A stretch of DNA of 64,000 bases from Verrucomicrobia bacterium LP2A. Lineage in GTDB: Bacteria > Verrucomicrobiota > Verrucomicrobiia > Methylacidiphilales > Methylacidiphilaceae. Location: NCBI GenBank assembly GCA_000526255.1, contig JAFS01000001.1, forward strand, positions 186,001 through 250,000. Reading direction: 5' to 3'. Of this stretch, positions 1 to 64,000 are shown piece after piece. Every line of letters begins with the position of its first letter. Within the stretch, counting starts at the first letter, position 1. The notes beneath the pieces were generated by a model. It ran no database searches and was not told the DNA's origin. It saw only the letters and a program-made list of their open reading frames with translations. A program made the position numbers and the translations under genes.

Positions 1-17
1 ATGTTGATGGAGGAGCC

Positions 18-2153
18 GTGGATAGCGAATTTGCCATCGGGACGCCGAAAAAGCTCATGGAAGACCAGGCCCTGGTCCTGAAGCGAGGCGATACCTTTGG
101 GGTGTTCAGTTCAGCGGGAGATGCAGAGGCCAGGATGCGGCCGGCCGAAGGGCTCTTCCGCGCGGATACCCGTTTCCTCTCCCGCTTCCGGTTCCTGCTG
201 GGACGAGAAGAGCCTCTTCTGCTCAGCTCCCACGTGGGCGGACTAGAGGCCGGGGCGAGCATCGACCTGACCAATGTCGACCTTCACGAGGAAGACGGAC
301 GATTCGTTCTCCCGAGCCGAACGATTCATGTGCTTCGGAGGAAGCGGATCTACGACGGGGGCTTCCGGGAGGAGTTCTGGCTTCATAATTATGGCGCGGC
401 TTCGGTCTCACTCGATTGCGCCGTGCTGTTTGAAGCCGATTTTGCCGACGTCTTCGAAGTACGGGGGAAGGGCCGTTCGCGGCGGGGTAGCCTGAGGAAG
501 CCCCGGATTCGCGGCTCGGTGGTGATCCTGGGATATCAGGGGGTTGACGATGTCGAGCGGACGACCCGTCTCACCTTCACGCCCACTCCGACGCAACTGG
601 GGGCAAAAATGGCCCGCTATCATCTTCCCTTGCGGGCGGGCGAGGAGCGGAAGCTCGAGGTGGAAGTCGAGTGCTTCGCCGAGCCGGAGCCGAAGCTCTT
701 CATCCGGAGCATGCCAAGCCGCGCCCGAAAGCGGGCTGGACGTTTGCGCCGCTATCTGGGCTGCGCGGGAGTCCGGACGGCCGACGAGCATATCCAGGAA
801 TGGATCGATCAGGCGCGCGCCGATCTCGAGATGCTGGTGACCCCGACACGCGAAGGGCTCTATCCCTTTGCGGGAGTACCCTGGTTCAGCACCGTCTTCG
901 GACGCGACGGAATCCTCACCTCCTTGCAGTATCTCTGGCTCGATCCCCACCTTGCGCGGGGAGTCCTGCGCTTTTTGGCGGCGCATCAGGCAACGGGGGA
1001 GGAGGAGGGGAAGATCCTGCACGAGATGCGGCAGGGGGAGATGGCAGCGATCGGGGATGTCCCCTTCGGCCTCTATTACGGGAGCATCGACGCGACACCT
1101 CTCTTTGTTTTGTTGGCGGGCGCTTTCTATGCGCGGACGGGGGATAAGCCGCTCATCGAACGGCTCTGGCCGCATATCGAGCTTGCCTTGCGCTGGATGG
1201 AGACGCGGGGAGATCGGGACGGAGATGGTTTTCTCGAGTATGCGCGGCCTCCGAAGGGGCAGGGGCTTTGGAATCAAGGCTGGAAGGACAGCGATGACGC
1301 GGTTTTCCACGCCGACGGGAGGATTGCGGAAGGGCCGATCGCCCTTTGCGAGGTGCAGGGCTACGCCTATGCGGCATGGATGAGCGCTGCCAATATGGCG
1401 GACATTTTGGGAAAAGGGGAGTCGGCCCGGGAGATGCGGCGGAAGGCGGAGCATCTGCGGGAGCGCTTCGAAGACGCTTTCTGGTGCGAGGATCTCGGCA
1501 CCTATGCCCTAGCCTTGGACGGAAAGAAGGAACCCTGCCGCGTCGCTGCTTCTAATGCGGGTCATGCCCTCTTTTCCGGAATCGCCTCTCCCCACCGGGC
1601 TCGTCGCGTGGCGGAGCTGCTGCTCGGGCCCGCCTTTTTCAGTGGCTGGGGGATCCGCACGCTGGCCGAAGGCGCTCCCCGCTATAACCCGATGTCGTAT
1701 CACAACGGGTCGGTCTGGCCACACGACAACAGTCTCATCGCCCTCGGCTTGGCCCGCTATGGCTTTTCTGCCGAGCTGCGCAAGCTGGCAGAGGGTCTCT
1801 TCTGCACGCTCGACTACTTGGAAGATCACCGTCTTCCGGAGCTCTTTTGCGGCTTTCCCCGGCGGCCGGCTTCCCCGCCAGTGCGCTATCCGATCGCCTG
1901 CCGTCCCCAGGGTTGGGCTAGCGGCAGCCTCTTCGCGCTCCTGGCGGCCTGCCTGGGGATCGGATTCAATGCTGAAGGAGGGGAGATTCGGTTTGCGAAG
2001 CCGGTTCTTCCGGTTCAGGTGGAAGATCTCCTTCTCCACGGTCTTCTCCTGAAGAAGGCTTCCGTCGACGTGCTCTTTCGCTCCCACATCCGGGACGTGG
2101 CGATGAATGTCGTCCGTCGGCGAGGCAGCGTGTCGGTCGTCCTCGTGAACTAG
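18..2153 (+). CDS. Glycogen debranching enzyme (amylo-alpha-1,6-glucosidase family)
   Basis: This 711-residue cytoplasmic enzyme probably hydrolyses alpha-1,6 branch points of glycogen or related glucans. The first ~230 residues resemble the beta-sandwich GDE N-terminal domain (DTFGVFSS, then GLFRADTRFLS). Residues ~270-680 resemble the (alpha/alpha)6 catalytic barrel, with PWFSTVFGRDG, GLWNQGWKDS and YHNGSVWPHDN; the acidic residues in these motifs are the likely catalytic ones. The GTG start has a GGAGG ribosome site at 9-13, five bases upstream. A glucan phosphorylase at 35.3 kb would act on the same polymer, so the two probably cooperate in glycogen mobilisation although they are unlinked. 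The exact substrate (glycogen or another oligosaccharide) cannot be read from sequence. Confidence 0.88.
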   Translation: MDSEFAIGTPKKLMEDQALVLKRGDTFGVFSSAGDAEARMRPAEGLFRADTRFLSRFRFLLGREEPLLLSSHVGGLEAGASIDLTNVDLHEEDGRFVLPSRTIHVLRRKRIYDGGFREEFWLHNYGAASVSLDCAVLFEADFADVFEVRGKGRSRRGSLRKPRIRGSVVILGYQGVDDVERTTRLTFTPTPTQLGAKMARYHLPLRAGEERKLEVEVECFAEPEPKLFIRSMPSRARKRAGRLRRYLGCAGVRTADEHIQEWIDQARADLEMLVTPTREGLYPFAGVPWFSTVFGRDGILTSLQYLWLDPHLARGVLRFLAAHQATGEEEGKILHEMRQGEMAAIGDVPFGLYYGSIDATPLFVLLAGAFYARTGDKPLIERLWPHIELALRWMETRGDRDGDGFLEYARPPKGQGLWNQGWKDSDDAVFHADGRIAEGPIALCEVQGYAYAAWMSAANMADILGKGESAREMRRKAEHLRERFEDAFWCEDLGTYALALDGKKEPCRVAASNAGHALFSGIASPHRARRVAELLLGPAFFSGWGIRTLAEGAPRYNPMSYHNGSVWPHDNSLIALGLARYGFSAELRKLAEGLFCTLDYLEDHRLPELFCGFPRRPASPPVRYPIACRPQGWASGSLFALLAACLGIGFNAEGGEIRFAKPVLPVQVEDLLLHGLLLKKASVDVLFRSHIRDVAMNVVRRRGSVSVVLVN

Positions 2154-2286
2154 CCTGGAAGGAAACGCATCGTTTGGCCTGGTTCATCCGAAGGAGACGT
2201 AATAACAGGAATACGGCAAGAAAGCTGGCGATCGAGAGGCGAATGGTGAGAGAGCGGAGAAGCGCAGCGGAACCGTCAGGGGACTT

Positions 2287-3423
2287 TTGAACGGGGATCG
2301 GATAAGCAGCAATCAGTCGATTTGGATCGAGGAAAGGAGCGCGACCGGAGGAGTGCGTCTCGGCTATGCCGTGCTGAATCAGCCGGCATCGCTCAACGCG
2401 CTCTCGCTGGAGAGCGCGGAGCTTCTCGACGCGGCCCTTTCCGGGTGGGCCGATGATCCAAGCGTTGCCTGCATCGTCCTCTCCGGCAGCGGGGAGCGGG
2501 CGTTTTGCGCCGGAGGGGATCTTCGGAGAATCTATCAGGCGATCCGGTCGGGGGACGCGAGCTACGCCGGCCGGTTCTTTGCCAGGGAATACCGGGTCGT
2601 CGCGAAGATCCACGGCTATCCTAAACCGATTCTCTGCTGGGGCGACGGGGTCGCGTATGGCGGCGGGCTCGGGCTTCTGGCCGGGGCGAGTCACCGCGTG
2701 GTGACCGAGAAGAGCCGCCTGGCGATGCCCGAGATTTCGATCGGGCTCTTTCCCGACGTGGGCGGAAGCTGGTTTTTGGGGCGGATGCCCGGCCGGATCG
2801 GCCTCTTTCTGGCACTCACCGGGCTCCACTTTCAGGCGGGCGACGCGCTTTTCCTCAAGCTGGCTGACGCCTTTCTGCCCGCCGAGGAGCGAGCGTCGGT
2901 CTTAGAGGAAAGACTCCCGAACCTTCCTTGGACCGGGCGAGCCGAAGAGGACCGCCTGCTTCTCTCCCGATCGCTCCGGGAATGGGCGCGCCCGTGGCGG
3001 AGCTCGATCGCTCCCGCGCGGACCCGGCTCGACTTCGATCGGATTCAATCCCTTACCGATGGGGATACCCTACAAGAGATCGCAGACAAGATCGCCTATG
3101 GGCCGGTTTCGACCGATCCCTGGTTTGCCCAGGGAGCGGAAAATTTTGCGGAAGGCTGTCCAGTTTCCGCCTGGCTGATCTGGGAGCTTTCCCGGAGGAC
3201 GACCCGGATGTCGCTCAAGGAGGCGATCCGGATGGAGACGGTGGTCGCGTGCCAGTGCGGGATGCGTTCCGACTTTCCGGAAGGGATTCGCGCCCTCTTG
3301 GTCGACAAGGACCGGAAGCCTCAGTGGAGCGACAGGAGCATTGGGGAGGTTCCGCCGCACAAGGTGGAAGAGCACTTCCAGGCCCCTTGGCCTCCGGAAG
3401 AGCACCCCTTGAGATTTCTCTGA
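2287..3423 (+). CDS. 3-hydroxyisobutyryl-CoA hydrolase-like enoyl-CoA hydratase/isomerase family protein
   Basis: This is a 378-residue crotonase-fold protein. The oxyanion-hole segment FCAGGDLRRIY, the GDGVAYGGGLGL loop and the MPEISIGLFPDVGGS motif match the ECH_2 (HIBYL-CoA hydrolase) branch rather than short enoyl-CoA hydratases, and the length also fits HIBCH. The family hydrolyses 3-hydroxyisobutyryl-CoA in valine breakdown, but many bacterial members have other acyl-CoA substrates. The TTG start is the first usable codon; AGGGGA lies only three bases upstream, so the true start is uncertain. It runs convergently with the next gene. No valine-catabolic neighbours are present, so the physiological substrate stays open. 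Confidence 0.8.
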   Translation: MNGDRISSNQSIWIEERSATGGVRLGYAVLNQPASLNALSLESAELLDAALSGWADDPSVACIVLSGSGERAFCAGGDLRRIYQAIRSGDASYAGRFFAREYRVVAKIHGYPKPILCWGDGVAYGGGLGLLAGASHRVVTEKSRLAMPEISIGLFPDVGGSWFLGRMPGRIGLFLALTGLHFQAGDALFLKLADAFLPAEERASVLEERLPNLPWTGRAEEDRLLLSRSLREWARPWRSSIAPARTRLDFDRIQSLTDGDTLQEIADKIAYGPVSTDPWFAQGAENFAEGCPVSAWLIWELSRRTTRMSLKEAIRMETVVACQCGMRSDFPEGIRALLVDKDRKPQWSDRSIGEVPPHKVEEHFQAPWPPEEHPLRFL

Positions 3424-3424
3424 A

Positions 3425-3443
3425 ATTCCCGCCCCGGCGGAAT
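3425..3443. terminator. Short hairpin between convergent genes
   Basis: An imperfect inverted repeat (ATTCC-GC paired with GC-GGAAT, one bulged C) lies in the 21-base gap between two convergent genes. It lacks a clear T-run on the plus side, so its role as a bidirectional terminator is inferred from position. Confidence 0.35.
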
Positions 3444-3444
3444 C

Positions 3445-3789
3445 CTATCTTCTTTGCCTCTGGCCCGGATCGAGCGCATCCAGGAGCCCAAGGAAGGCCC
3501 CGCAACCCAGAAGCACGACCGGGATGAGGCTGAAGGCATTGAAGCCCAAGAGCCAGAGGAAGACTCCAGCGGCCGCTCCCATGAGCAACCCGCCGAGCAG
3601 AGGCCTCGCCAGAACCATCCCGGCCCCGAGCAATGCCGCGATCGGCACGACGACGCTCAGGATCTTGACCCCCGTGGCGGAGGCGGGATAGCCTGATTCG
3701 GCGAGGCAGGCCAAGCCGTAGCCGAGCAGACCGTAGGCGATGGAGGCGAGTCCGCCGAGAAGGCCGACGACGAGGGCTCCGGTTCTCAT
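3445..3789 (-). CDS. Small hydrophobic membrane protein of unknown function
   Basis: A 114-residue protein with about three to four transmembrane segments rich in Leu, Gly and Ala (roughly residues 5-30, 40-62, 63-85 and 86-105) and a basic C-terminus (QRQRR). I recognise no family motif. It is transcribed toward the hydrolase gene and begins close to the upstream region of aroA-cmk. It reads as a real gene because its hydrophobic periodicity is strong and it fills the gap exactly, but nothing in the sequence tells its function. Confidence 0.6.
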   Translation of the reverse strand: MRTGALVVGLLGGLASIAYGLLGYGLACLAESGYPASATGVKILSVVVPIAALLGAGMVLARPLLGGLLMGAAAGVFLWLLGFNAFSLIPVVLLGCGAFLGLLDALDPGQRQRR

Positions 3790-4118
3790 GGGTTTTGCTT
3801 CCGCTGCGGACGGATCAACGAATGCAGCCGGCCGATTCCGAAGATGGCGCGAAACGCTTCGGGGAAGGCAAGGGAAAAGAGGGTCCGGCGAACGGAATCT
3901 CGAGCAGCCGGGCGCTCTTCGGCTGGTGCCGAGCGAGATAAGCTCAAGGCGGCGGTCGGACTGGCGGCGCTTTTGTTGTTGACCGGGCTTTGGAGCCGCC
4001 AGTAAAGCGGGTGCAGGCCCGAGCGTGGGGTGGCGCGAGCTGGGTCCTCCGGATTGTCGTTTGCCGCGATTGCGGAGGGAAGGGAACAGGGTTTGCGGGA
4101 AGAAGGAAGCATCGAGGG
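3790..4118. other. Region upstream of aroA-cmk without a firm gene
   Basis: These 329 bases separate the divergent membrane-protein gene from the chosen start of aroA-cmk. They must hold promoters in both directions, but I see no convincing -35/-10 pair. The only coding candidate is a weak 53-codon ORF listed separately. Long open frames here on either strand look like high-GC shadows. Confidence 0.5.
3844..4005 (+). CDS. Possible 53-residue tail-anchored small protein
   Basis: The ORF has a very basic first half (many Arg and Lys) followed by a single hydrophobic segment near the C-terminus (KAAVGLAALLLLTGLW) and ends SRQ. That architecture is typical of small tail-anchored membrane proteins. 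There is no good ribosome binding site, and the open frame continues upstream with a CFRCG-like motif but no start codon. It could be chance in GC-rich DNA. I recognise no homologue. Confidence 0.25.
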   Translation: MARNASGKAREKRVRRTESRAAGRSSAGAERDKLKAAVGLAALLLLTGLWSRQ

Positions 4119-6155
4119 ATGAAGAGCTTTTTGGTTAACCCGACGACGCGGCTCGCCGGAGAGATTGCGGTACCCGGGGACAAGAGCATTTCTCATCGGG
4201 CCGTGATCTTGGCTTCGCTCGCCCACGGACCGACGGAGGTGACGGGCTTCCTTCCTTCTGAGGATTGCCTCTGTACGCTTCGCGCTTTTCAGGCTCTCGG
4301 CGTCGATATCGAGGTTCAGGATCCGCGCACCCTTTCGATCGAAAACCGCGTGCACCGCCTCTCTCCGGCCCGAGAAGCGATCGATTGTGGAAACTCCGGG
4401 ACGATGATGCGCCTGATCGCCGGCGTCCTTGCCGGGCAACCGTTCCGCTCCCGGCTCTTGGGGGATGCTTCCCTCTCGAGACGCCCGATGGGAAGGATTA
4501 TCGAACCCCTGGGGCGGATGGGCGCGCGCATCCGGGCGGAGGGGGAGAAGGGAACCCCGCCCTTGGCCTTGGAACCCGCGAGGCTTCACGGGATCGAATA
4601 CGAGCTGCCCGTGGCCAGCGCCCAGGTAAAATCCTGCCTCCTCCTGGCCGGGTTGACCGCGGAAGGGATGACGCGGATCGTGGAACCGAGCCCGACTCGG
4701 GATCACACGGAGCGCTTGCTTGCACATTTTGGGCTCCGCCCCCTGCGGGAGGGTCGGGCGATTCTCGTGCAAGGGGGACTGTCCTTGGAAGCACGCGATC
4801 TGGTCATCCCCGGCGACTTCTCTTCGGCTGCCTTTTGGATCGCTGGCGCGGCGGCGATTCGCGGATCGGAGGTCCGGATCCTGGGCGTGGGCTTGAATCC
4901 GACGCGCACCGGGTTGCTCAACGTGCTCTTGCGCATGGGCGCGCAGATCGAGGAGAGCGTCGTCGACGCCCAAGGAGACGGCGAGCCAAGAGGCTCGCTT
5001 CTGATCCGAGGAGAGAAGCTGCGGGGAACGAAGATCGAAACAGGGGAGATCCCGAATCTTATCGACGAGCTGCCGGTCCTGGCAGCGATTGCCGCTCTGG
5101 CCGAAGGGGAGACGCACATCCGCGGGGCCGAGGAGCTTCGCGTCAAGGAGTGCGATCGGATCCGGTGCATGGTGGAGAACCTTCGACGGTTCGGAGTTCC
5201 CGTCGATGAGCTGCCGGACGGCATGATTGTGGAAGGGGGGCATCCCATCCGGGCGGCGCGCGTCCGATCCTTCGGTGACCATCGCGTGGCGATGGCCTGC
5301 TCGATCCTGGCCCTCCGGGCCGATGGGCGGAGCCGCATCGACGACGTGGAGTGCGTCGACACCTCGTATCCCGGCTTTCTCCGACACCTCGAAAAGCTGA
5401 GCCAGACCGCTTCGCCCGTGGCGACGGACTGGAAGGACTATCTGCCATGGATGCAGTCTCGTGCCGAAAGGCGTGCGCTCGAGGGAGCGCCGCAGTTTCC
5501 CGTGGTTGCGATCGACGGCCCCTCCGCTTCCGGGAAGAGCACTGCGGCCAAAGCGCTCGCGCAGGTTCTCGGGATCGCCTATTGCAACAGCGGACTGGTC
5601 TACCGGGCGATCACTTGGAGCTTGATCGGCAAAGGGCTGGCTCTCGATCGCGAGATGGTGTTCAAGACGGCCGTGAGGCAGATGAAGATCGAGTGCCGGA
5701 TCGAGGAAAACGAGCTCCACGTCCAGGTCGATGGGAAGGAACCGGGCGAGGAGGCGCGGAGCCCGATCGTCAATGCGGCGGTCTCCCGAGTCGCCGCCTC
5801 CTCGTGGCTGAGGGAAAGGCTTCTTCCGATCTTTCGCCATTTAGCGGAAGACCGCTCGCTCGTGATGGAGGGCCGAGATATCGGAACGGCTGTCTTTCCG
5901 GCCACCCGGTTCAAGTTTTACATCGACGCGGATCCGAAGGTTCGCGCGCAGCGGAGGCAGAACCAGGGAGAGACGGATTCCATCGAAGAGCGGGACTGGG
6001 AAGACCGTTCTCGGGCGGCGGCTCCGCTGCGGCGGGCGGCGGATGCCGTGCTCCTCGATTCGAGCGAGATGACTGTGGAAGAAGTGGTCCGCCGGATGCG
6101 CGATGAGCTGCGCAAGCGCGGATTTCCGGTGCCGGAAGGCGCCTCCGTCCCATGA
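4119..6155 (+). CDS. aroA-cmk: Fused EPSP synthase (AroA) and cytidylate kinase (Cmk)
   Basis: A 678-residue bifunctional protein. Residues 1-~440 are 3-phosphoshikimate 1-carboxyvinyltransferase, which transfers enolpyruvate from PEP to shikimate 3-phosphate. It shows PGDKSISHR (residues 19-27), CGNSGTMMRL and KECDRI. After a short linker, residues ~460-678 are CMP/dCMP kinase with P-loop GPSASGKST (467-475), EGRDIGT and the RRQNQ region. The frame stays open 43 codons upstream to 3990, but the ATG at 4119 is preferred because AroA homology starts at once and AAGGAAG lies ten bases upstream. Such fusions are known in other bacteria, where aroA and cmk are often neighbours. plsC follows directly, as it often does downstream of cmk. 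Confidence 0.93.
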   Translation: MKSFLVNPTTRLAGEIAVPGDKSISHRAVILASLAHGPTEVTGFLPSEDCLCTLRAFQALGVDIEVQDPRTLSIENRVHRLSPAREAIDCGNSGTMMRLIAGVLAGQPFRSRLLGDASLSRRPMGRIIEPLGRMGARIRAEGEKGTPPLALEPARLHGIEYELPVASAQVKSCLLLAGLTAEGMTRIVEPSPTRDHTERLLAHFGLRPLREGRAILVQGGLSLEARDLVIPGDFSSAAFWIAGAAAIRGSEVRILGVGLNPTRTGLLNVLLRMGAQIEESVVDAQGDGEPRGSLLIRGEKLRGTKIETGEIPNLIDELPVLAAIAALAEGETHIRGAEELRVKECDRIRCMVENLRRFGVPVDELPDGMIVEGGHPIRAARVRSFGDHRVAMACSILALRADGRSRIDDVECVDTSYPGFLRHLEKLSQTASPVATDWKDYLPWMQSRAERRALEGAPQFPVVAIDGPSASGKSTAAKALAQVLGIAYCNSGLVYRAITWSLIGKGLALDREMVFKTAVRQMKIECRIEENELHVQVDGKEPGEEARSPIVNAAVSRVAASSWLRERLLPIFRHLAEDRSLVMEGRDIGTAVFPATRFKFYIDADPKVRAQRRQNQGETDSIEERDWEDRSRAAAPLRRAADAVLLDSSEMTVEEVVRRMRDELRKRGFPVPEGASVP

Positions 6156-6174
6156 TCGGCACACGTTCTCGTTC

Positions 6175-6777
6175 ATGAGGCCTTGGTATGCCGCTGCGCG
6201 GGCGATGCTGAGAGCCTGCCTGCGACTCTGCTTCCGGTTGCGGGGGGAGGGAGTGGAACGGGTACCTTCGGGCGGGCTCCTTCTCGTTTCGAATCATGCG
6301 AGCTACCTCGACCCGGTCGCCGTGGGATCCGTGGTGCCGCGGGAGATCTACTACCTGGCTCGCCGCTCGCTCTTCCGGGGCCCGATGGCGGGGCTTCTGA
6401 CCAGCGTGAACACGATTCCCACCGCGCGCGAGCGCCCGGAACCCGCGGCCCTCCGCAAGATTCTCAGTCTTTTGGCCGATGGCCACGGCGTGCTGATCTT
6501 TCCGGAGGGGACGAGGAGCGCGGATGGGAGCTTGGCGCCGGCGGAACCGGGAGCCGGCTTCCTCGCGGCTCAAGCCCGGGTCCCCATTTTGCCGGTGCGC
6601 ATTTTCGGTTCCTTTGAAGCCTTGCCGCGTTCCTCCCGATTTCCGCGTCTGGCACCTATCCGCGTCGTCATCGGATCCCCCTATCCGCCCCGCCCGATCG
6701 GAGAGGGGGAAACGAAAAAAGACTACTATCGCTCGCTTGCCGACGAGATGATGCAACGAATCGGGGAGCTCCGCTAG
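6175..6777 (+). CDS. plsC: 1-acyl-sn-glycerol-3-phosphate acyltransferase
   Basis: About 200 residues of the PlsC/LPLAT family, which acylates lysophosphatidic acid to phosphatidic acid at the inner membrane. It has the NHASYLD form of the NHX4D catalytic motif, the FPEGTRS substrate motif, and a hydrophobic N-terminal stretch. The gene starts 19 bases after aroA-cmk and is likely cotranscribed. The frame extends upstream to an ATG at 6103 overlapping aroA-cmk; 6175 is chosen because the family homology begins there, although no strong ribosome site precedes it. Confidence 0.88.
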   Translation: MRPWYAAARAMLRACLRLCFRLRGEGVERVPSGGLLLVSNHASYLDPVAVGSVVPREIYYLARRSLFRGPMAGLLTSVNTIPTARERPEPAALRKILSLLADGHGVLIFPEGTRSADGSLAPAEPGAGFLAAQARVPILPVRIFGSFEALPRSSRFPRLAPIRVVIGSPYPPRPIGEGETKKDYYRSLADEMMQRIGELR

Positions 6778-6875
6778 AAGACGGCGAAATCGGTCTCTTC
6801 GCGGGAAAACGAGTCGCGACAAGGCGCGGGAACCCGGTTTGAATTTCACTTGAGAAGAAAAGGTGAGGGCTTAGA

Positions 6876-7301
6876 TTGTTCGCAATGAGCTTGCCTGCCG
6901 AACAACCGCTGGAGGTCGTGCCGCAGGCATTTCCCTTGTCAGAAGCGTCGGTTGGCGCCCAACTCTGGATTCATTCGGTTGCGGGCAGTCCGTGCGAGTC
7001 TTACCGGCTCCACGAAATGGGCTTTTGCCAGCGGGCGGAGCTCGTGAAGCTATCCCATGGAGCGATGACCGTCTGCTTGGTCTGCGGCGCGCGGGTCGGC
7101 TTGAGCGCGGCCCTCGCCCAGCGGATCCTCGTCACCGTAGCTCCTGGAGAATCGCGGAAGGAGGGAGGGTCCTCCGAGGTCGATCTCTGCCACTCTTCTG
7201 CTGGAGAAGGGACGTTCTTCTGCTGGATCCTGGACCGCTTTCGCCGAAAAAAGGGGCGGCGGAGCCGGCGGATAGGAGATGAAGCTCGCACCCGGGACTA
7301 G
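6876..7301 (+). CDS. feoA: Ferrous iron transport protein A
   Basis: A 141-residue protein with a FeoA (SH3-like) domain over residues ~18-95, including the typical LHEMGF segment followed by a strongly divergent Cys-containing core. It assists FeoB in Fe(II) uptake. The C-terminal ~45 residues are an unusual extension ending in a basic tail. The TTG start is supported by AAGGTGAGG seven bases upstream; an ATG three codons later is the alternative. It overlaps feoB by 23 bases if feoB starts at 7279. No clear Fur box is visible in the 98-base upstream gap. Confidence 0.82.
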   Translation: MFAMSLPAEQPLEVVPQAFPLSEASVGAQLWIHSVAGSPCESYRLHEMGFCQRAELVKLSHGAMTVCLVCGARVGLSAALAQRILVTVAPGESRKEGGSSEVDLCHSSAGEGTFFCWILDRFRRKKGRRSRRIGDEARTRD

Positions 7302-9387
7302 AGAGCCTGCTCGACTCGCCGAGCCGATGAGCATAGCGCTGGTCGGCAACCCGAACAGCGGCAAGTCCACGATCTTCAATGCGCTGACCGGGCTGAGGCA
7401 GAAGGTCGCCAATTATCCCGGCGTGACGATCGAAAAGAAGATCGGGTATTTCTTCGACCTCCACGGCCGGAAGTGCCAGCTGATCGATCTTCCGGGCACC
7501 TATTCCCTGCTGCCGAGCGCTCCGGACGAAGAGATCACCTGCGAAGTTCTCTTTGGAGCACGGCCAGACACCCCCGTGCCCGACGCGGTGATCTGCGTCA
7601 TCGATGCTACCCATCTGGAGCGGAGCCTCTATCTGGTCGCGCAGGTCCTCGACTTGGGTCTGCCTACAATCGTCGCGCTCAACATGATGGATCTCTTCGA
7701 GGAGGGGGGGGATTGCCTCGATGTCGCGGCTCTTTCGGCAAGGTTGGGATGCCCCGTGATTCCGTGTCAGGCATCGAGGCGGAGAGGATTGATCGAGCTT
7801 CGCACCGCCCTCTCGCGTCAGATCTCCCCGAGCCGTTCGATCTGCCGGCGGTTACCAGAGGCGGTCGAGGAGTCTCTCTCCCGCATTGCTCTTGACTTTC
7901 CCGAGGAGAAGGCGGAGCGGAGGGCGCTCTGTGCGCTCGTCTTGGGCGCGCCCGATCCCCAGCGGCTGGCCGAGCTCCTGGCCGTTACCCATCTCCTGCC
8001 TTCACTGCGAGAGGAACAGCAAAGGCTGGAACGGGATCTGCCGGATTGGCGGCAGCAAACCATTGCCACTCGGCAACGGGAAATCCGCGCGCTCACGGCG
8101 GGCGTCTTTCAAAAATCGCCGGTCATGGCCAAGAGCATCGCCGACTGGCTTGATCGCTGGGTGACCCACCCTTTCTGGGGCTGGTTGATCTTCCTCGGGA
8201 TCATGGGAACCATGTTTCTCGCCGTCTTTCAGATGGGTGCGGGCCCGAAGGATGCGATCAACGGCCTGTTCGTGGCCCTGTCCGCGAAGATCGAGAAGGT
8301 CCTGCCGGCCGGAGATCTGCGTGACTTATTGACCAATGGGGTCATCGGTGGAGCCGGGAACGTCATCGTGTTTCTCCCGCAAATTCTCATCCTCTTCTTT
8401 TTCTTAGGCCTATTGGAAGAGAGCGGCTACATGGCGCGTGCCGTCTTTCTCATGGACAAGGTGATGAGCCGGGTCGGGCTGCCAGGCAGAGCGTTCATCC
8501 CTCTGCTTGCCAGCCATGCGTGCGCGATTCCCGGCATTCTGTCCGCGCGAACGCTCTCCGATCCTCGGGATCGGATGGTCACCATCCTGGTCGCTCCCTT
8601 TGCCAGCTGCTCCGCGCGTCTGCCCGTCTATGTGCTCATGATCGCCGCGTTCTTTGGAGGCCGCCGTGGTGCTGGCGTTGCTGAGGCGGGCATCGTGATG
8701 GTGCTCTATCTGTTGGGATTGGCGGCCGCTTTCGGGTTCGCCTGGCTTTTCAAGAACAGCCTCTTCCGGAGCAGACCGGCACCTCTGGTCTTGGAGCTAC
8801 CTCCCTATCGCCGACCCTCGCTCCGAACGATCGCGGCGCAGATGCTCTCTCGGGCGGGCTCCTTTCTCCGCCGGGCGGGGACCGCGATCGTCGCCATCTC
8901 GGTGATCCTTTGGTGGCTGACCGCCTATCCCAAAAGTTCCGGCAGAGACCGATCGGCGCAGTTGGCGGGGAGCTTCGCTGGACAGATCGGCCATTGCATC
9001 GAACCGGCCATTCGGCCTCTCGGGTTCAACTGGAAGATCGGCATCGGATTGATCAGCGCTCAGGCCGCCAGGGAAAACTTTGTCAGCACCATGGGAGTTC
9101 TTTACGCGGGCCAATCGGATGGGGAAGGCAAAGCCCGGCCGGTCACGCTCTCGCAGGCGTTGCTGGCTGATCGTTGGCCGGATGGACGCCCCGTTTTCAC
9201 GCAGCTTGTCTGTGTGACCATTCTGCTCTTCTTCGTCTTTTCCCTTCAGTGCGTCAGTACCGTGGTCGCCGTCCGCCGAGAGACCGGTTCCTGGAGGTGG
9301 GCGTTTTTTCAGTTTGGCTACATGACCCTCTTTGCTTATGCTGTATGCCTGACCGTTTATCAGGCAGGCCGGGCAATCGGTCTGTAA
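7279..9387 (+). CDS. feoB: Ferrous iron transporter B (GTPase permease)
   Basis: A 702-residue inner-membrane Fe(II) transporter. The N-terminal G domain has G1 GNPNSGKST (residues 23-31), G3 DLPGT (71-75) and G4 NMMD. A helical linker follows, then the membrane part with two Gate domains, the characteristic ESGYMARAVFLMD and SHACAIPG segments, and the Cys-containing SCSARLPVY motif. The ATG at 7279 sits directly behind AGGAG with no spacer; an ATG at 7327 would put the G1 motif near the N-terminus, as usual, and is an equally good candidate. It forms an operon with feoA and the small Cys-rich gene downstream. Confidence 0.94.
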   Translation: MKLAPGTREPARLAEPMSIALVGNPNSGKSTIFNALTGLRQKVANYPGVTIEKKIGYFFDLHGRKCQLIDLPGTYSLLPSAPDEEITCEVLFGARPDTPVPDAVICVIDATHLERSLYLVAQVLDLGLPTIVALNMMDLFEEGGDCLDVAALSARLGCPVIPCQASRRRGLIELRTALSRQISPSRSICRRLPEAVEESLSRIALDFPEEKAERRALCALVLGAPDPQRLAELLAVTHLLPSLREEQQRLERDLPDWRQQTIATRQREIRALTAGVFQKSPVMAKSIADWLDRWVTHPFWGWLIFLGIMGTMFLAVFQMGAGPKDAINGLFVALSAKIEKVLPAGDLRDLLTNGVIGGAGNVIVFLPQILILFFFLGLLEESGYMARAVFLMDKVMSRVGLPGRAFIPLLASHACAIPGILSARTLSDPRDRMVTILVAPFASCSARLPVYVLMIAAFFGGRRGAGVAEAGIVMVLYLLGLAAAFGFAWLFKNSLFRSRPAPLVLELPPYRRPSLRTIAAQMLSRAGSFLRRAGTAIVAISVILWWLTAYPKSSGRDRSAQLAGSFAGQIGHCIEPAIRPLGFNWKIGIGLISAQAARENFVSTMGVLYAGQSDGEGKARPVTLSQALLADRWPDGRPVFTQLVCVTILLFFVFSLQCVSTVVAVRRETGSWRWAFFQFGYMTLFAYAVCLTVYQAGRAIGL

Positions 9388-9435
9388 ATTGGATCCGCAG
9401 TGGCCGTTGGGCGATCGGGGCGATAGGAAAGAAAG

Positions 9436-9597
9436 GTGGAAGGAAACTGGCAGCAGTGGGTGGCGTTACTCCTGGTTGGAGTCAGCCTGCTCTATGTAGC
9501 GCGGGATCTCGTGCGCGGCCTGCGGAGGCGGAAGAACTGCTGCGGCGCCTGCTCGCCCGCCCAGCCGACGGAAAAGCCGAGATCAGAAAAGGCATAG
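9436..9597 (+). CDS. FeoB-associated Cys-rich small membrane protein
   Basis: A 53-residue protein that is easily missed because of its length. It has an N-terminal Trp-containing membrane helix (QQWVALLLVGVSLLYVARDL), then a basic stretch and a CCGAC cysteine motif, then a Pro/Lys/Glu tail. This layout and its position 48 bases behind feoB match the FeoB-associated Cys-rich membrane protein family. The role is not settled; a metal-handling or FeoC-like accessory function is inferred. The GTG start follows AGGAAAG. Confidence 0.75.
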   Translation: MEGNWQQWVALLLVGVSLLYVARDLVRGLRRRKNCCGACSPAQPTEKPRSEKA

Positions 9598-9684
9598 CCC
9601 GCGGATCTCGAGCATCGCCGGTGATCGGCGCGACCCTGTCACGATTTACGCAAGGCTTTTTTTAAGACAAGGAAATTGGAAGCT

Positions 9685-11358
9685 ATGGAGCAAGGAGTAT
9701 TGGCATCTCTTCCGGTGTTTACGGAAGGAAGTCTGGTAAAGGGTCGGGTCGTCGAAAAGAGCCCGAAGACGGTTTTGATCGATATCGGCTACAAGTCGGA
9801 AGGAGTCGTCCCGCTGGAAGAGTTTGAAGACTCGGCGGCGGTTCAGGTCGGCGATGAGGTGGAAGTCCTTCTCGAACAGCTTGAAGACGAGGACGGGAAC
9901 GTCGTTCTTTCCAAGCTGAAGGCCGCTCAGAAGCAGAATTGGGACAAGGTCGTCAAGATCTTCCAGGCCGGTGGCACGGTCGAGGGGAAGGTTCGCGGAA
10001 TCGTCAAAGGAGGACTGATGCTCTACGTCGGGGTGGAAGCCTTTCTCCCGTCCTCCCAGATCGATATTACCCCTCCCAGGAACCTGCGCGATTTCGATGG
10101 GCAGACCTTGACCTGCAAGATCGTCAAGCTCAACGAAGAGCGGCGTAACGTCGTCCTTTCCCGCCGGGAACTGGTGGAAGCGGAAAGAGCAGAAAAGCGC
10201 TCTCGCTTTCTCGAAACGGTCGAAAAGGGTCAAATGGTCAAGGGAACGGTCAAGAACCTTACTGATTTCGGCGCGTTCATCGACTTGGACGGGATCGACG
10301 GCCTTTTGCACATCACCGACATGAGCTGGCGACGACTCTCCCACCCTTCGGATCTCTTGTCCGTGGGACAGGAAGTCGAGGTGATGGTCATCGATGTCGA
10401 TCGGGAGAAGGAAAGAATTTCACTGGGTCTCAAGCAGAAGTCCGGGAACCCCTGGGAGAAGATTGCCGAGAAGTTTCCGATCCAATCGAAGATCCAGGGG
10501 AAGGTGACGAACTTGACGGCCTACGGCGCCTTCGTCGAGCTTGAGCCGGGGATCGAGGGACTGGTTCACGTCTCGGAAATGTCTTGGACGAAACGGATTA
10601 CCCGCCCGGCCGAGCTTCTTTCCGTCGGGCAGGAGGTTGAGGTTGTCGTCCTGGACGTCAATCGGGAGGAGCAGAAGATTTCCTTGAGCCTGCGGGCCTT
10701 GGAGTCCAATCCCTGGGAGAAGATTGCCGATCAATATCCGGTCGGATCGACGGTGCAGGGGACCGTCCGCACCTTCACGGCGTACGGGGTCTTTGTCGAG
10801 CTCCAGGAAGGAATCGACGGATTTGTCCATGTCAACGATCTCTCCTGGACGCGGAAGATCAATCACCCCTCCGAGGTCTACAAGAAGGGGGATCCGGTCG
10901 AGGCAAAGGTGCTGGAGATCGACTGGCCGAATCAAAAAATCCTTCTCGGGGTCAAGCAACTCTCCGAAGATCCCTGGAAGAGCCTTGCCTCCCGATACAA
11001 GGTAGGGGAGGTCGTCACCGGAAAGGTGAGCAAGATCGCCAGCTTCGGCGCCTTCGTCCAATTGGATGGCGAGATCGACGGCCTGGTTCACATTTCGCAG
11101 ATTAGCAATGATCGGATCGCCAAGGTGAAGGATGTCCTGAAGGTGGGGCAGGAAGTCCAGGCCCGCATCATTAAGATCGAGCAGGAGGAAAGGCGGATTG
11201 GTCTTTCCATCAAGGCGCTGGCCTATTCGGACGAGCAGCTCGAGAAGGAGCGGGAGAGAATGGATCTTTCTCGTTCCGGCGAGGAGCTTGGTTCGATGGA
11301 AGATGCTTTCTCGCGTGCCGAGGGGGACTATCGTCCCGGCGACTCCCGGAGGAGCTGA
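9685..11358 (+). CDS. rpsA: 30S ribosomal protein S1
   Basis: A 557-residue protein with six consecutive S1/OB-fold RNA-binding repeats. The later repeats carry the diagnostic GAFVxL...GLVHVSEMSW pattern, and the first two are more divergent, as in other S1 proteins. It anchors mRNA on the 30S subunit during initiation. The ATG at 9685 is preferred (AAGGA 11 bases upstream) over an in-frame TTG at 9676. Here it stands alone, although in many bacteria rpsA follows cmk; in this genome aroA-cmk lies 3.5 kb upstream with plsC and feo genes inserted between. Confidence 0.95.
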   Translation: MEQGVLASLPVFTEGSLVKGRVVEKSPKTVLIDIGYKSEGVVPLEEFEDSAAVQVGDEVEVLLEQLEDEDGNVVLSKLKAAQKQNWDKVVKIFQAGGTVEGKVRGIVKGGLMLYVGVEAFLPSSQIDITPPRNLRDFDGQTLTCKIVKLNEERRNVVLSRRELVEAERAEKRSRFLETVEKGQMVKGTVKNLTDFGAFIDLDGIDGLLHITDMSWRRLSHPSDLLSVGQEVEVMVIDVDREKERISLGLKQKSGNPWEKIAEKFPIQSKIQGKVTNLTAYGAFVELEPGIEGLVHVSEMSWTKRITRPAELLSVGQEVEVVVLDVNREEQKISLSLRALESNPWEKIADQYPVGSTVQGTVRTFTAYGVFVELQEGIDGFVHVNDLSWTRKINHPSEVYKKGDPVEAKVLEIDWPNQKILLGVKQLSEDPWKSLASRYKVGEVVTGKVSKIASFGAFVQLDGEIDGLVHISQISNDRIAKVKDVLKVGQEVQARIIKIEQEERRIGLSIKALAYSDEQLEKERERMDLSRSGEELGSMEDAFSRAEGDYRPGDSRRS

Positions 11359-11363
11359 AGGCT

Positions 11364-11384
11364 TCCGGGAAGCTTTCTCCCGGA
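11364..11384 (+). terminator. Hairpin after rpsA
   Basis: A perfect 7-base stem (TCCGGGA/TCCCGGA) with a 7-base loop lies five bases after the rpsA stop. One wobble pair and one further pair extend it. There is no downstream T-run, so efficiency is uncertain; position is the main support. Confidence 0.45.
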
Positions 11385-11507
11385 GGAGGCGAGCCGGGAT
11401 CGGAACTTCTCACCGCCGCAGGGCTTCTGCTCCGTCCCGCGGCGGATACTCCCCAGCTCATCCACGAGCGAAGCGCCGGAGCAGGCTGCGGCAGGGGTGG
11501 GTAATCT

Positions 11508-11537
11508 TTGCGCTTGTCTGCACTTTTCAGTTGTAAT
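11508..11537 (+). promoter_or_regulatory. Weak candidate promoter of the oxidase operon
   Basis: TTGCGC and TGTAAT are separated by 18 bases just before the first gene of the oxidase cluster. The -10 matches at five of six positions but the -35 only at three. The predicted transcription start would fall within about ten bases of the first ATG, so the first gene may be nearly leaderless or start slightly later. Confidence 0.3.
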
Positions 11538-11548
11538 AGCATGCCAAC

Positions 11549-11812
11549 ATGTCGGAGCCGATGGTGCGCAGGGAGCAGAAGGAAGGCCGCCTTGTCGCGG
11601 TCCTGCTCTTGTTTTTGCTTGTAGCGGCTCCCGTCGTGTTCGGCGGATGGGGATTCCTCAACGCGTTCCTGGAAGTTCGAGGCGGGCTTGGCGCGGGAAT
11701 CGGCGCGCTGATCTGCTTGGGACTTTTCCTCCTTTTGGCCGGCCTCTTCGGTCGGTTCCTTCTTCGATACTCGGAGGCCGGCGATGAACCAAGACGAAGT
11801 CGAGAAGACTAA
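11549..11812 (+). CDS. Small membrane protein at the head of the ba3 oxidase operon
   Basis: An 87-residue protein with two predicted transmembrane helices (about residues 15-38 and 47-70), a basic N-terminus and a charged C-terminal tail. I do not recognise the family. It overlaps the IIa subunit gene by 29 bases and heads the oxidase gene cluster, so it is probably a subunit or assembly helper of that oxidase (inference from context only). There is no clear ribosome site at the first ATG. Confidence 0.6.
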   Translation: MSEPMVRREQKEGRLVAVLLLFLLVAAPVVFGGWGFLNAFLEVRGGLGAGIGALICLGLFLLLAGLFGRFLLRYSEAGDEPRRSRED

Positions 11813-11930
11813 GGCGATGCCGGAGGAGGAGGTCCCGCCTCCTCTCGGTACCATGTTCGTCCTCATTCTCTTTCTGGTAGTGCTCGCGGGCATGTGGGCC
11901 TACCTCTACAAGGAAATGGTGACGCGCTAG
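11784..11930 (+). CDS. cbaD: Cytochrome c oxidase subunit IIa-like (ba3-type)
   Basis: A 48-residue single-helix protein. An acidic N-terminal stretch with a PEEEVPPPLGT segment is followed by one transmembrane helix (FVLILFLVVLAGMWAYLY) and a short tail. Its size, layout and position directly before subunit II match subunit IIa of Thermus-like ba3 oxidases, which supplies the helix missing from subunit II. It overlaps the preceding gene by 29 bases and ends nine bases before subunit II. Confidence 0.72.
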   Translation: MNQDEVEKTKAMPEEEVPPPLGTMFVLILFLVVLAGMWAYLYKEMVTR

Positions 11931-11939
11931 GAGGGCCCC

Positions 11940-12434
11940 ATGGAGACGCTCGCCGAGAGGTTGGAAAAAGGGTACATCTGGCTGTCGGTCATCGTGCTCG
12001 TCTCGTTCATCGCGGCCATCGCCTACTCCTCGGTGGTCCTGGCAATCGTGGTTCCGGGCAACGACGGACAGATCGTCCCCAAGAAGGGGGAGACGCTCTT
12101 TGCTGCTGTCACCCGGACAAAGCCGTTCGACCAGCCGGGCGTGCGCCAGACGGGGCCGAACCGCTACGACGTGGTGCTGCTGGGACAAGCCTGGATGTTC
12201 AATCCGGGTGCCATCGAGCTGCCGGTCGGCGCGGAGGTTACCTTTTGGGCCACCTCGATCGACATCGACCATGGGCTCTACATTCCCGGGACGACCGTCA
12301 ACCTCATGCTCCTGCCCGGCCAGATCGCGAAGCAGCAGTACCGATTTTCTCGTCCCGGGGAGTATCGGATGATCTGTCATGAGTATTGCGGGATGCTCCA
12401 CCACCAGATGACCGGGACGCTCACGGTCAAGTAA
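11940..12434 (+). CDS. cbaB: Cytochrome c oxidase subunit II, ba3-type (CuA)
   Basis: A 164-residue subunit with one N-terminal transmembrane helix (residues ~13-38) and a cupredoxin domain outside the cytoplasmic membrane. The CuA site is visible as C146-H-E148-Y-C150 with H154 and M157; the first His ligand is in IDIDHGLYIPG. It receives electrons from a soluble donor and passes them to subunit I. The short length and single helix are typical of B-family (ba3) oxidases. It lies between cbaD and cbaA. Confidence 0.9.
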   Translation: METLAERLEKGYIWLSVIVLVSFIAAIAYSSVVLAIVVPGNDGQIVPKKGETLFAAVTRTKPFDQPGVRQTGPNRYDVVLLGQAWMFNPGAIELPVGAEVTFWATSIDIDHGLYIPGTTVNLMLLPGQIAKQQYRFSRPGEYRMICHEYCGMLHHQMTGTLTVK

Positions 12435-12446
12435 GGAGAGGTCGCC

Positions 12447-14129
12447 ATGCCCCTAGCCGAGACCAGAGTAACGATCGTCGAAGACCCTTCGGGGTATACC
12501 TTGCCGGAGAGCCATCGGCGGTACCTCTTGTGGGGCATTCTCTTCGGCTTTGCAGCACTCGCTGTGGGGGTCTTTCAGGGTTTCGTCCAAGGGTTGAACT
12601 ACGCGGGAATCAACATCTTCACCAATCTCCCGGGGATGCGCACCTATTACCAGGGGCTCACCCTTCACGCGGTGCTCAATGTCTTTGTTTTCCCCTTCGC
12701 GGCGGCAAACGGCTGGCTCGCCTTGACGGTCGCCCGCAGCTTGGGGAGGCGCCTGAACGGCTTTCTGCTGGCTCTCTCCTTTTGGCTGCTCGTGGCGGGA
12801 AGCATCCTGGGCGGCTACTCGATCCTTGCGGGGAAGGCGAGCGTTCTCTACACCTTCTATCCTCCGCTTCGGGCGGAATGGACCTTCTACGCTGGGGCTG
12901 TGCTGCTCGTCTTGAGCACGTGGGCGACCTCGGCCGCACAGCTTCTGGCTCTTTCGGCCTGGAAGAAGGAGCACTCCGGAGAGCGGATTCCCCTGCTCGC
13001 CTTCGTCTCGATTGCCACCTACGTGATGTGGGATATCGCCTCCATGGGGGTAGCGATCGAGGTGCTCGGCCTCCTCCTCCCCTGGTCCCTTAACCTTCTT
13101 CCGGGCTCCGATCCCCTCCTAAGCCGCGCGCTCTTCTGGTTCACCGGCCATCAGATCGTCTATTACTGGCTCCTTCCCCTCTATGTTTCCTGGTACACGA
13201 TGATCCCCCGGCAAGTCGGCGGGAAGCTCTTCAGCGATACGCTCGTGCGGATCGCCTTCGTCATGTTCATCGTGCTGATGCCGGTCGGCTTCCACCACCA
13301 GTACGTTGATCCCGGCGTCTCCGGATATTTCAAGTGGAGTGCGGCCATTCTCACCTTCGCAATCTTTTTCCCCAGCCTGCTGACAGCCTTTTCGGTGATG
13401 TACGCCTTGGAGATCGGCGGGAGGGCGCGAGGGGGGAAAGGGATGCTCGGCTGGCTCTGGCATCTGCCCTGGGGAGATCCATCGGTGAGCGCCCAGGTGC
13501 TTGCGATGATCACCTTCTTGCCGGGCGGGATCACCGGGCTCATGAACGCGAGCGTGGACATGAACCGGATGATCCACAATACGACCTTCGTTCCCGGCCA
13601 TTTCCACATGACCGTCGGGAGTGCCGTCGCCCTCTCCTATTTCGGGCTCGCCTACTGGCTCGTTCCCTACCTGACCGGCCGGGAGCTCTGGGGAAGGAAG
13701 CTCGCCGTCGGGCAATCCTGGGTCTATTTCGTTGGGGTGCTCATCTTTGCCCGGGGGGAAATTTCTGGAGGCCTGCTGGGAATGCCCCGGCGGACGGCGA
13801 TCTCGATGATCAACTACGCCCCGCTGCCCGGATGGAAGCTCGCGGGCGCCTTGACGGCGATCGGCGGCACCTTGATGTTCGTGGCCGCTGCCCTCTTTTT
13901 CGTTATTCTGGCCATGACCCTGCTGACCGGTCGGAAGACCCGCCCGGTGGTCGATCTCCCGTTCACCTCGACCGTGCAAGGTGCCGCCCCCATGGGAAAT
14001 CAGCTCATCCTCGACAAGATCTCCTATTGGGTGTTTCTCTCGCTGGTCCTCGTGGCACTCGTCTATGGGCCGTTCCTTCTGACCCATTTCCCGCCCACGC
14101 TCAGCGCTCCTCCCTTCATGGGATATTGA
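12447..14129 (+). CDS. cbaA: Cytochrome c oxidase subunit I, ba3-type
   Basis: A 560-residue polytopic haem-copper oxidase subunit. Visible ligands are H74 (low-spin haem, TLHAVLN), H235 with Y239 (the His-Tyr pair in GHQIVYYWLLP), H283 and H284 (CuB), and H385 and H387 (VPGHFHM). Spacing and motif style are those of the B family, which pumps protons through a K-channel analogue and often has high oxygen affinity. It starts 12 bases after cbaB with GGAGAGG upstream. No haem-synthesis or Sco assembly genes adjoin it. Confidence 0.94.
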   Translation: MPLAETRVTIVEDPSGYTLPESHRRYLLWGILFGFAALAVGVFQGFVQGLNYAGINIFTNLPGMRTYYQGLTLHAVLNVFVFPFAAANGWLALTVARSLGRRLNGFLLALSFWLLVAGSILGGYSILAGKASVLYTFYPPLRAEWTFYAGAVLLVLSTWATSAAQLLALSAWKKEHSGERIPLLAFVSIATYVMWDIASMGVAIEVLGLLLPWSLNLLPGSDPLLSRALFWFTGHQIVYYWLLPLYVSWYTMIPRQVGGKLFSDTLVRIAFVMFIVLMPVGFHHQYVDPGVSGYFKWSAAILTFAIFFPSLLTAFSVMYALEIGGRARGGKGMLGWLWHLPWGDPSVSAQVLAMITFLPGGITGLMNASVDMNRMIHNTTFVPGHFHMTVGSAVALSYFGLAYWLVPYLTGRELWGRKLAVGQSWVYFVGVLIFARGEISGGLLGMPRRTAISMINYAPLPGWKLAGALTAIGGTLMFVAAALFFVILAMTLLTGRKTRPVVDLPFTSTVQGAAPMGNQLILDKISYWVFLSLVLVALVYGPFLLTHFPPTLSAPPFMGY

Positions 14130-14180
14130 TCGGGAGATCCACCGCGGGCTCGGCCATGCTCCCGTTGAGTCGGAAAAGCA

Positions 14181-14198
14181 ATGTCACAGAAATGTCAC
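14181..14198 (+). promoter_or_regulatory. Putative Pho box upstream of the outer-membrane protein gene
   Basis: Two exact 7-base copies of ATGTCAC are separated by AGAA, giving an 11-base repeat period. This is the geometry of a PhoB box (two CTGTCAT-type heptamers with a 4-base spacer). It lies 95 bases before the start of the outer-membrane barrel gene. Regulation by phosphate is inferred; no phoB or phoR gene is in the window. Confidence 0.45.
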
Positions 14199-14292
14199 AG
14201 AGTCCCCGCTTGTCTTACCCTGCGCAGAACCGCTAAAGTGCGCGCGGCTTTCTTAGGTTAGGGAGCGGGCAGGCGAGGAAAGGAGGAGGGAG

Positions 14293-15372
14293 ATGACTCA
14301 AGTTCGAGGGAACGGAACCGAGAGTTCTGCTGTGAGCGTGAGACGAAGGAAGGCGTGGATTGGCTTTCTGGCGCTTATTGGTCTTTTCGGGCTCTGGTGG
14401 CACGGGCCGATCGCGGCATGGGCGGAAGAAGCTTCGTCGCCCCAATCGCCCCAATCGTCCGAATCGGCGCCAGCCCAGACAGGCAGCATGCCGGCGGAGT
14501 CGTCCGGGAACGCGACCGCGCAAGGGGAAGAGACCTCGGCATCCGCTCCGGCGGGGCCCGCCGCACAGGAAGCCTCGACCGGCGTCACCCCCTCGGCGTC
14601 AGCCCCTGCCGCGCAAAAGAGTGGAGGGACTGCGGCCGCGGAGATTGGCGGTCAAGAAGGGATGAAGGAAGCGATGGGTCCGTCGGCGAAGGAGGCTCTC
14701 GGGCCTAAGACCGGCCTCTACTTCGGAATCTTTGGCGGTGCTGCCTTCGGCATGAGCAACGGGGTGGGGGCCCTCGATTCTCCGCCGCTCTTCTCCGCGG
14801 GCGGGCGGGCGACTCCCGGGACGGCTGCGGTGGGAGGTCTGCAGGTGGGCTACAACTTTCGGAGCTACGCCCTCGATTCTGCGAAGAGCTACTGGATCCA
14901 GCCTGCGGCTCAATTCGAAGCGTTCTACCTCGGCCAGGCGACGGAAAGCGGCCGCTTGACCGGAGGAGTGGCGGGAACGCCCGGCATCTCTTCCTACCAG
15001 TTCGGGTCGAACCTGAACATGGGAGTGTTCCTTGTCGACGGAGTGGCGAAGTTCGTGACCCCGATCGGCCTCGTTCCCTATATTGGGGGCGGGATCGGCG
15101 GCGCCTACCAGTCCTCGTCCGGAACGAGCTTCGTAGGACCCGCGGGCAATCTGCTCTCGACCGGCAGCTATGCGCAAGGGGCCTTTGCGGGCCAGGGGCT
15201 GGTGGGTCTTCAGTATAATCTCAGCGAGCACTGGAGCATTTTCGCGGAGTACAAGATCCTCTACATCAAAGAGACGCAGTTTTCCTACCTGATGACGAGC
15301 GGCAACTCGATGCTGATCAAGTACCCCGAGTACTACAACATCGCGATTGCGGGCCTCCGCTTCAATTTCTAG
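14293..15372 (+). CDS. Outer-membrane beta-barrel protein with Ala/Ser/Pro-rich N-terminal linker
   Basis: A 359-residue exported protein. A basic N-terminus and a hydrophobic signal segment (residues ~22-43, ending AWA) precede a low-complexity Ser/Ala/Pro/Gln-rich linker (~45-135). The remaining ~220 residues alternate aromatic/Gly beta-strands and end in GLRFNF with a C-terminal Phe, the signal for BAM-mediated insertion. It resembles OmpA/OmpW-size 8-stranded barrels (GLYFGIFGG at the start, YNIAIAGLRF at the end). The ATG has an excellent GGAGGAGGG site. A possible Pho box precedes it. The Ala-rich linker may span the periplasm; its function is unknown. Confidence 0.78.
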   Translation: MTQVRGNGTESSAVSVRRRKAWIGFLALIGLFGLWWHGPIAAWAEEASSPQSPQSSESAPAQTGSMPAESSGNATAQGEETSASAPAGPAAQEASTGVTPSASAPAAQKSGGTAAAEIGGQEGMKEAMGPSAKEALGPKTGLYFGIFGGAAFGMSNGVGALDSPPLFSAGGRATPGTAAVGGLQVGYNFRSYALDSAKSYWIQPAAQFEAFYLGQATESGRLTGGVAGTPGISSYQFGSNLNMGVFLVDGVAKFVTPIGLVPYIGGGIGGAYQSSSGTSFVGPAGNLLSTGSYAQGAFAGQGLVGLQYNLSEHWSIFAEYKILYIKETQFSYLMTSGNSMLIKYPEYYNIAIAGLRFNF

Positions 15373-15467
15373 CCGCTTTACTCGCGGAGGGAATGCCGGA
15401 GGTAGTCCAGTCCCAGGAAGGGGCTTTCGGCTTTCGGCCAAAGAATCGTCTCGCCGCTCCCCCCTCG

Positions 15468-16754
15468 TCAACGCTCGGCGTCTCTTTCGTAGGTGATCCG
15501 GTAGAGAAAGCCGTTGGCGTCGTCGGAGAAGAGAAGGCTCCCATCCGGCAGGAAGAGGAGGCCGACCGGCCTCCCCCACGTCTTGGGGTGTTCTCCCTCG
15601 CTCAGGAAACCGGTCAGGAAGTCTTCGTAGAAGCCTTGGGGGCGATGGTCGTTCCCAAAGGGAACGAAGACGATCTTGTAGCCGGTGGGTTCGCTGCGAT
15701 TCCAGGAGCCGTGCAGGGCCACGAAAGCGCCGTGAAGGTATCGGTCCGGGAATTGCGGCCCGCCCGAGGGAAAGGCTAACCCAAGCGGAGCCGAGTGTGC
15801 TTGGAAGAGCACGTCCGGAGTGCGCGTGGTATCGACGAGGTTGGGCTTTTGCACATGGTGGTGGACAAGAAGCCTGGGGTCGAAGAGATGAGGGGAAAGA
15901 TAGGCATAAGGCCAACCGAAAAAGTCCCCTTGTCGGACGCGCGCCAGATAGTCAGGCACTAGGTCATCGCCGAGCTGGTCGCGTTCGTTGACGACCGTGT
16001 AGAGGATGCCCGTATTTGGCTCGAAGGCGAGGCCGACCGGGTTGCGCAGGCCCGATGCGAAGGGTTCCGCTTTCCCTTTCGGCAGTGGAATCCGCACGAT
16101 CGAAGCTCTCGGAGCGGGCTCGACGTCGGCATTGGTGCGGGAGCCGATCGAGACATACAACCGACGCTCGTCGGGGGAGAGGGCGAGCGCCCGGCTCCAG
16201 TGCCCTCCTCCCGGGAGCGAAGCGATGCATTCGCCACGCCCTCCCAACCGGCGCTGGCCCCTTTGGTAGGAGAAGGCGAGGATCGCATCGGTGTTCGCCA
16301 CGAAAAACCGGCCCTGGCCGAAGGCCATCCCGAATGGGAGATTCAGCCCATTCTCCGGAGTGGCGAAAACCGAGCCGCGTTCGGCGCTCCCATCCTCGCG
16401 CAATCCTTCGAAGAGGCGGATTCGGCCGGCCGCCGATTCGGCTACGAGTACCCCTCCTTCCGGGGTCAGGGCAAGCCACCTCGGCTCCTCCAGGTCACGG
16501 GCAAACACGGAAACCTGAAAGCCAGCCGGCAGGCGGAGCGAAGCTTGTGCCGGTGGAGGCACCACGGGAGGCTCGTAGCTGGCGCTGGGCGTTGAGAAGG
16601 GCTTGGGAAGATCGGCTAGGCTGATGGAAATCGGAGTGGGCGTGAAGGCTTCGGTAAAGATTTCCGCGGCCCGAGCGGGAAGGGCGACGGTGATCGAAAG
16701 AGAGGCGGCCCCGGTGAACAGCAAGCAGCGGGATCGGGAAGGGATGCGGATCAT
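15468..16754 (-). CDS. Exported sorbosone dehydrogenase-like (PQQ-type beta-propeller) protein
   Basis: A 428-residue periplasmic protein with a signal peptide (residues 1-~29, ending ARA). Residues ~75-425 form a six-bladed propeller of the glucose/sorbosone dehydrogenase family: LPAGFQVSVFARDLEEPR, PFGMAFGQGRFFVAN, LRNPVGLAFEP, GDFFGWPYAY and HGSWNRSEPTGYK. Relatives use PQQ to oxidise sugars or aldehydes, but many bacterial members have no defined substrate. It converges on the outer-membrane barrel gene. Cofactor and substrate cannot be decided here. Confidence 0.8.
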   Translation of the reverse strand: MIRIPSRSRCLLFTGAASLSITVALPARAAEIFTEAFTPTPISISLADLPKPFSTPSASYEPPVVPPPAQASLRLPAGFQVSVFARDLEEPRWLALTPEGGVLVAESAAGRIRLFEGLREDGSAERGSVFATPENGLNLPFGMAFGQGRFFVANTDAILAFSYQRGQRRLGGRGECIASLPGGGHWSRALALSPDERRLYVSIGSRTNADVEPAPRASIVRIPLPKGKAEPFASGLRNPVGLAFEPNTGILYTVVNERDQLGDDLVPDYLARVRQGDFFGWPYAYLSPHLFDPRLLVHHHVQKPNLVDTTRTPDVLFQAHSAPLGLAFPSGGPQFPDRYLHGAFVALHGSWNRSEPTGYKIVFVPFGNDHRPQGFYEDFLTGFLSEGEHPKTWGRPVGLLFLPDGSLLFSDDANGFLYRITYERDAER

Positions 16755-16798
16755 CGGGACGGTTGGTTCGCGCTCGTACGGGGGAGGAGCGTGCGGCT

Positions 16799-17311
16799 TC
16801 AGTGGCCGCTGGCCGCAAAGGTGCCCATCAAGGCGGCTTCGGCCAGAATGTGCCCTTTCATTCCCTTTTCCAAAGCCCTACGGTCCGCGCCCGTGGGAAC
16901 GGAGAGCGGCTCATCAAGGGCGAAGAACCGAAAGAAGTAGTGGTGGATGCCGCTCGGGGGCGCCGGCCCGTCATAGCGGTCGTTCCCGAACTGGTTGCGT
17001 CCGACGCGGGCGCCTGGCGGCAGCTTCCCCGGAAGGAGCCTCGTTGTGGCCGGAGGAAGATTCCAGACCAGCCAGTGAACGAAAGCGCCTCCGGGGGCGT
17101 CGGGATCGTCCATGATGAGCGCGAGCGAGCGTGCGCCAGCGGGGATCTCGGTGATGAGCAGCTCGGGACTGCGATTGGACTGGTGATAGCCGCAATCGCG
17201 AGGGAGCGGCTGACCATTGGGAAAGGAAGGAGAGGCGATTCTCATTGCGGATGCACAGAGAGGGGAAACGGAAAGCAGTGAAACAAGAGCGACGAGTAGC
17301 CGACCTGACAT
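16799..17311 (-). CDS. Exported YbhB/PEBP-family protein
   Basis: A 170-residue protein with a signal peptide (MSGRLLVALVSLLSVSPLCASA) and a phosphatidylethanolamine-binding-protein fold. The family signatures are DDPDAPGGAFVHWLVWNLP and GIHHYFFRFFALD. Bacterial YbhB-type members bind small anionic ligands; the physiological role is unclear. The open frame runs 120 codons further upstream, but homology and the signal peptide place the start at 17311. Its gene is divergent from the first small basic secreted protein. Confidence 0.82.
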   Translation of the reverse strand: MSGRLLVALVSLLSVSPLCASAMRIASPSFPNGQPLPRDCGYHQSNRSPELLITEIPAGARSLALIMDDPDAPGGAFVHWLVWNLPPATTRLLPGKLPPGARVGRNQFGNDRYDGPAPPSGIHHYFFRFFALDEPLSVPTGADRRALEKGMKGHILAEAALMGTFAASGH

Positions 17312-17469
17312 CGCACGATCAATCTTGGAGCAAACGGCCTCGGAAGGCAATGAGCGATCACGCTCCTGGGGAGCGCCTTCTCTTTCCCGGGCGGAGGAGG
17401 CCCGATCTTGATCCTTGTGCTGCTCCGTCCATCGACGATAATCTGGGGCACCTTTCATAAAGGAGTGAG

Positions 17470-17781
17470 ATGCGGTCCTGTGGATTCGTGATTCTTCTCT
17501 TCGCCCTGGCGTGCTCTCGAGAGCTTTTCGCGGGGATCGTCCAGACTTCGAAGGGAACGCGGCTCTCCATCCTGGCTCCGTCGTCCGCGGAATCTCCGAA
17601 ACCGGAAGCTCTCGATCCGTCGGTCGCGGACAAGGGCGCGAAGGAGAAGGCAAAGCCCGGACTACTCGCAAAGAAGGGTGCTCCGAAGGGAAAGGTCAAG
17701 GTTCGATCGGTCGCCAGCAGCAGGGCGAAAAAGGCGGATCGGTCGGCGCCTGACGTGAGCCCGGTGATCGCACGTAAATAG
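17470..17781 (+). CDS. Small basic secreted protein, copy 1
   Basis: A 103-residue protein with a signal peptide (hydrophobic residues 5-15, cleavage near LFA-G) and a Lys/Arg/Ala/Ser-rich mature part. Two segments, TSKGTRLSIL and APKGKVKV, recur in the gene downstream, so the two are paralogues. AAAGGAG precedes the ATG by four bases. I recognise no family. The strongly positive mature protein could bind DNA, polyphosphate or the cell surface, but that is speculation. Confidence 0.62.
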   Translation: MRSCGFVILLFALACSRELFAGIVQTSKGTRLSILAPSSAESPKPEALDPSVADKGAKEKAKPGLLAKKGAPKGKVKVRSVASSRAKKADRSAPDVSPVIARK

Positions 17782-17903
17782 TCGCCATTCCACTCGCAAC
17801 GCGTCCTTTTGGGAAAAAGGGATGCTTGGGAGGCGGAGGCAGCCCGCTTCCCCTACCAAAGAGGATCGGGCGCGAAGACCGATTGCTTTCTTCACGTCCG
17901 AGG

Positions 17904-17915
17904 CGTAAATTTACG
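17904..17915. repeat. 12-base perfect palindrome before secreted protein copy 2
   Basis: CGTAAATTTACG is a perfect AT-centred palindrome 24 bases before the start codon of copy 2. It could be an operator. A palindrome of this length is expected several times by chance in a window this size, so support is weak. Confidence 0.25.
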
Positions 17916-17939
17916 TTCAATTGGACCACGGCACAAATC

Positions 17940-18233
17940 ATGAGAAGGCTGATGATTGTACCCGCGCTGGCCTTCGCGATCGGACTGCCGAGCGCTTTTG
18001 CTGATGTGTCGGTGATGAACACCACGAAGGGCTTGCGGCTGACTATCCTTCCTGTGATGGGAGCGACTCGGGAGGAAGCACCGGCGCCGAAGGGCAAGGT
18101 CCGCGTCGAACCGGTAGCAGTCCACAAGGCAATCCCCGGACAGCCGGTCGCTCATGGTGCCAAGAACTCGAAGACGCGGCAGGCGTCTACGCGGCACAAG
18201 GCGGCTAAGCCGAGCGGGCGGAATAAGGGCTGA
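17940..18233 (+). CDS. Small basic secreted protein, copy 2
   Basis: A 97-residue protein with a signal peptide ending near SAFA-D. Its TTKGLRLTIL and APKGKVRV segments align with copy 1 in the same order. The rest is rich in Lys, Arg, Ala and His. The frame is open further upstream to 17826, but the signal peptide fixes the start at 17940; no strong ribosome site is seen. It is separated from copy 1 by 158 bases and converges with the DUF4242 gene. Function unknown. Confidence 0.6.
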   Translation: MRRLMIVPALAFAIGLPSAFADVSVMNTTKGLRLTILPVMGATREEAPAPKGKVRVEPVAVHKAIPGQPVAHGAKNSKTRQASTRHKAAKPSGRNKG

Positions 18234-18483
18234 TCAGATCCCGAATCTCGGAGATCCGATTCGCGGGAAAGCCCCCCTTTTGGGCATGCTCGCGGATCGC
18301 CTGCTCGCTGGGAGCCAGATAGACGCAGTAGATCTTGTCGTCGGTAACGTAGCTGTGCAGCCACTGGATTTGCGGACCCATCCCGTCCAGAACGGAGCAC
18401 GACTTTGCGGAAATTCCGGCGAGTTCCTTAGGAGAGAGTTTCCCAGCCGCGGGGATCTCTCGCTCAATGATATAGCGTGGCAT
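18205..18483 (-). CDS. DUF4242 family protein
   Basis: A 92-residue protein beginning MPRYIIEREIPAAG and containing WLHSYVTDDKIYCVYLAPSE and IREHAQKGGFPANRI. These are the hallmarks of DUF4242, a ferredoxin-like fold whose Streptomyces member SCO4226 binds nickel. The open frame continues far upstream, but family homology starts exactly at the ATG at 18483. Its 3' end overlaps the convergent secreted-protein gene by 29 bases. The biological role is unknown. Confidence 0.8.
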   Translation of the reverse strand: MPRYIIEREIPAAGKLSPKELAGISAKSCSVLDGMGPQIQWLHSYVTDDKIYCVYLAPSEQAIREHAQKGGFPANRISEIRDLISPYSARSA

Positions 18484-18728
18484 GATCTCGTAATCCTCCG
18501 TTGAGTCTTTCCCGCCTTCTCCCGAAGGTCGTCGACTACACTGTAGCGCCCCGGTGCCGTTGCTGGGCAAGCGTATTCTTGGCAGCGCGAAGTGCAGCGG
18601 AGCTCCGGATCGTCCATACGGGAGCGTGCTCCCGTGTCCGATTCGCCGGTGGATGTCCCCGGAGTCGGTTCCTCGCGATCTCCCGGCCTCCCGCGCATGA
18701 GCGGCACGCAGGAACAAATCCATGATTT
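18484..18728. other. Non-coding region upstream of the amt sigma-54 promoter
   Basis: No convincing gene is present on either strand. It holds two inverted repeats: CGGAGCTCCG at 18598-18607 and the 18-base repeat at 18618-18635. The region probably combines the promoter of the DUF4242 gene with an enhancer region for the sigma-54 promoter downstream. Confidence 0.5.
18618..18635. promoter_or_regulatory. Inverted repeat, candidate enhancer site for the sigma-54 promoter
   Basis: ACGGGAGC and GCTCCCGT form a perfect 8+8 inverted repeat with a 2-base centre. The centre lies about 130 bases before the predicted transcription start at 18756, where upstream activating sites of sigma-54 activators usually sit. 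It does not match the NtrC consensus, so the activator is unknown. Confidence 0.4.
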
Positions 18729-18745
18729 CTGGCACGCCGTTTGCT
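18729..18745 (+). promoter_or_regulatory. Sigma-54 (RpoN) promoter of the amt transcription unit
   Basis: The sequence CTGGCACG-N4-TTGCT matches every fixed position of the -24/-12 consensus, with the GG and GC dinucleotides 12 bases apart. The predicted start is near 18756, on the strand toward amt. Nitrogen control of ammonium transporters through sigma-54 is common, which supports the call. Confidence 0.75.
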
Positions 18746-18772
18746 TTTAATGGAGCCGCAGGAGGAAACGGG

Positions 18773-19024
18773 ATGAGCGGTTCGAGTAGGGGAGGAGTTG
18801 AGACTTTCTTGGCCGGACCAACCGAGGGCGTTCGTGGAGCCGCCCATTCGGCTGGATGGGCGGACCGAGAGGTCGCCATCGCTTGGAAAAAGGGACGTCG
18901 TGCTCTTGCTTGGCGCGCGCCGCGCTTCCTAGGGATTGGCTTTGGGACTTCCCCGCATTCATCCGGTAGGAACAGAAAACCGCATGCGGGCCTAGCCCCC
19001 GGGATCGCACCGCAGAAAGCGTAG
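18773..19024 (+). CDS. Possible 83-codon ORF in the amt leader
   Basis: The ATG follows an excellent AGGAGG site by seven bases, lies about 17 bases after the predicted sigma-54 start, and ends 27 bases before the chosen amt start, so the arrangement looks like an operon. Against this, third codon positions are clearly less GC-rich than in neighbouring genes, the product (Gly, Ala, Arg-rich) resembles no family I know, and it has no domain features. It may be a leader ORF, a decayed gene or chance. Confidence 0.3.
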   Translation: MSGSSRGGVETFLAGPTEGVRGAAHSAGWADREVAIAWKKGRRALAWRAPRFLGIGFGTSPHSSGRNRKPHAGLAPGIAPQKA

Positions 19025-19051
19025 CTCCCACAAGCAAAGGAGATGATTAGA

Positions 19052-20584
19052 ATGGTTGTCACTCGATTCAAACGCTGGTTGCTCATGCTCGTCGCCTGTC
19101 TGGCGATGGGCGGTGCTCTGCAGTCCGAAGCAAGAGCGGCGATACCCACGGTGGGTGGCGAGATCCTCAATTTGGCCTCGTGGCAAGCAATGCCCTTCTT
19201 CGCTGCGGAAGAGCCCAGCATAGAAGCGCGGCTAGCGGGGCTCGAGGCCTACATCCTCAACGGGGATCCTTCGGGAAGCAAGGTGAGCGGGGTGCCGGGA
19301 CCGGGGCACAACGCCTGGCTCATGACTTCCACGGCGTTGGTGCTCTTCATGACGCTGCCGGGCCTCGCCCTCTTTTATGGGGGGCTAGTTCGCTCCCGGA
19401 ATGTGCTGTCGGTCTTGGCCCAATGCTTGGGCATCGCGGGGCTCGTTACGATTCTCTGGTGGGCGGTGGGCTACAGCCTTGTCTTCGGCACGAGCTTCGG
19501 TCCAAGCGCGCTCGGGCCCTTCTTGGGCGGGAGCGAGTTCTTCTTCCTCAAGGGGGTGGACTCGACTCCCAATGCCGGATACTCGATCTGGGTTTCGCAG
19601 AACGTCTTCTGCATGTTCCAGCTCATGTTCGCGATCATCACTCCGGCTCTGATCCTGGGCGCGATCGCGGAGAGGATGAATTACGGGGCGTTGCTCCTTT
19701 TTCTCACGTTTTGGATGCTCTTCGTCTACTTTCCGCTCGCCCACATGGTCTGGGGAGGTACCGGCTTGATGAACGGCGCCTTCAATGCGGCGGCTCGGAT
19801 TCCCGCGGTTGACTTCGCCGGAGGCACCGTGGTGCACATGTCGTCGGGTTGGTCGGGATTGATCCTCTGCCTGCTGCTCGGCCGGAGGATCGGGTACGGG
19901 AAGGAGCCGATCCTGCCGCATAGCATGGTCCTCTGCATGGTGGGTGCCTGTATGCTCTGGATCGGCTGGTACGGCTTCAACGCGGGAAGCGCCGGAGCCG
20001 CGGACGGAATCGCGGCCAACGCGTTCACGACGACGACGCTGGCCACCGCGGTGGCTTCGTTCACCTGGGGGATGCTCGAATACGCCTTGAAAGGAAAGCC
20101 AAGCGTTTTGGGATTCAGCACCGGAGCTGTCGCGGGCTTGGTCTGCATTACGCCGGCCTGCGGATTCGTCGATTCGACGGGATCGGTGATCATCGGGGTG
20201 TTGGCCGCCGTGGTCCCCTACTTGGCATGCGTCAAGCTCAAGAAGGCTTTGGGATACGACGATGCGCTCGATGCCTTCGGAGTGCATGGGGTAGGGGGGA
20301 CTCTGGGAGCGTTTCTGACTGGTGTTCTTGCCACTGCCAAGGTCAACGGCAACCTAAGCAACGGAGCCGTGGCCGGAAAGAACGGACTAGCGGCACTCGT
20401 CAGTCATCACACGCTCTACTGGGCGCAGCTCAAGGCGATCGTCATCACGATCGGGTTGTCGGTGAGCATGACCGTAGTCCTGGCTCTGCTCGTGAAGCTC
20501 TTCGTCAGCTTGCGCGTGCCGGGCGAGATCGAAACGCAGGGCCTCGACACGGCACAGCACGGCGAGGAAGGCTACGCCATTTAA
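19052..20584 (+). CDS. amt: Ammonium transporter
   Basis: A 510-residue Amt/Mep-family inner-membrane channel with an N-terminal signal peptide (to about ARAA) and ~11 transmembrane helices. The twin pore histidines are H262 (GGTVVHMSSG) and H412 (FGVHGVGG), and the conserved DFAGG stretch precedes the first. An ATG at 19043 is in frame, but the AAAGGAG site at 19036-19042 abuts it and is nine bases from the ATG at 19052, which is therefore preferred. A sigma-54 promoter and a long leader precede it, and a strong terminator follows. No glnK is adjacent; a divergent PII-like gene lies 6 kb downstream. Confidence 0.94.
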   Translation: MVVTRFKRWLLMLVACLAMGGALQSEARAAIPTVGGEILNLASWQAMPFFAAEEPSIEARLAGLEAYILNGDPSGSKVSGVPGPGHNAWLMTSTALVLFMTLPGLALFYGGLVRSRNVLSVLAQCLGIAGLVTILWWAVGYSLVFGTSFGPSALGPFLGGSEFFFLKGVDSTPNAGYSIWVSQNVFCMFQLMFAIITPALILGAIAERMNYGALLLFLTFWMLFVYFPLAHMVWGGTGLMNGAFNAAARIPAVDFAGGTVVHMSSGWSGLILCLLLGRRIGYGKEPILPHSMVLCMVGACMLWIGWYGFNAGSAGAADGIAANAFTTTTLATAVASFTWGMLEYALKGKPSVLGFSTGAVAGLVCITPACGFVDSTGSVIIGVLAAVVPYLACVKLKKALGYDDALDAFGVHGVGGTLGAFLTGVLATAKVNGNLSNGAVAGKNGLAALVSHHTLYWAQLKAIVITIGLSVSMTVVLALLVKLFVSLRVPGEIETQGLDTAQHGEEGYAI

Positions 20585-20586
20585 CC

Positions 20587-20602
20587 AGCGCAGGCCTGCG
20601 CT
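20587..20602. repeat. 16-base perfect palindrome directly after amt
   Basis: AGCGCAGG/CCTGCGCT is a perfect palindrome starting three bases after the amt stop codon. It sits just before the terminator hairpin and may form an additional stem that protects the transcript end. Confidence 0.5.
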
Positions 20603-20606
20603 TTGA

Positions 20607-20644
20607 AGAGAAAGCCGCCGGGATCAGACCCGGCGGCTTTCTCT
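20607..20644 (+). terminator. Strong terminator hairpin of amt
   Basis: A perfect 16-base inverted repeat (from AGAGAAAGCCGCCGGG) with a 6-base loop starts 23 bases after the amt stop. The 3' arm ends in a pyrimidine-rich CTTTCTCT, which may serve in place of a pure U-run. This is the strongest hairpin I noticed in the window. Confidence 0.8.
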
Positions 20645-20741
20645 GGTTGGCCGATCGGCTTGGCGAGGCGGTGCAGAGAGAGCTTTTCCCCCGGGGGCAT
20701 TCCTGGATAAAAGAGATTGCTGGAGCGGCTGGAAGCGGTAT

Positions 20742-20755
20742 TATACTAAAGTATA
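20742..20755. repeat. AT-rich inverted repeat upstream of nrdA
   Basis: TATACT and AGTATA flank a 2-base centre in an unusually AT-rich stretch (about 20740-20770) of this GC-rich chromosome. It lies 44 bases before the candidate -35 of nrdA and may be an operator or an upstream promoter element. Confidence 0.35.
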
Positions 20756-20797
20756 GATACAATACAACCTCTCTCGCGAAAAAGGTTGCGAAAGAGA

Positions 20798-20827
20798 TTG
20801 ACTCGGCAGGACAAAAATCGACTTAAT
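20798..20827 (+). promoter_or_regulatory. Candidate promoter of nrdAB
   Basis: TTGACT and CTTAAT are separated by 18 bases. The predicted start near 20834 falls inside the first NrdR box, as expected for a repressible nrd promoter. Confidence 0.5.
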
Positions 20828-20828
20828 T

Positions 20829-20844
20829 GCACAATATCTTGTGT
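20829..20844. promoter_or_regulatory. NrdR box 1
   Basis: GCACAATATCTTGTGT matches 14 of 16 positions of the NrdR consensus (aCaCwAtATaTwGtgt). It is palindromic and lies 45 bases before the nrdA start codon, overlapping the predicted transcription start. Confidence 0.75.
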
Positions 20845-20865
20845 CCAATTCTCATTTGGACACAA
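20839..20865 (+). promoter_or_regulatory. Leader hairpin between the NrdR boxes
   Basis: TTGTGTCCAA and TTGGACACAA form a perfect 10-base inverted repeat with a 7-base loop, using the right half of box 1 and the left half of box 2. In the transcript this could fold just ahead of the ribosome site. Confidence 0.45.
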
Positions 20866-20875
20866 CATCTAGACC
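20860..20875. promoter_or_regulatory. NrdR box 2
   Basis: ACACAACATCTAGACC matches 11 of 16 consensus positions. Its start is exactly 31 bases from the start of box 1, the spacing (about three helical turns) at which paired NrdR boxes are normally found. The spacing makes the weaker match credible. Confidence 0.65.
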
Positions 20876-20889
20876 ATCAGGAGAGAACC

Positions 20890-23745
20890 ATGATTTCCCT
20901 GGAAGATGCTCGACAGATGGAGTTCGTCGGCATGGATCCGCTTTCGACCAAAATCTTTACGGTCCAGAAGCGGAATGGCGCGGTCGTCCGGTTTGAGCCG
21001 AAACGAATCTCTTGGGCCATCGAACGAGCGTTTCGGGCCGAACACGGGTCCCCGACGGAGAAGGCACTTTCCGAGGAGCTGGGTAGGGCGGTGGAGGAGG
21101 TAACGGGGGCCGTGGTGCGGCGGGCCGTTGGGGCGGCCGTCGGCGGAGAGGCGCTCGAAGTCGAGCGCATCCAAGATTGGGTGGAAACGGCGCTTATGGA
21201 AGCAGGCTACCACTCCGTGGCCCGGCGCTACATTCTCTACCGGGCGGAGCGCCGGCGGGCGCGAACATTGCGTGCCGCAACCCGTTCTGGAACGGCTCCC
21301 CTCTCCTTCGTGCTGCGATGCGGGGAGCGGGTTCCCTTGGATCCGGAAGGTCTCGGGCGGGAGATCAAGGAGGCATGCCGCGGCCTTGAGGAGTGCTGCT
21401 CGTGGAGGAGCTTGGCCGAGGAGACCTTGCGGAGCCTTTACGACGGAGTCGCCGAGGAGGAGATCGACCAGGCGATGATCCTTGCCGCCCGTTCCCGGGT
21501 GGAGAAGGAGCCGGCCTACACCTATGTCGCGGCGCGGATCCTTTTGGCCAAGCTCTACCGCGAAGTGCTCCCCGAGATCCGCGGACGGGAAGAGCTCGAA
21601 ACGGTGCACAGGAACTTTTTCCCGCTCTCCATTCGCCACGGCGTGGATGTCGGACGCCTTTCGCCCGATCTATTGGGCTTCGATCTCGAAAAGCTCGCCA
21701 GCGCCCTCCGGTTCGAGAGAGACCGAGATTTTGCGTACATGGGCCTGCAGACCGTCTACGATCGTTATCTGCTCCATCACGAAGAGCGAAGAATCGAGAC
21801 GCCCCAATACTTCTGGATGCGGGTGGCGATGGGTTTGGCCCTCGCGGAGAAGGAGAATCGCGAAGCGCATGCTATCGAGTTTTACGAGCTCCTCTCCTCC
21901 TTTTTGTTCCTTTCTTCGACGCCGACCCTGTTCAATTCGGGAACAAGGCATCCCCAGCTTTCTTCCTGCTATTTGCTTACGGTGTCGGACGACCTCGACG
22001 GAATCTTTCAGGTAATCTCCGACAATGCCCGGCTTTCGAAGTGGGCCGGAGGCTTGGGAAACGACTGGACCAATGTCCGGGCCACCGGCTCCCTGATTCG
22101 GGGGACGAACGGGAAGAGTCAGGGGGTCATTCCCTTCTTGAAGGTCGCAAACGACACGGCGGTCGCCGTCAATCAGGGCGGGAAGAGGAAAGGAGCCCTC
22201 TGCGCCTACCTCGAGACCTGGCATCTCGATATCGAGGACTTCCTCGAGCTTCGAAGGAACACGGGCGACGAGCGACGCCGAACACCCGATATGAACACGG
22301 CCAATTGGATTCCCGACCTGTTCATGAAGCGCGTCATCGACGGAGGAAATTGGACGCTTTTCAGCCCAAGCGACGTTCCGGATCTTCACGATCTCTATGG
22401 CAAGGCATTCGAGCGCCGATATTGCGAGTATGAGGCGATGGCGGATCGGGGGGAGATTCGCAACTTCCGGCGCGTCGCGGCATCCACCCTCTGGAGGAAG
22501 ATGCTCACGATGCTCTTCGAGACCGGCCACCCCTGGATCACCTTCAAGGATCCATCCAATATCCGGTCTCCGCAAGATCACGTCGGCGTGATTCACAACT
22601 CCAATCTTTGCACCGAGATCACGTTAAATACATCGGCGGATGAAACCGCGGTCTGCAACCTGGGCTCGATCAATCTGGCCGCCCATGTAAGGGACGGAGT
22701 CCTCGACGAGGAGCGACTGACGAGGACGATTCGGGTAGCGGTCCGGATGCTCGACAACGTCGTCGACATCAATTTCTATCCGACTCCGGCGGCCAGAAAT
22801 GCCAATTTGCGGCATCGCCCGGTCGGTCTCGGCCTGATGGGCTTCCAGGATGCGCTCTACCGCCTGAAGATCTCCTACGGAAGCCAGGAGGCGGTGGAAT
22901 TCGCGGATCGGACGATGGAAATCATCGCCTACGATGCGCTGCTTGCTTCGTCCGACCTGGCGAAGGAACGAGGCGCCTATTCCACCTTCCGGGGCTCGAA
23001 ATGGGATCGGGGTCTCCTGCCCATCGACACCCTCTCCCTGCTGGAGGAGGAGCGCGGCGGAAATCTCGAAGTGGATCGAACGGTGCGGAAGGATTGGGAG
23101 GAGGTTCGAAAGACGATTCGGCGGCAGGGCTTGAGGAACAGCAATCTGCTCGCGATCGCTCCCACCGCAACGATTTCGAACATCAGCGGAGTCTCCCAAT
23201 CGATCGAGCCGACCTATAAGAACCTTTTCGTGAAGTCGAACCTCTCCGGCGACTTCACGACGATCAACAGCTACCTGGTCGAGGAGTTGAAGCAGGCAGG
23301 GCTGTGGGACCAGGAGATGGTGGACGATCTTAAGTTCTACGACGGTTCGGTTCTTTCCATCGAACGGCTTCCCCGGGAGATCAAGGAGAGATATGTCAGC
23401 GCCTCCGAGCTTGATCCTCACTGGTTGATCGAGTGCGCCAGCCGCCGGCAGAAGTGGATCGATATGGCGCAGTCGCTCAATCTCTACATCGCCGAGCCCA
23501 ACGGGAAGAAGCTTTCCGATATGTACCTTCTGGCTTGGAAAAAAGGTCTCAAGACGACCTACTACCTGCGGGCTGTGGCTGCGACCTCGGTGGAAAAATC
23601 GACCTTGGACATCAATGCCAGAGCGCTCCAGCCGCGGTGGATGAAGAGCGTGAGTCCGTCGTCGCGTGTCCGTGTCGATCGGCCGAAGGACCGGAATGGG
23701 AGCAATTGCTCCCTCGACAACCCGGAATGCGAGAGTTGCCAATGA
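20890..23745 (+). CDS. nrdA: Ribonucleoside-diphosphate reductase large subunit (class I)
   Basis: A 951-residue catalytic subunit that reduces ribonucleotides to deoxyribonucleotides. An N-terminal ATP-cone ([22 protein letters not shown]) is followed by what looks like a second, weaker ATP-cone (about residues 140-225), then the 10-stranded barrel. Active-site residues are C360 (LSSCYLL), C574 and E576 (NSNLCTEI) and C589 (AVCNLGSIN). The C-terminus carries the mobile cysteine pair (CESCQ). The ATG at 20890 follows AGGAGAG; the frame stays open 21 codons upstream through the NrdR boxes, which argues against an earlier start. It is followed by nrdB. Confidence 0.95.
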
Positions 23746-23866
23746 CCGGTGTCCATTTTCGACTCTCTCGGCCGCGGAGTGTCTGACTTCCGTTGACCAG
23801 ACGGGGTCCGGGGACGAAGGCCGCTTTGCCGGCGGAAGGAAAGGAAACAGAAAGAAAGGAGAGACC

Positions 23867-24928
23867 ATGTCCTGCTGCACCTCCTCGGGGACGGGATGCC
23901 AACCTCACGACCTCACTAAGAGGTTTAACGCGGAAGATAAACGGCTGATCAACTGCCGGACGGTGGACGTGAATCAACTCATGCCCCTGAAATACAAATG
24001 GGCATGGGAACACTACCTGAACGGTTGCGCGAACAACTGGCTTCCCTCCGAAGTTCCGATGCAGAGGGACATCGAGCTTTGGAAATCCGACAAGCTGAGC
24101 CCGGAGGAGCGGCGGGTGATCCTGAGGAATCTCGGGTTTTTTGCCACCGGCGAGAGCCTCGTTGGCAATAACATCGTGCTCGCGATCTTCAAGCACATCA
24201 CCAATCCCGAGGCGCGCCAATACCTCTTGCGCCAGGCATTCGAGGAGGCGGTGCACACGCACGCCTTCCTGTACATCGTCGAAAGTCTCGCACTCGACGA
24301 ACGCGAGGTGTTTAACATGTACCACGAGGTCAACTCGATCCGGAACAAGGACGTCTTCGAGATGACCTTGACGGAGGGCGTCCTTCGTGAGGGCTTTTCG
24401 ACCGAAACCGACGGGGGGATTCGGCAATTTCTCAAGAACCTGATCGGTTTCTACGTGATCATGGAGGGAATCTTTTTCTACAGCGGGTTTGTCATGATCC
24501 TCTCCTTCCATCGACAGAATCGGATGACCGGAATCGGCGAGCAGTTTCAGTACATCCTGCGGGACGAGACGATCCATTTGAACTTCGGCATCGACTTGAT
24601 CAACGGGATCAAGGAAGAGAATCCCGGCGCCTGGACGCCGGAATTTCAGGAGGAGATCAGCGCAATGATCGCGCACGCAGTCGAGCTCGAATCGCTCTAC
24701 GCGCAGGACTGCTTGCCGAAGGGGATTCTCGGATTGAACGCCGATCTGTTCCAGGACTATGTTCAGCACATTGGAGACCGGAGATTGGAGCGGATCGGCT
24801 TGAAGGCGAGGTACGGGTCGCGCAATCCTTTCCCCTGGATGAGCGAAGCCATGGATCTTCTCAAGGAGAAGAACTTCTTCGAGACCCGGGTCACCGAATA
24901 CCAGCACGGGGCCCTACTGCAGTGGTAG
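23867..24928 (+). CDS. nrdB: Ribonucleoside-diphosphate reductase small subunit, class Ic (Chlamydia-type)
   Basis: A 353-residue ferritin-like subunit that generates the radical for NrdA. The metal ligands read E96, E127, H130, E200, E234 and H237. The position that carries the radical tyrosine in class Ia (four residues after H130) is F134, within [15 protein letters not shown], and the first ligand is Glu (TGESLVGNN) rather than Asp. Both are hallmarks of class Ic enzymes such as Chlamydia trachomatis R2, which use a Mn(IV)/Fe(III) cofactor instead of a tyrosyl radical. The start follows AAAGGAGAG and gives MSCCTSS. It is probably cotranscribed with nrdA and lysA. Confidence 0.93.
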
Positions 24929-24933
24929 GCTAA

Positions 24934-26319
24934 ATGCATCGCTTTCGCTATCAGGGGGACGATCTTTTCGTCGAGGAGGTTCCGGCTGCCGCCCTGGCCG
25001 AAAAATACGGCACCCCGCTCTACGTCTATTCGGCCGGCACGATCCTCGATCACTACGAGCGGCTCTCTTCTGCCCTGCGGCCCCTCAATCCCCTTGTCTG
25101 CTATGCCGTCAAAGCCAATTCCAATCTGGCTCTCCTTCGTCTGCTCGCGTCCCGTGGCTGCGGCTTCGATCTGGTGAGCGGGGGTGAGCTTTATCGGGTT
25201 CTTCGAGCTGGCGGGGACCCTGCTCGGTCTACGTTTGCCGGTGTGGCCAAGACGACCCGGGAAATCGAGGAAGCGCTGGAAGCGGGCATTTACAGCTTCG
25301 TCGTGGAGAGCCGGGAGGAGTTGGGAACCATCGATCGCGTGGCCGCTCGCTTGGGCAAGCAGGCTCCGATCGCGCTCCGGGTCAACCCCGATGTGGGCGC
25401 ACAGACGCATGCCAAGGTGAAGACGGGTGTAGCGGAGAGCAAGTTCGGTATCTCGGCCGAGGAGATCGAAGAGCTCTATCGGGAGCTTCCCCGCTTTTCC
25501 CACCTGTGGCTCCGAGGAATTCAAATCCACATCGGTTCGCAGATCCGGGAGGTCGATCCCTTCGAAGAGGCGGTCCGCCGAGTGATTCCCTTGGTGAGGA
25601 TTGCGCGTGACCGGTTCGGCGCGGAGTTTTTCGACATCGGGGGAGGGCTGGGAATCGCTTACGAGGAGGCCTTGCAGAGCGGCGATCCCGGCTGGTGGGA
25701 AAGCAAGGCTGGGTGGGCTACGCCCGCCCGCTATGCGGAGCGGCTGCTTCCCTTGCTCGGGCCGCTCGGACTCCGCATCATCGTGGAGCCGGGAAGGCTG
25801 CTCGTCGGAAATGCGGGAATTCTCCTCACGAAGGTCCTCTATCGCAAGGATCGGCCAAACAAGAAGTTTGTGATCGTTGATGCGGGGATGAACGATCTCA
25901 TCCGTCCGGCTCTCTATGGGTCCTTTCACCAGATCGTGCCTCTGGCTCGTCACGAGGGCGAGCTGGTCGAAGCGGACGTCGTGGGACCCGTCTGCGAGTC
26001 GGGCGACTGCTTCGCGAGCTCGCGGCGGATGCCATCGGTAGAGGCTGAGGATCTGCTGGCAATCTTTAGCGTAGGGGCCTACGGATTCTCGATGGCTTCT
26101 CAGTACAACTCTCGCCCGAGGCCGGCCGAGGTTTTGATCGAGGGAGCCAACCATCGGCTTATTCGACGACGGGAACGCTATGAGGATCTGGTGCGTGGCG
26201 AGCTAGCCGACGGAGAGAGCCGCTTGGAGCACGCGGAAGGAGAGGCGGGAGATCAAAAGCGGGCGTGCGAGGGAGAAAATCAGCAACACGACCCAGCGGG
26301 TCGGAAGGGGGAGTCATGA
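24934..26319 (+). CDS. lysA: Diaminopimelate decarboxylase
   Basis: A 461-residue PLP-dependent fold-type III decarboxylase that converts meso-diaminopimelate to lysine. The PLP lysine is in CYAVKANSN, and the glycine-rich phosphate loop is FDIGGGLG. EPGRLLVGNAG and the active-site CESGDCF (with the catalytic Cys) are also present. It starts five bases after nrdB, so it is in the same operon. The last ~45 residues form a charged, low-complexity tail (Glu, Gly, Gln, Lys-rich) beyond the normal family end, which overlaps the next gene by four bases. Confidence 0.93.
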   Translation: MHRFRYQGDDLFVEEVPAAALAEKYGTPLYVYSAGTILDHYERLSSALRPLNPLVCYAVKANSNLALLRLLASRGCGFDLVSGGELYRVLRAGGDPARSTFAGVAKTTREIEEALEAGIYSFVVESREELGTIDRVAARLGKQAPIALRVNPDVGAQTHAKVKTGVAESKFGISAEEIEELYRELPRFSHLWLRGIQIHIGSQIREVDPFEEAVRRVIPLVRIARDRFGAEFFDIGGGLGIAYEEALQSGDPGWWESKAGWATPARYAERLLPLLGPLGLRIIVEPGRLLVGNAGILLTKVLYRKDRPNKKFVIVDAGMNDLIRPALYGSFHQIVPLARHEGELVEADVVGPVCESGDCFASSRRMPSVEAEDLLAIFSVGAYGFSMASQYNSRPRPAEVLIEGANHRLIRRRERYEDLVRGELADGESRLEHAEGEAGDQKRACEGENQQHDPAGRKGES

Positions 26320-26849
26320 GCTGGCGGATCGATGGCCGGAAGGCGGCAATTGTCCTGGTGGATGTTCAAGAGCGGCTGGCCGCTGCCGTCATCGGCGCGG
26401 AAGCAATCCTTGCGAAGATGGATCGTCTTCTCGAAATGGGAAAGCTCTTCTCGATTCCCGTTCATCTGACGGAGCTGGCTCCGCAGAGATTGGGCCCCAT
26501 TTCTTCGTCCATTCTGCAAAAGATCGGGAACGGCGGCTCGCGCGCCACGCGAAATTTCCTTTCGCCGAGCTCCGTGCTGCCCAAAGATCTACCGCAATTT
26601 CTCCTCGTCGCGGGAATGGAAACGCATGCGGCTGTCCGACAGGCGATCTATGACCTTCGCGAGAGAGGGCACGCGGTCTATCTTTTGGCCGACGCTGTCG
26701 GCTCCCGCAATGCCTTCGATCATCAGGTCGCCTTGGACGAGATGCGACAAGACCGCATCGTGGTCACGACGCTCGAAGCAGCGGCTTGCGAGCTCGGAGC
26801 CGAGGCGGAAGAGCCGCTTCTGGACAAGCTGCTTCCTCCGCTATCGTAG
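26316..26849 (+). CDS. Isochorismatase-fold protein lacking the usual Lys-Cys catalytic pair
   Basis: A 177-residue cysteine-hydrolase-like protein. It retains the LVDVQERL Asp and the later LLADAVGSRNAFDHQVALDEM segment typical of the YcaC/ISOC branch. The nucleophile position, usually THxCV, reads METHAAVRQ (Ala for Cys), and the usual Lys before the FS motif appears as Arg (ATRNFLS). It may be catalytically inactive or use another mechanism; isochorismatases proper also lack the Cys. It overlaps lysA by four bases (ATGA) and has GGAAGGGGGAG upstream. The substrate is unknown. Confidence 0.75.
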   Translation: MSWRIDGRKAAIVLVDVQERLAAAVIGAEAILAKMDRLLEMGKLFSIPVHLTELAPQRLGPISSSILQKIGNGGSRATRNFLSPSSVLPKDLPQFLLVAGMETHAAVRQAIYDLRERGHAVYLLADAVGSRNAFDHQVALDEMRQDRIVVTTLEAAACELGAEAEEPLLDKLLPPLS

Positions 26850-27281
26850 CGATTGCGCGGCGTCCGCTCGCAGCTTTGCGGGTCCATCCAGGATTGCGGC
26901 CCTCCTTGCCGGCTTCCCGTGGGGAGCGTCGATCGAGATCACGCGAAGCACAGGGCTGAGAAGAATCCGATCTTGCGGGCTTCGGATGCGGGCTTTCCGG
27001 AGAATCGTCTTCACTGCCGCAGGGACCAGATCGATAGGGAGAATCAACTCAATCTTTGTTTGAGGCAAGAAGTCGGGCAGATAGTCGTTGCCGAAGTAGC
27101 GTTCTACTTCTTCCGGTGCTTTTTCGAATCGTTTCACGCGACTCACCAGGGCTCCTTCGATCCCGTGGTCGGCGAGCGCGTCGCGGAGGTCGCCGAGGCA
27201 AAATCGGGGAATGACCGCCTCGACCTTTTGGAAAAGTCTGGTGGAAAGGACCGGGCCGTGCGCCGTGGGCTGATCCTGCAT
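26841..27281 (-). CDS. PII-like (GlnB-family) protein with altered nucleotide loops
   Basis: A 146-residue protein aligning with PII over residues ~18-130: FQKVEAVIPRFCLGDLRDAL, a T-loop ending YFGNDYLPDFLP (compare YRGAEYVVDFLP) and KIELILPIDLV. The tyrosine equivalent to the uridylylated Tyr51 seems kept, but the B-loop glycines that hold ATP (usually TGKIGDGKI) read IRSPQDRIL, and the C-terminus is extended and basic. Canonical PII senses 2-oxoglutarate and ATP/ADP and controls Amt and glutamine synthetase; this one may have lost that sensing. The ATG at 27281 follows GGAAG. It overlaps the convergent isochorismatase-fold gene by nine bases. Confidence 0.7.
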   Translation of the reverse strand: MQDQPTAHGPVLSTRLFQKVEAVIPRFCLGDLRDALADHGIEGALVSRVKRFEKAPEEVERYFGNDYLPDFLPQTKIELILPIDLVPAAVKTILRKARIRSPQDRILLSPVLRVISIDAPHGKPARRAAILDGPAKLRADAAQSLR

Positions 27282-27399
27282 GCTTCTTCCGAGCAAGCAG
27301 CTTGCGTGCCACTCCCGCAGGCGAAGACAAGGCCGCCTGGGTCGACCTTGCGAAGCCACGGGTTTTGCGGCAGACTAAGGGCATCAGAGTCGATTTCCT

Positions 27400-27630
27400 A
27401 TGATTACCTATCTGTACGAGACGATTCCCACCCGGAACGGAGAAGAGCCCAAGGTTTACGAAATCCGCCAGCCGATGGGGGCTCCGGCACTGACGCATCA
27501 TCCGGACAATGGAGAGCCGCTGCGCCGCATCATCTCGGGTGGAGTCGGAGTTCAGACGTCTCGAAAGGGCGCCTCCTCTCCGCCCCCCAGCTCCTGCGGT
27601 TGCGGGCATGGCGGCTGCGGTTGCCATTGA
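27400..27630 (+). CDS. FmdB-like small protein with a Cys-rich tail
   Basis: A 76-residue protein. The first 50 residues resemble the FmdB/zinc-ribbon family (MITYLYETIP..., then YEIRQPMGAPALTHHPDNGEPLRRIISGG), but the usual CxxC pairs are absent. Instead the C-terminus is CGCGHGGCGCH, a compact metal-binding-like cluster after a Ser/Pro linker. Metal binding is inferred from composition. No ribosome site is evident. It is divergent from the PII-like gene and converges with the OsmC gene. Confidence 0.62.
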   Translation: MITYLYETIPTRNGEEPKVYEIRQPMGAPALTHHPDNGEPLRRIISGGVGVQTSRKGASSPPPSSCGCGHGGCGCH

Positions 27631-27641
27631 CGGCAAGCCGC

Positions 27642-28091
27642 TCAGGAAGCCGTTCCGTCTGCAAACTCAATAGAAGCCGAAAGGCTGACGCTGCTGGAAA
27701 GCGATGCTGTGATCAGGCAACGCTCCTCCGCCTTATGGAGGAGATGCTCGGCTTTTTTGGCGTCGGTCCCCTGGGGCAGCTTGAGGGTGGGACGCAAGAA
27801 GAAGCGCGTGAAGCGACGTTTCCCGTCGGCTAGCTCGAGGACGCCTTCCGTGGGGCAGGCGATCTCAATCCAAGGCAGGCGGGAGAGCTCGGCAATCGTG
27901 TCGAATGTGAGGATGAAGCAGCTTGCCACCGAGGCCACCAGGAGAGCCTCGGGGGACCAGACATTTCCCGGGCCGCCGAATTGAGACGGAGCCGTTGCTT
28001 CCAGGGTCGGAAGGTTCGCGGCCTCGATCGAGAGAAGACCGGTCGGCCCTCCGCGGGCAACCACGTCGTACTGGTGCGGAAGAGGGTGCAT
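27642..28091 (-). CDS. OsmC family protein
   Basis: A 149-residue OsmC/YhfA-type protein. Visible motifs are the GGPGNVWSPEALLVASVASCFILTF block, with the first redox Cys, and the later HKAEERCLITASL segment with the second Cys. Members reduce organic hydroperoxides at a dithiol centre or have unknown functions. It is transcribed away from the adjacent Cys-tailed protein and in the same direction as murB, 81 bases downstream of it. Confidence 0.82.
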   Translation of the reverse strand: MHPLPHQYDVVARGGPTGLLSIEAANLPTLEATAPSQFGGPGNVWSPEALLVASVASCFILTFDTIAELSRLPWIEIACPTEGVLELADGKRRFTRFFLRPTLKLPQGTDAKKAEHLLHKAEERCLITASLSSSVSLSASIEFADGTAS

Positions 28092-28172
28092 AGTTACCGA
28101 GCAGTATCTCTTTCGCTATGTCATGACAAGCCAGTTCTCCGTTCTTGGCACTTTGGCTTAAAAACGAGGCGG

Positions 28173-29228
28173 TCATGGAGTGTCGAATCCGACGAAGACG
28201 GGTTCCGGCTTGAGTCGGATTGCAAAGGTCGCCTCGACGGCGCCCTTGATCTCTTCCATGAAGGCGACGATTTCCGCTGCAGTCGCCCCACCGCGATTGA
28301 CGATCGCAAGCGCATGCCGCCGGGAGATTCCAACCGAACCTCGACGCAGCCCCTTCGGAAACCCGGCATTTTCAAGGAGCCAGGCCGCTGGGACTTTCTG
28401 CTTCCCATCGTCCGCCGGGTAGGATGGAGGAGTGAGTCCCAGCCTCTCTGCGCGCCTCCGCAGCTCGACAAAGGCCGTGGGATCGAGAACGGGATTCTTG
28501 AAGAAGGAGCCAACGCTTCGCGAGTCTTCCTCGTCCGCCATGACGACCATCGCCTTCGATCGGCGAATCCGGAGGACTTCCTCGCGCAGTTCGGGCAGGG
28601 AAGGCCGATTTCCTTTCCGGGAGAAGACGGAGAGGAGGTCGGGATAGCCAAGCTCTGGATTTTCCTCTTTCGAAAGCGAGTAGCAGACGGCCAGGACGAG
28701 ATAGCGTCCTTTCTCCTCCGTATTGAAAATGCTTCTTCGATAGCTGAACGAGCAGGCTGCGGCGGGAATCTCGACGACGCGACCGTCCCGCCGATCGATC
28801 GCTCGGACCGCTCGGATTGATCTCGCGACCTCAGCTCCATAGGCGCCTACGTTCTGGATCGGCGTGCCGCCGACCGTTCCGGGGATTCCGCTCAAAAGGA
28901 CCAACCCGGCCAAGCCATCGACAACGGTTCGCACGACGAACGGATCCCACGGTTCTCCGGCCCCGACCCAAAAAAGGCGATGTCCATTCTCCCAACCCTC
29001 TTCGACACCGCGGATCGACATCTTGAGGGCGAGGCCCGCAAAGCCTCGATCTCCGATCACGACGTTGCTGCCTCCTCCCAGGATAAAAAGAGGGAGGTTT
29101 CGTTCTGAAGCCAGGGAGAGCGCTTCGTGCGCCTCCGGTTCCGACCGCACCTCGACAAGGTATCGGGCATTTCCCCCTACGCCGAGCGTGGTCAGCGGAG
29201 CAAGCGGGACGTTTTCCTCAATCTGCAT
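28173..29228 (-). CDS. murB: UDP-N-acetylenolpyruvoylglucosamine reductase
   Basis: A 351-residue FAD enzyme that reduces UDP-GlcNAc-enolpyruvate to UDP-MurNAc in peptidoglycan synthesis. Seen are the FAD-binding LPLFILGGGSNVVIGD segment, SGIPGTVGGTPIQNVGAYG, the YRRSIF motif, the catalytic GSFFKNP serine and a C-terminal EPVFVGF. The architecture is of the longer type I (E. coli-like) MurB. It stands apart from a dcw cluster here and is divergent from mlaE across a 223-base gap. Confidence 0.93.
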   Translation of the reverse strand: MQIEENVPLAPLTTLGVGGNARYLVEVRSEPEAHEALSLASERNLPLFILGGGSNVVIGDRGFAGLALKMSIRGVEEGWENGHRLFWVGAGEPWDPFVVRTVVDGLAGLVLLSGIPGTVGGTPIQNVGAYGAEVARSIRAVRAIDRRDGRVVEIPAAACSFSYRRSIFNTEEKGRYLVLAVCYSLSKEENPELGYPDLLSVFSRKGNRPSLPELREEVLRIRRSKAMVVMADEEDSRSVGSFFKNPVLDPTAFVELRRRAERLGLTPPSYPADDGKQKVPAAWLLENAGFPKGLRRGSVGISRRHALAIVNRGGATAAEIVAFMEEIKGAVEATFAIRLKPEPVFVGFDTP

Positions 29229-29451
29229 GGGCGGAGCTTCTGATCCAAGAAGACGGGGAAAGGCGGTCGGATGACCGGAGCCGAGCTGCGAGGAATGGAT
29301 CGGCCGGGGGAGGAAAGGCGAGGGGGGCCGGGAAGCGGGCTCCCTCTGCGCGGAAAAGGTTTGCTTGTTGCCGGAGCCATTGGTTTTGATGTGGGCGGTC
29401 GACCCTGGGCTCTGTGGGGATCTTCCCTGTGTTTCCTGAGATCAGATCAGC

Positions 29452-30234
29452 ATGAATCTTCTTCGGCATTTCGGAAAAGCGTGGGTGGGAATGTTCGAGA
29501 CCGCCGGTGCCATCTACTATTTGTTCGCGGATGTGGTCTACAGTATTTTCCGCTATCGCCTCCGTTGGGAACTCTTTTTGGAGCAGATCGTTCGCATCGG
29601 GATGCGTTCCCAGGGCATCGTCCTGATCACCGGGGCCTTTACCGGTGCGGTCTTCGCCGCGCAGACGCAGTTTCGCTTCGGGAAGTTCGGACTCTCCTCG
29701 GCCACGGGGCCGGTCGTTTCGATTTCCATGCTACGGGAGCTCGGACCGGTACTGTGCGCGCTCATGCTTTCGGGACGAGTGGGATCGGCGATGGCGGCGG
29801 AGCTCTCGACGATGCGGGTCACCGAGCAGATCGACGCGCTTCGGGCGCTCGCCGTCTACCCGACCCAATATCTGGTCGTACCCCGCTTCCTCGGAATGTT
29901 GGTTTCGATGCCCTTTCTGGTCGCGTTGACGAGCGGAACCGGCATCCTCCTGGGCTATGGCGTTTCGGTCTTCCTGCTGGGCGTCGATCCGACGTTCTAC
30001 TGGGAAAATACGATCAAGTTTACGGGTGCGAAGGACATCTGGATGGGGGAAATCAAAGCCCTCTTTTTTGCCATGATCATCGTCTTGATCAGCTGCCATC
30101 GTGGCCTTCATTGCCAGATGAATGCGGAAGGGGTGGGCATCGCGGCGACGGAAGCCATGGTCTTCTCGGCGATCACCGTATTGATTTCGAATTTCTTTTT
30201 TAGTTTTCTCATGAACCTCATCTTGTATTCGTGA
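29452..30234 (+). CDS. mlaE: Mla-type lipid ABC transporter permease
   Basis: A 260-residue inner-membrane permease of the MlaE/YrbE family with about five to six transmembrane helices. Characteristic blocks are GAFTGAVFAAQTQ, LRELGPVLCALMLSGRVGSAMAAELSTMRVTEQIDAL and FLGMLVSMPFLV. With MlaF and MlaD it moves phospholipids between the inner and outer membranes. It is the first of three overlapping or adjacent genes. There is no clear ribosome site, but homology starts at the chosen ATG. Confidence 0.93.
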   Translation: MNLLRHFGKAWVGMFETAGAIYYLFADVVYSIFRYRLRWELFLEQIVRIGMRSQGIVLITGAFTGAVFAAQTQFRFGKFGLSSATGPVVSISMLRELGPVLCALMLSGRVGSAMAAELSTMRVTEQIDALRALAVYPTQYLVVPRFLGMLVSMPFLVALTSGTGILLGYGVSVFLLGVDPTFYWENTIKFTGAKDIWMGEIKALFFAMIIVLISCHRGLHCQMNAEGVGIAATEAMVFSAITVLISNFFFSFLMNLILYS

Positions 30235-30983
30235 TGGTGCTCCGCCTTGTTGAAGTGACCAAAGCGCTCGGGAACCAGCGGGTATTGGAAGGAGTGTCGC
30301 TTGAAGTCCAGCCGCACGAACGTCTCTGCATCGTGGGGCGGAGCGGGGCGGGGAAGAGCGTCCTCTTGCGATTGATTCTGGGCTTGATTAAGCCCGATTC
30401 CGGGGAAATCTGGTATGGAGAGACCAACTTGGTTCCGCTGTCGGAGCGCGCTCTGGCGCCGCTGCGGAGCGAGATGGGAATGGTCTTCCAGAACGGAGCG
30501 CTTTTCGACTTCATGACCGTCGAGGACAACGTGGCTTTCGTCCTGCGGGAGAGGCGGCTTCCGGAAAGCGAAATCCACCAGCGGGTCTCCCGAATTCTTG
30601 AGCGACTCTTTCTCAAGGGGCACGAGAAGAAGATGCCGGCAGAGCTCAGCGGGGGGATGCGCAAACGGGTGGCGCTGGCGCGAGCGATCGTCTCCCGGCC
30701 GAAGCTCATTTTTTACGATGAGCCAACCGCCGGGCTCGATCCGATCGGCTCGACGGAAATCACGGACCTGATCCGATGCCTGAACGTGGAATTTGGCGCG
30801 ACGACGATCGTCGTCACGCACGACATGCGGAGCGTCGAGCAGATCGCGCATCAGGTCGCCTTTCTCCATGCGGGGCGGATCTATAAGATATGCTCCCCGG
30901 AAGAGTTCCTCTCCTCGAAGGAGCCGGTGGTAAGGGCGTTTGTCCATGGGCTGGTCGAGGAGCCCGCCGTCGGGACATGTTAA
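30234..30983 (+). CDS. mlaF: Mla-type lipid ABC transporter ATPase
   Basis: A ~250-residue ABC ATPase with Walker A GRSGAGKS, Q-loop MVFQNGALFD, signature LSGGMRKRVALARA, Walker B LIFYDEPTAGLDP and the H-loop VTHDM. The FQNGALFD variant is typical of MlaF/Mkl-type lipid transporters. The ATG overlaps the mlaE stop by one base; a GTG one codon earlier would overlap by four. It is translationally coupled with mlaE and followed by the MCE gene. Confidence 0.93.
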   Translation: MVLRLVEVTKALGNQRVLEGVSLEVQPHERLCIVGRSGAGKSVLLRLILGLIKPDSGEIWYGETNLVPLSERALAPLRSEMGMVFQNGALFDFMTVEDNVAFVLRERRLPESEIHQRVSRILERLFLKGHEKKMPAELSGGMRKRVALARAIVSRPKLIFYDEPTAGLDPIGSTEITDLIRCLNVEFGATTIVVTHDMRSVEQIAHQVAFLHAGRIYKICSPEEFLSSKEPVVRAFVHGLVEEPAVGTC

Positions 30984-30986
30984 ACT

Positions 30987-31805
30987 ATGGCAACGAAACA
31001 TGCGGAGTTCCAGGTCGGCGTTTTTCTTCTCACGGGGCTGGCCGTGATCGGCATCCTCGTCGTCATGCTGGGACGGTATGGGGAAAAATTTCGGTCGTCC
31101 TATGAGATCACCGTCGAATTTCCAAACGCCTATGGCCTCGTGAAGGGGGCACCGGTTCAATTTGCGGGAGCGCCGGTCGGCCGGGTGGCGGACAGCCCCT
31201 ATCCGATTCGCGAGGGAAAGGCGGTGGAGGTGCCTCTCAAGATGTACGCGGACGCCAAGATCCGGAAGGACGCCCTCTTTCAGATCGTTGACGTCGGCAT
31301 GCTTGGCGACAAGACGATCGAGATTACCCCCCGGGGAACCTCGGCGCCCTTCCTCAAAGGAAGCGATCATGTTCGCGGGAGTCGTCAGACGACGATTGTC
31401 GATCTAGCCGGCGAGTTTCGACCGGTGGCGGAGTCGGCGGGCAAGGTGGCGGACGAGATCGGAATCCTGATCGGACGGGTAAACGAAGAGGTTCTCACGG
31501 AGGACGTGGCGGCGGAGATCCGCGCGACGATCAAGGATCTCCATAGCGTCATCATGCGAACCGACCACATTCTCGAAGAGGCGCAATATGGCCGAGGGCC
31601 GATCTCTCGCCTCTTGAACGATCCTGCGCTCGCAAGCGATCTGCGGGACTTCGTCTACAACCTTCGGAGAAAGGGGGTTCTCTTCTATTCGGACGTGGCG
31701 TCGCGTCAGGAGCAGGAGGGAAAGCCGCTGTCGACCCCCGTGGCGCGACCGGTCAGCGCCGAGAGGGCAGCTCCGAGAGCGCCCGCTCCCCAGAGGCATC
31801 CTTGA
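30987..31805 (+). CDS. mlaD: MCE-domain lipid-binding protein
   Basis: A 272-residue periplasmic protein anchored by one N-terminal helix (residues ~10-30). A single MCE domain follows (NAYGLVKGAPVQFAGAPVGRV through MLGDKTIEITP), then a helical region and a Pro/Ala/Arg-rich tail. It is the substrate-binding ring component of the Mla transporter. It lies three bases after mlaF and directly before ispD. No mlaB (STAS) or mlaC gene is present here, which suggests a three-gene version or dispersed partners. Confidence 0.9.
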   Translation: MATKHAEFQVGVFLLTGLAVIGILVVMLGRYGEKFRSSYEITVEFPNAYGLVKGAPVQFAGAPVGRVADSPYPIREGKAVEVPLKMYADAKIRKDALFQIVDVGMLGDKTIEITPRGTSAPFLKGSDHVRGSRQTTIVDLAGEFRPVAESAGKVADEIGILIGRVNEEVLTEDVAAEIRATIKDLHSVIMRTDHILEEAQYGRGPISRLLNDPALASDLRDFVYNLRRKGVLFYSDVASRQEQEGKPLSTPVARPVSAERAAPRAPAPQRHP

Positions 31806-31807
31806 GC

Positions 31808-32527
31808 ATGCGCGGGCCACAGTCAAACGGGTTGGCGGCGCGAATCGTCGGAGCGATTCTCGTCGCGGCGGGGCAGAGCCGGAGGATGGGCTTCGACAAG
31901 ATTTTCCGTCCTTTGACCACTCGAAGCGCGCTCGAGCTCTGCCTGGAAAGGGTTTCCGCATTTCCGCGCCTCTGCGAGATCGTGGTTGTGGTTGCCCGCG
32001 AGCGGCTCGAAGACGCTTCCCGACTCCTCTCTGGGCTCGCGCTTCCCGTGCCCGTCCAGATTGTGGAAGGGGGAGCGGAACGGCAGGACTCGGTCGAGGC
32101 GGGACTCAAGGCGCTCGCTCCGAGATCAGAATTTGCGCTCGTTCATGATGCGGCACGCCCCTTCGCGACCGGGGAGTTGATGGAAGCGATCTTTCAAGTG
32201 GCTCAGCGGGAAGGTGCGGCGGCCTGTGGGAATCCGAGCTCGGACACTGTGAAGGAGGCGGACGAGCAAGGCAAGGTGGTGACGACGCTCGACCGGCGGA
32301 GGGTCTGGAATGTGCAGACGCCCCAGATTTTTCGGCGGGAGCTGCTGCGGGAGGCGTATCAAAAATTGCGGGAAGGCGGAAGGATCGCCACCGATGATGC
32401 CGCCGCCGTGGAAGCGATCGGGCGTCCGGTTCGCTTGGTTGCCTATAGCGGTTTCAACGGGAAGATGACTCGCCCGGACGACTGGGAGCTGGCTCGCCAG
32501 CTCTTGTTGGGGAAGCGGGCCTTATAG
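31808..32527 (+). CDS. ispD: 2-C-methyl-D-erythritol 4-phosphate cytidylyltransferase
   Basis: A 239-residue enzyme of the MEP isoprenoid pathway that joins CTP and MEP. Seen are the nucleotide-binding GAILVAAGQSRRMGFDKIF, GGAERQDSVEAGL, LVHDAARPF, NVQTPQIFRRELL and TDDAAAVEAIG. An in-frame TTG at 31802 overlaps the mlaD stop; the ATG at 31808 is chosen. It appears cotranscribed with the mla genes and converges on rpmG. Confidence 0.92.
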   Translation: MRGPQSNGLAARIVGAILVAAGQSRRMGFDKIFRPLTTRSALELCLERVSAFPRLCEIVVVVARERLEDASRLLSGLALPVPVQIVEGGAERQDSVEAGLKALAPRSEFALVHDAARPFATGELMEAIFQVAQREGAAACGNPSSDTVKEADEQGKVVTTLDRRRVWNVQTPQIFRRELLREAYQKLREGGRIATDDAAAVEAIGRPVRLVAYSGFNGKMTRPDDWELARQLLLGKRAL

Positions 32528-32570
32528 CGAAGAACCAACCGCAGTGCGAGCGATTGGATGGGGAGAAGCC

Positions 32571-32738
32571 CTATTTGATCTCGCGATGCAGAGTGTACCG
32601 ACGCAGGAACGGGTTGAACTTCCGAAGCTCTACGCGGCTCGGCTTGAGCTTCTTGTTCCTCGTTCCGAAGTAGCGCGACGCGGGCTTCTTTTCCGCTTTG
32701 GCCTCTGTGCACTCCAAAATGACTTGTTCCCTGGGCAT
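32571..32738 (-). CDS. rpmG: 50S ribosomal protein L33
   Basis: A 55-residue basic protein with the L33 pattern: [41 protein letters not shown]. Only one Cys remains, so this is a zinc-free (C-minus) form. It sits away from the secE-nusG cluster where rpmG is often found. The start lies 31 bases from the divergent CHAD gene, so both promoters must be very compact. No ribosome site is visible. Confidence 0.88.
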
Positions 32739-32769
32739 TGTCGGAAAAGATTAGGGGCGGAGTGGAGGC

Positions 32770-33651
32770 ATGTCAATGCGGTTCCACGGCGCCATGAGAA
32801 AGCCTACCGGCAGACCGAGGGCAGGGAGGGGGGCGGAGGACGACGACTCCGGGCAAAGGTGGGAAGCGGCGGTGCGGAGCCGGACCCGTGGCGAGGAGAG
32901 CGCGTCTGCGGTCGAGGAGGTTCACCAGATTCGTGTGCTCGCCAAGAAGCTTCGCGCCTATCTTCGGCTTCTTCGGGGAACCTTGCCGGAAAAGCTTCTC
33001 GAAAACGAGGAGAGGCGCATCAAGCGGATCTCGGTCGGTCTCAGTCCGGCTCGGGATGCGGCGATCTGCCGCCAGATCCTTCGGTGGCTGGTAGCAAAGG
33101 AAGGGAAGGAGAGCCGCCGGAAACGGCTGCGGGCTGCGCTGGAGCATCTTCCCGAGGCCGCCGGTGGGGAGCTGGAGCCGGGGGCGATCGCACGGGCAAA
33201 AGCGGGGATCGAGGCCAGGCGGCGGCGGCTCCTGAAGCTGATCGACGAACATCCGCCGCAAGAGCGCAAGCTCGAAGGGCTCTTGTGCAGCGAGTACGGG
33301 AAGAGTCGGCAAGGGATGCGGGAAGCACTCAGGGAAGGCAGCCCGGACGCCTTTCACCAATGGAGGAAGAGTGTGAAGCGCCTCGGCTATCAGACCGAAA
33401 TTTTTAGCACGTCCTCCCGGCGAAGCCTCGCGCGCCTGGAGCTGAAGTTCGTCCGGCTCGGCAAGCTTCTGGGGAAGCTGCAGGATCTGCGCGTTTTGAA
33501 AAGCCGGATCGAAGCGCATGCCGAGTCGGCGGAGCGGAAGCTCCTTCCGCTCCTCGACGACTGGATGGCCCGCTACCGGAAAGAGGCTGAGCGGGAAGGA
33601 GACGACTGCTTTCGCATGGCAAAGGCGAAGTTTCGCGCGCTTCTGGATTAG
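32770..33651 (+). CDS. CHAD-domain protein
   Basis: A 293-residue, strongly basic helical protein. Conserved His/Arg helices VHQIRVLAKKLRAYLRLLR and FHQWRKSVKRLGYQ are the two halves of a CHAD domain, which binds polyphosphate. No CYTH triphosphatase domain is attached. In-frame ATGs at 32776 and 32794 are alternative starts. The PPK2 gene 3.5 kb downstream makes a polyphosphate-related role plausible. Confidence 0.82.
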   Translation: MSMRFHGAMRKPTGRPRAGRGAEDDDSGQRWEAAVRSRTRGEESASAVEEVHQIRVLAKKLRAYLRLLRGTLPEKLLENEERRIKRISVGLSPARDAAICRQILRWLVAKEGKESRRKRLRAALEHLPEAAGGELEPGAIARAKAGIEARRRRLLKLIDEHPPQERKLEGLLCSEYGKSRQGMREALREGSPDAFHQWRKSVKRLGYQTEIFSTSSRRSLARLELKFVRLGKLLGKLQDLRVLKSRIEAHAESAERKLLPLLDDWMARYRKEAEREGDDCFRMAKAKFRALLD

Positions 33652-33688
33652 GCGCCGCTCCGCAGCGGCCGGGGCTCCCATGGGCCTC

Positions 33689-35041
33689 CTATTCGTGCTC
33701 TGCTGATACCGGCGTTGCGCGCGGATAGCGCAGCCCTCGCTCGATCTGTGGGAAGTCCGGATAGAGGAGATAGGCCTGGCGCGCTTGGGCAAAGGCCCGT
33801 TCGGAACTACGCCACTGCGCCGCGATTTCCCTCACGCTCTGATGCCGATTCAATTCCGTGAGGATCGAGGAGCTTCCATAGAGCTTGCAGAGCATCTCCT
33901 TGCCATTTGCCGACGCTTTGCGCAAGAGCGGCGGATGGGAGGCTTGGTTCAGCCGGGAAGCCAGATAGATCGCCAGAGCGGTAAGATTGGCGCTCGTCCG
34001 CGGGTTGATTTCCAAGCGCACGGCCCCGCCGTGTCCACCCTCGGGGACGGCCTGGACGCCGGCGAAGCCGAGCCGATCGATCTCGTGAGCCAGCGTAGAA
34101 GCGTCCAAGCCCCGACCGGACACATATTGGAAGGGGTACGGAGACCAGCCGATTCCCGCATCGGCACCGAGATCGCCCAGGAACCCGGTCACCACGTAGT
34201 AGAGCGGGGAGGTCGCCCAAGGAATATTGGGGGAGGTCCGAACCCAAGGCAGACCCGTGTCTTCCCAAACCATGTCCCGTCGCCAGCCCTCCATGGCGAT
34301 GACCTGGAGGGCGCAGGGATGGCGGACCCAGCCTCTCCGGTTGGCCATCCGAGCGATCTCCCCCGCAGTCATTCCATGGACATAGGGGACCGGGATGCGC
34401 CCGACAAAGGACTGCCAGGCCGGATCGACCAGCGGACCTTCGATCCTGCGGCCTCCCAGCGGATTGGGCCGATCGAGGACGAAAAAGGGGATGCCGAGCT
34501 CGCCTGCTGCGTCCATGGCTTCCACCATGGTGCTGATGTAGGTATAGCTGCGGCAGCCGATATCCTGAAGCTCGAAGACAAGCGCGTCGAGTCCCGCCAG
34601 CATGGATTGAGTCGGGTGGCGCGTGTCCCCATAGAGGGGATGGACGGGAAGGCCGGTCAGCCGGTCTCGGAGGAAGGAGACATGCTTTCCCGCGCCGATG
34701 TCTCCGGAAATCCCATGCTCCGGGGCAAAGAGGGCGACGAGCCGGACTCCCGGGGCGTGCTTGAGAACGAGACGGGTCGGTCTCCCGGCCGAGTCGACGC
34801 TTGCCGGATTGGTGATGAGTCCGATGCGTCTTCCTTGTAAGGCGGAGAATCGCGTGCGTTCGAGAACGTCGATGCCGAGCAGGACGGATGCGGCTTCCGC
34901 CCGCGCGAGCAAGGAGCCGATGAGGAAGAGGGCCAGGAGGAGCCCCGTATGCTTGACAGCGGAGGAGACGGGGCGATAGGCTGGCCGCGCTTCCGCTCGC
35001 GGCAACCGCGTACGATGATTGTTCCCCGTAAGGCGTCTCAT
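33689..35041 (-). CDS. Exported NamZ-like (DUF1343) exo-muramidase family protein
   Basis: About 450 residues of the DUF1343 family, whose Bacillus member NamZ removes terminal MurNAc from peptidoglycan fragments. An N-terminal signal segment (TGLLLALFLIGSLLARAEA) is followed by LLGIDVL, RIGLITNPASVD, LFAPEHGISGDIGAG, FELQDIGCRSYTYISTM, DRPNPLGG and PNIPWATSPLYYVVTG. The frame is open 101 codons upstream, but AGGAG eight bases before the ATG at 35041 supports that start. A role in wall recycling is inferred from the family. Confidence 0.85.
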   Translation of the reverse strand: MRRLTGNNHRTRLPRAEARPAYRPVSSAVKHTGLLLALFLIGSLLARAEAASVLLGIDVLERTRFSALQGRRIGLITNPASVDSAGRPTRLVLKHAPGVRLVALFAPEHGISGDIGAGKHVSFLRDRLTGLPVHPLYGDTRHPTQSMLAGLDALVFELQDIGCRSYTYISTMVEAMDAAGELGIPFFVLDRPNPLGGRRIEGPLVDPAWQSFVGRIPVPYVHGMTAGEIARMANRRGWVRHPCALQVIAMEGWRRDMVWEDTGLPWVRTSPNIPWATSPLYYVVTGFLGDLGADAGIGWSPYPFQYVSGRGLDASTLAHEIDRLGFAGVQAVPEGGHGGAVRLEINPRTSANLTALAIYLASRLNQASHPPLLRKASANGKEMLCKLYGSSSILTELNRHQSVREIAAQWRSSERAFAQARQAYLLYPDFPQIERGLRYPRATPVSAEHE

Positions 35042-35264
35042 CAAGGGCATCTCCTGTTCGTTCGGACGTCCCGCCAAAGGGCGATACGAGAGCGAACCGG
35101 CCCGCTTTTTCGTCGGGTCGTCGGCGAATGCGATCATCCTCGCTTCCCATCCTACCTCGCAAGGTCGATGTGAGCCACCGCAACTTTGCTCTTTCCCGAA
35201 ACGACCGGGCGGCCTCTTGCTCTCCGTCGGAATCCGATCCGTTCGTGGAGATCGATTCCACCCG

Positions 35265-37028
35265 ATGACGACGATCCCGAGTCCCCAGCGGGGTGGGCCG
35301 TCGGCGACGGCTGACAGTCCCTTGCTCGAAAAGCTCGCCGCCAAGGTCGCCTACTTTTCGATGGAGATGGCGGTGGACGAGAAGATTCCCAGCTATAGCG
35401 GAGGGCTGGGCGTTTTGGCGGCCGACACGCTCCGTGCCGCCGCCGGCTCGTTTCTTCCCATGGTCGGCGTCACCCTGCTCTATCGGCGGGGCTATTTCTT
35501 TCAGCGGTTCGACGCTCAAGGGTGGCAGCGGGAAGAAGGGGTCGTCTGGTCTCCGGATATGGTCTTATGCGAGCTCGGCGATCGGGTGTCGGTCGTTCTT
35601 GAGGGGAGGACCGTGCAGCTGCGCTCGTGGCTCTTTTGGATTCGTGACGCAGGCGAAGGAAGGATTCCAATCCTTTTTCTCGACACCGATCTCCCCGAGA
35701 ACTCCGAATGGGACCGTACCCTTTCGCATTTCCTCTATGGGGGGGATAGCCGCTACCGTCTCTGCCAGGAGGCGATCCTGGGCATCGGCGGGGTCCGCAT
35801 GCTGCGCAAGCTCGGGTTTGACCAGCTCGAGCTCTTTCACATGAACGAGGGGCACTCGAGCCTCCTCATTCTGGAACTTTTAGAGGAAGAGGCGAGGCGC
35901 TCCGGACGAACGGAGCCCTTCGCGGAAGACGTGGAAGCGGTGAGGCGCAAATGCGCCTTCACGACCCATACGCCCGTCTCGGCGGGGCACGACCGCTTTC
36001 CGCTGGAAATGGTGCGGAGGACGATCCGTCTGCCCGCGATCGCCGACAGCGAATACCGGGGCCGATTCTGCTGCGCGGGTGAGGTGAACCTCACCCATCT
36101 CGCCTTTCAATTCAGCCATTACATCAATGGGGTCGCCAAGCGGCACTCCGAGGTCTCGCGGGCTCTGTTCTATCCCGCAAGAATCGATTCGATCACCAAC
36201 GGCATCCATGTTCCCTACTGGACGAGTCCTCCCATGCAGGAGCTCTTCGATCGGCACATTCCCGGCTGGCGCGCCGATGCTTTCAGCATCCGGTATGCCA
36301 TTGCAATTTCCCTTGAGGAGATTCGGCGGGCGCACGAGGCGAGCAAGGCCGCCCTTCTGGAGTATGTGAACCGGGAGACCAACGCCGGGATGAGCATGGA
36401 AGCCCTGACCATCGGGTTTGCTCGCCGGGCGACCGCGTATAAGAGAGCGGAGCTCATTCTGACCGATATCGAGCGGCTCAAGCGGATGGCTCGGGAGAAG
36501 GGGCCGATTCAGCTCCTCTTCGCCGGCAAGGCTCATCCGCAAGACGACGAAGGGAAGCGGGCGATCCAGAGGATCATCCAAGCGCAACCCCTCCTTCTGC
36601 CGGACATCCGGATGGTCTATCTCGCCGAGTACGACCTGGCGCTGGCGCGCCTTCTCGTTGCCGGTGTCGACCTCTGGCTCAACACGCCGCAGCCCCCAAT
36701 GGAGGCTTCCGGCACGAGCGGAATGAAAGCAGCCGTCAACGGAGTGCCGAGCCTCTCGGTCCTTGACGGCTGGTGGATTGAAGGATGCATCGAGGGGGTT
36801 ACGGGCTGGTCGGTCGGGCCGGACCATTATCAACGGAACGAAAGCTCCGATGTCCGGCGGGATGCCGGCGATCTCTACGCCAAGCTCGACGACGTGATCG
36901 TGCCGCTCTTCTACGGGGATGCGGACGGCTATGCGCGCGTCATGCGGCAGGGAATTGCGCTCAACGGTTCCTTCTTTAACGCGCAGAGAATGTTGCAGCA
37001 ATACGTGCTCAAGGCCTATTTTGCGTAG
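35265..37028 (+). CDS. glgP: Alpha-glucan (glycogen) phosphorylase, short form
   Basis: A 587-residue GT35 enzyme that releases glucose 1-phosphate from glycogen or maltodextrin. It has AYFSMEMAVDEKIPSYSGGLG at the start, HMNEGHSSLL, THTPVSAGHD, and the PLP-lysine region EASGTSGMKAAVNG (Lys at about residue 488). It lacks the long N-terminal regulatory part of E. coli-type enzymes and fits the short Thermotoga-like type. The frame opens upstream at 35019, but homology begins just after 35265. It is divergent from the NamZ gene. Confidence 0.92.
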   Translation: MTTIPSPQRGGPSATADSPLLEKLAAKVAYFSMEMAVDEKIPSYSGGLGVLAADTLRAAAGSFLPMVGVTLLYRRGYFFQRFDAQGWQREEGVVWSPDMVLCELGDRVSVVLEGRTVQLRSWLFWIRDAGEGRIPILFLDTDLPENSEWDRTLSHFLYGGDSRYRLCQEAILGIGGVRMLRKLGFDQLELFHMNEGHSSLLILELLEEEARRSGRTEPFAEDVEAVRRKCAFTTHTPVSAGHDRFPLEMVRRTIRLPAIADSEYRGRFCCAGEVNLTHLAFQFSHYINGVAKRHSEVSRALFYPARIDSITNGIHVPYWTSPPMQELFDRHIPGWRADAFSIRYAIAISLEEIRRAHEASKAALLEYVNRETNAGMSMEALTIGFARRATAYKRAELILTDIERLKRMAREKGPIQLLFAGKAHPQDDEGKRAIQRIIQAQPLLLPDIRMVYLAEYDLALARLLVAGVDLWLNTPQPPMEASGTSGMKAAVNGVPSLSVLDGWWIEGCIEGVTGWSVGPDHYQRNESSDVRRDAGDLYAKLDDVIVPLFYGDADGYARVMRQGIALNGSFFNAQRMLQQYVLKAYFA

Positions 37029-37111
37029 GCGCCCCATCGCAAGACCCGGAGCCGCGACCAATTCGTATTGGTTGATCCGATTCGGGGAAGAGAGAGCGGG
37101 CGAGGACGAAG

Positions 37112-37984
37112 ATGCGTGCTTCCGATTTTGCGGTCACGTGGAAAGAGGCGAATCCGTTGCGCGGGAGGGATCCCAGCGACACGTCCGGATTTCGTTCGAA
37201 GGAAGAGGCTAGGGAGAAGCTCGAATCGGATGTGAGCAAGCTCGCAGAGCGGCAAGAGGTTTTCTTCGCCGCGCGGTCGTTCGCTCTGCTGGTCGTCCTC
37301 CAGGGCATGGACTCTTCGGGCAAGGACAGCCTGATCCGGCATGTTCTCTCGGGGCTCAATCCGCAAGGAGTCGAGGTAGCGAGCTTTCGCCGGCCGACCG
37401 AGGAAGAGGCGGCTCACGACTACCTCTGGCGTTGCGGGAGGCGGCTTCCGGAAAGGGGAAGGATCGGGATCTTCAATCGCTCCTACTATGAGGAGGTGCT
37501 GGTCGTCCGGGTCCATCCGAACCTTCTGCCGGCCGAGGACGTGCGAAAGCGGGCGACGAGCCCGACCTTCTGGTCCGACCGGTACGAGGATATCCTGTCC
37601 TTTGAGCGGCATCTCTTTCGTTCGAGCACGATCATCGTCAAATTTTTTCTCCATCTTTCCCGAAGAGAGCAGGCCAAGCGCCTTCTTGACCGAATCGACC
37701 GGCCCGAGAAGCGGTGGAAGTTTTCCTTGGCGGACGTCCAGGAACGAGAACGGTGGCACGAGTACGAAAGGGCCTACGAAGAGATGCTTGCGGCCACGAG
37801 CGTGTCGCACGCTCCCTGGTACGTCCTTCCCGCGGATCACAAGTGGGTTACGCAGCTGGCGGCGGCGAGCATTCTGCTCGAACGGCTGGAGGAGCTGAGG
37901 CTGCAGTATCCGGAGCCACGATCGGATATCGAAGCGGAGGCGAACCAGGCAAAGGAGATCTTGAAGCGTGAGCTCGATCACTAA
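37112..37984 (+). CDS. ppk2: Polyphosphate kinase 2 family protein
   Basis: A 290-residue PPK2 protein that transfers phosphate between polyphosphate and nucleotides. Walker A is GMDSSGKDS (residues 65-73), and the Walker B/lid region is RIGIFNRSYYEEVLVVRVHP followed by FFLHLSRREQAKRLLDRID. The single-domain form and the PEKRWKFSLADVQER motif suggest the class that phosphorylates nucleoside mono- or diphosphates, but the class cannot be fixed by eye. It overlaps fumC by 17 bases. Confidence 0.9.
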   Translation: MRASDFAVTWKEANPLRGRDPSDTSGFRSKEEAREKLESDVSKLAERQEVFFAARSFALLVVLQGMDSSGKDSLIRHVLSGLNPQGVEVASFRRPTEEEAAHDYLWRCGRRLPERGRIGIFNRSYYEEVLVVRVHPNLLPAEDVRKRATSPTFWSDRYEDILSFERHLFRSSTIIVKFFLHLSRREQAKRLLDRIDRPEKRWKFSLADVQERERWHEYERAYEEMLAATSVSHAPWYVLPADHKWVTQLAAASILLERLEELRLQYPEPRSDIEAEANQAKEILKRELDH

Positions 37985-39401
37985 GGATGCGGCTGCGGAA
38001 ACCCCGTTGCGGCAGGAGACGGACAGCTTGGGATCCATCTCCGTTCCGGCCGATCGCTATTACGGGGCGCAGACCGCGCGCTCGCTCATCCATTTTGCGA
38101 TCGGGGCGGAGCGGATGCCGGTCGAGGTGACTCGGGCGCTGGCGCTGCTGAAGAAGGCGGCGGTGCTGGTCAACCAGGACCTGGGAGTCCTTTCCGGGGA
38201 GAAAGCCAAATGGATCGTCGTGGCCGCAGAGGAGGTGCTGGCGGGAAAGTTTGACGACGAGTTTCCCTTGCGGGTTTGGCAGACCGGGAGCGGCACGCAA
38301 TCCAACATGAATTGCAACGAGGTGATCGCGGGCCGCGCCAATGAGTTGGCCGTGGGGAGACGGGGAGGGAAGACTCCGATCCATCCCAACGACGATGTCA
38401 ATCGGTCGCAGTCTTCGAACGATGCTTTCCCTTCTGCCATGCATCTGGCTGTCAGTCTTGCGCTCCACCATGGGCTCTGTCCGGAATTGGAGCGGATGCT
38501 CGATTGCCTGCGGCGACGGAGCCGGGAGTTCTCGGGGATCGTGAAGATCGGCCGGACGCACCTGATGGATGCGGTACCGCTCACGCTCGGGCAGGAGTTC
38601 GGGGGATATGTGGGGCAGCTCGAGCTGGCGCTGGCCGACCTCCACGGTCGGATGACTCCTCTCTACGGGCTGGCGATCGGGGGCACGGCCGTGGGCACGG
38701 GGCTCAATGCGCCCGCCGGCTTTGCGCAAGGAGTCTGCGCCAAGCTGGCGGAGTGGACGGGATTACCCTTCTTCTCCGCTCCCAACAAGTTTGCCGCCTT
38801 GGCTTCCCATGAGCCTCTCTTGGCCGTCAGCTCTTCCCTGCGCAATCTGGCGGCTTCGCTTCTCAAGCTGGCTAACGACATCCGCTGGATGGGCTCGGGT
38901 CCGCGCTGCGGCCTCTCCGAGCTGCGCCTGCCGGAAAACGAGCCTGGATCGTCGATCATGCCGGGAAAGGTCAATCCGACGCAATCGGAGGCGCTGGCGA
39001 TGGTCTGCGTCCAGGTCATGGGCGCGGATGCGGCGGTCGGGTTTGCGGGCTCGCAGGGGAATTTCGAGCTCAACGTGTTCAAGCCGATGATCGTATTGAA
39101 CGTCTTGAGCGCCATTCGCCTTTTGAGCGATTCCTGCCGATCTTTCCGGGTCTTTTGCCTCGAAGGGCTGCAGCCGAATTTGGATGTGCTCCGCAGCGAG
39201 GTGGAGCGGTCGTTGATGCTTGTTACCGCACTCACGCCGCGGCTGGGTTACGACCGAGCGGCGAAGATTGCGCAGCAGGCCTATCGCGAGCGGAAGACCA
39301 TTCGGGAAGTTTGCGTAGGGGAGGGTCATTTGTCCGTGGAGGAGTTTGACGCACTGATCCGGCCCGAAGCGATGGTCGGCAACGGAGGAGCGGAGGGGTG
39401 A
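37968..39401 (+). CDS. fumC: Fumarate hydratase class II
   Basis: A 477-residue iron-free fumarase of the TCA cycle. Family blocks are TGSGTQSNMNCNEV, NDDVNRSQSSNDAFPSAMH, GRTHLMDAVPLTLGQEF and the catalytic-loop signature GSSIMPGKVNPTQSEAL. The GTG start gives MSSITKD and overlaps ppk2; AAGGAG lies 11 bases upstream. It begins a tightly packed run fumC-rfaE2-purN-xseA with overlaps of a few bases. Confidence 0.94.
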   Translation: MSSITKDAAAETPLRQETDSLGSISVPADRYYGAQTARSLIHFAIGAERMPVEVTRALALLKKAAVLVNQDLGVLSGEKAKWIVVAAEEVLAGKFDDEFPLRVWQTGSGTQSNMNCNEVIAGRANELAVGRRGGKTPIHPNDDVNRSQSSNDAFPSAMHLAVSLALHHGLCPELERMLDCLRRRSREFSGIVKIGRTHLMDAVPLTLGQEFGGYVGQLELALADLHGRMTPLYGLAIGGTAVGTGLNAPAGFAQGVCAKLAEWTGLPFFSAPNKFAALASHEPLLAVSSSLRNLAASLLKLANDIRWMGSGPRCGLSELRLPENEPGSSIMPGKVNPTQSEALAMVCVQVMGADAAVGFAGSQGNFELNVFKPMIVLNVLSAIRLLSDSCRSFRVFCLEGLQPNLDVLRSEVERSLMLVTALTPRLGYDRAAKIAQQAYRERKTIREVCVGEGHLSVEEFDALIRPEAMVGNGGAEG

Positions 39402-39880
39402 GGGCGGGCGCGGCTGGGTTCGTCCCGATGACGGAAGTTCCTCGCATTCGAACGGAGTTCGAGGGAAAAAGGATCGTCGTGACCAATGGGTGCTTCGACC
39501 TGCTGCACGTTGGACATCTCCGCTGCCTCGCCTTTGCTCGATCGCTCGGGGATCTGCTCTGGGTAGGGATCAACGACGACCAATCCGTGCGATCGCAAAA
39601 AGGCGAGAATCGGCCGATTCACCCGGCGTCGGAAAGAGCGGAGCTCCTCGCCGGTCTGCGGCCGGTCGATCTCGTGACGGTCTTCTCGGGTAGACGGGCA
39701 ACCGCGTTTCTCCAGGCGGCTCGGCCGTCGGTGTACATCAAAGGGGGCGACTACCGGCAGGAGACTCTCGATGCCGAAGAGAGGCGAGCCTTGGAAAGCA
39801 TGGGAGTCGAGATTCAATTTTTCCCGCTGGTCGAAGGAAGGTCGACCAGTGCTGCCTGGGAGGCTTGGCAAAAGGGATGA
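39398..39880 (+). CDS. rfaE2: D-glycero-beta-D-manno-heptose 1-phosphate adenylyltransferase
   Basis: A 160-residue nucleotidyltransferase equivalent to the C-terminal half of E. coli HldE. It has VVTNGCFDLLHVGHLRCL (the HxGH motif), NRPIHPASERAELLAGL and YIKGGDY. It makes ADP-heptose for the LPS core, which implies a separate kinase gene elsewhere. The GTG overlaps the fumC stop by four bases and follows GGAGG-type sites; an ATG ten codons later is the alternative start. Confidence 0.9.
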   Translation: MRAGAAGFVPMTEVPRIRTEFEGKRIVVTNGCFDLLHVGHLRCLAFARSLGDLLWVGINDDQSVRSQKGENRPIHPASERAELLAGLRPVDLVTVFSGRRATAFLQAARPSVYIKGGDYRQETLDAEERRALESMGVEIQFFPLVEGRSTSAAWEAWQKG

Positions 39881-40488
39881 GTTCCGAGCCCAAAGTGACG
39901 CTGGGCGTCCTCGGGTCGGGGCGCGGAACCAACTTTGCCGCGATCCAGGACGCAATCGCTTCGGGACGGCTTTCCGCATCGATTTCCGTCGTCATCAGCG
40001 ATCGTGAGGATGCCCCGATCCTGGAGCTAGCGCGAGAAGGGAAGATCCCAACGGCGGTCTTGCGGAGAGGAAGGTTCCGAACCTGGCTCGAGCCCGACAT
40101 CGAAGAAGAGCTCGCCCAGTGCCTTCGGCGCTTCCGGGTCGATCTGGTGGTTCTCGCCGGGTTCATGCGGGTTCTCAAGGGGCCGCTCCTGACCGCTTAT
40201 CGAGGAAGAATCCTTAATATTCATCCTTCCCTCCTCCCGGCCTTCAAAGGGAAGGAAGCCTGGAAGCAGTCGTTGGAGGCGGGAGCATCCGAGGCGGGAT
40301 GTACGGTCCACTGGGTGGAACCCGAGGTCGACAGCGGGCCGATCCTCGGGCAGGCGCGGGTCCCCGTCCTGTCCGGAGATACGCCCGAAAGCCTGCACGC
40401 ACGCATTCAGGAGGCCGAGCACCGTCTCTACCCGGAGGTCATTCAGAGCGTGATCGATCGTAAGCTATGGCTGGCGATCCACTCATAG
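39877..40488 (+). CDS. purN: Phosphoribosylglycinamide formyltransferase
   Basis: A 203-residue folate-dependent GAR transformylase of purine synthesis. It has LGSGRGTNFAAIQDAI, VLAGFMRVL, RILNIHPSLLPAFKG (with the catalytic Asn/His) and TVHWVEPEVDSGPILGQ (with the Asp). The ATG overlaps the rfaE2 stop by four bases. It uses 10-formyl-THF, which the folD gene at 55 kb helps to supply. It overlaps xseA by 22 bases. Confidence 0.93.
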   Translation: MSSEPKVTLGVLGSGRGTNFAAIQDAIASGRLSASISVVISDREDAPILELAREGKIPTAVLRRGRFRTWLEPDIEEELAQCLRRFRVDLVVLAGFMRVLKGPLLTAYRGRILNIHPSLLPAFKGKEAWKQSLEAGASEAGCTVHWVEPEVDSGPILGQARVPVLSGDTPESLHARIQEAEHRLYPEVIQSVIDRKLWLAIHS

Positions 40489-41849
40489 AAGAGCAGGAGC
40501 TCGACTTCTGGGGGCAGACGAGGGCTGAGACCGCAGCCGCCAGGGAGAGCGTTGAGAAGCCTCTTTCGGTCAGCGAATTGAACCGGAAGGTGCGCTCCCT
40601 CCTCGAGGCGGGCTTCCCCCAAGTATGGGTGGAGGGGGAGGTCTCGAACCTTCGGAGCCCGAGCTCGGGCCACGTCTATTTCACCCTCAAGGACGAGCAG
40701 GCGGTCATCCAGATCGTCCTTTTCCGTTCCGATGCGGCCTCTTTGTCGGTTCGGTTGCGGGAGGGCTTGGCCGTCGTCGTTCGAGGGCGGTTGACCGTGT
40801 TCGAGGCTCGCGGACAGTACCAGATCATCGCTGCGGACGTTCAGGCGCGAGGGGAAGGGGCGCTGCTCGAGCGGCTGGAGGCGCTCAAGAGAAAGCTGGC
40901 CGCCGAGGGGCTCTTTGACCCTTCCCGCAAGAGAAGTCTCCCCGCCTTCCCGGAAAAGGTCGGCTTGGTTACCTCCCTTAAGGGAGCGGTGATTCAAGAC
41001 TTTCTTCGCATCTTGGAGCGAAGGGCGCCGGGGCTCGAGATTTGCGTACGGGATGTACCGGTGCAGGGAGCGCTGGCGGCCCGCGCGATTGCTGCGGCGA
41101 TCCGCGCCTTCGCCGGCCCACCGACGGTCGACGTTTTGGTCATCGCTCGCGGCGGGGGCAGTCTCGAGGATCTTTGGCCCTTCAACGAGGAGGTCGTTGC
41201 CCGTGCTCTCGTCGAGTGCCCCGTGCCCACCGTCTCGGGGGTCGGTCACGAAACCGATTTTACGATTGCCGACTTGGCCGCCGATTTGAGGGCGCCCACC
41301 CCCTCCGCCGCGGCGGAGCTGATTGCCCGCGACTGGAACGACTGGCGAGCGGAGGTGGCGCAGCTCCGAAAGAGGGGGGAGCGAGCCGTGGCGCGAGTGC
41401 TGGAGCTCGCTCGGGAGCGGCTGGCACGACTGGCCGGCAGCCCATTCTTCCATGAGCCCTCTCGTCTGATCCTGCGCTGGCAGCAGATCGTCGATGAGGA
41501 GGAAGAGGAGCTTGGGCGCTCGCTTCAGCGAGCGGTGGCGCTCAAGAGGGAGCGGTGGGAATATCTGGTGCGCCATTGGAAGGCTCTCCGGTGCGAGGAG
41601 CAGATCCGACGCCGCTCGGAGCAGGTCGGCCAATGGGCGGCGCGGCTGGCCGCTCTGAGTCCGGAGGCGACATTGCAGCGGGGATATGCGATTGCTTTCG
41701 ACGAACAAGGCGGTATTCTGCGGCAAGCCACTCCCGATCTGATCGGCAGAGAGGTGCGGGTTCGACTCGCCTCCGGGCGCTTCGACTCGCAGGTCCTCCG
41801 CCTCCCGCCGGAGGATTTGCAGGCGAGAAGGGACGGGGAGCCGAGCTGA
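40467..41849 (+). CDS. xseA: Exodeoxyribonuclease VII large subunit
   Basis: A 460-residue nuclease subunit. An N-terminal OB-fold (VWVEGEVSNLRSPSSGHVYFTLKDEQAVI) precedes the catalytic domain with VGLVTSLKGAVIQDF, VLVIARGGGSLEDLWPFNEE and GVGHETDFTIADLAADLRAPTPSAAAEL, and then a coiled-coil tail. No xseB follows; the next feature is tRNA-Thr. The N-terminal ~30 residues before the OB-fold are longer than usual. Confidence 0.93.
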   Translation: MAGDPLIEEQELDFWGQTRAETAAARESVEKPLSVSELNRKVRSLLEAGFPQVWVEGEVSNLRSPSSGHVYFTLKDEQAVIQIVLFRSDAASLSVRLREGLAVVVRGRLTVFEARGQYQIIAADVQARGEGALLERLEALKRKLAAEGLFDPSRKRSLPAFPEKVGLVTSLKGAVIQDFLRILERRAPGLEICVRDVPVQGALAARAIAAAIRAFAGPPTVDVLVIARGGGSLEDLWPFNEEVVARALVECPVPTVSGVGHETDFTIADLAADLRAPTPSAAAELIARDWNDWRAEVAQLRKRGERAVARVLELARERLARLAGSPFFHEPSRLILRWQQIVDEEEEELGRSLQRAVALKRERWEYLVRHWKALRCEEQIRRRSEQVGQWAARLAALSPEATLQRGYAIAFDEQGGILRQATPDLIGREVRVRLASGRFDSQVLRLPPEDLQARRDGEPS

Positions 41850-41879
41850 GAATCTTTTTCTTTCGGGGCAATGGCAAGC

Positions 41880-41908
41880 TTGACATTCGCGGCTCGGTCG
41901 GCAATGGT
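41880..41908 (+). promoter_or_regulatory. Candidate promoter of tRNA-Thr and tuf
   Basis: A perfect TTGACA (41880-41885) lies 55 bases before the mature tRNA-Thr. The -10 at 17-base spacing (AATGGT) is poor, so only the -35 is convincing. The gap between xseA and the tRNA is the natural place for this promoter. Confidence 0.45.
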
Positions 41909-41962
41909 TATCGTTCTCTCAAGGATGGGGTTTTGTCCCAAAAGAAGGGGAAACGGCGATTG

Positions 41963-42034
<72 letters not shown>

Positions 42035-42097
42035 CGGCCGCGAGGAAAGCAGTTTGATGAATCGGAAGGTTTAAGAAGAAGGAAGCGAGGAGTATTC

Positions 42098-43282
42098 ATG
42101 GCGAAAGAGAGTTTCGTACGTTCGAAGCCGCATGTGAATGTGGGCACCATCGGGCATGTGGATCATGGGAAAACCACGCTGACTGCGGCGATTACCTCTG
42201 TCCTTGCCAAGCAGGGTCTTGCGGAGAAGAAGGCTTACGATCAGATCGATAACGCTCCGGAAGAGCGCGAGCGTGGCATTACGATCAGCACCACGCACGT
42301 CGAATACCAGTCGGACAAGCGACACTACGCCCATGTCGACTGCCCGGGACATGCCGACTATATCAAGAACATGATTACCGGTGCTGCTCAGATGGACGGG
42401 GCCATTCTCGTGGTGAGCGCTCCGGACGGTCCGATGCCGCAGACGCGTGAGCATATCCTTCTCGCCCGTCAGGTCGGGGTTCCCGCCGTCGTGGTCTTTC
42501 TCAACAAGGTCGACATGGTCGACGACCAGGAGCTGATCGATCTGGTCGAGCTAGAGGTCCGCGAGCTGCTCAGCAAGTACGAGTTTCCGGGCGACAAGAT
42601 CCCGATCGTGCGGGGAAGTGCGCTGAAGGCTTTGGAGGGAGATGCCGAGCAGGAGAAGAACATCATGGCGCTGATCGCCGCGATGGATGAGTATATTCCG
42701 ATCCCGGAGCGTCCGAAGGATCTGCCGTTCCTCATGCCGGTCGAGGATGTCTTCAATATCGAGGGTCGTGGAACGGTGGTGACCGGTCGCGTCGAGCGAG
42801 GGATTCTCAAGCGGATGGAAGAGGTCGAGATCGTTGGGATCCGGCCTACCGTGAAGACCGTGGTGACCGATATCGAAATGTTCCGCAAGCTTCTGGAATC
42901 AGCCGAAGCCGGTGACAACGTCGGCGTTCTGCTCCGGGGCACCAAGAAGGAAGACGTCGAGCGGGGCCAGGTCGTCGCTAAGCCCGGAAGCATCAAGCCT
43001 CACACGAAGTTCAAGGCCCAGGTCTACGTGCTGACCAAGGAAGAAGGCGGGCGTCATACGCCCTTCTTTGCGGGATATCGGCCTCAATTCTATTTCCGGA
43101 CCACCGATGTCACCGGCAACGTGAAGCTAAAAGAAGGGGTCGAGATGGTCATGCCCGGCGACAATGTGGAGGTGGAAGTCGAGTTGATCACTCCCATCGC
43201 GATGGAGAAGGCGATGCGGTTTGCGATCCGGGAAGGAGGCAAGACCGTAGGAGCCGGCAGGGTGGTGGAGATCCTTGCCTAG
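42098..43282 (+). CDS. tuf: Translation elongation factor Tu
   Basis: A 394-residue GTPase that delivers aminoacyl-tRNA to the ribosome. G-motifs are [16 protein letters not shown] (after the effector region with RGITI) and NKVDMVDD. The C-terminal beta domains end [10 protein letters not shown]. The ATG follows GAGGAG. The frame opens upstream into the tRNA, which is not coding. It is the only tuf gene in the window. Confidence 0.98.
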
Positions 43283-43319
43283 CGCGAAGGGGTTGAATCC
43301 GATCGTGAATCTGCTTATT

Positions 43320-43328
43320 TGGTATAAG
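43320..43328 (+). promoter_or_regulatory. Candidate extended -10 promoter for tRNA-Trp-secE-nusG
   Basis: TGGTATAAG has the TGn extension plus a five-of-six -10 match. The predicted start is only a few bases before the mature tRNA-Trp. A weak TTGAAT lies further upstream at too long a spacing, consistent with an extended -10 promoter. Confidence 0.4.
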
Positions 43329-43339
43329 AACCGAAGAAC

Positions 43340-43412
43340 AGGGCAGTAGCTCAACTGGTAGAGTAGCGGTCTCCAAAACCGTCGGTTGGGGGTTCGAGTC
43401 CCTCCTGCCCTG
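43340..43412 (+). tRNA. tRNA-Trp (anticodon CCA)
   Basis: A 73-base cloverleaf. The acceptor AGGGCAG pairs with CTGCCCT, with discriminator G. The D arm is AGCTCAACTGGTAGAGT, the anticodon loop CTCCAAA gives CCA, and the T arm is GGGGGTTCGAGTCCCTC. No CCA tail is encoded. It lies between tuf and secE, the common bacterial position. Confidence 0.96.
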
Positions 43413-43417
43413 CGGCT

Positions 43418-43723
43418 ATGCTTACTATTTCTTTATCAACATGGATCGCATTGGCGCTCGCGGTTGCGGGCGTCGCCGTGCTCGGCTGGCTGTGGGCGCG
43501 GCAGCGAAAACGAGTGGTGACCTTCCTGGCCGAGGTCTCGGGAGAGCTGAAAAAGTGTGCATGGCCGTGGGAGCCGCAAGAAAAAGGGGTGCGCCGATAC
43601 CGGGAGTTGATCGACTCGACCGTGGTCGTGGCGATTTCCTCGGTCTTGTTGGCCGCGGTGGTGACGCTGGCAGATTTCTTGCTGGTTAGAGTGGTCGGGT
43701 TTGTCACTAGGTTGCACTTGTAG
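43418..43723 (+). CDS. secE: Preprotein translocase subunit SecE
   Basis: A 101-residue subunit of the SecYEG channel. The conserved amphipathic region (FLAEVSGELKKCAWPWEPQEK) is followed by the essential C-terminal transmembrane helix (STVVVAISSVLLAAVVTLADFLL). An extra N-terminal helix (residues ~5-26) is present, so the protein likely has two membrane spans. It starts six bases after tRNA-Trp and is followed by nusG, as is usual. Confidence 0.9.
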   Translation: MLTISLSTWIALALAVAGVAVLGWLWARQRKRVVTFLAEVSGELKKCAWPWEPQEKGVRRYRELIDSTVVVAISSVLLAAVVTLADFLLVRVVGFVTRLHL

Positions 43724-43731
43724 GACGCTGG

Positions 43732-44361
43732 ATGAAACCGCTGGAAGAAGCGCACGGAACCGGGTTGACCGAGGAGCAGGGCCACGAGGCGCATGTGGCG
43801 CCCTCGGAGGAGCAGGGGCAGTGGTATGTTCTTCATGTGCTATCGGCTCACGAAGGGCGGGTCAAGAAGAGCATTGAGAAGCGGATTCAGACCGAGGAGA
43901 TGGGAGATCTGATTGGGCAGGCGGTGATCCCGGTGGAACGTGTTTCGGAGATTCGCAAGGGCAAGCGCGTCCAGATGGATCGGAAGATCTATCCCGGTTA
44001 CGTCTTCGTCCGGATGCGCCTCCGCGATGCCCGGGACAAGCTGATCGAAAAGAGCTGGTACTTCATTCGCGAGACGCCGGGGGTAATCGGATTCGCCGGC
44101 GGGGAGAATCCGTTGCCAATGCCTTCCGATCAGGTAAGCGATATCTTGCGCCAGATGGAAGAGGGTCAGGAGCGACCTACGCCCAAGACCTCCTTTGCCG
44201 TCGGCGATCGGGTGAGGGTGGGCGACGGCCCCTTCTTGAACTCGGAAGGTGTGGTGGAAGAGGTGGACCTGGAGCGCGGAAAGCTCTGGATTTCCGTCAA
44301 CATGTTCGGTCGCTCGACGCCGGTAGAGCTCGAGTTCTGGCAAGTGGAAAAAGCAACATAA
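43732..44361 (+). CDS. nusG: Transcription termination/antitermination factor NusG
   Basis: A 209-residue factor binding RNA polymerase and Rho or ribosome. After an acidic N-terminal extension of ~28 residues, the NGN domain begins at QWYVLHVLSAHEGRVKKSIEKR and contains YPGYVFVRMRL and VIGFAGGENPLPM. A KOW domain follows (FAVGDRVRVGDGPFLNSEG). Eight bases separate it from secE. Confidence 0.95.
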   Translation: MKPLEEAHGTGLTEEQGHEAHVAPSEEQGQWYVLHVLSAHEGRVKKSIEKRIQTEEMGDLIGQAVIPVERVSEIRKGKRVQMDRKIYPGYVFVRMRLRDARDKLIEKSWYFIRETPGVIGFAGGENPLPMPSDQVSDILRQMEEGQERPTPKTSFAVGDRVRVGDGPFLNSEGVVEEVDLERGKLWISVNMFGRSTPVELEFWQVEKAT

Positions 44362-44423
44362 CAGGGTCTTACTCAGAAGCTTGCTCTTGATTCTGATAGA
44401 CGGGTAAGGGAGGCAGGAAGACA

Positions 44424-44849
44424 ATGGCCAAGGAAGTGCATGCGATCGTCAGGCTCCAGATACCGGCCGGACAGGCGAATCCCGCTCCGCCGGTAGGTCC
44501 GGCACTCGGACAGCACGGCGTGAACATCATGGGGTTTTGCAAGGAGTTCAACGCGAAGACGCAGAAGGAAGCCGGGATGCTCCTTCCGGTTGTCATTACG
44601 ATTTACAAGGACAAGTCCTTTACCTTCATCACCAAATCTCCTCCCGCGGCCGTGCTTCTGAAAAAGGCGGCCAACATCGCCACCGCATCGAAGGAGCCCA
44701 ATCGCATCAAGGTCGCGAAGGTGGCGAAGGCACAGGTGATGGAGATCGTTCGGCAGAAGAAGAAGGATCTGAATGCGAGTTCCGATGAAGCCGCTTTCCG
44801 CATCATCGCCGGTACGGCGCGCAGCATGGGAATCGACATCGAGGGGTAG
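44424..44849 (+). CDS. rplK: 50S ribosomal protein L11
   Basis: A 141-residue protein of the GTPase-associated centre. It has [33 protein letters not shown] and the C-terminal RNA-binding domain ending in the [12 protein letters not shown] signature. The order nusG-rplK-rplA is the standard one. Confidence 0.97.
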
Positions 44850-44900
44850 GGTCATGGTGGCAGGTCCGATGGACCGCTTGGCAAACGAAGGGAGAGAGAC

Positions 44901-45602
44901 GTGAATTCGAGACGAAGCAAGCGCTATCGCGAAGCGGCGAAGCAGCTCGAGTCGGGTAAGTCTTACGGGATCGGCGAAGCTGTGGAGGTCTTGGCGAAGA
45001 TGCCGAAGCCCCGATTCGATGAGTCGGTGGAGTTGTCGATGCATCTGGGGGTCGATCCGAAGCAAGGCGATCAAATGGTGCGCGGCAGTCTTCGGCTTCC
45101 GCACGGCTCGGGAAAGAAGGTCCGCATCGCCGTGTTCGCCCGGGGTTCGGCGGCCGAGGCGGCTAAGGCGGCTGGAGCCGACTTTGTCGGCTTCGAGGAG
45201 TTGATCAAGAGGGTCTCCGACGGGTTCACCGACTTTGATGTCGCGATCGCGACGCCCGATGCCATGCAGGAGGTCCGCAAGCTTGGTCGGGTTCTCGGTC
45301 CGCGGGGTTTGATGCCCAATCCCCGCACCGGAACGGTCACCGAGGATGTGGCCGGAGCGGTCGCCGAATGTCAGGCGGGCCGGGTCGAGTTCAAAATGGA
45401 TAAGAGCGCCAACGTGCATGTCGTAATCGGGCGGCGATCGTTCTCCACAGTCGCCTTGCAGGAAAATGCCGTCCAAGCGATGGATGCGGTCCAAAAGGCG
45501 AAGCCGGCGACAGCGAAGGGGCGCTACTTAGAGTCGCTCTCCCTTTCGGCGACGGTGAGCCCGAGTATTCCGCTCGATCCGAGTGGCTTGCAGCGCAAGT
45601 AG
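44901..45602 (+). CDS. rplA: 50S ribosomal protein L1
   Basis: A 233-residue L1-stalk protein. Seen are SKRYREAAKQLESGKSYGI, the GLMPNPRTGTV signature with LGPRG before it, and VEFKMDKSANVHVVIG. A GTG start is preceded by GGGAGAGA. In E. coli L1 represses its own operon by binding the mRNA leader; no such leader site was identified here by eye. Confidence 0.97.
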   Translation: MNSRRSKRYREAAKQLESGKSYGIGEAVEVLAKMPKPRFDESVELSMHLGVDPKQGDQMVRGSLRLPHGSGKKVRIAVFARGSAAEAAKAAGADFVGFEELIKRVSDGFTDFDVAIATPDAMQEVRKLGRVLGPRGLMPNPRTGTVTEDVAGAVAECQAGRVEFKMDKSANVHVVIGRRSFSTVALQENAVQAMDAVQKAKPATAKGRYLESLSLSATVSPSIPLDPSGLQRK

Positions 45603-45618
45603 AAGAAGGGATGAGATC

Positions 45619-46146
45619 ATGAGACCGGAAAAAGAATTTCTCTCGAATGAGATCCAGGATTGGCTCGAAGGGTCCGCCTATGTCCTTTTTGTCGACTACA
45701 CCGGTCTTCGCGCGGAGGAGTTCCGCGAGCTGCGGCACCGGCTGGCTGCCGCCGGAGCGCGCTGCCGTGTGGCGAAGAACCAGGCGTTGACACGCATCCT
45801 CCGGAAAGCCCGGGGACTGCCGGAGGAGTGGACGCTCAAGGGGCAGGTCGCGGCGATCGCCCACGGCGATCTGATCGCCGCCGCGAAAGTCCTCAGGAAT
45901 TTCACAGCGGAATTCACTCGTCCGAGGATGGCGGGCGGCCTGCTCGATCAGGTTCTTCTCAGCGCCCGCGACGCGGGCGCGCTGGCGGACCTTCCGGGCC
46001 GGGAGGAGCTGCTGGCAAGGCTGCTCGGGCTCCTTCAGGCGCCGGCGACGCGGTTGCTCTGCGTGCTAGCAGAACCCTCCCGAGCCTTGGCGCGAGCCCT
46101 TGCTGCCCACGAAACGCAGATGGGGGGCGAGCCGCCAGAGGGGTGA
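45619..46146 (+). CDS. rplJ: 50S ribosomal protein L10
   Basis: A 175-residue stalk base protein. It shows MRPEKEFLSNEIQDWL, YVLFVDYTGLRAEEFRELRHRL, the KNQALTRILRKA segment and a C-terminal helix that recruits L7/L12 dimers. Only 16 bases separate it from rplA, so the long autoregulatory leader typical of rplJL operons is not at this position. The ATG at 45619 follows AAGAAGGG; the earlier ATG at 45583 overlaps rplA and is unlikely. Confidence 0.93.
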   Translation: MRPEKEFLSNEIQDWLEGSAYVLFVDYTGLRAEEFRELRHRLAAAGARCRVAKNQALTRILRKARGLPEEWTLKGQVAAIAHGDLIAAAKVLRNFTAEFTRPRMAGGLLDQVLLSARDAGALADLPGREELLARLLGLLQAPATRLLCVLAEPSRALARALAAHETQMGGEPPEG

Positions 46147-46337
46147 GCGGGAGGCGGTGGAATTGGGAACGGCGAGCACGCGAGAGAGCGCGCAATATCG
46201 AGCTTCGGAGAAAATGGGCCGAAGGGGGCGATCCGGCATCGCCCGCAGTGAAGGGAGAAGCATCCTGCTAGCCCCGGAGCCCTCCGGGGAGAATCGCTGA
46301 CGCGGGCGCGTGGCGCTACGGGATCGGAAAGGAAATC
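46147..46337. other. rplJ-rplL spacer with two hairpins
   Basis: This 191-base gap is long for a rplJ-rplL junction. It contains a 7-base stem GGGCGAT/ATCGCCC (46226-46244, loop CCGGC) and an inverted repeat CCCCGGAG/CTCCGGGG (46272-46289). Neither is followed by a U-run. They may adjust the L7/L12 to L10 ratio by RNA processing or partial attenuation. I see no supported ORF. Confidence 0.5.
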
Positions 46338-46724
46338 ATGGCAGACTTGAATGCGGTAGTGGAGCAGTTGAGCAACCTCACGGTTCTCGAAGTAGCACAA
46401 TTGGTCAAGCAACTTGAGGAGAAGTGGGGGGTCAGTGCCGCGGCGCCTGTAGCTGTAGCGGCAGCCGCCCCGGCGGCCGGAGCCGAAGGCCAGAAGGTAG
46501 CGGAAGAGAAGACGGCCTTCAATGTCATCTTAAAGACGGTGGGCGCTAACAAGATTGCGGTCATCAAGGAAGTGCGGGCCGCAGTGTCGGGTCTCGGTCT
46601 GGCCGAAGCAAAGGCCTTGGTAGAGAGCGCTCCTAAGGCCGTCAAGGAGGGGGTCACCAAGGAAGAAGCGGAAGCCATCAAGAAGAAAATCGAAGCGGCC
46701 GGCGCGCAGGTCGAGATTCAGTAG
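46338..46724 (+). CDS. rplL: 50S ribosomal protein L7/L12
   Basis: A 128-residue stalk protein. An N-terminal dimerisation domain ([29 protein letters not shown]), an Ala-rich hinge and a C-terminal factor-binding domain ([36 protein letters not shown]) are present. It is preceded by GGAAAGGAAATC. Its distance from rplJ is unusual (see the spacer entry). Confidence 0.97.
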
Positions 46725-46817
46725 GCGAGCCGGGCGGCATCGGGAAAGGGAGCATCGGAGCCCGGTGGGGGAACCGGCCGGGCTGGCCGAATCGGTCAGG
46801 ACAGTGCGGACAATGGC

Positions 46818-49800
46818 ATGAGTACAAGAGCTTGGCAGCGAGTAAACTTCGGAAAGATCGTAGAATCGGCGCCCTTGCCGAATCTGATCTCGCATCAGAT
46901 TCGGTCCTATGAGGAGTTTCTCCAACTGGGTGTTCCCGTCAGCGAACGGAGGCCGGAGGGACTCCACGGCGTCTTTCTGGAAGTCTTTCCCATCGAGAGC
47001 TACGACGGCAAGGTGCGCCTGGAGTATCTCTCCTACGAAACGACTCCCCCCAAGTTCTCACCTCTCCACTGCCTGCAAAACGGCGAGACCTACGCAGCCG
47101 CCTTGTATGTGACCTTTCGTCTGCGGGACGAAAACGGAATCAAGGAGGAGCGCGTCTACATGGGCGAGCTTCCCTTGATGACCGAGCACGGGAGCTTCGT
47201 GATCAATGGCGCCGAGCGAGTCATCGTCAGTCAGCTCCACCGTTCTCCGGGGATCTGTTTCGAGTCGACCCTTCACATGAACGGAAAGGTGCTCTATTCC
47301 TTCCGCGTGATTCCGGATCGGGGGACCTGGCTCGAGGTGGCCTTCGACACCAGCGACCTTCTCCACGTCCATCTGGATCGGAGAAAGAAGCGGAGAAAGT
47401 TCCTCGTGACGACTCTGCTGCGGGCGCTGGGTCATGGGAGCGATGAGGAGATCCTGAGCCTCTTTTACTCGGTGGAAGACCTCGATCTCGAAGCGGCTCC
47501 GCCGAGCGACGAAGAGCTACCCAACAAGGTCTTGGTGCGTGAGGCGCGCGACCCGCGCGATGCGGACAAGGTCCTGGTGAGGGGACTGGAGCCGCTCACG
47601 AAGACGGCCGTTCGCCTCCTCCTGGAGGCTGACGTCAAGTCTGTCCGCGTTGTCGACATCCGGGAAGACGACACGATCGTCAAATGCTTGCGCCGCGATG
47701 CGGCTCGCGATCAAGCCGAGGCGCTCAAGGAGATCTATCGGCGCCTGCGGCCTGGCGATCCGCCGACCGAGGCGAATGCGAAGCTCCTGCTCAAGAGGCT
47801 CCTCTTCGATCCGAAGCGCTACGACGTGGGAAGGGTCGGGAGATACAAGCTCAATCAGAAGCTGGGGATCGAAGCGAGCCCGGAAACGCGCACGCTCACG
47901 CCGGAGGACATCGTAGGGGCTACGCGCTACTTGATCTCCCTCCAACATGGAGAGGGGACGACCGACGATATCGACCATCTAGGCAACCGGCGCGTGCGGA
48001 GCGTCGGCGAGCTCGTGGCGAGTCAGTGCCGGATCGGCTTGGCTCGGACCGAGCGGCTCGTCAAGGAGCGGATGACTCTCTTCGACGTGAACGCGGAGGG
48101 AATGACACCGCAGAAGCTCATCAATCCGAAGGCGCTTTCGGCGACGATCCGCGACTTCTTTGCCCGCAGCCAACTCTCCCAGTTGATGGATCAGATCAAT
48201 CCGCTCTCCGAGCTTACGCATAAACGGCGTCTTTCAGCGCTCGGGCCTGGCGGCCTTTCTCGCGAACGGGCGGGCTTCGAGGTGCGCGACGTTCATCCTT
48301 CTCACTATGGGCGCATCTGCCCGATCGAGACTCCTGAGGGGCCGAACATCGGCTTGATCGCCTCGATGGCCTGCTTCAGCCGCTTCAATGACTACGGCTT
48401 TCTGGAGACGCCCTACCGGAAGGTGGTGAACGGCAGGGTGACGAACGAGATCGTCTATCTGTCAGCCGATCAGGAAGAGAACGTCATCATCGGCATGGCC
48501 AGCACTCCCGTCGGAGAGAGCGGGCTCATCCAGAGCAAGCGTGTCGCCGTCCGCTTTCGCGGGGAGTTCATGGAGGTCGAACGGGAGAAGGTCAACTACC
48601 TCGACGTCTCGTCCAAGCATATGGTTTCGGTCGCAACGGCTCTCATCCCGTTCCTGGAGCATGACGACGCCAACCGCGCGCTGATGGGCTCGAACATGCA
48701 GCGGCAGGCGGTTCCGCTCCTGAGCCCCGAAGCTCCGATTGTTGGGACCGGGATGGAGCGCCGCGTCGTGGAGGATGTGGGTGCCGTCCTCCTCAGCGAT
48801 GTCGAGGGAAAGGTTGTCTCGGTCACGGGCACCGACATCGTGGTCGAGCCCGTGGCGGCGGGCGAGGCCGAGAAAAGGAAGAAGGGCAAGCACGAGAGCG
48901 GGCTGCGCACCTTTTCTCTCCGGAAGTTCATGCGTTCGAACGCGGGAACCTGCATCAACCAGAAGCCGATCGTTCGGGCAGGGGACATGGTGAAGCGGGG
49001 AGATGCGCTGGCCGACGGGCCGTCCACCGCGAACGGGGAGCTGGCCCTCGGTCAAAATCTGGTCGTCGCCTTCATGCCGTGGAATGGGTATAACTTCGAG
49101 GACGCGATCGTCCTTTCCGAGCGACTGGTCAAGGAGGATCTGTTCACGAGCGTCCATGTCGATGAATTCGAGATCGTCGCCCGCGACACAAAGCTGGGAC
49201 CCGAGGAGATCACCCGGGACATTCCGAATGTCGGGGATGATGCTCTGAAGAATCTCGGGACCGAAGGCATTGTCCGGGTTGGTGCCGAGGTCAAGCCGGG
49301 CGACATCCTCGTCGGCAAGATCAGTCCAGTCAGCGAGACCGAGCTCGCTCCAGAGGAGCGGCTGTTGCGCGCGATCTTCGGCGACAAGGCGGCCGACGTG
49401 AAGGACTCGTCGTTGCGGGTCCCCTCCGGGACGAGCGGCATCGTCATGGATGTCCGGGTGAGCAGCCATCAGTCGAAGGCGGAGAAGGAAAAGCTGGGCC
49501 TCAGCGAAGCCAAGCAGAAGATCAAGGAGATCGAAGGCCGCTATGAGCAGAAGGAAAACGAGCTCAAGGAAGAGCTGACCCAGGCCCTCTCCAACATCCT
49601 GCTCAACGAGAAGATTCCGCTCGATGTGGTCGACGTGGAGACTGGAGAGATCCTGATTCCAGCGAACCGCAAGATCACCAAGACCCTCCTGCGGAAGATG
49701 GCGGCTTGCTGCGACCACATCGAGATCGATCCCAGCCCGATTCGAACCAAGATCTTCGAGATCATCGGCAGCTTCGAGTCGAAGTTCGAGCAGTTGCGCA

Positions 49801-50654
49801 ACGACAAGGAAGGCGAGCTCGATCAAGTGGAAAGCCGGGAGGACATCGAGCCCGGAATCGTCAAGCAGGTCAAGGTCTACATCGCCAGCAAGAGGAAGAT
49901 CTCGATCGGCGACAAGATGGCCGGGCGGCATGGGAACAAGGGGGTCGTCTCCCGCATCGTTCCCGTCGAGGACATGCCTTTCCTACCGGATGGCACGCCC
50001 GTCGACATCGTGCTCAATCCGCTGGGCGTACCGTCCCGGATGAACGTGGGACAGGTGCTCGAGACGCACTTGGGCATTGCCGCCAGAAAATTGGGCTTTG
50101 CGGTTGCGACCCCCGTCTTCGATGGCGTGAAGGAGGAAGAGATCCGCAAATTTCTCCGGGAGGCGGGACTCGACGAGGACGGAAAAACCTATCTCTACGA
50201 CGGCCGCACCGGAGACCGCTTCGACCAGCGGGTGGTCGTAGGCGTTATCTACATGATGAAGCTCAACCACATGGTGGTCGATAAGATTCACGCCCGCGCG
50301 GTCGGTCCTTACGCCCTGGTGACCCAACAACCCCTCGGCGGGAAGGCGCAGTATGGCGGGCAGCGCTTCGGCGAGATGGAAGTGTGGGCCATGGAGGCCT
50401 ATGGCGCGGCCTACACGCTTCAGGAAATGCTTACCGTAAAATCGGACGACGTTTCGGGAAGGACCAGGATCTACGAGACGATCGTGAAAGGGGAGAACTA
50501 CCTGGAGCCCGGTCGGCCGGAGTCGTTCAACGTTCTTCTCAAGGAGCTACAGGGGCTTTGCCTGGATCCGAAGATCGGAGTTCGGAGTGCGTCCGAGCTC
50601 GATCTGGTGCATGGCGAAGCGCGAAGGGCTCCCGCCGGTCCGGAAGCGGCGTGA
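46818..50654 (+). CDS. rpoB: DNA-directed RNA polymerase subunit beta
   Basis: A 1278-residue catalytic subunit. Recognisable regions include the rifampicin-pocket segment FFARSQLSQLMDQINPLSELTHKRRLSALGPGGLSRERAGFEVRDVHPSHYGRICPIETPEGPNIGLI (shown here only as a landmark; key residues are SQLSQLMDQ and HKRR), the GRHGNKGVVSRI motif, and the C-terminal MEVWAMEAYGAAYTLQEMLTVKSDD. A moderately charged insertion (KAEKEKLGLSEAKQ...) lies in the C-terminal third. It is 93 bases downstream of rplL and 66 bases before rpoC. Confidence 0.98.
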   Translation: MSTRAWQRVNFGKIVESAPLPNLISHQIRSYEEFLQLGVPVSERRPEGLHGVFLEVFPIESYDGKVRLEYLSYETTPPKFSPLHCLQNGETYAAALYVTFRLRDENGIKEERVYMGELPLMTEHGSFVINGAERVIVSQLHRSPGICFESTLHMNGKVLYSFRVIPDRGTWLEVAFDTSDLLHVHLDRRKKRRKFLVTTLLRALGHGSDEEILSLFYSVEDLDLEAAPPSDEELPNKVLVREARDPRDADKVLVRGLEPLTKTAVRLLLEADVKSVRVVDIREDDTIVKCLRRDAARDQAEALKEIYRRLRPGDPPTEANAKLLLKRLLFDPKRYDVGRVGRYKLNQKLGIEASPETRTLTPEDIVGATRYLISLQHGEGTTDDIDHLGNRRVRSVGELVASQCRIGLARTERLVKERMTLFDVNAEGMTPQKLINPKALSATIRDFFARSQLSQLMDQINPLSELTHKRRLSALGPGGLSRERAGFEVRDVHPSHYGRICPIETPEGPNIGLIASMACFSRFNDYGFLETPYRKVVNGRVTNEIVYLSADQEENVIIGMASTPVGESGLIQSKRVAVRFRGEFMEVEREKVNYLDVSSKHMVSVATALIPFLEHDDANRALMGSNMQRQAVPLLSPEAPIVGTGMERRVVEDVGAVLLSDVEGKVVSVTGTDIVVEPVAAGEAEKRKKGKHESGLRTFSLRKFMRSNAGTCINQKPIVRAGDMVKRGDALADGPSTANGELALGQNLVVAFMPWNGYNFEDAIVLSERLVKEDLFTSVHVDEFEIVARDTKLGPEEITRDIPNVGDDALKNLGTEGIVRVGAEVKPGDILVGKISPVSETELAPEERLLRAIFGDKAADVKDSSLRVPSGTSGIVMDVRVSSHQSKAEKEKLGLSEAKQKIKEIEGRYEQKENELKEELTQALSNILLNEKIPLDVVDVETGEILIPANRKITKTLLRKMAACCDHIEIDPSPIRTKIFEIIGSFESKFEQLRNDKEGELDQVESREDIEPGIVKQVKVYIASKRKISIGDKMAGRHGNKGVVSRIVPVEDMPFLPDGTPVDIVLNPLGVPSRMNVGQVLETHLGIAARKLGFAVATPVFDGVKEEEIRKFLREAGLDEDGKTYLYDGRTGDRFDQRVVVGVIYMMKLNHMVVDKIHARAVGPYALVTQQPLGGKAQYGGQRFGEMEVWAMEAYGAAYTLQEMLTVKSDDVSGRTRIYETIVKGENYLEPGRPESFNVLLKELQGLCLDPKIGVRSASELDLVHGEARRAPAGPEAA

Positions 50655-50720
50655 TGGGCTCGGGTGGTTTGGTGGAAGGGGAAGGCGGCCGCAAAAAGCG
50701 GACTGCTGTGGAGGCATAGT

Positions 50721-53700
50721 ATGGTTACTGAAAGCATGACGGCTCGAGAAATTCTGGGGCTGGAACGATCGAGCGATTTCAGCGAAGCGTGCATTACGAT
50801 CGCCTCGCCCGAAACCATTGAATCGTGGAGCAAAGGCGAGGTCAAGAACCCCGAAACGATTAATTATCGCACCTTCAAGCCCGAAAAAGGAGGGCTCTTC
50901 TGCGAGCGCATCTTCGGCCCGACCAAGGACTGGGAGTGCGCTTGCGGGAAGTACAAGCGGATCAAGTACAAGGGGGTCGTTTGCGATCGATGCGGCGTCG
51001 AGGTGACCCTTTCCCGCGTCCGGCGACAGCGGATGGGACACATCCGGCTCGCCGTGCCCGTCGCCCACATCTGGTTCCTCAAATGCATGCCGAGCCGGTT
51101 CGGGCTCATGATGGACATGACCGCGCGCGACCTCGAGCGGGTGATCTACTACGAGGATTATCTCGTCATCGATCCGGGGCAGACTCAGCTGCGCCCGAAG
51201 CAGCTCCTGACCGAGCAGGAGCATCGGGATGCGGTGGCCCAGTACGGGGAGGGGACCTTCGTCGCCAAGATGGGCGCCGAGGCCCTCAGGGATTGCCTGC
51301 AGCAGCTCGACCTGGACGAGCTCGTGACCCAGCTCACCCAGAGCATGGATCAGACCCGGAGCAAGCAGCTCCGGAAGAAGGTGGCGAAGCGGCTGAAGCT
51401 GGTCCAAGGCTTCCTGGGCGTTGGCACACGTCCTGAGTGGATGATTCTGGAGATCCTTCCGGTGATCCCGCCGGACCTCCGACCGCTGGTCCCCTTGGAA
51501 GGAGGGCGCTTCGCGACTTCCGATCTCAATGATCTGTACCGGAGGGTGATCAACCGGAACAACCGCCTTCGCACCCTTTTGCAGCTAAAAACCCCGGAGG
51601 TGATTATCCGGAATGAGAAGCGCATGCTGCAGGAGGCTGTCGACGCCCTGCTGGATAACGGCAGGCACGGCAGGGCCGTGACCGGCGTGGGGAACCGGCC
51701 ACTCAAGTCGCTTTCGGACATGCTCCGCGGGAAGACGGGCCGTTTCCGGATGAACCTCTTGGGGAAGCGGGTCGATTACAGCGGCCGCTCGGTGATCGTC
51801 GTCGGGCCTGAGCTGAAGCTCAACCAGTGTGGATTGCCCAAGAAGATGGCTCTGGTGCTTTTCGAGCCGTTCATGATCCGGAGGCTCCGGGAGCTGGGGC
51901 ATGTCCATACGGTGCGCAGCGCCAAGAAGATGATCGAAAAGCAGGATCCCCTCGTCTGGGATATTCTCGATCAGGTTACCCAGGGGCACCCGGTGCTCTT
52001 GAACCGGGCTCCGACGCTTCACCGTCTCTCGGTGCAAGCTTTCGAGCCGGTTCTCATCGAAGGGGACGCCATCCGGATCCATCCGTTGGTCTGTACCGCC
52101 TATAATGCGGACTTCGACGGCGACCAGATGGCGGTTCACGTGCCTCTTTCGATCGAGGCGCAGATGGAGGCGCGGCTGCTCATGCTCGCCTCCCAAAACA
52201 TCTTTTCCCCGTCGAGCGGACGGCCGATCATGACGCCCACGCAGGACATCACGCTCGGCTGCTACTACCTCACGCAGGCGCCTCACCGTCTCCCTCCGGG
52301 CTCCCCGCAGCCCAGGCGTCCCATCTTTTCGGACACCGACGAGGTGCTCTTCGCCCTGGCCGAGGGAGCAATCAAGACCCACGACCTCATTCTCTTCGCG
52401 AATCCTGACTTCCGCCGGGATACGCTGCTGGGAGACAAGGAGAAGAAGTTCCTCGAAACGACTCCCGGGAGAGTGATCTTTCACCAGATTTGGCCGAAAG
52501 AGCTGGGTTTCTTCAACAAGCCTGCGGGAAAGAAGCAGCTGGGCGAGCTCATTCTTCGTTGCTATCAGCTCGTGGGACGGGACGAGACCGCGGCCTGTCT
52601 CGATCGGTTGAAACGGGTAGGTTTCCAGGAGGCGACGCGGGCGGGTATTTCCATCGGGATGAACGATATGATCATTCCGGAAGAGAAGCCCCGGGTTGTG
52701 GCGAAGGCCCAAGACCGCGTGACCGTCGTGGAGCGCCAGTACCGTTCGGGTGCGATCACCGACGGAGAGAGATACAACAAGATCGTCGACATTTGGACCC
52801 AGGCCACCGACGAGATCTCCGGCCTGATCTTCCGAACGCTGGAAAGCAGCCGGGAGGGCACCGAGTTCAATCCGCTCCTCCTGATGGTTGACTCGGGGGC
52901 GCGGGGAAATCGCCAGCAGGTGCGTCAGCTGGCGGGGATCCGGGGCCTGATGGCGAAGCCGTCCGGAGAAATTATCGAGCGCCCCATCACTTCCAACTTC
53001 CGCGAAGGGCTTTCGGTCCTCGAATATTTCATCAGCACTCATGGGGCGCGGAAGGGCTTGGCGGATACCGCGCTCAAGACGGCGGACGCCGGCTACATGA
53101 CGCGAAAGCTCCATGACGTGGCCCAGGACGTGGTGATCACCGAAGAGGATTGCGGAACGGCCAACGGGGTGGTTGCCCAGGCGATCTATGAGGGAGACGA
53201 GGAGATCGTCAAGTTGAGCGATCGGATCTACGGCCGAGTCTCGTGCGAGGATATCACCGATCCGCTTACTCGGAAGAACTTGATTGCGAACGGGGATCTC
53301 TTCGACGATGTAAAGGCGCGCGCCATCGAGCAGCTGGGCGTTGAGAAAGTTCGCATCCGCTCGGTCCTCACCTGCGAAAGCAAATGGGGAGTTTGTGCCA
53401 AGTGCTACGGGCTCAACCTCGCGACCAATCGGATGGCGAAGCTGGGCGAGTCGGTCGGGGTGATCGCAGCTCAGTCGATCGGCGAGCCGGGCACTCAGTT
53501 GACGATGCGGACATTCCATATCGGGGGAACCGCATCGCAGATCTTCAAACAGCCGCAGATCCGGGCCAAGAACGACGGGATCGTCCAGTACGTGGACCTG
53601 CGTGTGGTGCGCTCGCTGGATGACAACTTCGTCATCTTGAGCAAATCGGGATTCCTTTCGGTCGTCGATCAGTCTGGCCGCGAGCTCGAGCGCCATACGA

Positions 53701-54905
53701 TCGTCATGGGCAGCCTCGTCTCGGTCGCGGACGGGGGCGAGGTGAAGAAGGGGCAGGTCTTCGTTCAGTGGGACCCGTACAACGTGCCGGTGTTGACGGA
53801 AAAGGCGGGTGTGGTGGAATTCCACGACATTATCGAAGGAGTCACGGTCAAGAGGGAGCTCGACGAGGCGACCAAGCAGATTGGAACGGTCGTGATCGAG
53901 CATAAGCACGATCTCCACCCGCAAATCGTAATTCGTGATCCGAAGAGCAGAGAGGTGCTCTCCTTCTACGGCATCCCGGCGGGAGCCCGAATCGAGGTCA
54001 AGCCGAAAGAGGAGGTCGCTGCCGGGCAGCGAATCGCCCGAACGCCGCGCAAGCTCGTCAAGACCAAGGACATCACCGGTGGTCTTCCTCGCGTGGCCGA
54101 GCTTTTCGAAGCGCGGCGCCCGAAAGATTCGGCGGAAATCGCCCGAATCGACGGAATCGTCGAGGACGGCGGCATCGTCCGCGGCAAGCGGCGCCTCCTG
54201 ATTCAGGATCCGCAATCGGGGCAGGAAGAGGAGCATCTGATCCCGCTCTCCAAGCATCTGATCGTCTTCAAGGGCGATGTCGCGCGCAAAGGACAGCAGC
54301 TCACCGAGGGCCCGATCGTCCCGCAGGAGATCCTGGAGGTGGGCGGGGTGCAGGAGCTTCAGGAATATCTGCTCAACGAAGTGCAGGAGGTCTATCGTCT
54401 CCAGGGAGTCGAGATCAACGACAAGCATGTCGAGATCATCATCCGACAGATGTTGCGCAAGGTGAAGATCCTCGACGCGGGGGATACCCCCTTCCTTTGG
54501 GGGGAACAGATCGACCGGCTGGAATTCGAGCGAGCGAATCGGGAAGTGGAGGCGAAAGGCGGTAAGCCCGCCGAGGGCCTCCCCGTACTGCTCGGCATTA
54601 CCAAGGCCTCGGTGGAGACCGAGAGCTTTATCGCCGCGGCGAGCTTCCAAGACACCACCCGGGTCCTCACCGAGGCCGCGACGCTCGGGAAGATCGACAA
54701 GCTCCGAGGCTTCAAGGAAAACATCATCATGGGCCACTTGATCCCGGCGGGAACAGGATTCCGCACCTACCGCCATCTCCGGCTGGTGGAGCATGGAGAG
54801 CCGCCCGCGCAGCAGCCTTTGGGCGAGGAGGAGGCTCCCCCCGAGAAGCCGCAGTGGAGCCAGCTTCTCCAAAGGGCCTCCGCCAGCAGCTCCAGCGGCG
54901 AGTAG
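50721..54905 (+). CDS. rpoC: DNA-directed RNA polymerase subunit beta'
   Basis: A 1394-residue subunit with the N-terminal zinc site ([20 protein letters not shown]), the metal-binding active site [12 protein letters not shown], the trigger-loop region, and the second zinc site ([11 protein letters not shown]). The ATG at 50721 has GGAGG seven bases upstream; the longer frame from 50664 is not needed. A 1095-codon open frame lies antisense to it but is a codon-composition shadow. It converges on folD across 74 bases that hold no clear terminator. Confidence 0.98.
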
Positions 54906-54979
54906 GGAATCACTCGTCTTGCTTCGATGCCGGGAAAACCGGAGTCGGCCGAGGAGAGGGAGTGGTTTCCCGCGCGGAA

Positions 54980-55867
54980 TCAGGCGGCGAGCCGCTCTGC
55001 GGCCTCGACTGTGTTCGCGAGAAGCATGGCGATGGTCATGGGTCCGACTCCTCCCGGATTCGGGGTGATCCAGGCGGCAGTCTGAACCGCTTCGAGGAAG
55101 TGAACGTCACCGACGATCCGGCTTCCTCCGGGAAGAGAGGGAGCCGGCAGACGGGAGACGCCCACGTCGACGACGACCGCTCCCGGCTTGATCATCGGGC
55201 CGCGCACGAATTCGCCTCTCCCGAGGGCAGCGATCAGAAAGTCTGCTCGCCGGCAATGTTCCGGAATGTGCCGACTCTGCGAGTGAAGAACCGTGACGGT
55301 TGCATCGCCTTGTGCGCCCTTGGCCAGCAGGAGAGCCGCAAGAGGCTTTCCCACGATGTTGCTCCTTCCCAGGATCACGACTTCCGCGCCGGCCGTAACG
55401 AGGCCGTAGTGCCGGAAGATCGCGCAGATCCCTGCGGGGGTGCAGGGAACGAAGCCGGAAGGGTCGCCCAAGAGCAACTTGCCGGCATTGACGGGATGAA
55501 AACCGTCGATGTCCTTCGAAGGATCGATCGCTTGGCAAACGACCTCCGCCCGAATCTGTCGGGGAAGAGGCATCTGCACCAAGATGCCGTGGGTCCCGGG
55601 GTCGCGATTCTTCTCCTCGAGCCGGCCGAGCAGCTCCCGCTCCGTGGTCGCGCTCGGCAGGACCACCGCTTCGGAACGGATGCCGAGCTCCGTTGCCCGT
55701 CTCTCCTTCATGCGAACGTAGAGCTCCGAGGCGGGATCATCGCCGACTCGAAAGAAGGCGACGGCCGGTTCGATCCCCTGCTGGCGCACCTTCTCCACTC
55801 GAGCCCTGGTCCGTTCATGGACGGCGGCGGCTACCACCCGGCCGTCCAGCAATTTTGCCTGATGCAT
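54980..55867 (-). CDS. folD: Bifunctional methylene-THF dehydrogenase / methenyl-THF cyclohydrolase
   Basis: A 295-residue enzyme interconverting 5,10-methylene-, methenyl- and 10-formyl-THF. It has the YVRMKERRATELGI segment with the catalytic Lys, GILVQMPLPRQI, DGFHPVNAGKL, FVPCTPAGI, GRSNIVGKPLAALLL and the C-terminal PNPGGVGPMTIAMLL. The ATG at 55867 follows GAGGAG. It lies 11 bases downstream of the SDR gene, so the two form an operon. In C1-using bacteria it links formaldehyde/formate carbon to folate. Confidence 0.95.
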   Translation of the reverse strand: MHQAKLLDGRVVAAAVHERTRARVEKVRQQGIEPAVAFFRVGDDPASELYVRMKERRATELGIRSEAVVLPSATTERELLGRLEEKNRDPGTHGILVQMPLPRQIRAEVVCQAIDPSKDIDGFHPVNAGKLLLGDPSGFVPCTPAGICAIFRHYGLVTAGAEVVILGRSNIVGKPLAALLLAKGAQGDATVTVLHSQSRHIPEHCRRADFLIAALGRGEFVRGPMIKPGAVVVDVGVSRLPAPSLPGGSRIVGDVHFLEAVQTAAWITPNPGGVGPMTIAMLLANTVEAAERLAA

Positions 55868-55878
55868 CGTTTTTCTCC

Positions 55879-56760
55879 TCAGGACACAGCCGACGGCACC
55901 CGCTCCGGCAAGAGGGGAAGAAGACCCTCCCGAAATGAGGGATAGAAAGGCTTCCACCCTAAGGTCCGGGCCTTCGCGTTGGAGACCCGCTTGTGTGTCC
56001 GTTTCCTCTTTCGATCCGGAAGGCTGGCTTCTCCCCCTTGTGGCGGGAGGGGCATTTCGAGCCTTTGCGCCAGCCAACCGTAAAATCGGCTTTCCCTCAC
56101 CGGCTCATCATCCACGACGTTGACCGTTTCTCGATGGAGACGCAAGGCGAGGAAGTGAAGGATCGCGGAGGCGACATCGTCTCGATGGATCTGGTTGATC
56201 CATAGGTCCCTGTTCGAAGTCCTCGCTTCGCCGCGCAAGAGCCGGTCAAGGCGATGCGTCCGACCGGGACCGTAGATCCCGGCGATTCTGAGAACGCCTC
56301 CACCCGCGTCGAGGGCCATCCGCTCGGCTTCCCGAAGGATGCGGCCAGTTTCCGAGTCGGGTTCTGCAGGGGAGTCCTCGTCGACGGGCTCGCCGGTCGA
56401 TTGGCCGTATACCGAGGTCGAGGAGAGAAAGAGGAACGGCAGCCCCGGGAAGCGACGAAGAGCGTGGGAGAGTCCGGTAACGAAGACGTTTTGATACTCT
56501 TTGGCTCCGCCGCGAGAAGAAGAGGGGCCGTAGATCAGGAAATCGAAACAAGTCGTCAGGCTCTCCCAGGACTCCCAGGAGCCGACGTCCCCGGTCAGGG
56601 CCGGAATGTCGAGAGCGGCTAGCCGGGCTCGGCTCGCTTCGCCTCGGACCCATGCCCGAAATCCGATCCGTCGATCCTGGAGAGCCCGGGCGACCCGGGT
56701 GCCCACATAGCCGCAGCCGACCAACAGGATTCGTGCCGGAAAGCCTGCAGCATGCTCCAT
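55879..56760 (-). CDS. NAD(P)-dependent epimerase/dehydratase (SDR) family protein
   Basis: A 293-residue extended-SDR protein of the YeeZ/YlbE type. It has a Rossmann motif ARILLVGCGYVGTRVARAL, a FLFLSSTSVYGQSTGEPVDEDSP segment (Ser and Tyr of the active site) and INQIHRDDVASAIL. The exact substrate is unknown. It is cotranscribed with folD and divergent from proB across a 243-base gap that I could not resolve into promoter elements. Confidence 0.82.
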   Translation of the reverse strand: MEHAAGFPARILLVGCGYVGTRVARALQDRRIGFRAWVRGEASRARLAALDIPALTGDVGSWESWESLTTCFDFLIYGPSSSRGGAKEYQNVFVTGLSHALRRFPGLPFLFLSSTSVYGQSTGEPVDEDSPAEPDSETGRILREAERMALDAGGGVLRIAGIYGPGRTHRLDRLLRGEARTSNRDLWINQIHRDDVASAILHFLALRLHRETVNVVDDEPVRESRFYGWLAQRLEMPLPPQGGEASLPDRKRKRTHKRVSNAKARTLGWKPFYPSFREGLLPLLPERVPSAVS

Positions 56761-57003
56761 GGAGCCAATCTGCGTTCATTCCGCCGGGAAGGAAAGGTGC
56801 TTTTTTCATTGCCCCCCGTGGATCTTGAGTGTCGACCCATCCGTCCTCACCCTTGCGCCGGGAAGGCGCGGAAGGAAAAAGCCGTTGCGGGAAGGCGGGC
56901 GAGCCTCCATATAAGTAGCCATGCGAGCGGTTTTTCCCTCAGGACTTTTTTCCATGCGAAACGGAGTTCTGGCGAAGGGAGGCTTACCCCAAGGAAGCTA
57001 CGC

Positions 57004-57813
57004 GTGAGGGAAATGGGCGGGGGAGAGCGGGCGGGGCGACCGCATCCGCGATGGGTGATCAAGCTGGGAACGGGGACCTTGAGCACTCCCGAGGGCGATC
57101 TGGATTTGCCGCAGATTCGCCGCCTGGTCGAGCAGGTCTCCGCGCTCAAGGGAGACGGCTGGGAGATCGTTCTGGTCAGCTCCGGTGCCATCGGAAGCGG
57201 CATGGGTCTCTTGGGGTATCGGAGACGGCCCACGGCGATCGAGGAGTTGCAAGCCTGCGCGGCGGTCGGGCAGCCCCAGCTCATGCGCCTTTACGAGGAG
57301 CTTTTCGCGGAACGCGGCTATCATGTCGCTCAGCTCTTGCTGACCTACCTCGATCTCGACAGCCGCACTCTCTATGAAAACGCCCGCAAAACGATGGAGC
57401 ATCTCCTATCGAAGGAAATCTTCATTCCCGTCATCAATGAAAATGACGTAGTTTCCTACGAGGAGATCAAGTTCGGGGACAATGACCGGCTCTCCGCGCA
57501 CGTTGCCTCGATGGTGGAGGCGGATAAGCTGATCATTCTCTCGAATGTTCCCGGCTTGCGGGAACGAGACGATGGGGAAGGGAGGATCATCCCCCTGGTT
57601 GAGGAGATCACCGAGGAGATCGAGGCGATGGCAGGGAAGACGAGGAGCGAGCGCTCTGTGGGCGGAATGGTGACGAAGATCGAGGCGGCTCGGATCGTGG
57701 GGAGCGCGGGAATCCCCATGCAGATCGCCGACGGCCGGGAGAAGGGGATTCTCCGGAAGATCGCCGCCGGCGAGCGGGTGGGGACCCTTTTTCTCGCGAG
57801 CGGGAAACGATGA
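57004..57813 (+). CDS. proB: Glutamate 5-kinase (short form without PUA domain)
   Basis: About 269 residues of an amino-acid kinase that phosphorylates glutamate, the first step of proline synthesis. It has WVIKLGTGTLS, VLVSSGAIGSGMGLLG, VINENDVVSYEEIKFGDNDRLSAHVA and GGMVTKIEAA. It ends soon after the kinase domain, so the C-terminal PUA domain of E. coli ProB is missing. The GTG at 57004 has AAGGAAG seven bases upstream; an ATG at 57013 is the alternative. It overlaps proA by four bases. Confidence 0.93.
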   Translation: MREMGGGERAGRPHPRWVIKLGTGTLSTPEGDLDLPQIRRLVEQVSALKGDGWEIVLVSSGAIGSGMGLLGYRRRPTAIEELQACAAVGQPQLMRLYEELFAERGYHVAQLLLTYLDLDSRTLYENARKTMEHLLSKEIFIPVINENDVVSYEEIKFGDNDRLSAHVASMVEADKLIILSNVPGLRERDDGEGRIIPLVEEITEEIEAMAGKTRSERSVGGMVTKIEAARIVGSAGIPMQIADGREKGILRKIAAGERVGTLFLASGKR

Positions 57814-59072
57814 CCTCGTTGGAAGAGCAGGTTGAGTCCATTTGCCAAGAGGCCAAGGCGGCTTCCCAGAAGCTCGCCCAGACCCGCGCCGAGAGGATCG
57901 ACGCGGCGCTCGAGGCGATCGGAGAGGTCCTGGAAGAATCGCGGCCGCGAATCGAAGAAGCCAATCGACTCGATGCGGAGCTCGGCCGCAAGCAGGGATT
58001 AGGGGCGGCTCTGCTCGATCGTCTGGCCCTCTCGCCGAAAGCGTTTTCCTCGATATTGCGCGGAATTGAGGAGGTCCGGAGGCTGCCCAGCCCTCTCGGC
58101 CGGATTCTTGAGGAACGGACCCGCCCGAACGGGCTCTTGATTCGGAAAGTGCGCGTTCCCATCGGGGTCATCGGGGTGATCTACGAAAGCCGCCCCAACG
58201 TGACAGTCGACGTAGCGGCCCTCTGCTTGAAAGCGGGCAACGCGGTGGTCCTCAGAGGCGGCAGCGAGGCCTTCCATTCCAATACCGCCCTTGCGCATGC
58301 CTTGCGGGAGGGACTCGATCGGGTAGGACTCCCTCCGGCGACCGTCCAGATCATCCCCACGGTCGACCGGGCCTCCATTCCCATTCTCTGCCGACAGCGG
58401 CGCTATCTCGATCTTCTGATTCCTCGTGGGGGTTACGGCCTGATCGAGACCGTCGTGACTCACGCCCAAGTGCCCGTCATCAAGCATTTTCAAGGCATCT
58501 GTCACGTTTTCGTCGAAGCGCGGGCTGACGTGGAGATGGCGCGAAAGATTGTGGTGAACGCAAAATGCCAGCGGCCCGCAGTCTGTAACGCGATGGAGAC
58601 CTTGCTGGTCGACCGGAAGATCGCACCCGCGTTTCTTCCCGGGATGGTGCGGGAGTTGCGCGAACGCGGTGTCGAAATCCGCGGCGACGAAGAGACCCAG
58701 CGCCTCGGGGGTGCTGAGGTGGCTCCGGCGACTCCGGAGGATTGGGCGACCGAGTACCTCGACTTGATTCTCTCCGTTCGGGTCGTCGATGGATTGCCCG
58801 AAGCCCTGGCCCACATCGGGCAGTTCGGTTCGAGCCATTCGGACGCCATCGTAACTGAAGATCGGGAGACCGCGGAGGAGTTTCTCCGCTCGGTCGATTC
58901 GGCGGTCGTCTACTGGAACAGCTCCACTCGCTTCACAGACGGCGGGGAGTTCGGCCTGGGTGCCGAGGTCGGGATCAGCACCGACAAGATCCATGCGCGC
59001 GGCCCGATGGGGGTCGACGAGCTCACTTCGTACAAGTACGTCGTGGTCGGCTCCGGCCAGATCCGGGAGTAG
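57810..59072 (+). CDS. proA: Gamma-glutamyl phosphate reductase
   Basis: A 420-residue NADPH-dependent aldehyde-dehydrogenase-fold enzyme, the second step of proline synthesis. It shows VPIGVIGVIYESRPNVT, LRGGSEAFHSN, LIPRGGYGLI, the catalytic Cys region (KCQRPAVCNAMETLLV) and a C-terminal GLGAEVGISTDKIHARGPMG. Translation is coupled to proB through an ATGA overlap. Confidence 0.96.
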   Translation: MTSLEEQVESICQEAKAASQKLAQTRAERIDAALEAIGEVLEESRPRIEEANRLDAELGRKQGLGAALLDRLALSPKAFSSILRGIEEVRRLPSPLGRILEERTRPNGLLIRKVRVPIGVIGVIYESRPNVTVDVAALCLKAGNAVVLRGGSEAFHSNTALAHALREGLDRVGLPPATVQIIPTVDRASIPILCRQRRYLDLLIPRGGYGLIETVVTHAQVPVIKHFQGICHVFVEARADVEMARKIVVNAKCQRPAVCNAMETLLVDRKIAPAFLPGMVRELRERGVEIRGDEETQRLGGAEVAPATPEDWATEYLDLILSVRVVDGLPEALAHIGQFGSSHSDAIVTEDRETAEEFLRSVDSAVVYWNSSTRFTDGGEFGLGAEVGISTDKIHARGPMGVDELTSYKYVVVGSGQIRE

Positions 59073-59073
59073 C

Positions 59074-59700
59074 CTATCCTTGCTTCGGAGGCCGGTCCTT
59101 CCTCTTTCGCTTCGACTCCCCCTCGGAGCTCGATCCTTCCGGGAAAGGCGGCTCGGAAGTCGCGTCATCCTCTTCCACAAATCCTTCTTCCTCATCCGGA
59201 TCGGAAAAATCGTCTCCCCGGGTCTCCCCGAGCTCCTCGTCTTCGTCGAAGAGGCCGAGCGCTTCATTCTTGAGCACGTTGACCATCAATTCGTTGAAGC
59301 TCGAGAACTCCGCCGCCGGCTCGAGGGTGTCGGCATAGAGAGCAAAATACTTTCGTTCCGGAAAGCAGTAGGCGTACCGGAAGAGGTCGGAATGGCCGAT
59401 CAGGAGATACTCAGGCTTCCTCTCGAGGCTTTGTGCAGCCAGATTTTCCGCGATCAGGCCGGGAAGGAACTGATCCTCCTCCTCTTCTTGGTCTATCGCG
59501 TAGAAGACGACTCCGTTGTGGGCGAGGCCGTCGGCCAGCAACAGGAGATCGAGATAGTCCGGCGGAATCCTAATGTCGTACCGCTCCTCCACCTCTCTCG
59601 CGTAGGCCTCCACCCGCGCCGGCGGACGACCGACGAAGGGTTGAAAGCCTGCCGCCTGTTCTTCTTCATTCACCAGCGCTACATACGTTTTGTAGTTCAT
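59074..59700 (-). CDS. SMI1/KNR4 (SUKH)-like protein, candidate immunity protein
   Basis: A 208-residue protein. Residues ~25-145 fit the SUKH fold: an N-terminal helix, then YDIRIPPDYLDLLLLADGLAHNGVVFYAID, a strand-rich middle and a closing helix. The C-terminus is an unusual tail, first acidic (DEDEELGE, DPDEEEG) and then basic (KRKRKDRPPK). SUKH proteins commonly neutralise nuclease toxins encoded next to them, and an HNH protein lies 127 bases upstream on the same strand. The fold call is from pattern only. Confidence 0.6.
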   Translation of the reverse strand: MNYKTYVALVNEEEQAAGFQPFVGRPPARVEAYAREVEERYDIRIPPDYLDLLLLADGLAHNGVVFYAIDQEEEEDQFLPGLIAENLAAQSLERKPEYLLIGHSDLFRYAYCFPERKYFALYADTLEPAAEFSSFNELMVNVLKNEALGLFDEDEELGETRGDDFSDPDEEEGFVEEDDATSEPPFPEGSSSEGESKRKRKDRPPKQG

Positions 59701-59827
59701 GGGAAAATCCGGGGAGCCAGGCTCAGGATGAGTCTCTATCCGAAGAAGGAGGGCGTGGGCTCATGCCGACCGATGGTTCGTTCCAGTGCCTCTTGGGGGG
59801 ACGTGTGGGAACTGAGGACTCTGCCGC

Positions 59828-60952
59828 TTAGCGATGGAAGGATGGGCCGCTTGGTCTTGAGTAAGATCGACCGACCGCAGAGTGGGTGGTTGAAGACTCG
59901 TTGGGAACATAGCCTTGCTCGGGAAGGATTGGCAATCGAAATCGAGGCGTGTGGTCAAGAGGAAGGACTTCTCCATCGACTCGGGCCCCGGCCGGTAGAA
60001 ACCGGCGGGCGAGCACCGCCCCCTCAGTGGCCGCCTCCTTCCGGGCTTTCTGCTCTTGCTCCGGCTGCCGATTTTCCGGACGGTAATAGATGTTCTGAAA
60101 GGTTCGGACCGCTGCGCGGCACTCCTCGGGAATTTCGTAGGGCAGCTTGCCCGCAGCACGGCTGAAAGCGACCAGGCGTCTCTGCCAGCTCGGCGGAAGC
60201 TCCGCCTTGGGATCGAGGCTCCTCAGCTCCCGCCGGACTTCGTCAACGTCCGCGAAAGCTTTGCGGGTCGGAGGGTAAAACGGGAAGAGCGGGCGGGGGA
60301 TGTAGGCATCGGTCACCGAGCCCGGAGGAAGGTGAAGCTGCGGATGAAGAATGGCGGCGTGGAGAAAGTGGTGGGCATTCTCCCGGTTGTTTCCGCTGGT
60401 GAAGGTCGAGATCACCACAAGGTTGCTCGGGTCGTTTGGACCCCCGCCGTCGAGCCGGAGAGAGCTCTTTTGGACGACATGGTGACAGTTCCACATGTCC
60501 GGTCGCCGCTCGGGTGCTTGTGTGATCTTTCGCACACCCTGCGGCAGGACCGCCCGAACCCCAAAGAGCGTGGTTCGATCGCGTACAACGCCATCCCGGT
60601 CGACTGTCTCCTCCCACTTTCTCTTCGGCATCTGCCCCCGTTCCATCATCGCCACTCCCTCCTTGCCGACGGCGAGCAGCGCGAGCGCGCGCGTGGTGGG
60701 GTCTCGGGCGAGAGCCGCGAGCAATTGTGGGCGGGTCCGATTGTATTCCCGGACGATCTTCCGGTAGGTCTTCCCCTCATGGTCGAGGGTCCGCACGCGC
60801 ACCCGCTCGAGCGCGATTCCGGGGGCGGCGGGCGGGGTTTCGAGGATCCGTTCGACCGTTCCAACTCGTTCGAGCCCCTGCACCATTGCCGCGATCTTTC
60901 CTTGCATGGCTGGGGACGGTTCGATCGGTTTGCGACGCTTCGATTTGCTCAT
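59828..60952 (-). CDS. HNH/EndoVII-fold nuclease-like protein, candidate toxin
   Basis: A 374-residue protein. The central region has an HNH-type arrangement: H157-H158 (NCHHVVQKSS), N177 (NDPSNLVVIS) and H194-H195...H198 (ENAHHFLHAA), consistent with a metal-dependent His-Me nuclease of the kind found in polymorphic toxins. The flanks are basic and Pro-rich, and I see no signal peptide, repeats or secretion domain. The frame opens further upstream to 61219, but the ATG at 60952 gives a natural start (MSKSKRRKP). It is followed on the same strand by the SUKH-like gene. Toxin activity is inferred from motif and context. Confidence 0.58.
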   Translation of the reverse strand: MSKSKRRKPIEPSPAMQGKIAAMVQGLERVGTVERILETPPAAPGIALERVRVRTLDHEGKTYRKIVREYNRTRPQLLAALARDPTTRALALLAVGKEGVAMMERGQMPKRKWEETVDRDGVVRDRTTLFGVRAVLPQGVRKITQAPERRPDMWNCHHVVQKSSLRLDGGGPNDPSNLVVISTFTSGNNRENAHHFLHAAILHPQLHLPPGSVTDAYIPRPLFPFYPPTRKAFADVDEVRRELRSLDPKAELPPSWQRRLVAFSRAAGKLPYEIPEECRAAVRTFQNIYYRPENRQPEQEQKARKEAATEGAVLARRFLPAGARVDGEVLPLDHTPRFRLPILPEQGYVPNESSTTHSAVGRSYSRPSGPSFHR

Positions 60953-61164
60953 GGCTCGGATGCTGGGTGTTCCTCTCCTATTGTTAGGCGATCGGGTCCT
61001 TGCGCGCACCCGGTCGAGGTTTGCCTGATCTTTCGGCTCGACTTCCCGCTCGGAAGCCCGTTCATGGTTCCCGTCGGGAAAGAGGGCGACCCGAGGTCGC
61101 GCAAGGGAGAGGGGAGGATGGTTCTGGCAAGAAAAAACAAAGGCGCCGAAGAGAGGACGAGAAG

Positions 61165-61911
61165 GTGAAGCTTGCCTTTGCGTCGGAGAGGTTGACTCGA
61201 TCGAGTCCCGTCCGGTCATGGCTGCGGGGAAAGTTCCTCACGGGGCTTTTCGTCTTGCTTCCCGCCGTGCTCACCCTTTGGGTCATCCAGCTCGTCTATG
61301 GGATCGTCAACGGCCCGGCGGACATGCTTCTTGCGCTCCTGATCCGGGCGCACCTCCTGCCTGGCTCGACCTTCATTCGCGAACACTTCGGAGGGCACAT
61401 CCCGGGTGCCGGCTTCGTAGTCAGCCTGCTTGTCGTGCTCCTGGTCGGATTGGCCGTGGGGAACTTCCTCGGCTCCACTCTCCTGCGCACGATCGAGCGG
61501 GTCGTGCAGCGGCTTCCGTTCGTCAGCTCCATCTACCAAACGGCCAAGGAGGCCGTCGAGGCCCTGCGCAATCTAGGAAGTTCGGATGCCCAGGCCTTCC
61601 AATCGAGCCCGGTCGTCTACGTCTCTCTCTCGGAGAAGGGGCCCAGGGCGCTGGGTTTCGTCACGGGCCGCTTGCCGATCCAGTCGGGAGAAGGGACCCT
61701 CTGCACCGTATTTATTCCGACCTGCCCCACCCCGTTCAGCGGCTTCCTGGTAGTGGTACCGGAAGCGGCGCTGACGACCGCTCCGGAGCTCTCTTACGAA
61801 AGTGTGCTCAGGCTCTGTTTTTCGTATGGCCTTCTCAGCTCTTCCAAGGAAAGCTCAACAGCCCGACAAGGACGGCCCCCAGGGCAAGCCGATACCAGGC
61901 AAACGGGATGA
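61165..61911 (+). CDS. DUF502 family membrane protein
   Basis: A 248-residue inner-membrane protein with two N-terminal transmembrane helices (about residues 25-50 and 75-100), then the family block RLPFVSSIYQTAKEAVEAL and a soluble domain with VVYVSLSEKGPRALGFVTG and PTCPTPFSGFLVVVP. The GTG start follows GAGAGG. The last ~25 residues are beyond the usual family end and overlap the convergent uppP gene by 77 bases. The function of DUF502 is not established to my knowledge. Confidence 0.82.
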   Translation: MKLAFASERLTRSSPVRSWLRGKFLTGLFVLLPAVLTLWVIQLVYGIVNGPADMLLALLIRAHLLPGSTFIREHFGGHIPGAGFVVSLLVVLLVGLAVGNFLGSTLLRTIERVVQRLPFVSSIYQTAKEAVEALRNLGSSDAQAFQSSPVVYVSLSEKGPRALGFVTGRLPIQSGEGTLCTVFIPTCPTPFSGFLVVVPEAALTTAPELSYESVLRLCFSYGLLSSSKESSTARQGRPPGQADTRQTG

Positions 61912-62635
61912 AGGTGTGACTCTGCACATATCGCAGGAGCCATTGAACCGCGGCGAAGCCGGTGATCCCGGAGACGGCGAAACCGACGAGGAGCGTATCC
62001 CAAGAGTCGGCGGGGAGATCGCGGAAAAAATGGGTTTCCTGCGCAAAAGAAAAGAGGCTCGCGGCGAACATGGTCGGAATGCCCAGCAGAAAGGCAAACT
62101 CTGTCGCGGCGGGGCGCTCGACTCCGAAGAGAAGGGCCGTGAGAATGGTGGCTCCCGAACGGGAGAGACCGGGAAAGACGCCGGCGAGCACTTGCGCGAC
62201 TCCTACGGCGCATGCGGTCATCCAGCCGATTTGGCTGGTCGGCTCAAGCGAGCGGAGGCGGCTCTCCGCAAGAAAAATCCAAACCGCTCCGGCGAAGACG
62301 GCCAGGAGCACCGGGGTGAGTTCGTCGGGCAGCTTCCAACCCGCTTTCTTCGCCGCGAGCCCGAGGATCGAGGTGAGCGCAAAGGCGACCGCAAGCTTCA
62401 GGACATAGTCGAGGTTCTGCGGCTTGTGGATCCCCACGACTAGACCGACGATCTTTCGCCAATAGAGCAGAGTCACCGCGAGCACGGCTCCCAGCTGGAT
62501 GAAGATATTGAAGGTTTCCGAGCGAGCGCCCATCCAGTGCTCGGTGATCAGAAGGTGGCCGGTGCTCGAAACGGGAAGGAACTCGGTGAGGCCTTCCACG
62601 ATGCCCAAGACTGTGCTGGTCAAAAGATCATTCAT
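61835..62635 (-). CDS. uppP: Undecaprenyl-diphosphatase
   Basis: A ~266-residue polytopic membrane enzyme (BacA type) recycling the C55 lipid carrier for peptidoglycan synthesis. It has EGLTEFLPVSSTGHLLI near the N-terminus and the GLSRSGAT active-site motif in the middle. The ATG at 62635 has AGGTGG about six bases upstream; a GTG at 62644 is in frame. Its 3' end overlaps the convergent DUF502 gene. Confidence 0.94.
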   Translation of the reverse strand: MNDLLTSTVLGIVEGLTEFLPVSSTGHLLITEHWMGARSETFNIFIQLGAVLAVTLLYWRKIVGLVVGIHKPQNLDYVLKLAVAFALTSILGLAAKKAGWKLPDELTPVLLAVFAGAVWIFLAESRLRSLEPTSQIGWMTACAVGVAQVLAGVFPGLSRSGATILTALLFGVERPAATEFAFLLGIPTMFAASLFSFAQETHFFRDLPADSWDTLLVGFAVSGITGFAAVQWLLRYVQSHTFIPFAWYRLALGAVLVGLLSFPWKS

Positions 62636-62681
62636 CGCCACCACCTATGGGAGATTGCACTCGGCGAGGGGAAGCTCGCGC

Positions 62682-63641
62682 TCAAAGCGGCTGGGCTGGG
62701 GCCGCTGGAATGTTCGATTTCTTTACCTGCTGAAAGCCATAGTTGAAAAGGACGGTCGCATCCTTCCACTTGTCCGGACTATGCAGGAGAACCAGCAGAA
62801 GAGGGTGGCCGTCTCGTTGACAGGCTGCGGCGTAGGTGTGGCGCGCTTCGTGCGTCCAACCGGTTTTTGCGGGACCCATCCCAGCGTACTTCCCGAGCAG
62901 GCGATTGTGGTTGTGGAGAATCCGGAGTTGATTCCCGCTTCGGGTGGCGACGGTGCGGGTCATGAGCATTTGGCGCAGGGACGGGACGTTCAAAACGGCC
63001 TGAAAGATGCGCAGCAGATCGCGGACGGTCGTCATCTGGCCTTCCCGGAAGGAGGCCAAGCCGTGCGGATCGACGAAGTGGGTGTGAAGGCATCCCATCT
63101 CCCAGGCCTTGCGATTCATCTGGTGCACGAAGGCGGGAACCGAGCCGGAAGTCGAGCGTGCGAGCGCTAGAGCGGCGTCATTGCAGGAGCCGACGAGCAG
63201 ATCCTGAACGAGCTCGGTAACCGAAAGCCGCTGCCCGATCCGCAACGGGACATGGGATGGTTCGACCGCCGTATCGGAGGGAAGAACGCTCACGAAGCCG
63301 TGCAATCCGGTCATCTCGTAGACCAGGAGAGCGGTCATCAACTTGGTCGTGCTGGCGGGGGCCAGGGGAGCATCGAGGTTCCGAGCGAAGAGAACGCGAT
63401 TGGTGACCGGGTCGAACAGGAGGGCTGCCGTGGCCTCCACCAATCGGTCCGCCTCCCACTCGCTCTCTACCTCCAAGTAAGAGGAAGCCGCGCTCGCATG
63501 GTGGTGATGGCGAGCCGCCAGAAGGTTGGTGCCACTGACGACCCAAAGGGCTGCCGTGCAGGCGAGGAGCCATGCGCCGTGCATCGTGTTCTGGATCGCC
63601 TTAGGACGATCGCCGGTAGGTAGGGCAAGTAACCCGCGCAT
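62682..63641 (-). CDS. D-alanyl-D-alanine carboxypeptidase (PBP5-like)
   Basis: About 319 residues of a serine peptidase that trims peptidoglycan stem peptides in the periplasm. The triad is S97-T-T-K100, S152-C-N154 and K259-T-G261. An N-terminal signal segment (WLLACTAALWVV) precedes a His-rich patch (HHHH). The protein is short and lacks the long C-terminal domain and amphipathic anchor of E. coli PBP5. The ATG at 63641 follows AAGAAGGGCGG; another ATG at 63584 would start right at the signal segment. Confidence 0.9.
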   Translation of the reverse strand: MRGLLALPTGDRPKAIQNTMHGAWLLACTAALWVVSGTNLLAARHHHHASAASSYLEVESEWEADRLVEATAALLFDPVTNRVLFARNLDAPLAPASTTKLMTALLVYEMTGLHGFVSVLPSDTAVEPSHVPLRIGQRLSVTELVQDLLVGSCNDAALALARSTSGSVPAFVHQMNRKAWEMGCLHTHFVDPHGLASFREGQMTTVRDLLRIFQAVLNVPSLRQMLMTRTVATRSGNQLRILHNHNRLLGKYAGMGPAKTGWTHEARHTYAAACQRDGHPLLLVLLHSPDKWKDATVLFNYGFQQVKKSNIPAAPAQPL

Positions 63642-63822
63642 TCCGCCCTTCTTGCATCCGGCCCCCCTCAATCGAGTGGGGCGGGACGTGTCGTATGGTG
63701 CTTGGCTCGTCTCGGGCTGTCGAGGAAATTCTCCAGAAGTATTCCTTCGTTAAATGGAGGCTGGGTGCGTTCTGCGATGATCTTCGCCAACCTCCATCTC
63801 CCGTCCGAAAGGGCGGAGCAGT

Positions 63823-63930
63823 TTAGCCGGTCTTGTAACGGAGCCTCTTCTTGTGACGATTCTCGCGCCTGCGCTTGCGACGCTTGTGCTTGTTCATCTT
63901 CGCCTTGCGGCGTTTCTTGAGCGAACCCAT
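63823..63930 (-). CDS. AURKAIP1/COX24-domain small basic protein
   Basis: A 35-residue, extremely basic protein: MGSLKKRRKAKMNKHKRRK, then RRRENRHKKRLRYKTG. The KMNKHKRRKRRR core matches the COX24/AURKAIP1 (DUF1713) domain, whose mitochondrial member mS38 is a small-subunit ribosomal protein. The start follows AAGGA eight to nine bases upstream. A bacterial ribosomal role is inferred. Confidence 0.75.
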   Translation of the reverse strand: MGSLKKRRKAKMNKHKRRKRRRENRHKKRLRYKTG

Positions 63931-63961
63931 GCCGGTAATCCTTCTTGGCGCTTCCCGCCGG

Positions 63962-64000
63962 TCAATAGATGACCTTGTTCAGCGGGTATTCGATAATTCC
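63962..64000 (-). CDS. C-terminal end of a gene running off the window
   Basis: The complementary strand reads GIIEYPLNKVIY followed by a TGA stop, 31 bases upstream of the COX24-like start and in the same direction, so it is probably the preceding gene of the same operon. Twelve residues are too few to identify it. Confidence 0.4.
   Translation of the reverse strand, partial: GIIEYPLNKVIY

Follow-up and report, generated by a model that had tools for sequence, protein, structure and literature searches.

The stretch of DNA considered here (64 kb, hereafter the window) comes from a genome of the genus Methylacidimicrobium (Verrucomicrobiota) and carries amt, a gene for an ammonium transporter, which is separated by an intergenic region from a divergently oriented SCO4226-like gene. 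The features of this region, together with those of a second locus about 8 kb away that encodes a P-II paralog, are collected in Table 1. The assignment of Amt is supported by PF00909 and TIGR00836 scores above their cut-offs (405.6 bits for the latter), and its start is placed at 19052 rather than at the ATG at 19043, because three relatives lack the ATG at 19043, whereas all five genus members compared keep the one at 19052 and its Shine-Dalgarno sequence.

Table 1. Features of the amt region and of the P-II paralog locus (window coordinates)
Feature	Position	Strand	Remarks
Divergent SCO4226-like gene	18208..18483	-	PF14026, 98 bits, E 3.7e-28; bounds the intergenic region
TTGC-N3-GCAA dyad, TTGCTGGGCAA	18560..18570		Best-conserved upstream dyad
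8+8 inverted repeat, ACGGGAGC-GT-GCTCCCGT	18618..18635		Centred near -130
Sigma-54 promoter of amt, TGGCACGCCGTTTGCT	18730..18745	+	-24 TGGCAC, -12 TTGCT; exact consensus
Predicted amt 5' leader	18756..19051	+	296 nt, from distance to the -12 C
Invariant block, CCGCAGGAGGAAA	18756..18768	+	About +1 to +13; perfect Shine-Dalgarno; identical in 5/5 genus members
Upstream ORF	18773..19024	+	83 codons; start site conserved, body not; no Pfam match
amt, ammonium transporter	19052..20584	+	510 aa; N-terminal signal-like segment; PF00909, 363 bits
Divergent P-II paralog	26841..27281	-	PF00543, 22.7 bits, just below the cut-off of 25
Second sigma-54-like site, TGGCACGCAAGCTGCT	27296..27311	-	Precedes the P-II paralog; assigned to the same proposed regulon

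The sigma-54 promoter and its conservation

An earlier note on this DNA had claimed a promoter that fits the RpoN consensus at every fixed position, and this was borne out by direct reading of each of these positions. The full promoter reads CTGGCACGCCGTTTGCT, that is CTGGCACG-N4-TTGCT (18729-18745), with ten bases between the GG at 18731-18732 and the GC at 18743-18744, as in the consensus context at -24/-12; counting from C18744 as -12, the transcription start in this host is predicted at about 18756. Within the 2.47-Mb genome the strict pattern TGGCAYNNNNNTTGCW has six matches, versus one for the reversed control, and within the window it matches exactly at the amt promoter alone. All five Methylacidimicrobium genomes with a readable amt upstream region carry this promoter, and a longer query comprising the promoter and the beginning of the leader gave one match per genome, with no mismatches, in these five genomes, whereas its control never matched. 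This is a textbook -24/-12 site, and its conservation shows it to be real. The two remaining genus genomes have no amt match, or the 3' part of amt only. Genome G003 is 99% complete and has glnK and the P-II paralog, and the absence of an amt match from it is probably an assembly gap; in G005, a single-contig genome, the amt match (locus L024) lies in two frames with one in-frame TGA, reflecting either a frameshift or an assembly error.

The promoter is also kept in a second genus, as TGGCAY-N5-TTGCT (listed as TGGCAT-N5-TTGCT) stands at a fixed distance from the amt ATG in five of five Methylacidiphilum genomes. A strict-pattern promoter was not found before amt in G008, and in three more distant relatives (loci L040, L067 and L077) the promoter is followed by glnK and amt as one operon. 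A search for a sigma-70 promoter within the leader of the present locus found none.

A check for rpoN and for NtrC-like genes, suggested in the earlier note, found rpoN at one locus in the genome (PF04552, 184 bits) and five full-length sigma-54 activators of the PF00158 family: NifA passes its curated cut-off, and the other four are response regulators. The nearest NtrC candidate (C2:167784) reaches 469 bits, below the TIGR01818 cut-off of 558.6. A further sigma-54 site, TGGCATAAAAGATGCT, lies about 100 nt upstream of glnK in the glnK-glnA unit and is identical in all seven genus members; here too the bases just past -12 and around +1 are conserved, without a Shine-Dalgarno sequence. Similar sites precede the P-II paralog, and RNA-seq of M. 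fumariolicum SolV gave amtB values of 294, 1082 and 391 RPKM, the highest in the nitrate chemostat, an approximately threefold increase with nitrate as the nitrogen source (PMC5623727).

Given the conservation of the promoter, the presence of rpoN and activators, the sites at glnK and the P-II gene and the SolV data, control of amt by sigma-54 in response to nitrogen is the natural reading for the Methylacidimicrobium host, with an NtrC-type protein as the presumed activator. A sigma-54 nitrogen regulon comprising amt, glnK-glnA and the divergent P-II gene is well supported by comparative sequence evidence, and our literature search found no paper mapping such a regulon in the verrucomicrobial methanotrophs. 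Searches on RpoN regulons in Verrucomicrobia, and on sigma-54 combined with leader peptides and amtB, likewise returned nothing relevant. The arrangement resembles the proteobacterial Ntr system, where the glnK-amtB operon is under sigma-54 and NtrC, in its -24/-12 promoter, in rpoN and NtrC-type activators, and in the placing of nitrogen genes behind the same promoter type. It differs in that amt stands alone, the canonical glnK being with glnA elsewhere, in the long leader, and in that our analysis found no NtrC-type binding site.

The last of these differences bears on the activator site. The earlier note had drawn attention to a perfect 8+8 inverted repeat some 130 bases upstream of the predicted start, where an activator would bind. 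The repeat exists; its proposed role found no support, since in shuffles of these 568 bp under a Markov model a repeat of this kind turns up about 19% of the time, and since the repeat itself is poorly kept in relatives (exact here only, 7 of 8 pairs in the closest one, G004, degenerate in G001 and G006, absent from G005) and is missing at glnK and at the P-II paralog. The region holds a second 8+8 repeat at 18840-18863, inside the leader. The best-conserved upstream element is the TTGC-N3-GCAA dyad, which recurs at the amt loci of four of the five genus species at about -149 to -199 and could be an activator site or, alternatively, belong to the divergent SCO4226-like gene as its -35 region. 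A comparison of the amt, glnK and P-II paralog promoter sets revealed no activator dyad common to all three. Seven genomes share a strongly conserved block upstream of glnK (loci L149-L155), TTAGTKCGCACAATA-N3-TGTTATGTTAA, which lies about 180-220 bases before the glnK start site and has the variant TTACTG in G005. At another locus (L140) nifB adjoins nifA; the nifB promoter reads TGGCACGTTCTTTGCT, and upstream of it lies TGT-N10-ACA, the classical NifA site pattern.

The predicted leader, its invariant block and the upstream ORF

The leader of about 295 bases described in the earlier note comes to 296 nt from the predicted +1 to the amt ATG, and the corresponding leaders of the other genus members measure 234, 236, 257 and 296 nt. 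Between diverged species these leaders align at 52-72% identity, while the block CCGCAGGAGGAAA at their very beginning is invariant. It contains AGGAGG (18760-18765), so that the strong ribosome site claimed for the upstream ORF is indeed there, ahead of its ATG at 18773. In all five species an ATG follows this Shine-Dalgarno sequence, 7 bases on, or 10 in G001, where it lies three bases later. By itself the combination is weak evidence, as the window holds nine occurrences of AGGAGG-N4-10-ATG where five are expected by chance. A tiny ORF (MEPQEETG) from 18750 was rejected, since its first codon precedes the predicted +1 and G005 and G006 both lack this ATG. The notion that the leader is a relic of glnK, as might be imagined from relatives with the order promoter-glnK-amt, was also set aside, a comparison of P-II proteins with the leaders giving an unconvincing best E value of 0.12.

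We propose the following account, which we rate as an even call when taken as a whole. The amt gene would be transcribed from its sigma-54 promoter when nitrogen is limiting, through the action of an NtrC-type activator, and would belong to a small regulon together with glnK-glnA and the divergent P-II gene. The transcript would carry a leader of 234-296 nt, the first 13 nt of which would hold the conserved strong Shine-Dalgarno sequence, and ribosomes would start there on the upstream ORF, whose sequence and length would be unselected; it is the early loading of ribosomes, not a peptide or a riboswitch, that selection would keep. Such loading might protect the mRNA or serve coupling, or it might be a vestige of an ancestral gene that began right at the promoter. 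Translation of Amt would begin at 19052, where amt has a separate conserved Shine-Dalgarno sequence. The more pointed proposal, that the ribosome site at the 5' end is conserved for early translation itself, as a sequence-independent upstream ORF that makes the mRNA more stable or ties the output of Amt to translation, and that amt transcripts from the sigma-54 promoter may be leaderless in the sister genus Methylacidiphilum, is put forward tentatively and is on its own rather unlikely.

The close rival to early ribosome loading holds that CCGCAGGAGGAAA is part of the promoter, either as the initial transcribed region or as a site on the DNA for a regulator, and that the leader and its ORF are neutral. 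This is a substantial possibility, if one that we would not expect to prevail. Conservation runs nearly unbroken from -29 to about +13, bases around +1 are kept at glnK as well, in the absence of a Shine-Dalgarno sequence, and neither the ORF nor any structure in the leader is conserved, all of which would suit a promoter element. Against it, the block is a perfect Shine-Dalgarno sequence at a workable distance from an ATG in five of five species, including G001 with its shifted ATG. Early ribosome loading, with the peptide irrelevant, appears the most economical reading.

The earlier note had further suggested that the long leader could hold a regulatory peptide, and the 83-codon ORF on which this was based is present as described. 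Even so, a leader peptide with a regulatory or other function seems an improbable product of this ORF. The strong start site would fit such a peptide, as would the length of the ORF, at least 83 codons being reached in 3.6% of shuffled leaders, and in the pair G000 and G004 the changes by codon position (6/2/11) and a pN/pS of 0.39 are suggestive of coding, in a sample of 19 changes. The amt genes of the same pair, however, give a pN/pS of 0.09, and a BLOSUM-based test of the ORF frame yielded p values from 0.08 to 0.41, with scores not above those of shuffles. Moreover, the frame breaks in relatives, the outcome that the earlier note had named as refuting: the ORF has 83 codons in G000 and G004, stops after 42 in G001 and continues as far as amt without a stop in G005 and G006, and between G001 and G006 the changes by codon position are 22/17/22, with a frame shift. 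There is also no match to a protein family.

The same note had offered an RNA element as the other possible content of the leader, and such elements do exist at nitrogen genes of other bacteria. Apart from this precedent and the length of the leader, the evidence runs against a structured RNA regulator, whether riboswitch or attenuator, and we consider it very improbable. A search of Rfam with the leader gave no match at gathering or even at loose thresholds, predicted folding is slightly weaker than that of shuffles (z +0.90), and the covariation term from RNAalifold on the five leaders is unfavourable. The local hairpin formed by the repeat at 18840-18863 has mutations in G004, and deletions remove it from G001 and G006. 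Regulation by CsrA through the GGA motifs of the leader was rejected, as CsrA is absent from all seven genus genomes. Equally far-fetched is the idea that the upstream ATG is an alternative start for an N-terminally extended Amt, for although four of the five species have the upstream ATG in the reading frame of Amt, and this frame stays open through to the gene in G005 and G006, the ORF is interrupted by a TAG in G000 and G004, is out of frame in G001 and lacks a coding signal, and the start at 19052 has its own conserved Shine-Dalgarno sequence and a signal-like N-terminus.

Comparison with other amt loci, and the P-II paralog

The long leader had been called unusual, and this stands in comparison with Methylacidiphilum only; within the genus all five readable members have one, and another family of the order offers an example of about 270 nt. 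In Methylacidiphilum (loci L025-L028 and L035), and also at locus L059, the sigma-54 promoter puts the amt ATG at about +3 or +4, so the amt mRNA is predicted to be leaderless in five Methylacidiphilum genomes; a literature search on leaderless mRNAs in Methylacidiphilum found nothing relevant. The two genera share the gene and the type of promoter directly upstream of it, and differ in what follows the promoter, an ATG at +3 in the one and 234-296 nt of leader in the other. This contrast offers a case for studying the gain or loss of 5' leaders, and could also be used to test the effect of early ribosome loading. What the Methylacidimicrobium locus has in common with bacterial leader-peptide attenuators and upstream ORFs is an ORF that precedes the main gene and has a strong ribosome site; unlike them, it shows neither a conserved peptide nor a codon run, and no alternative hairpins.

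The divergent P-II paralog lies near amt in the other genomes of the family where both could be placed, and a divergent P-II gene with a sigma-54-like site was found in 11 family genomes. The site is kept at six of six genus loci, where it places the ATG at +5, so the transcript of the paralog is predicted to be nearly leaderless in these six genus members. The Methylacidiphilum copies have the sigma-54-like site as well, with leaders of about 27-36 nt. A non-canonical P-II protein tied to Amt may deserve separate study: the B-loop TGKIGDGKI is lost from the paralog, and the tyrosine aligned to Y51 is kept.
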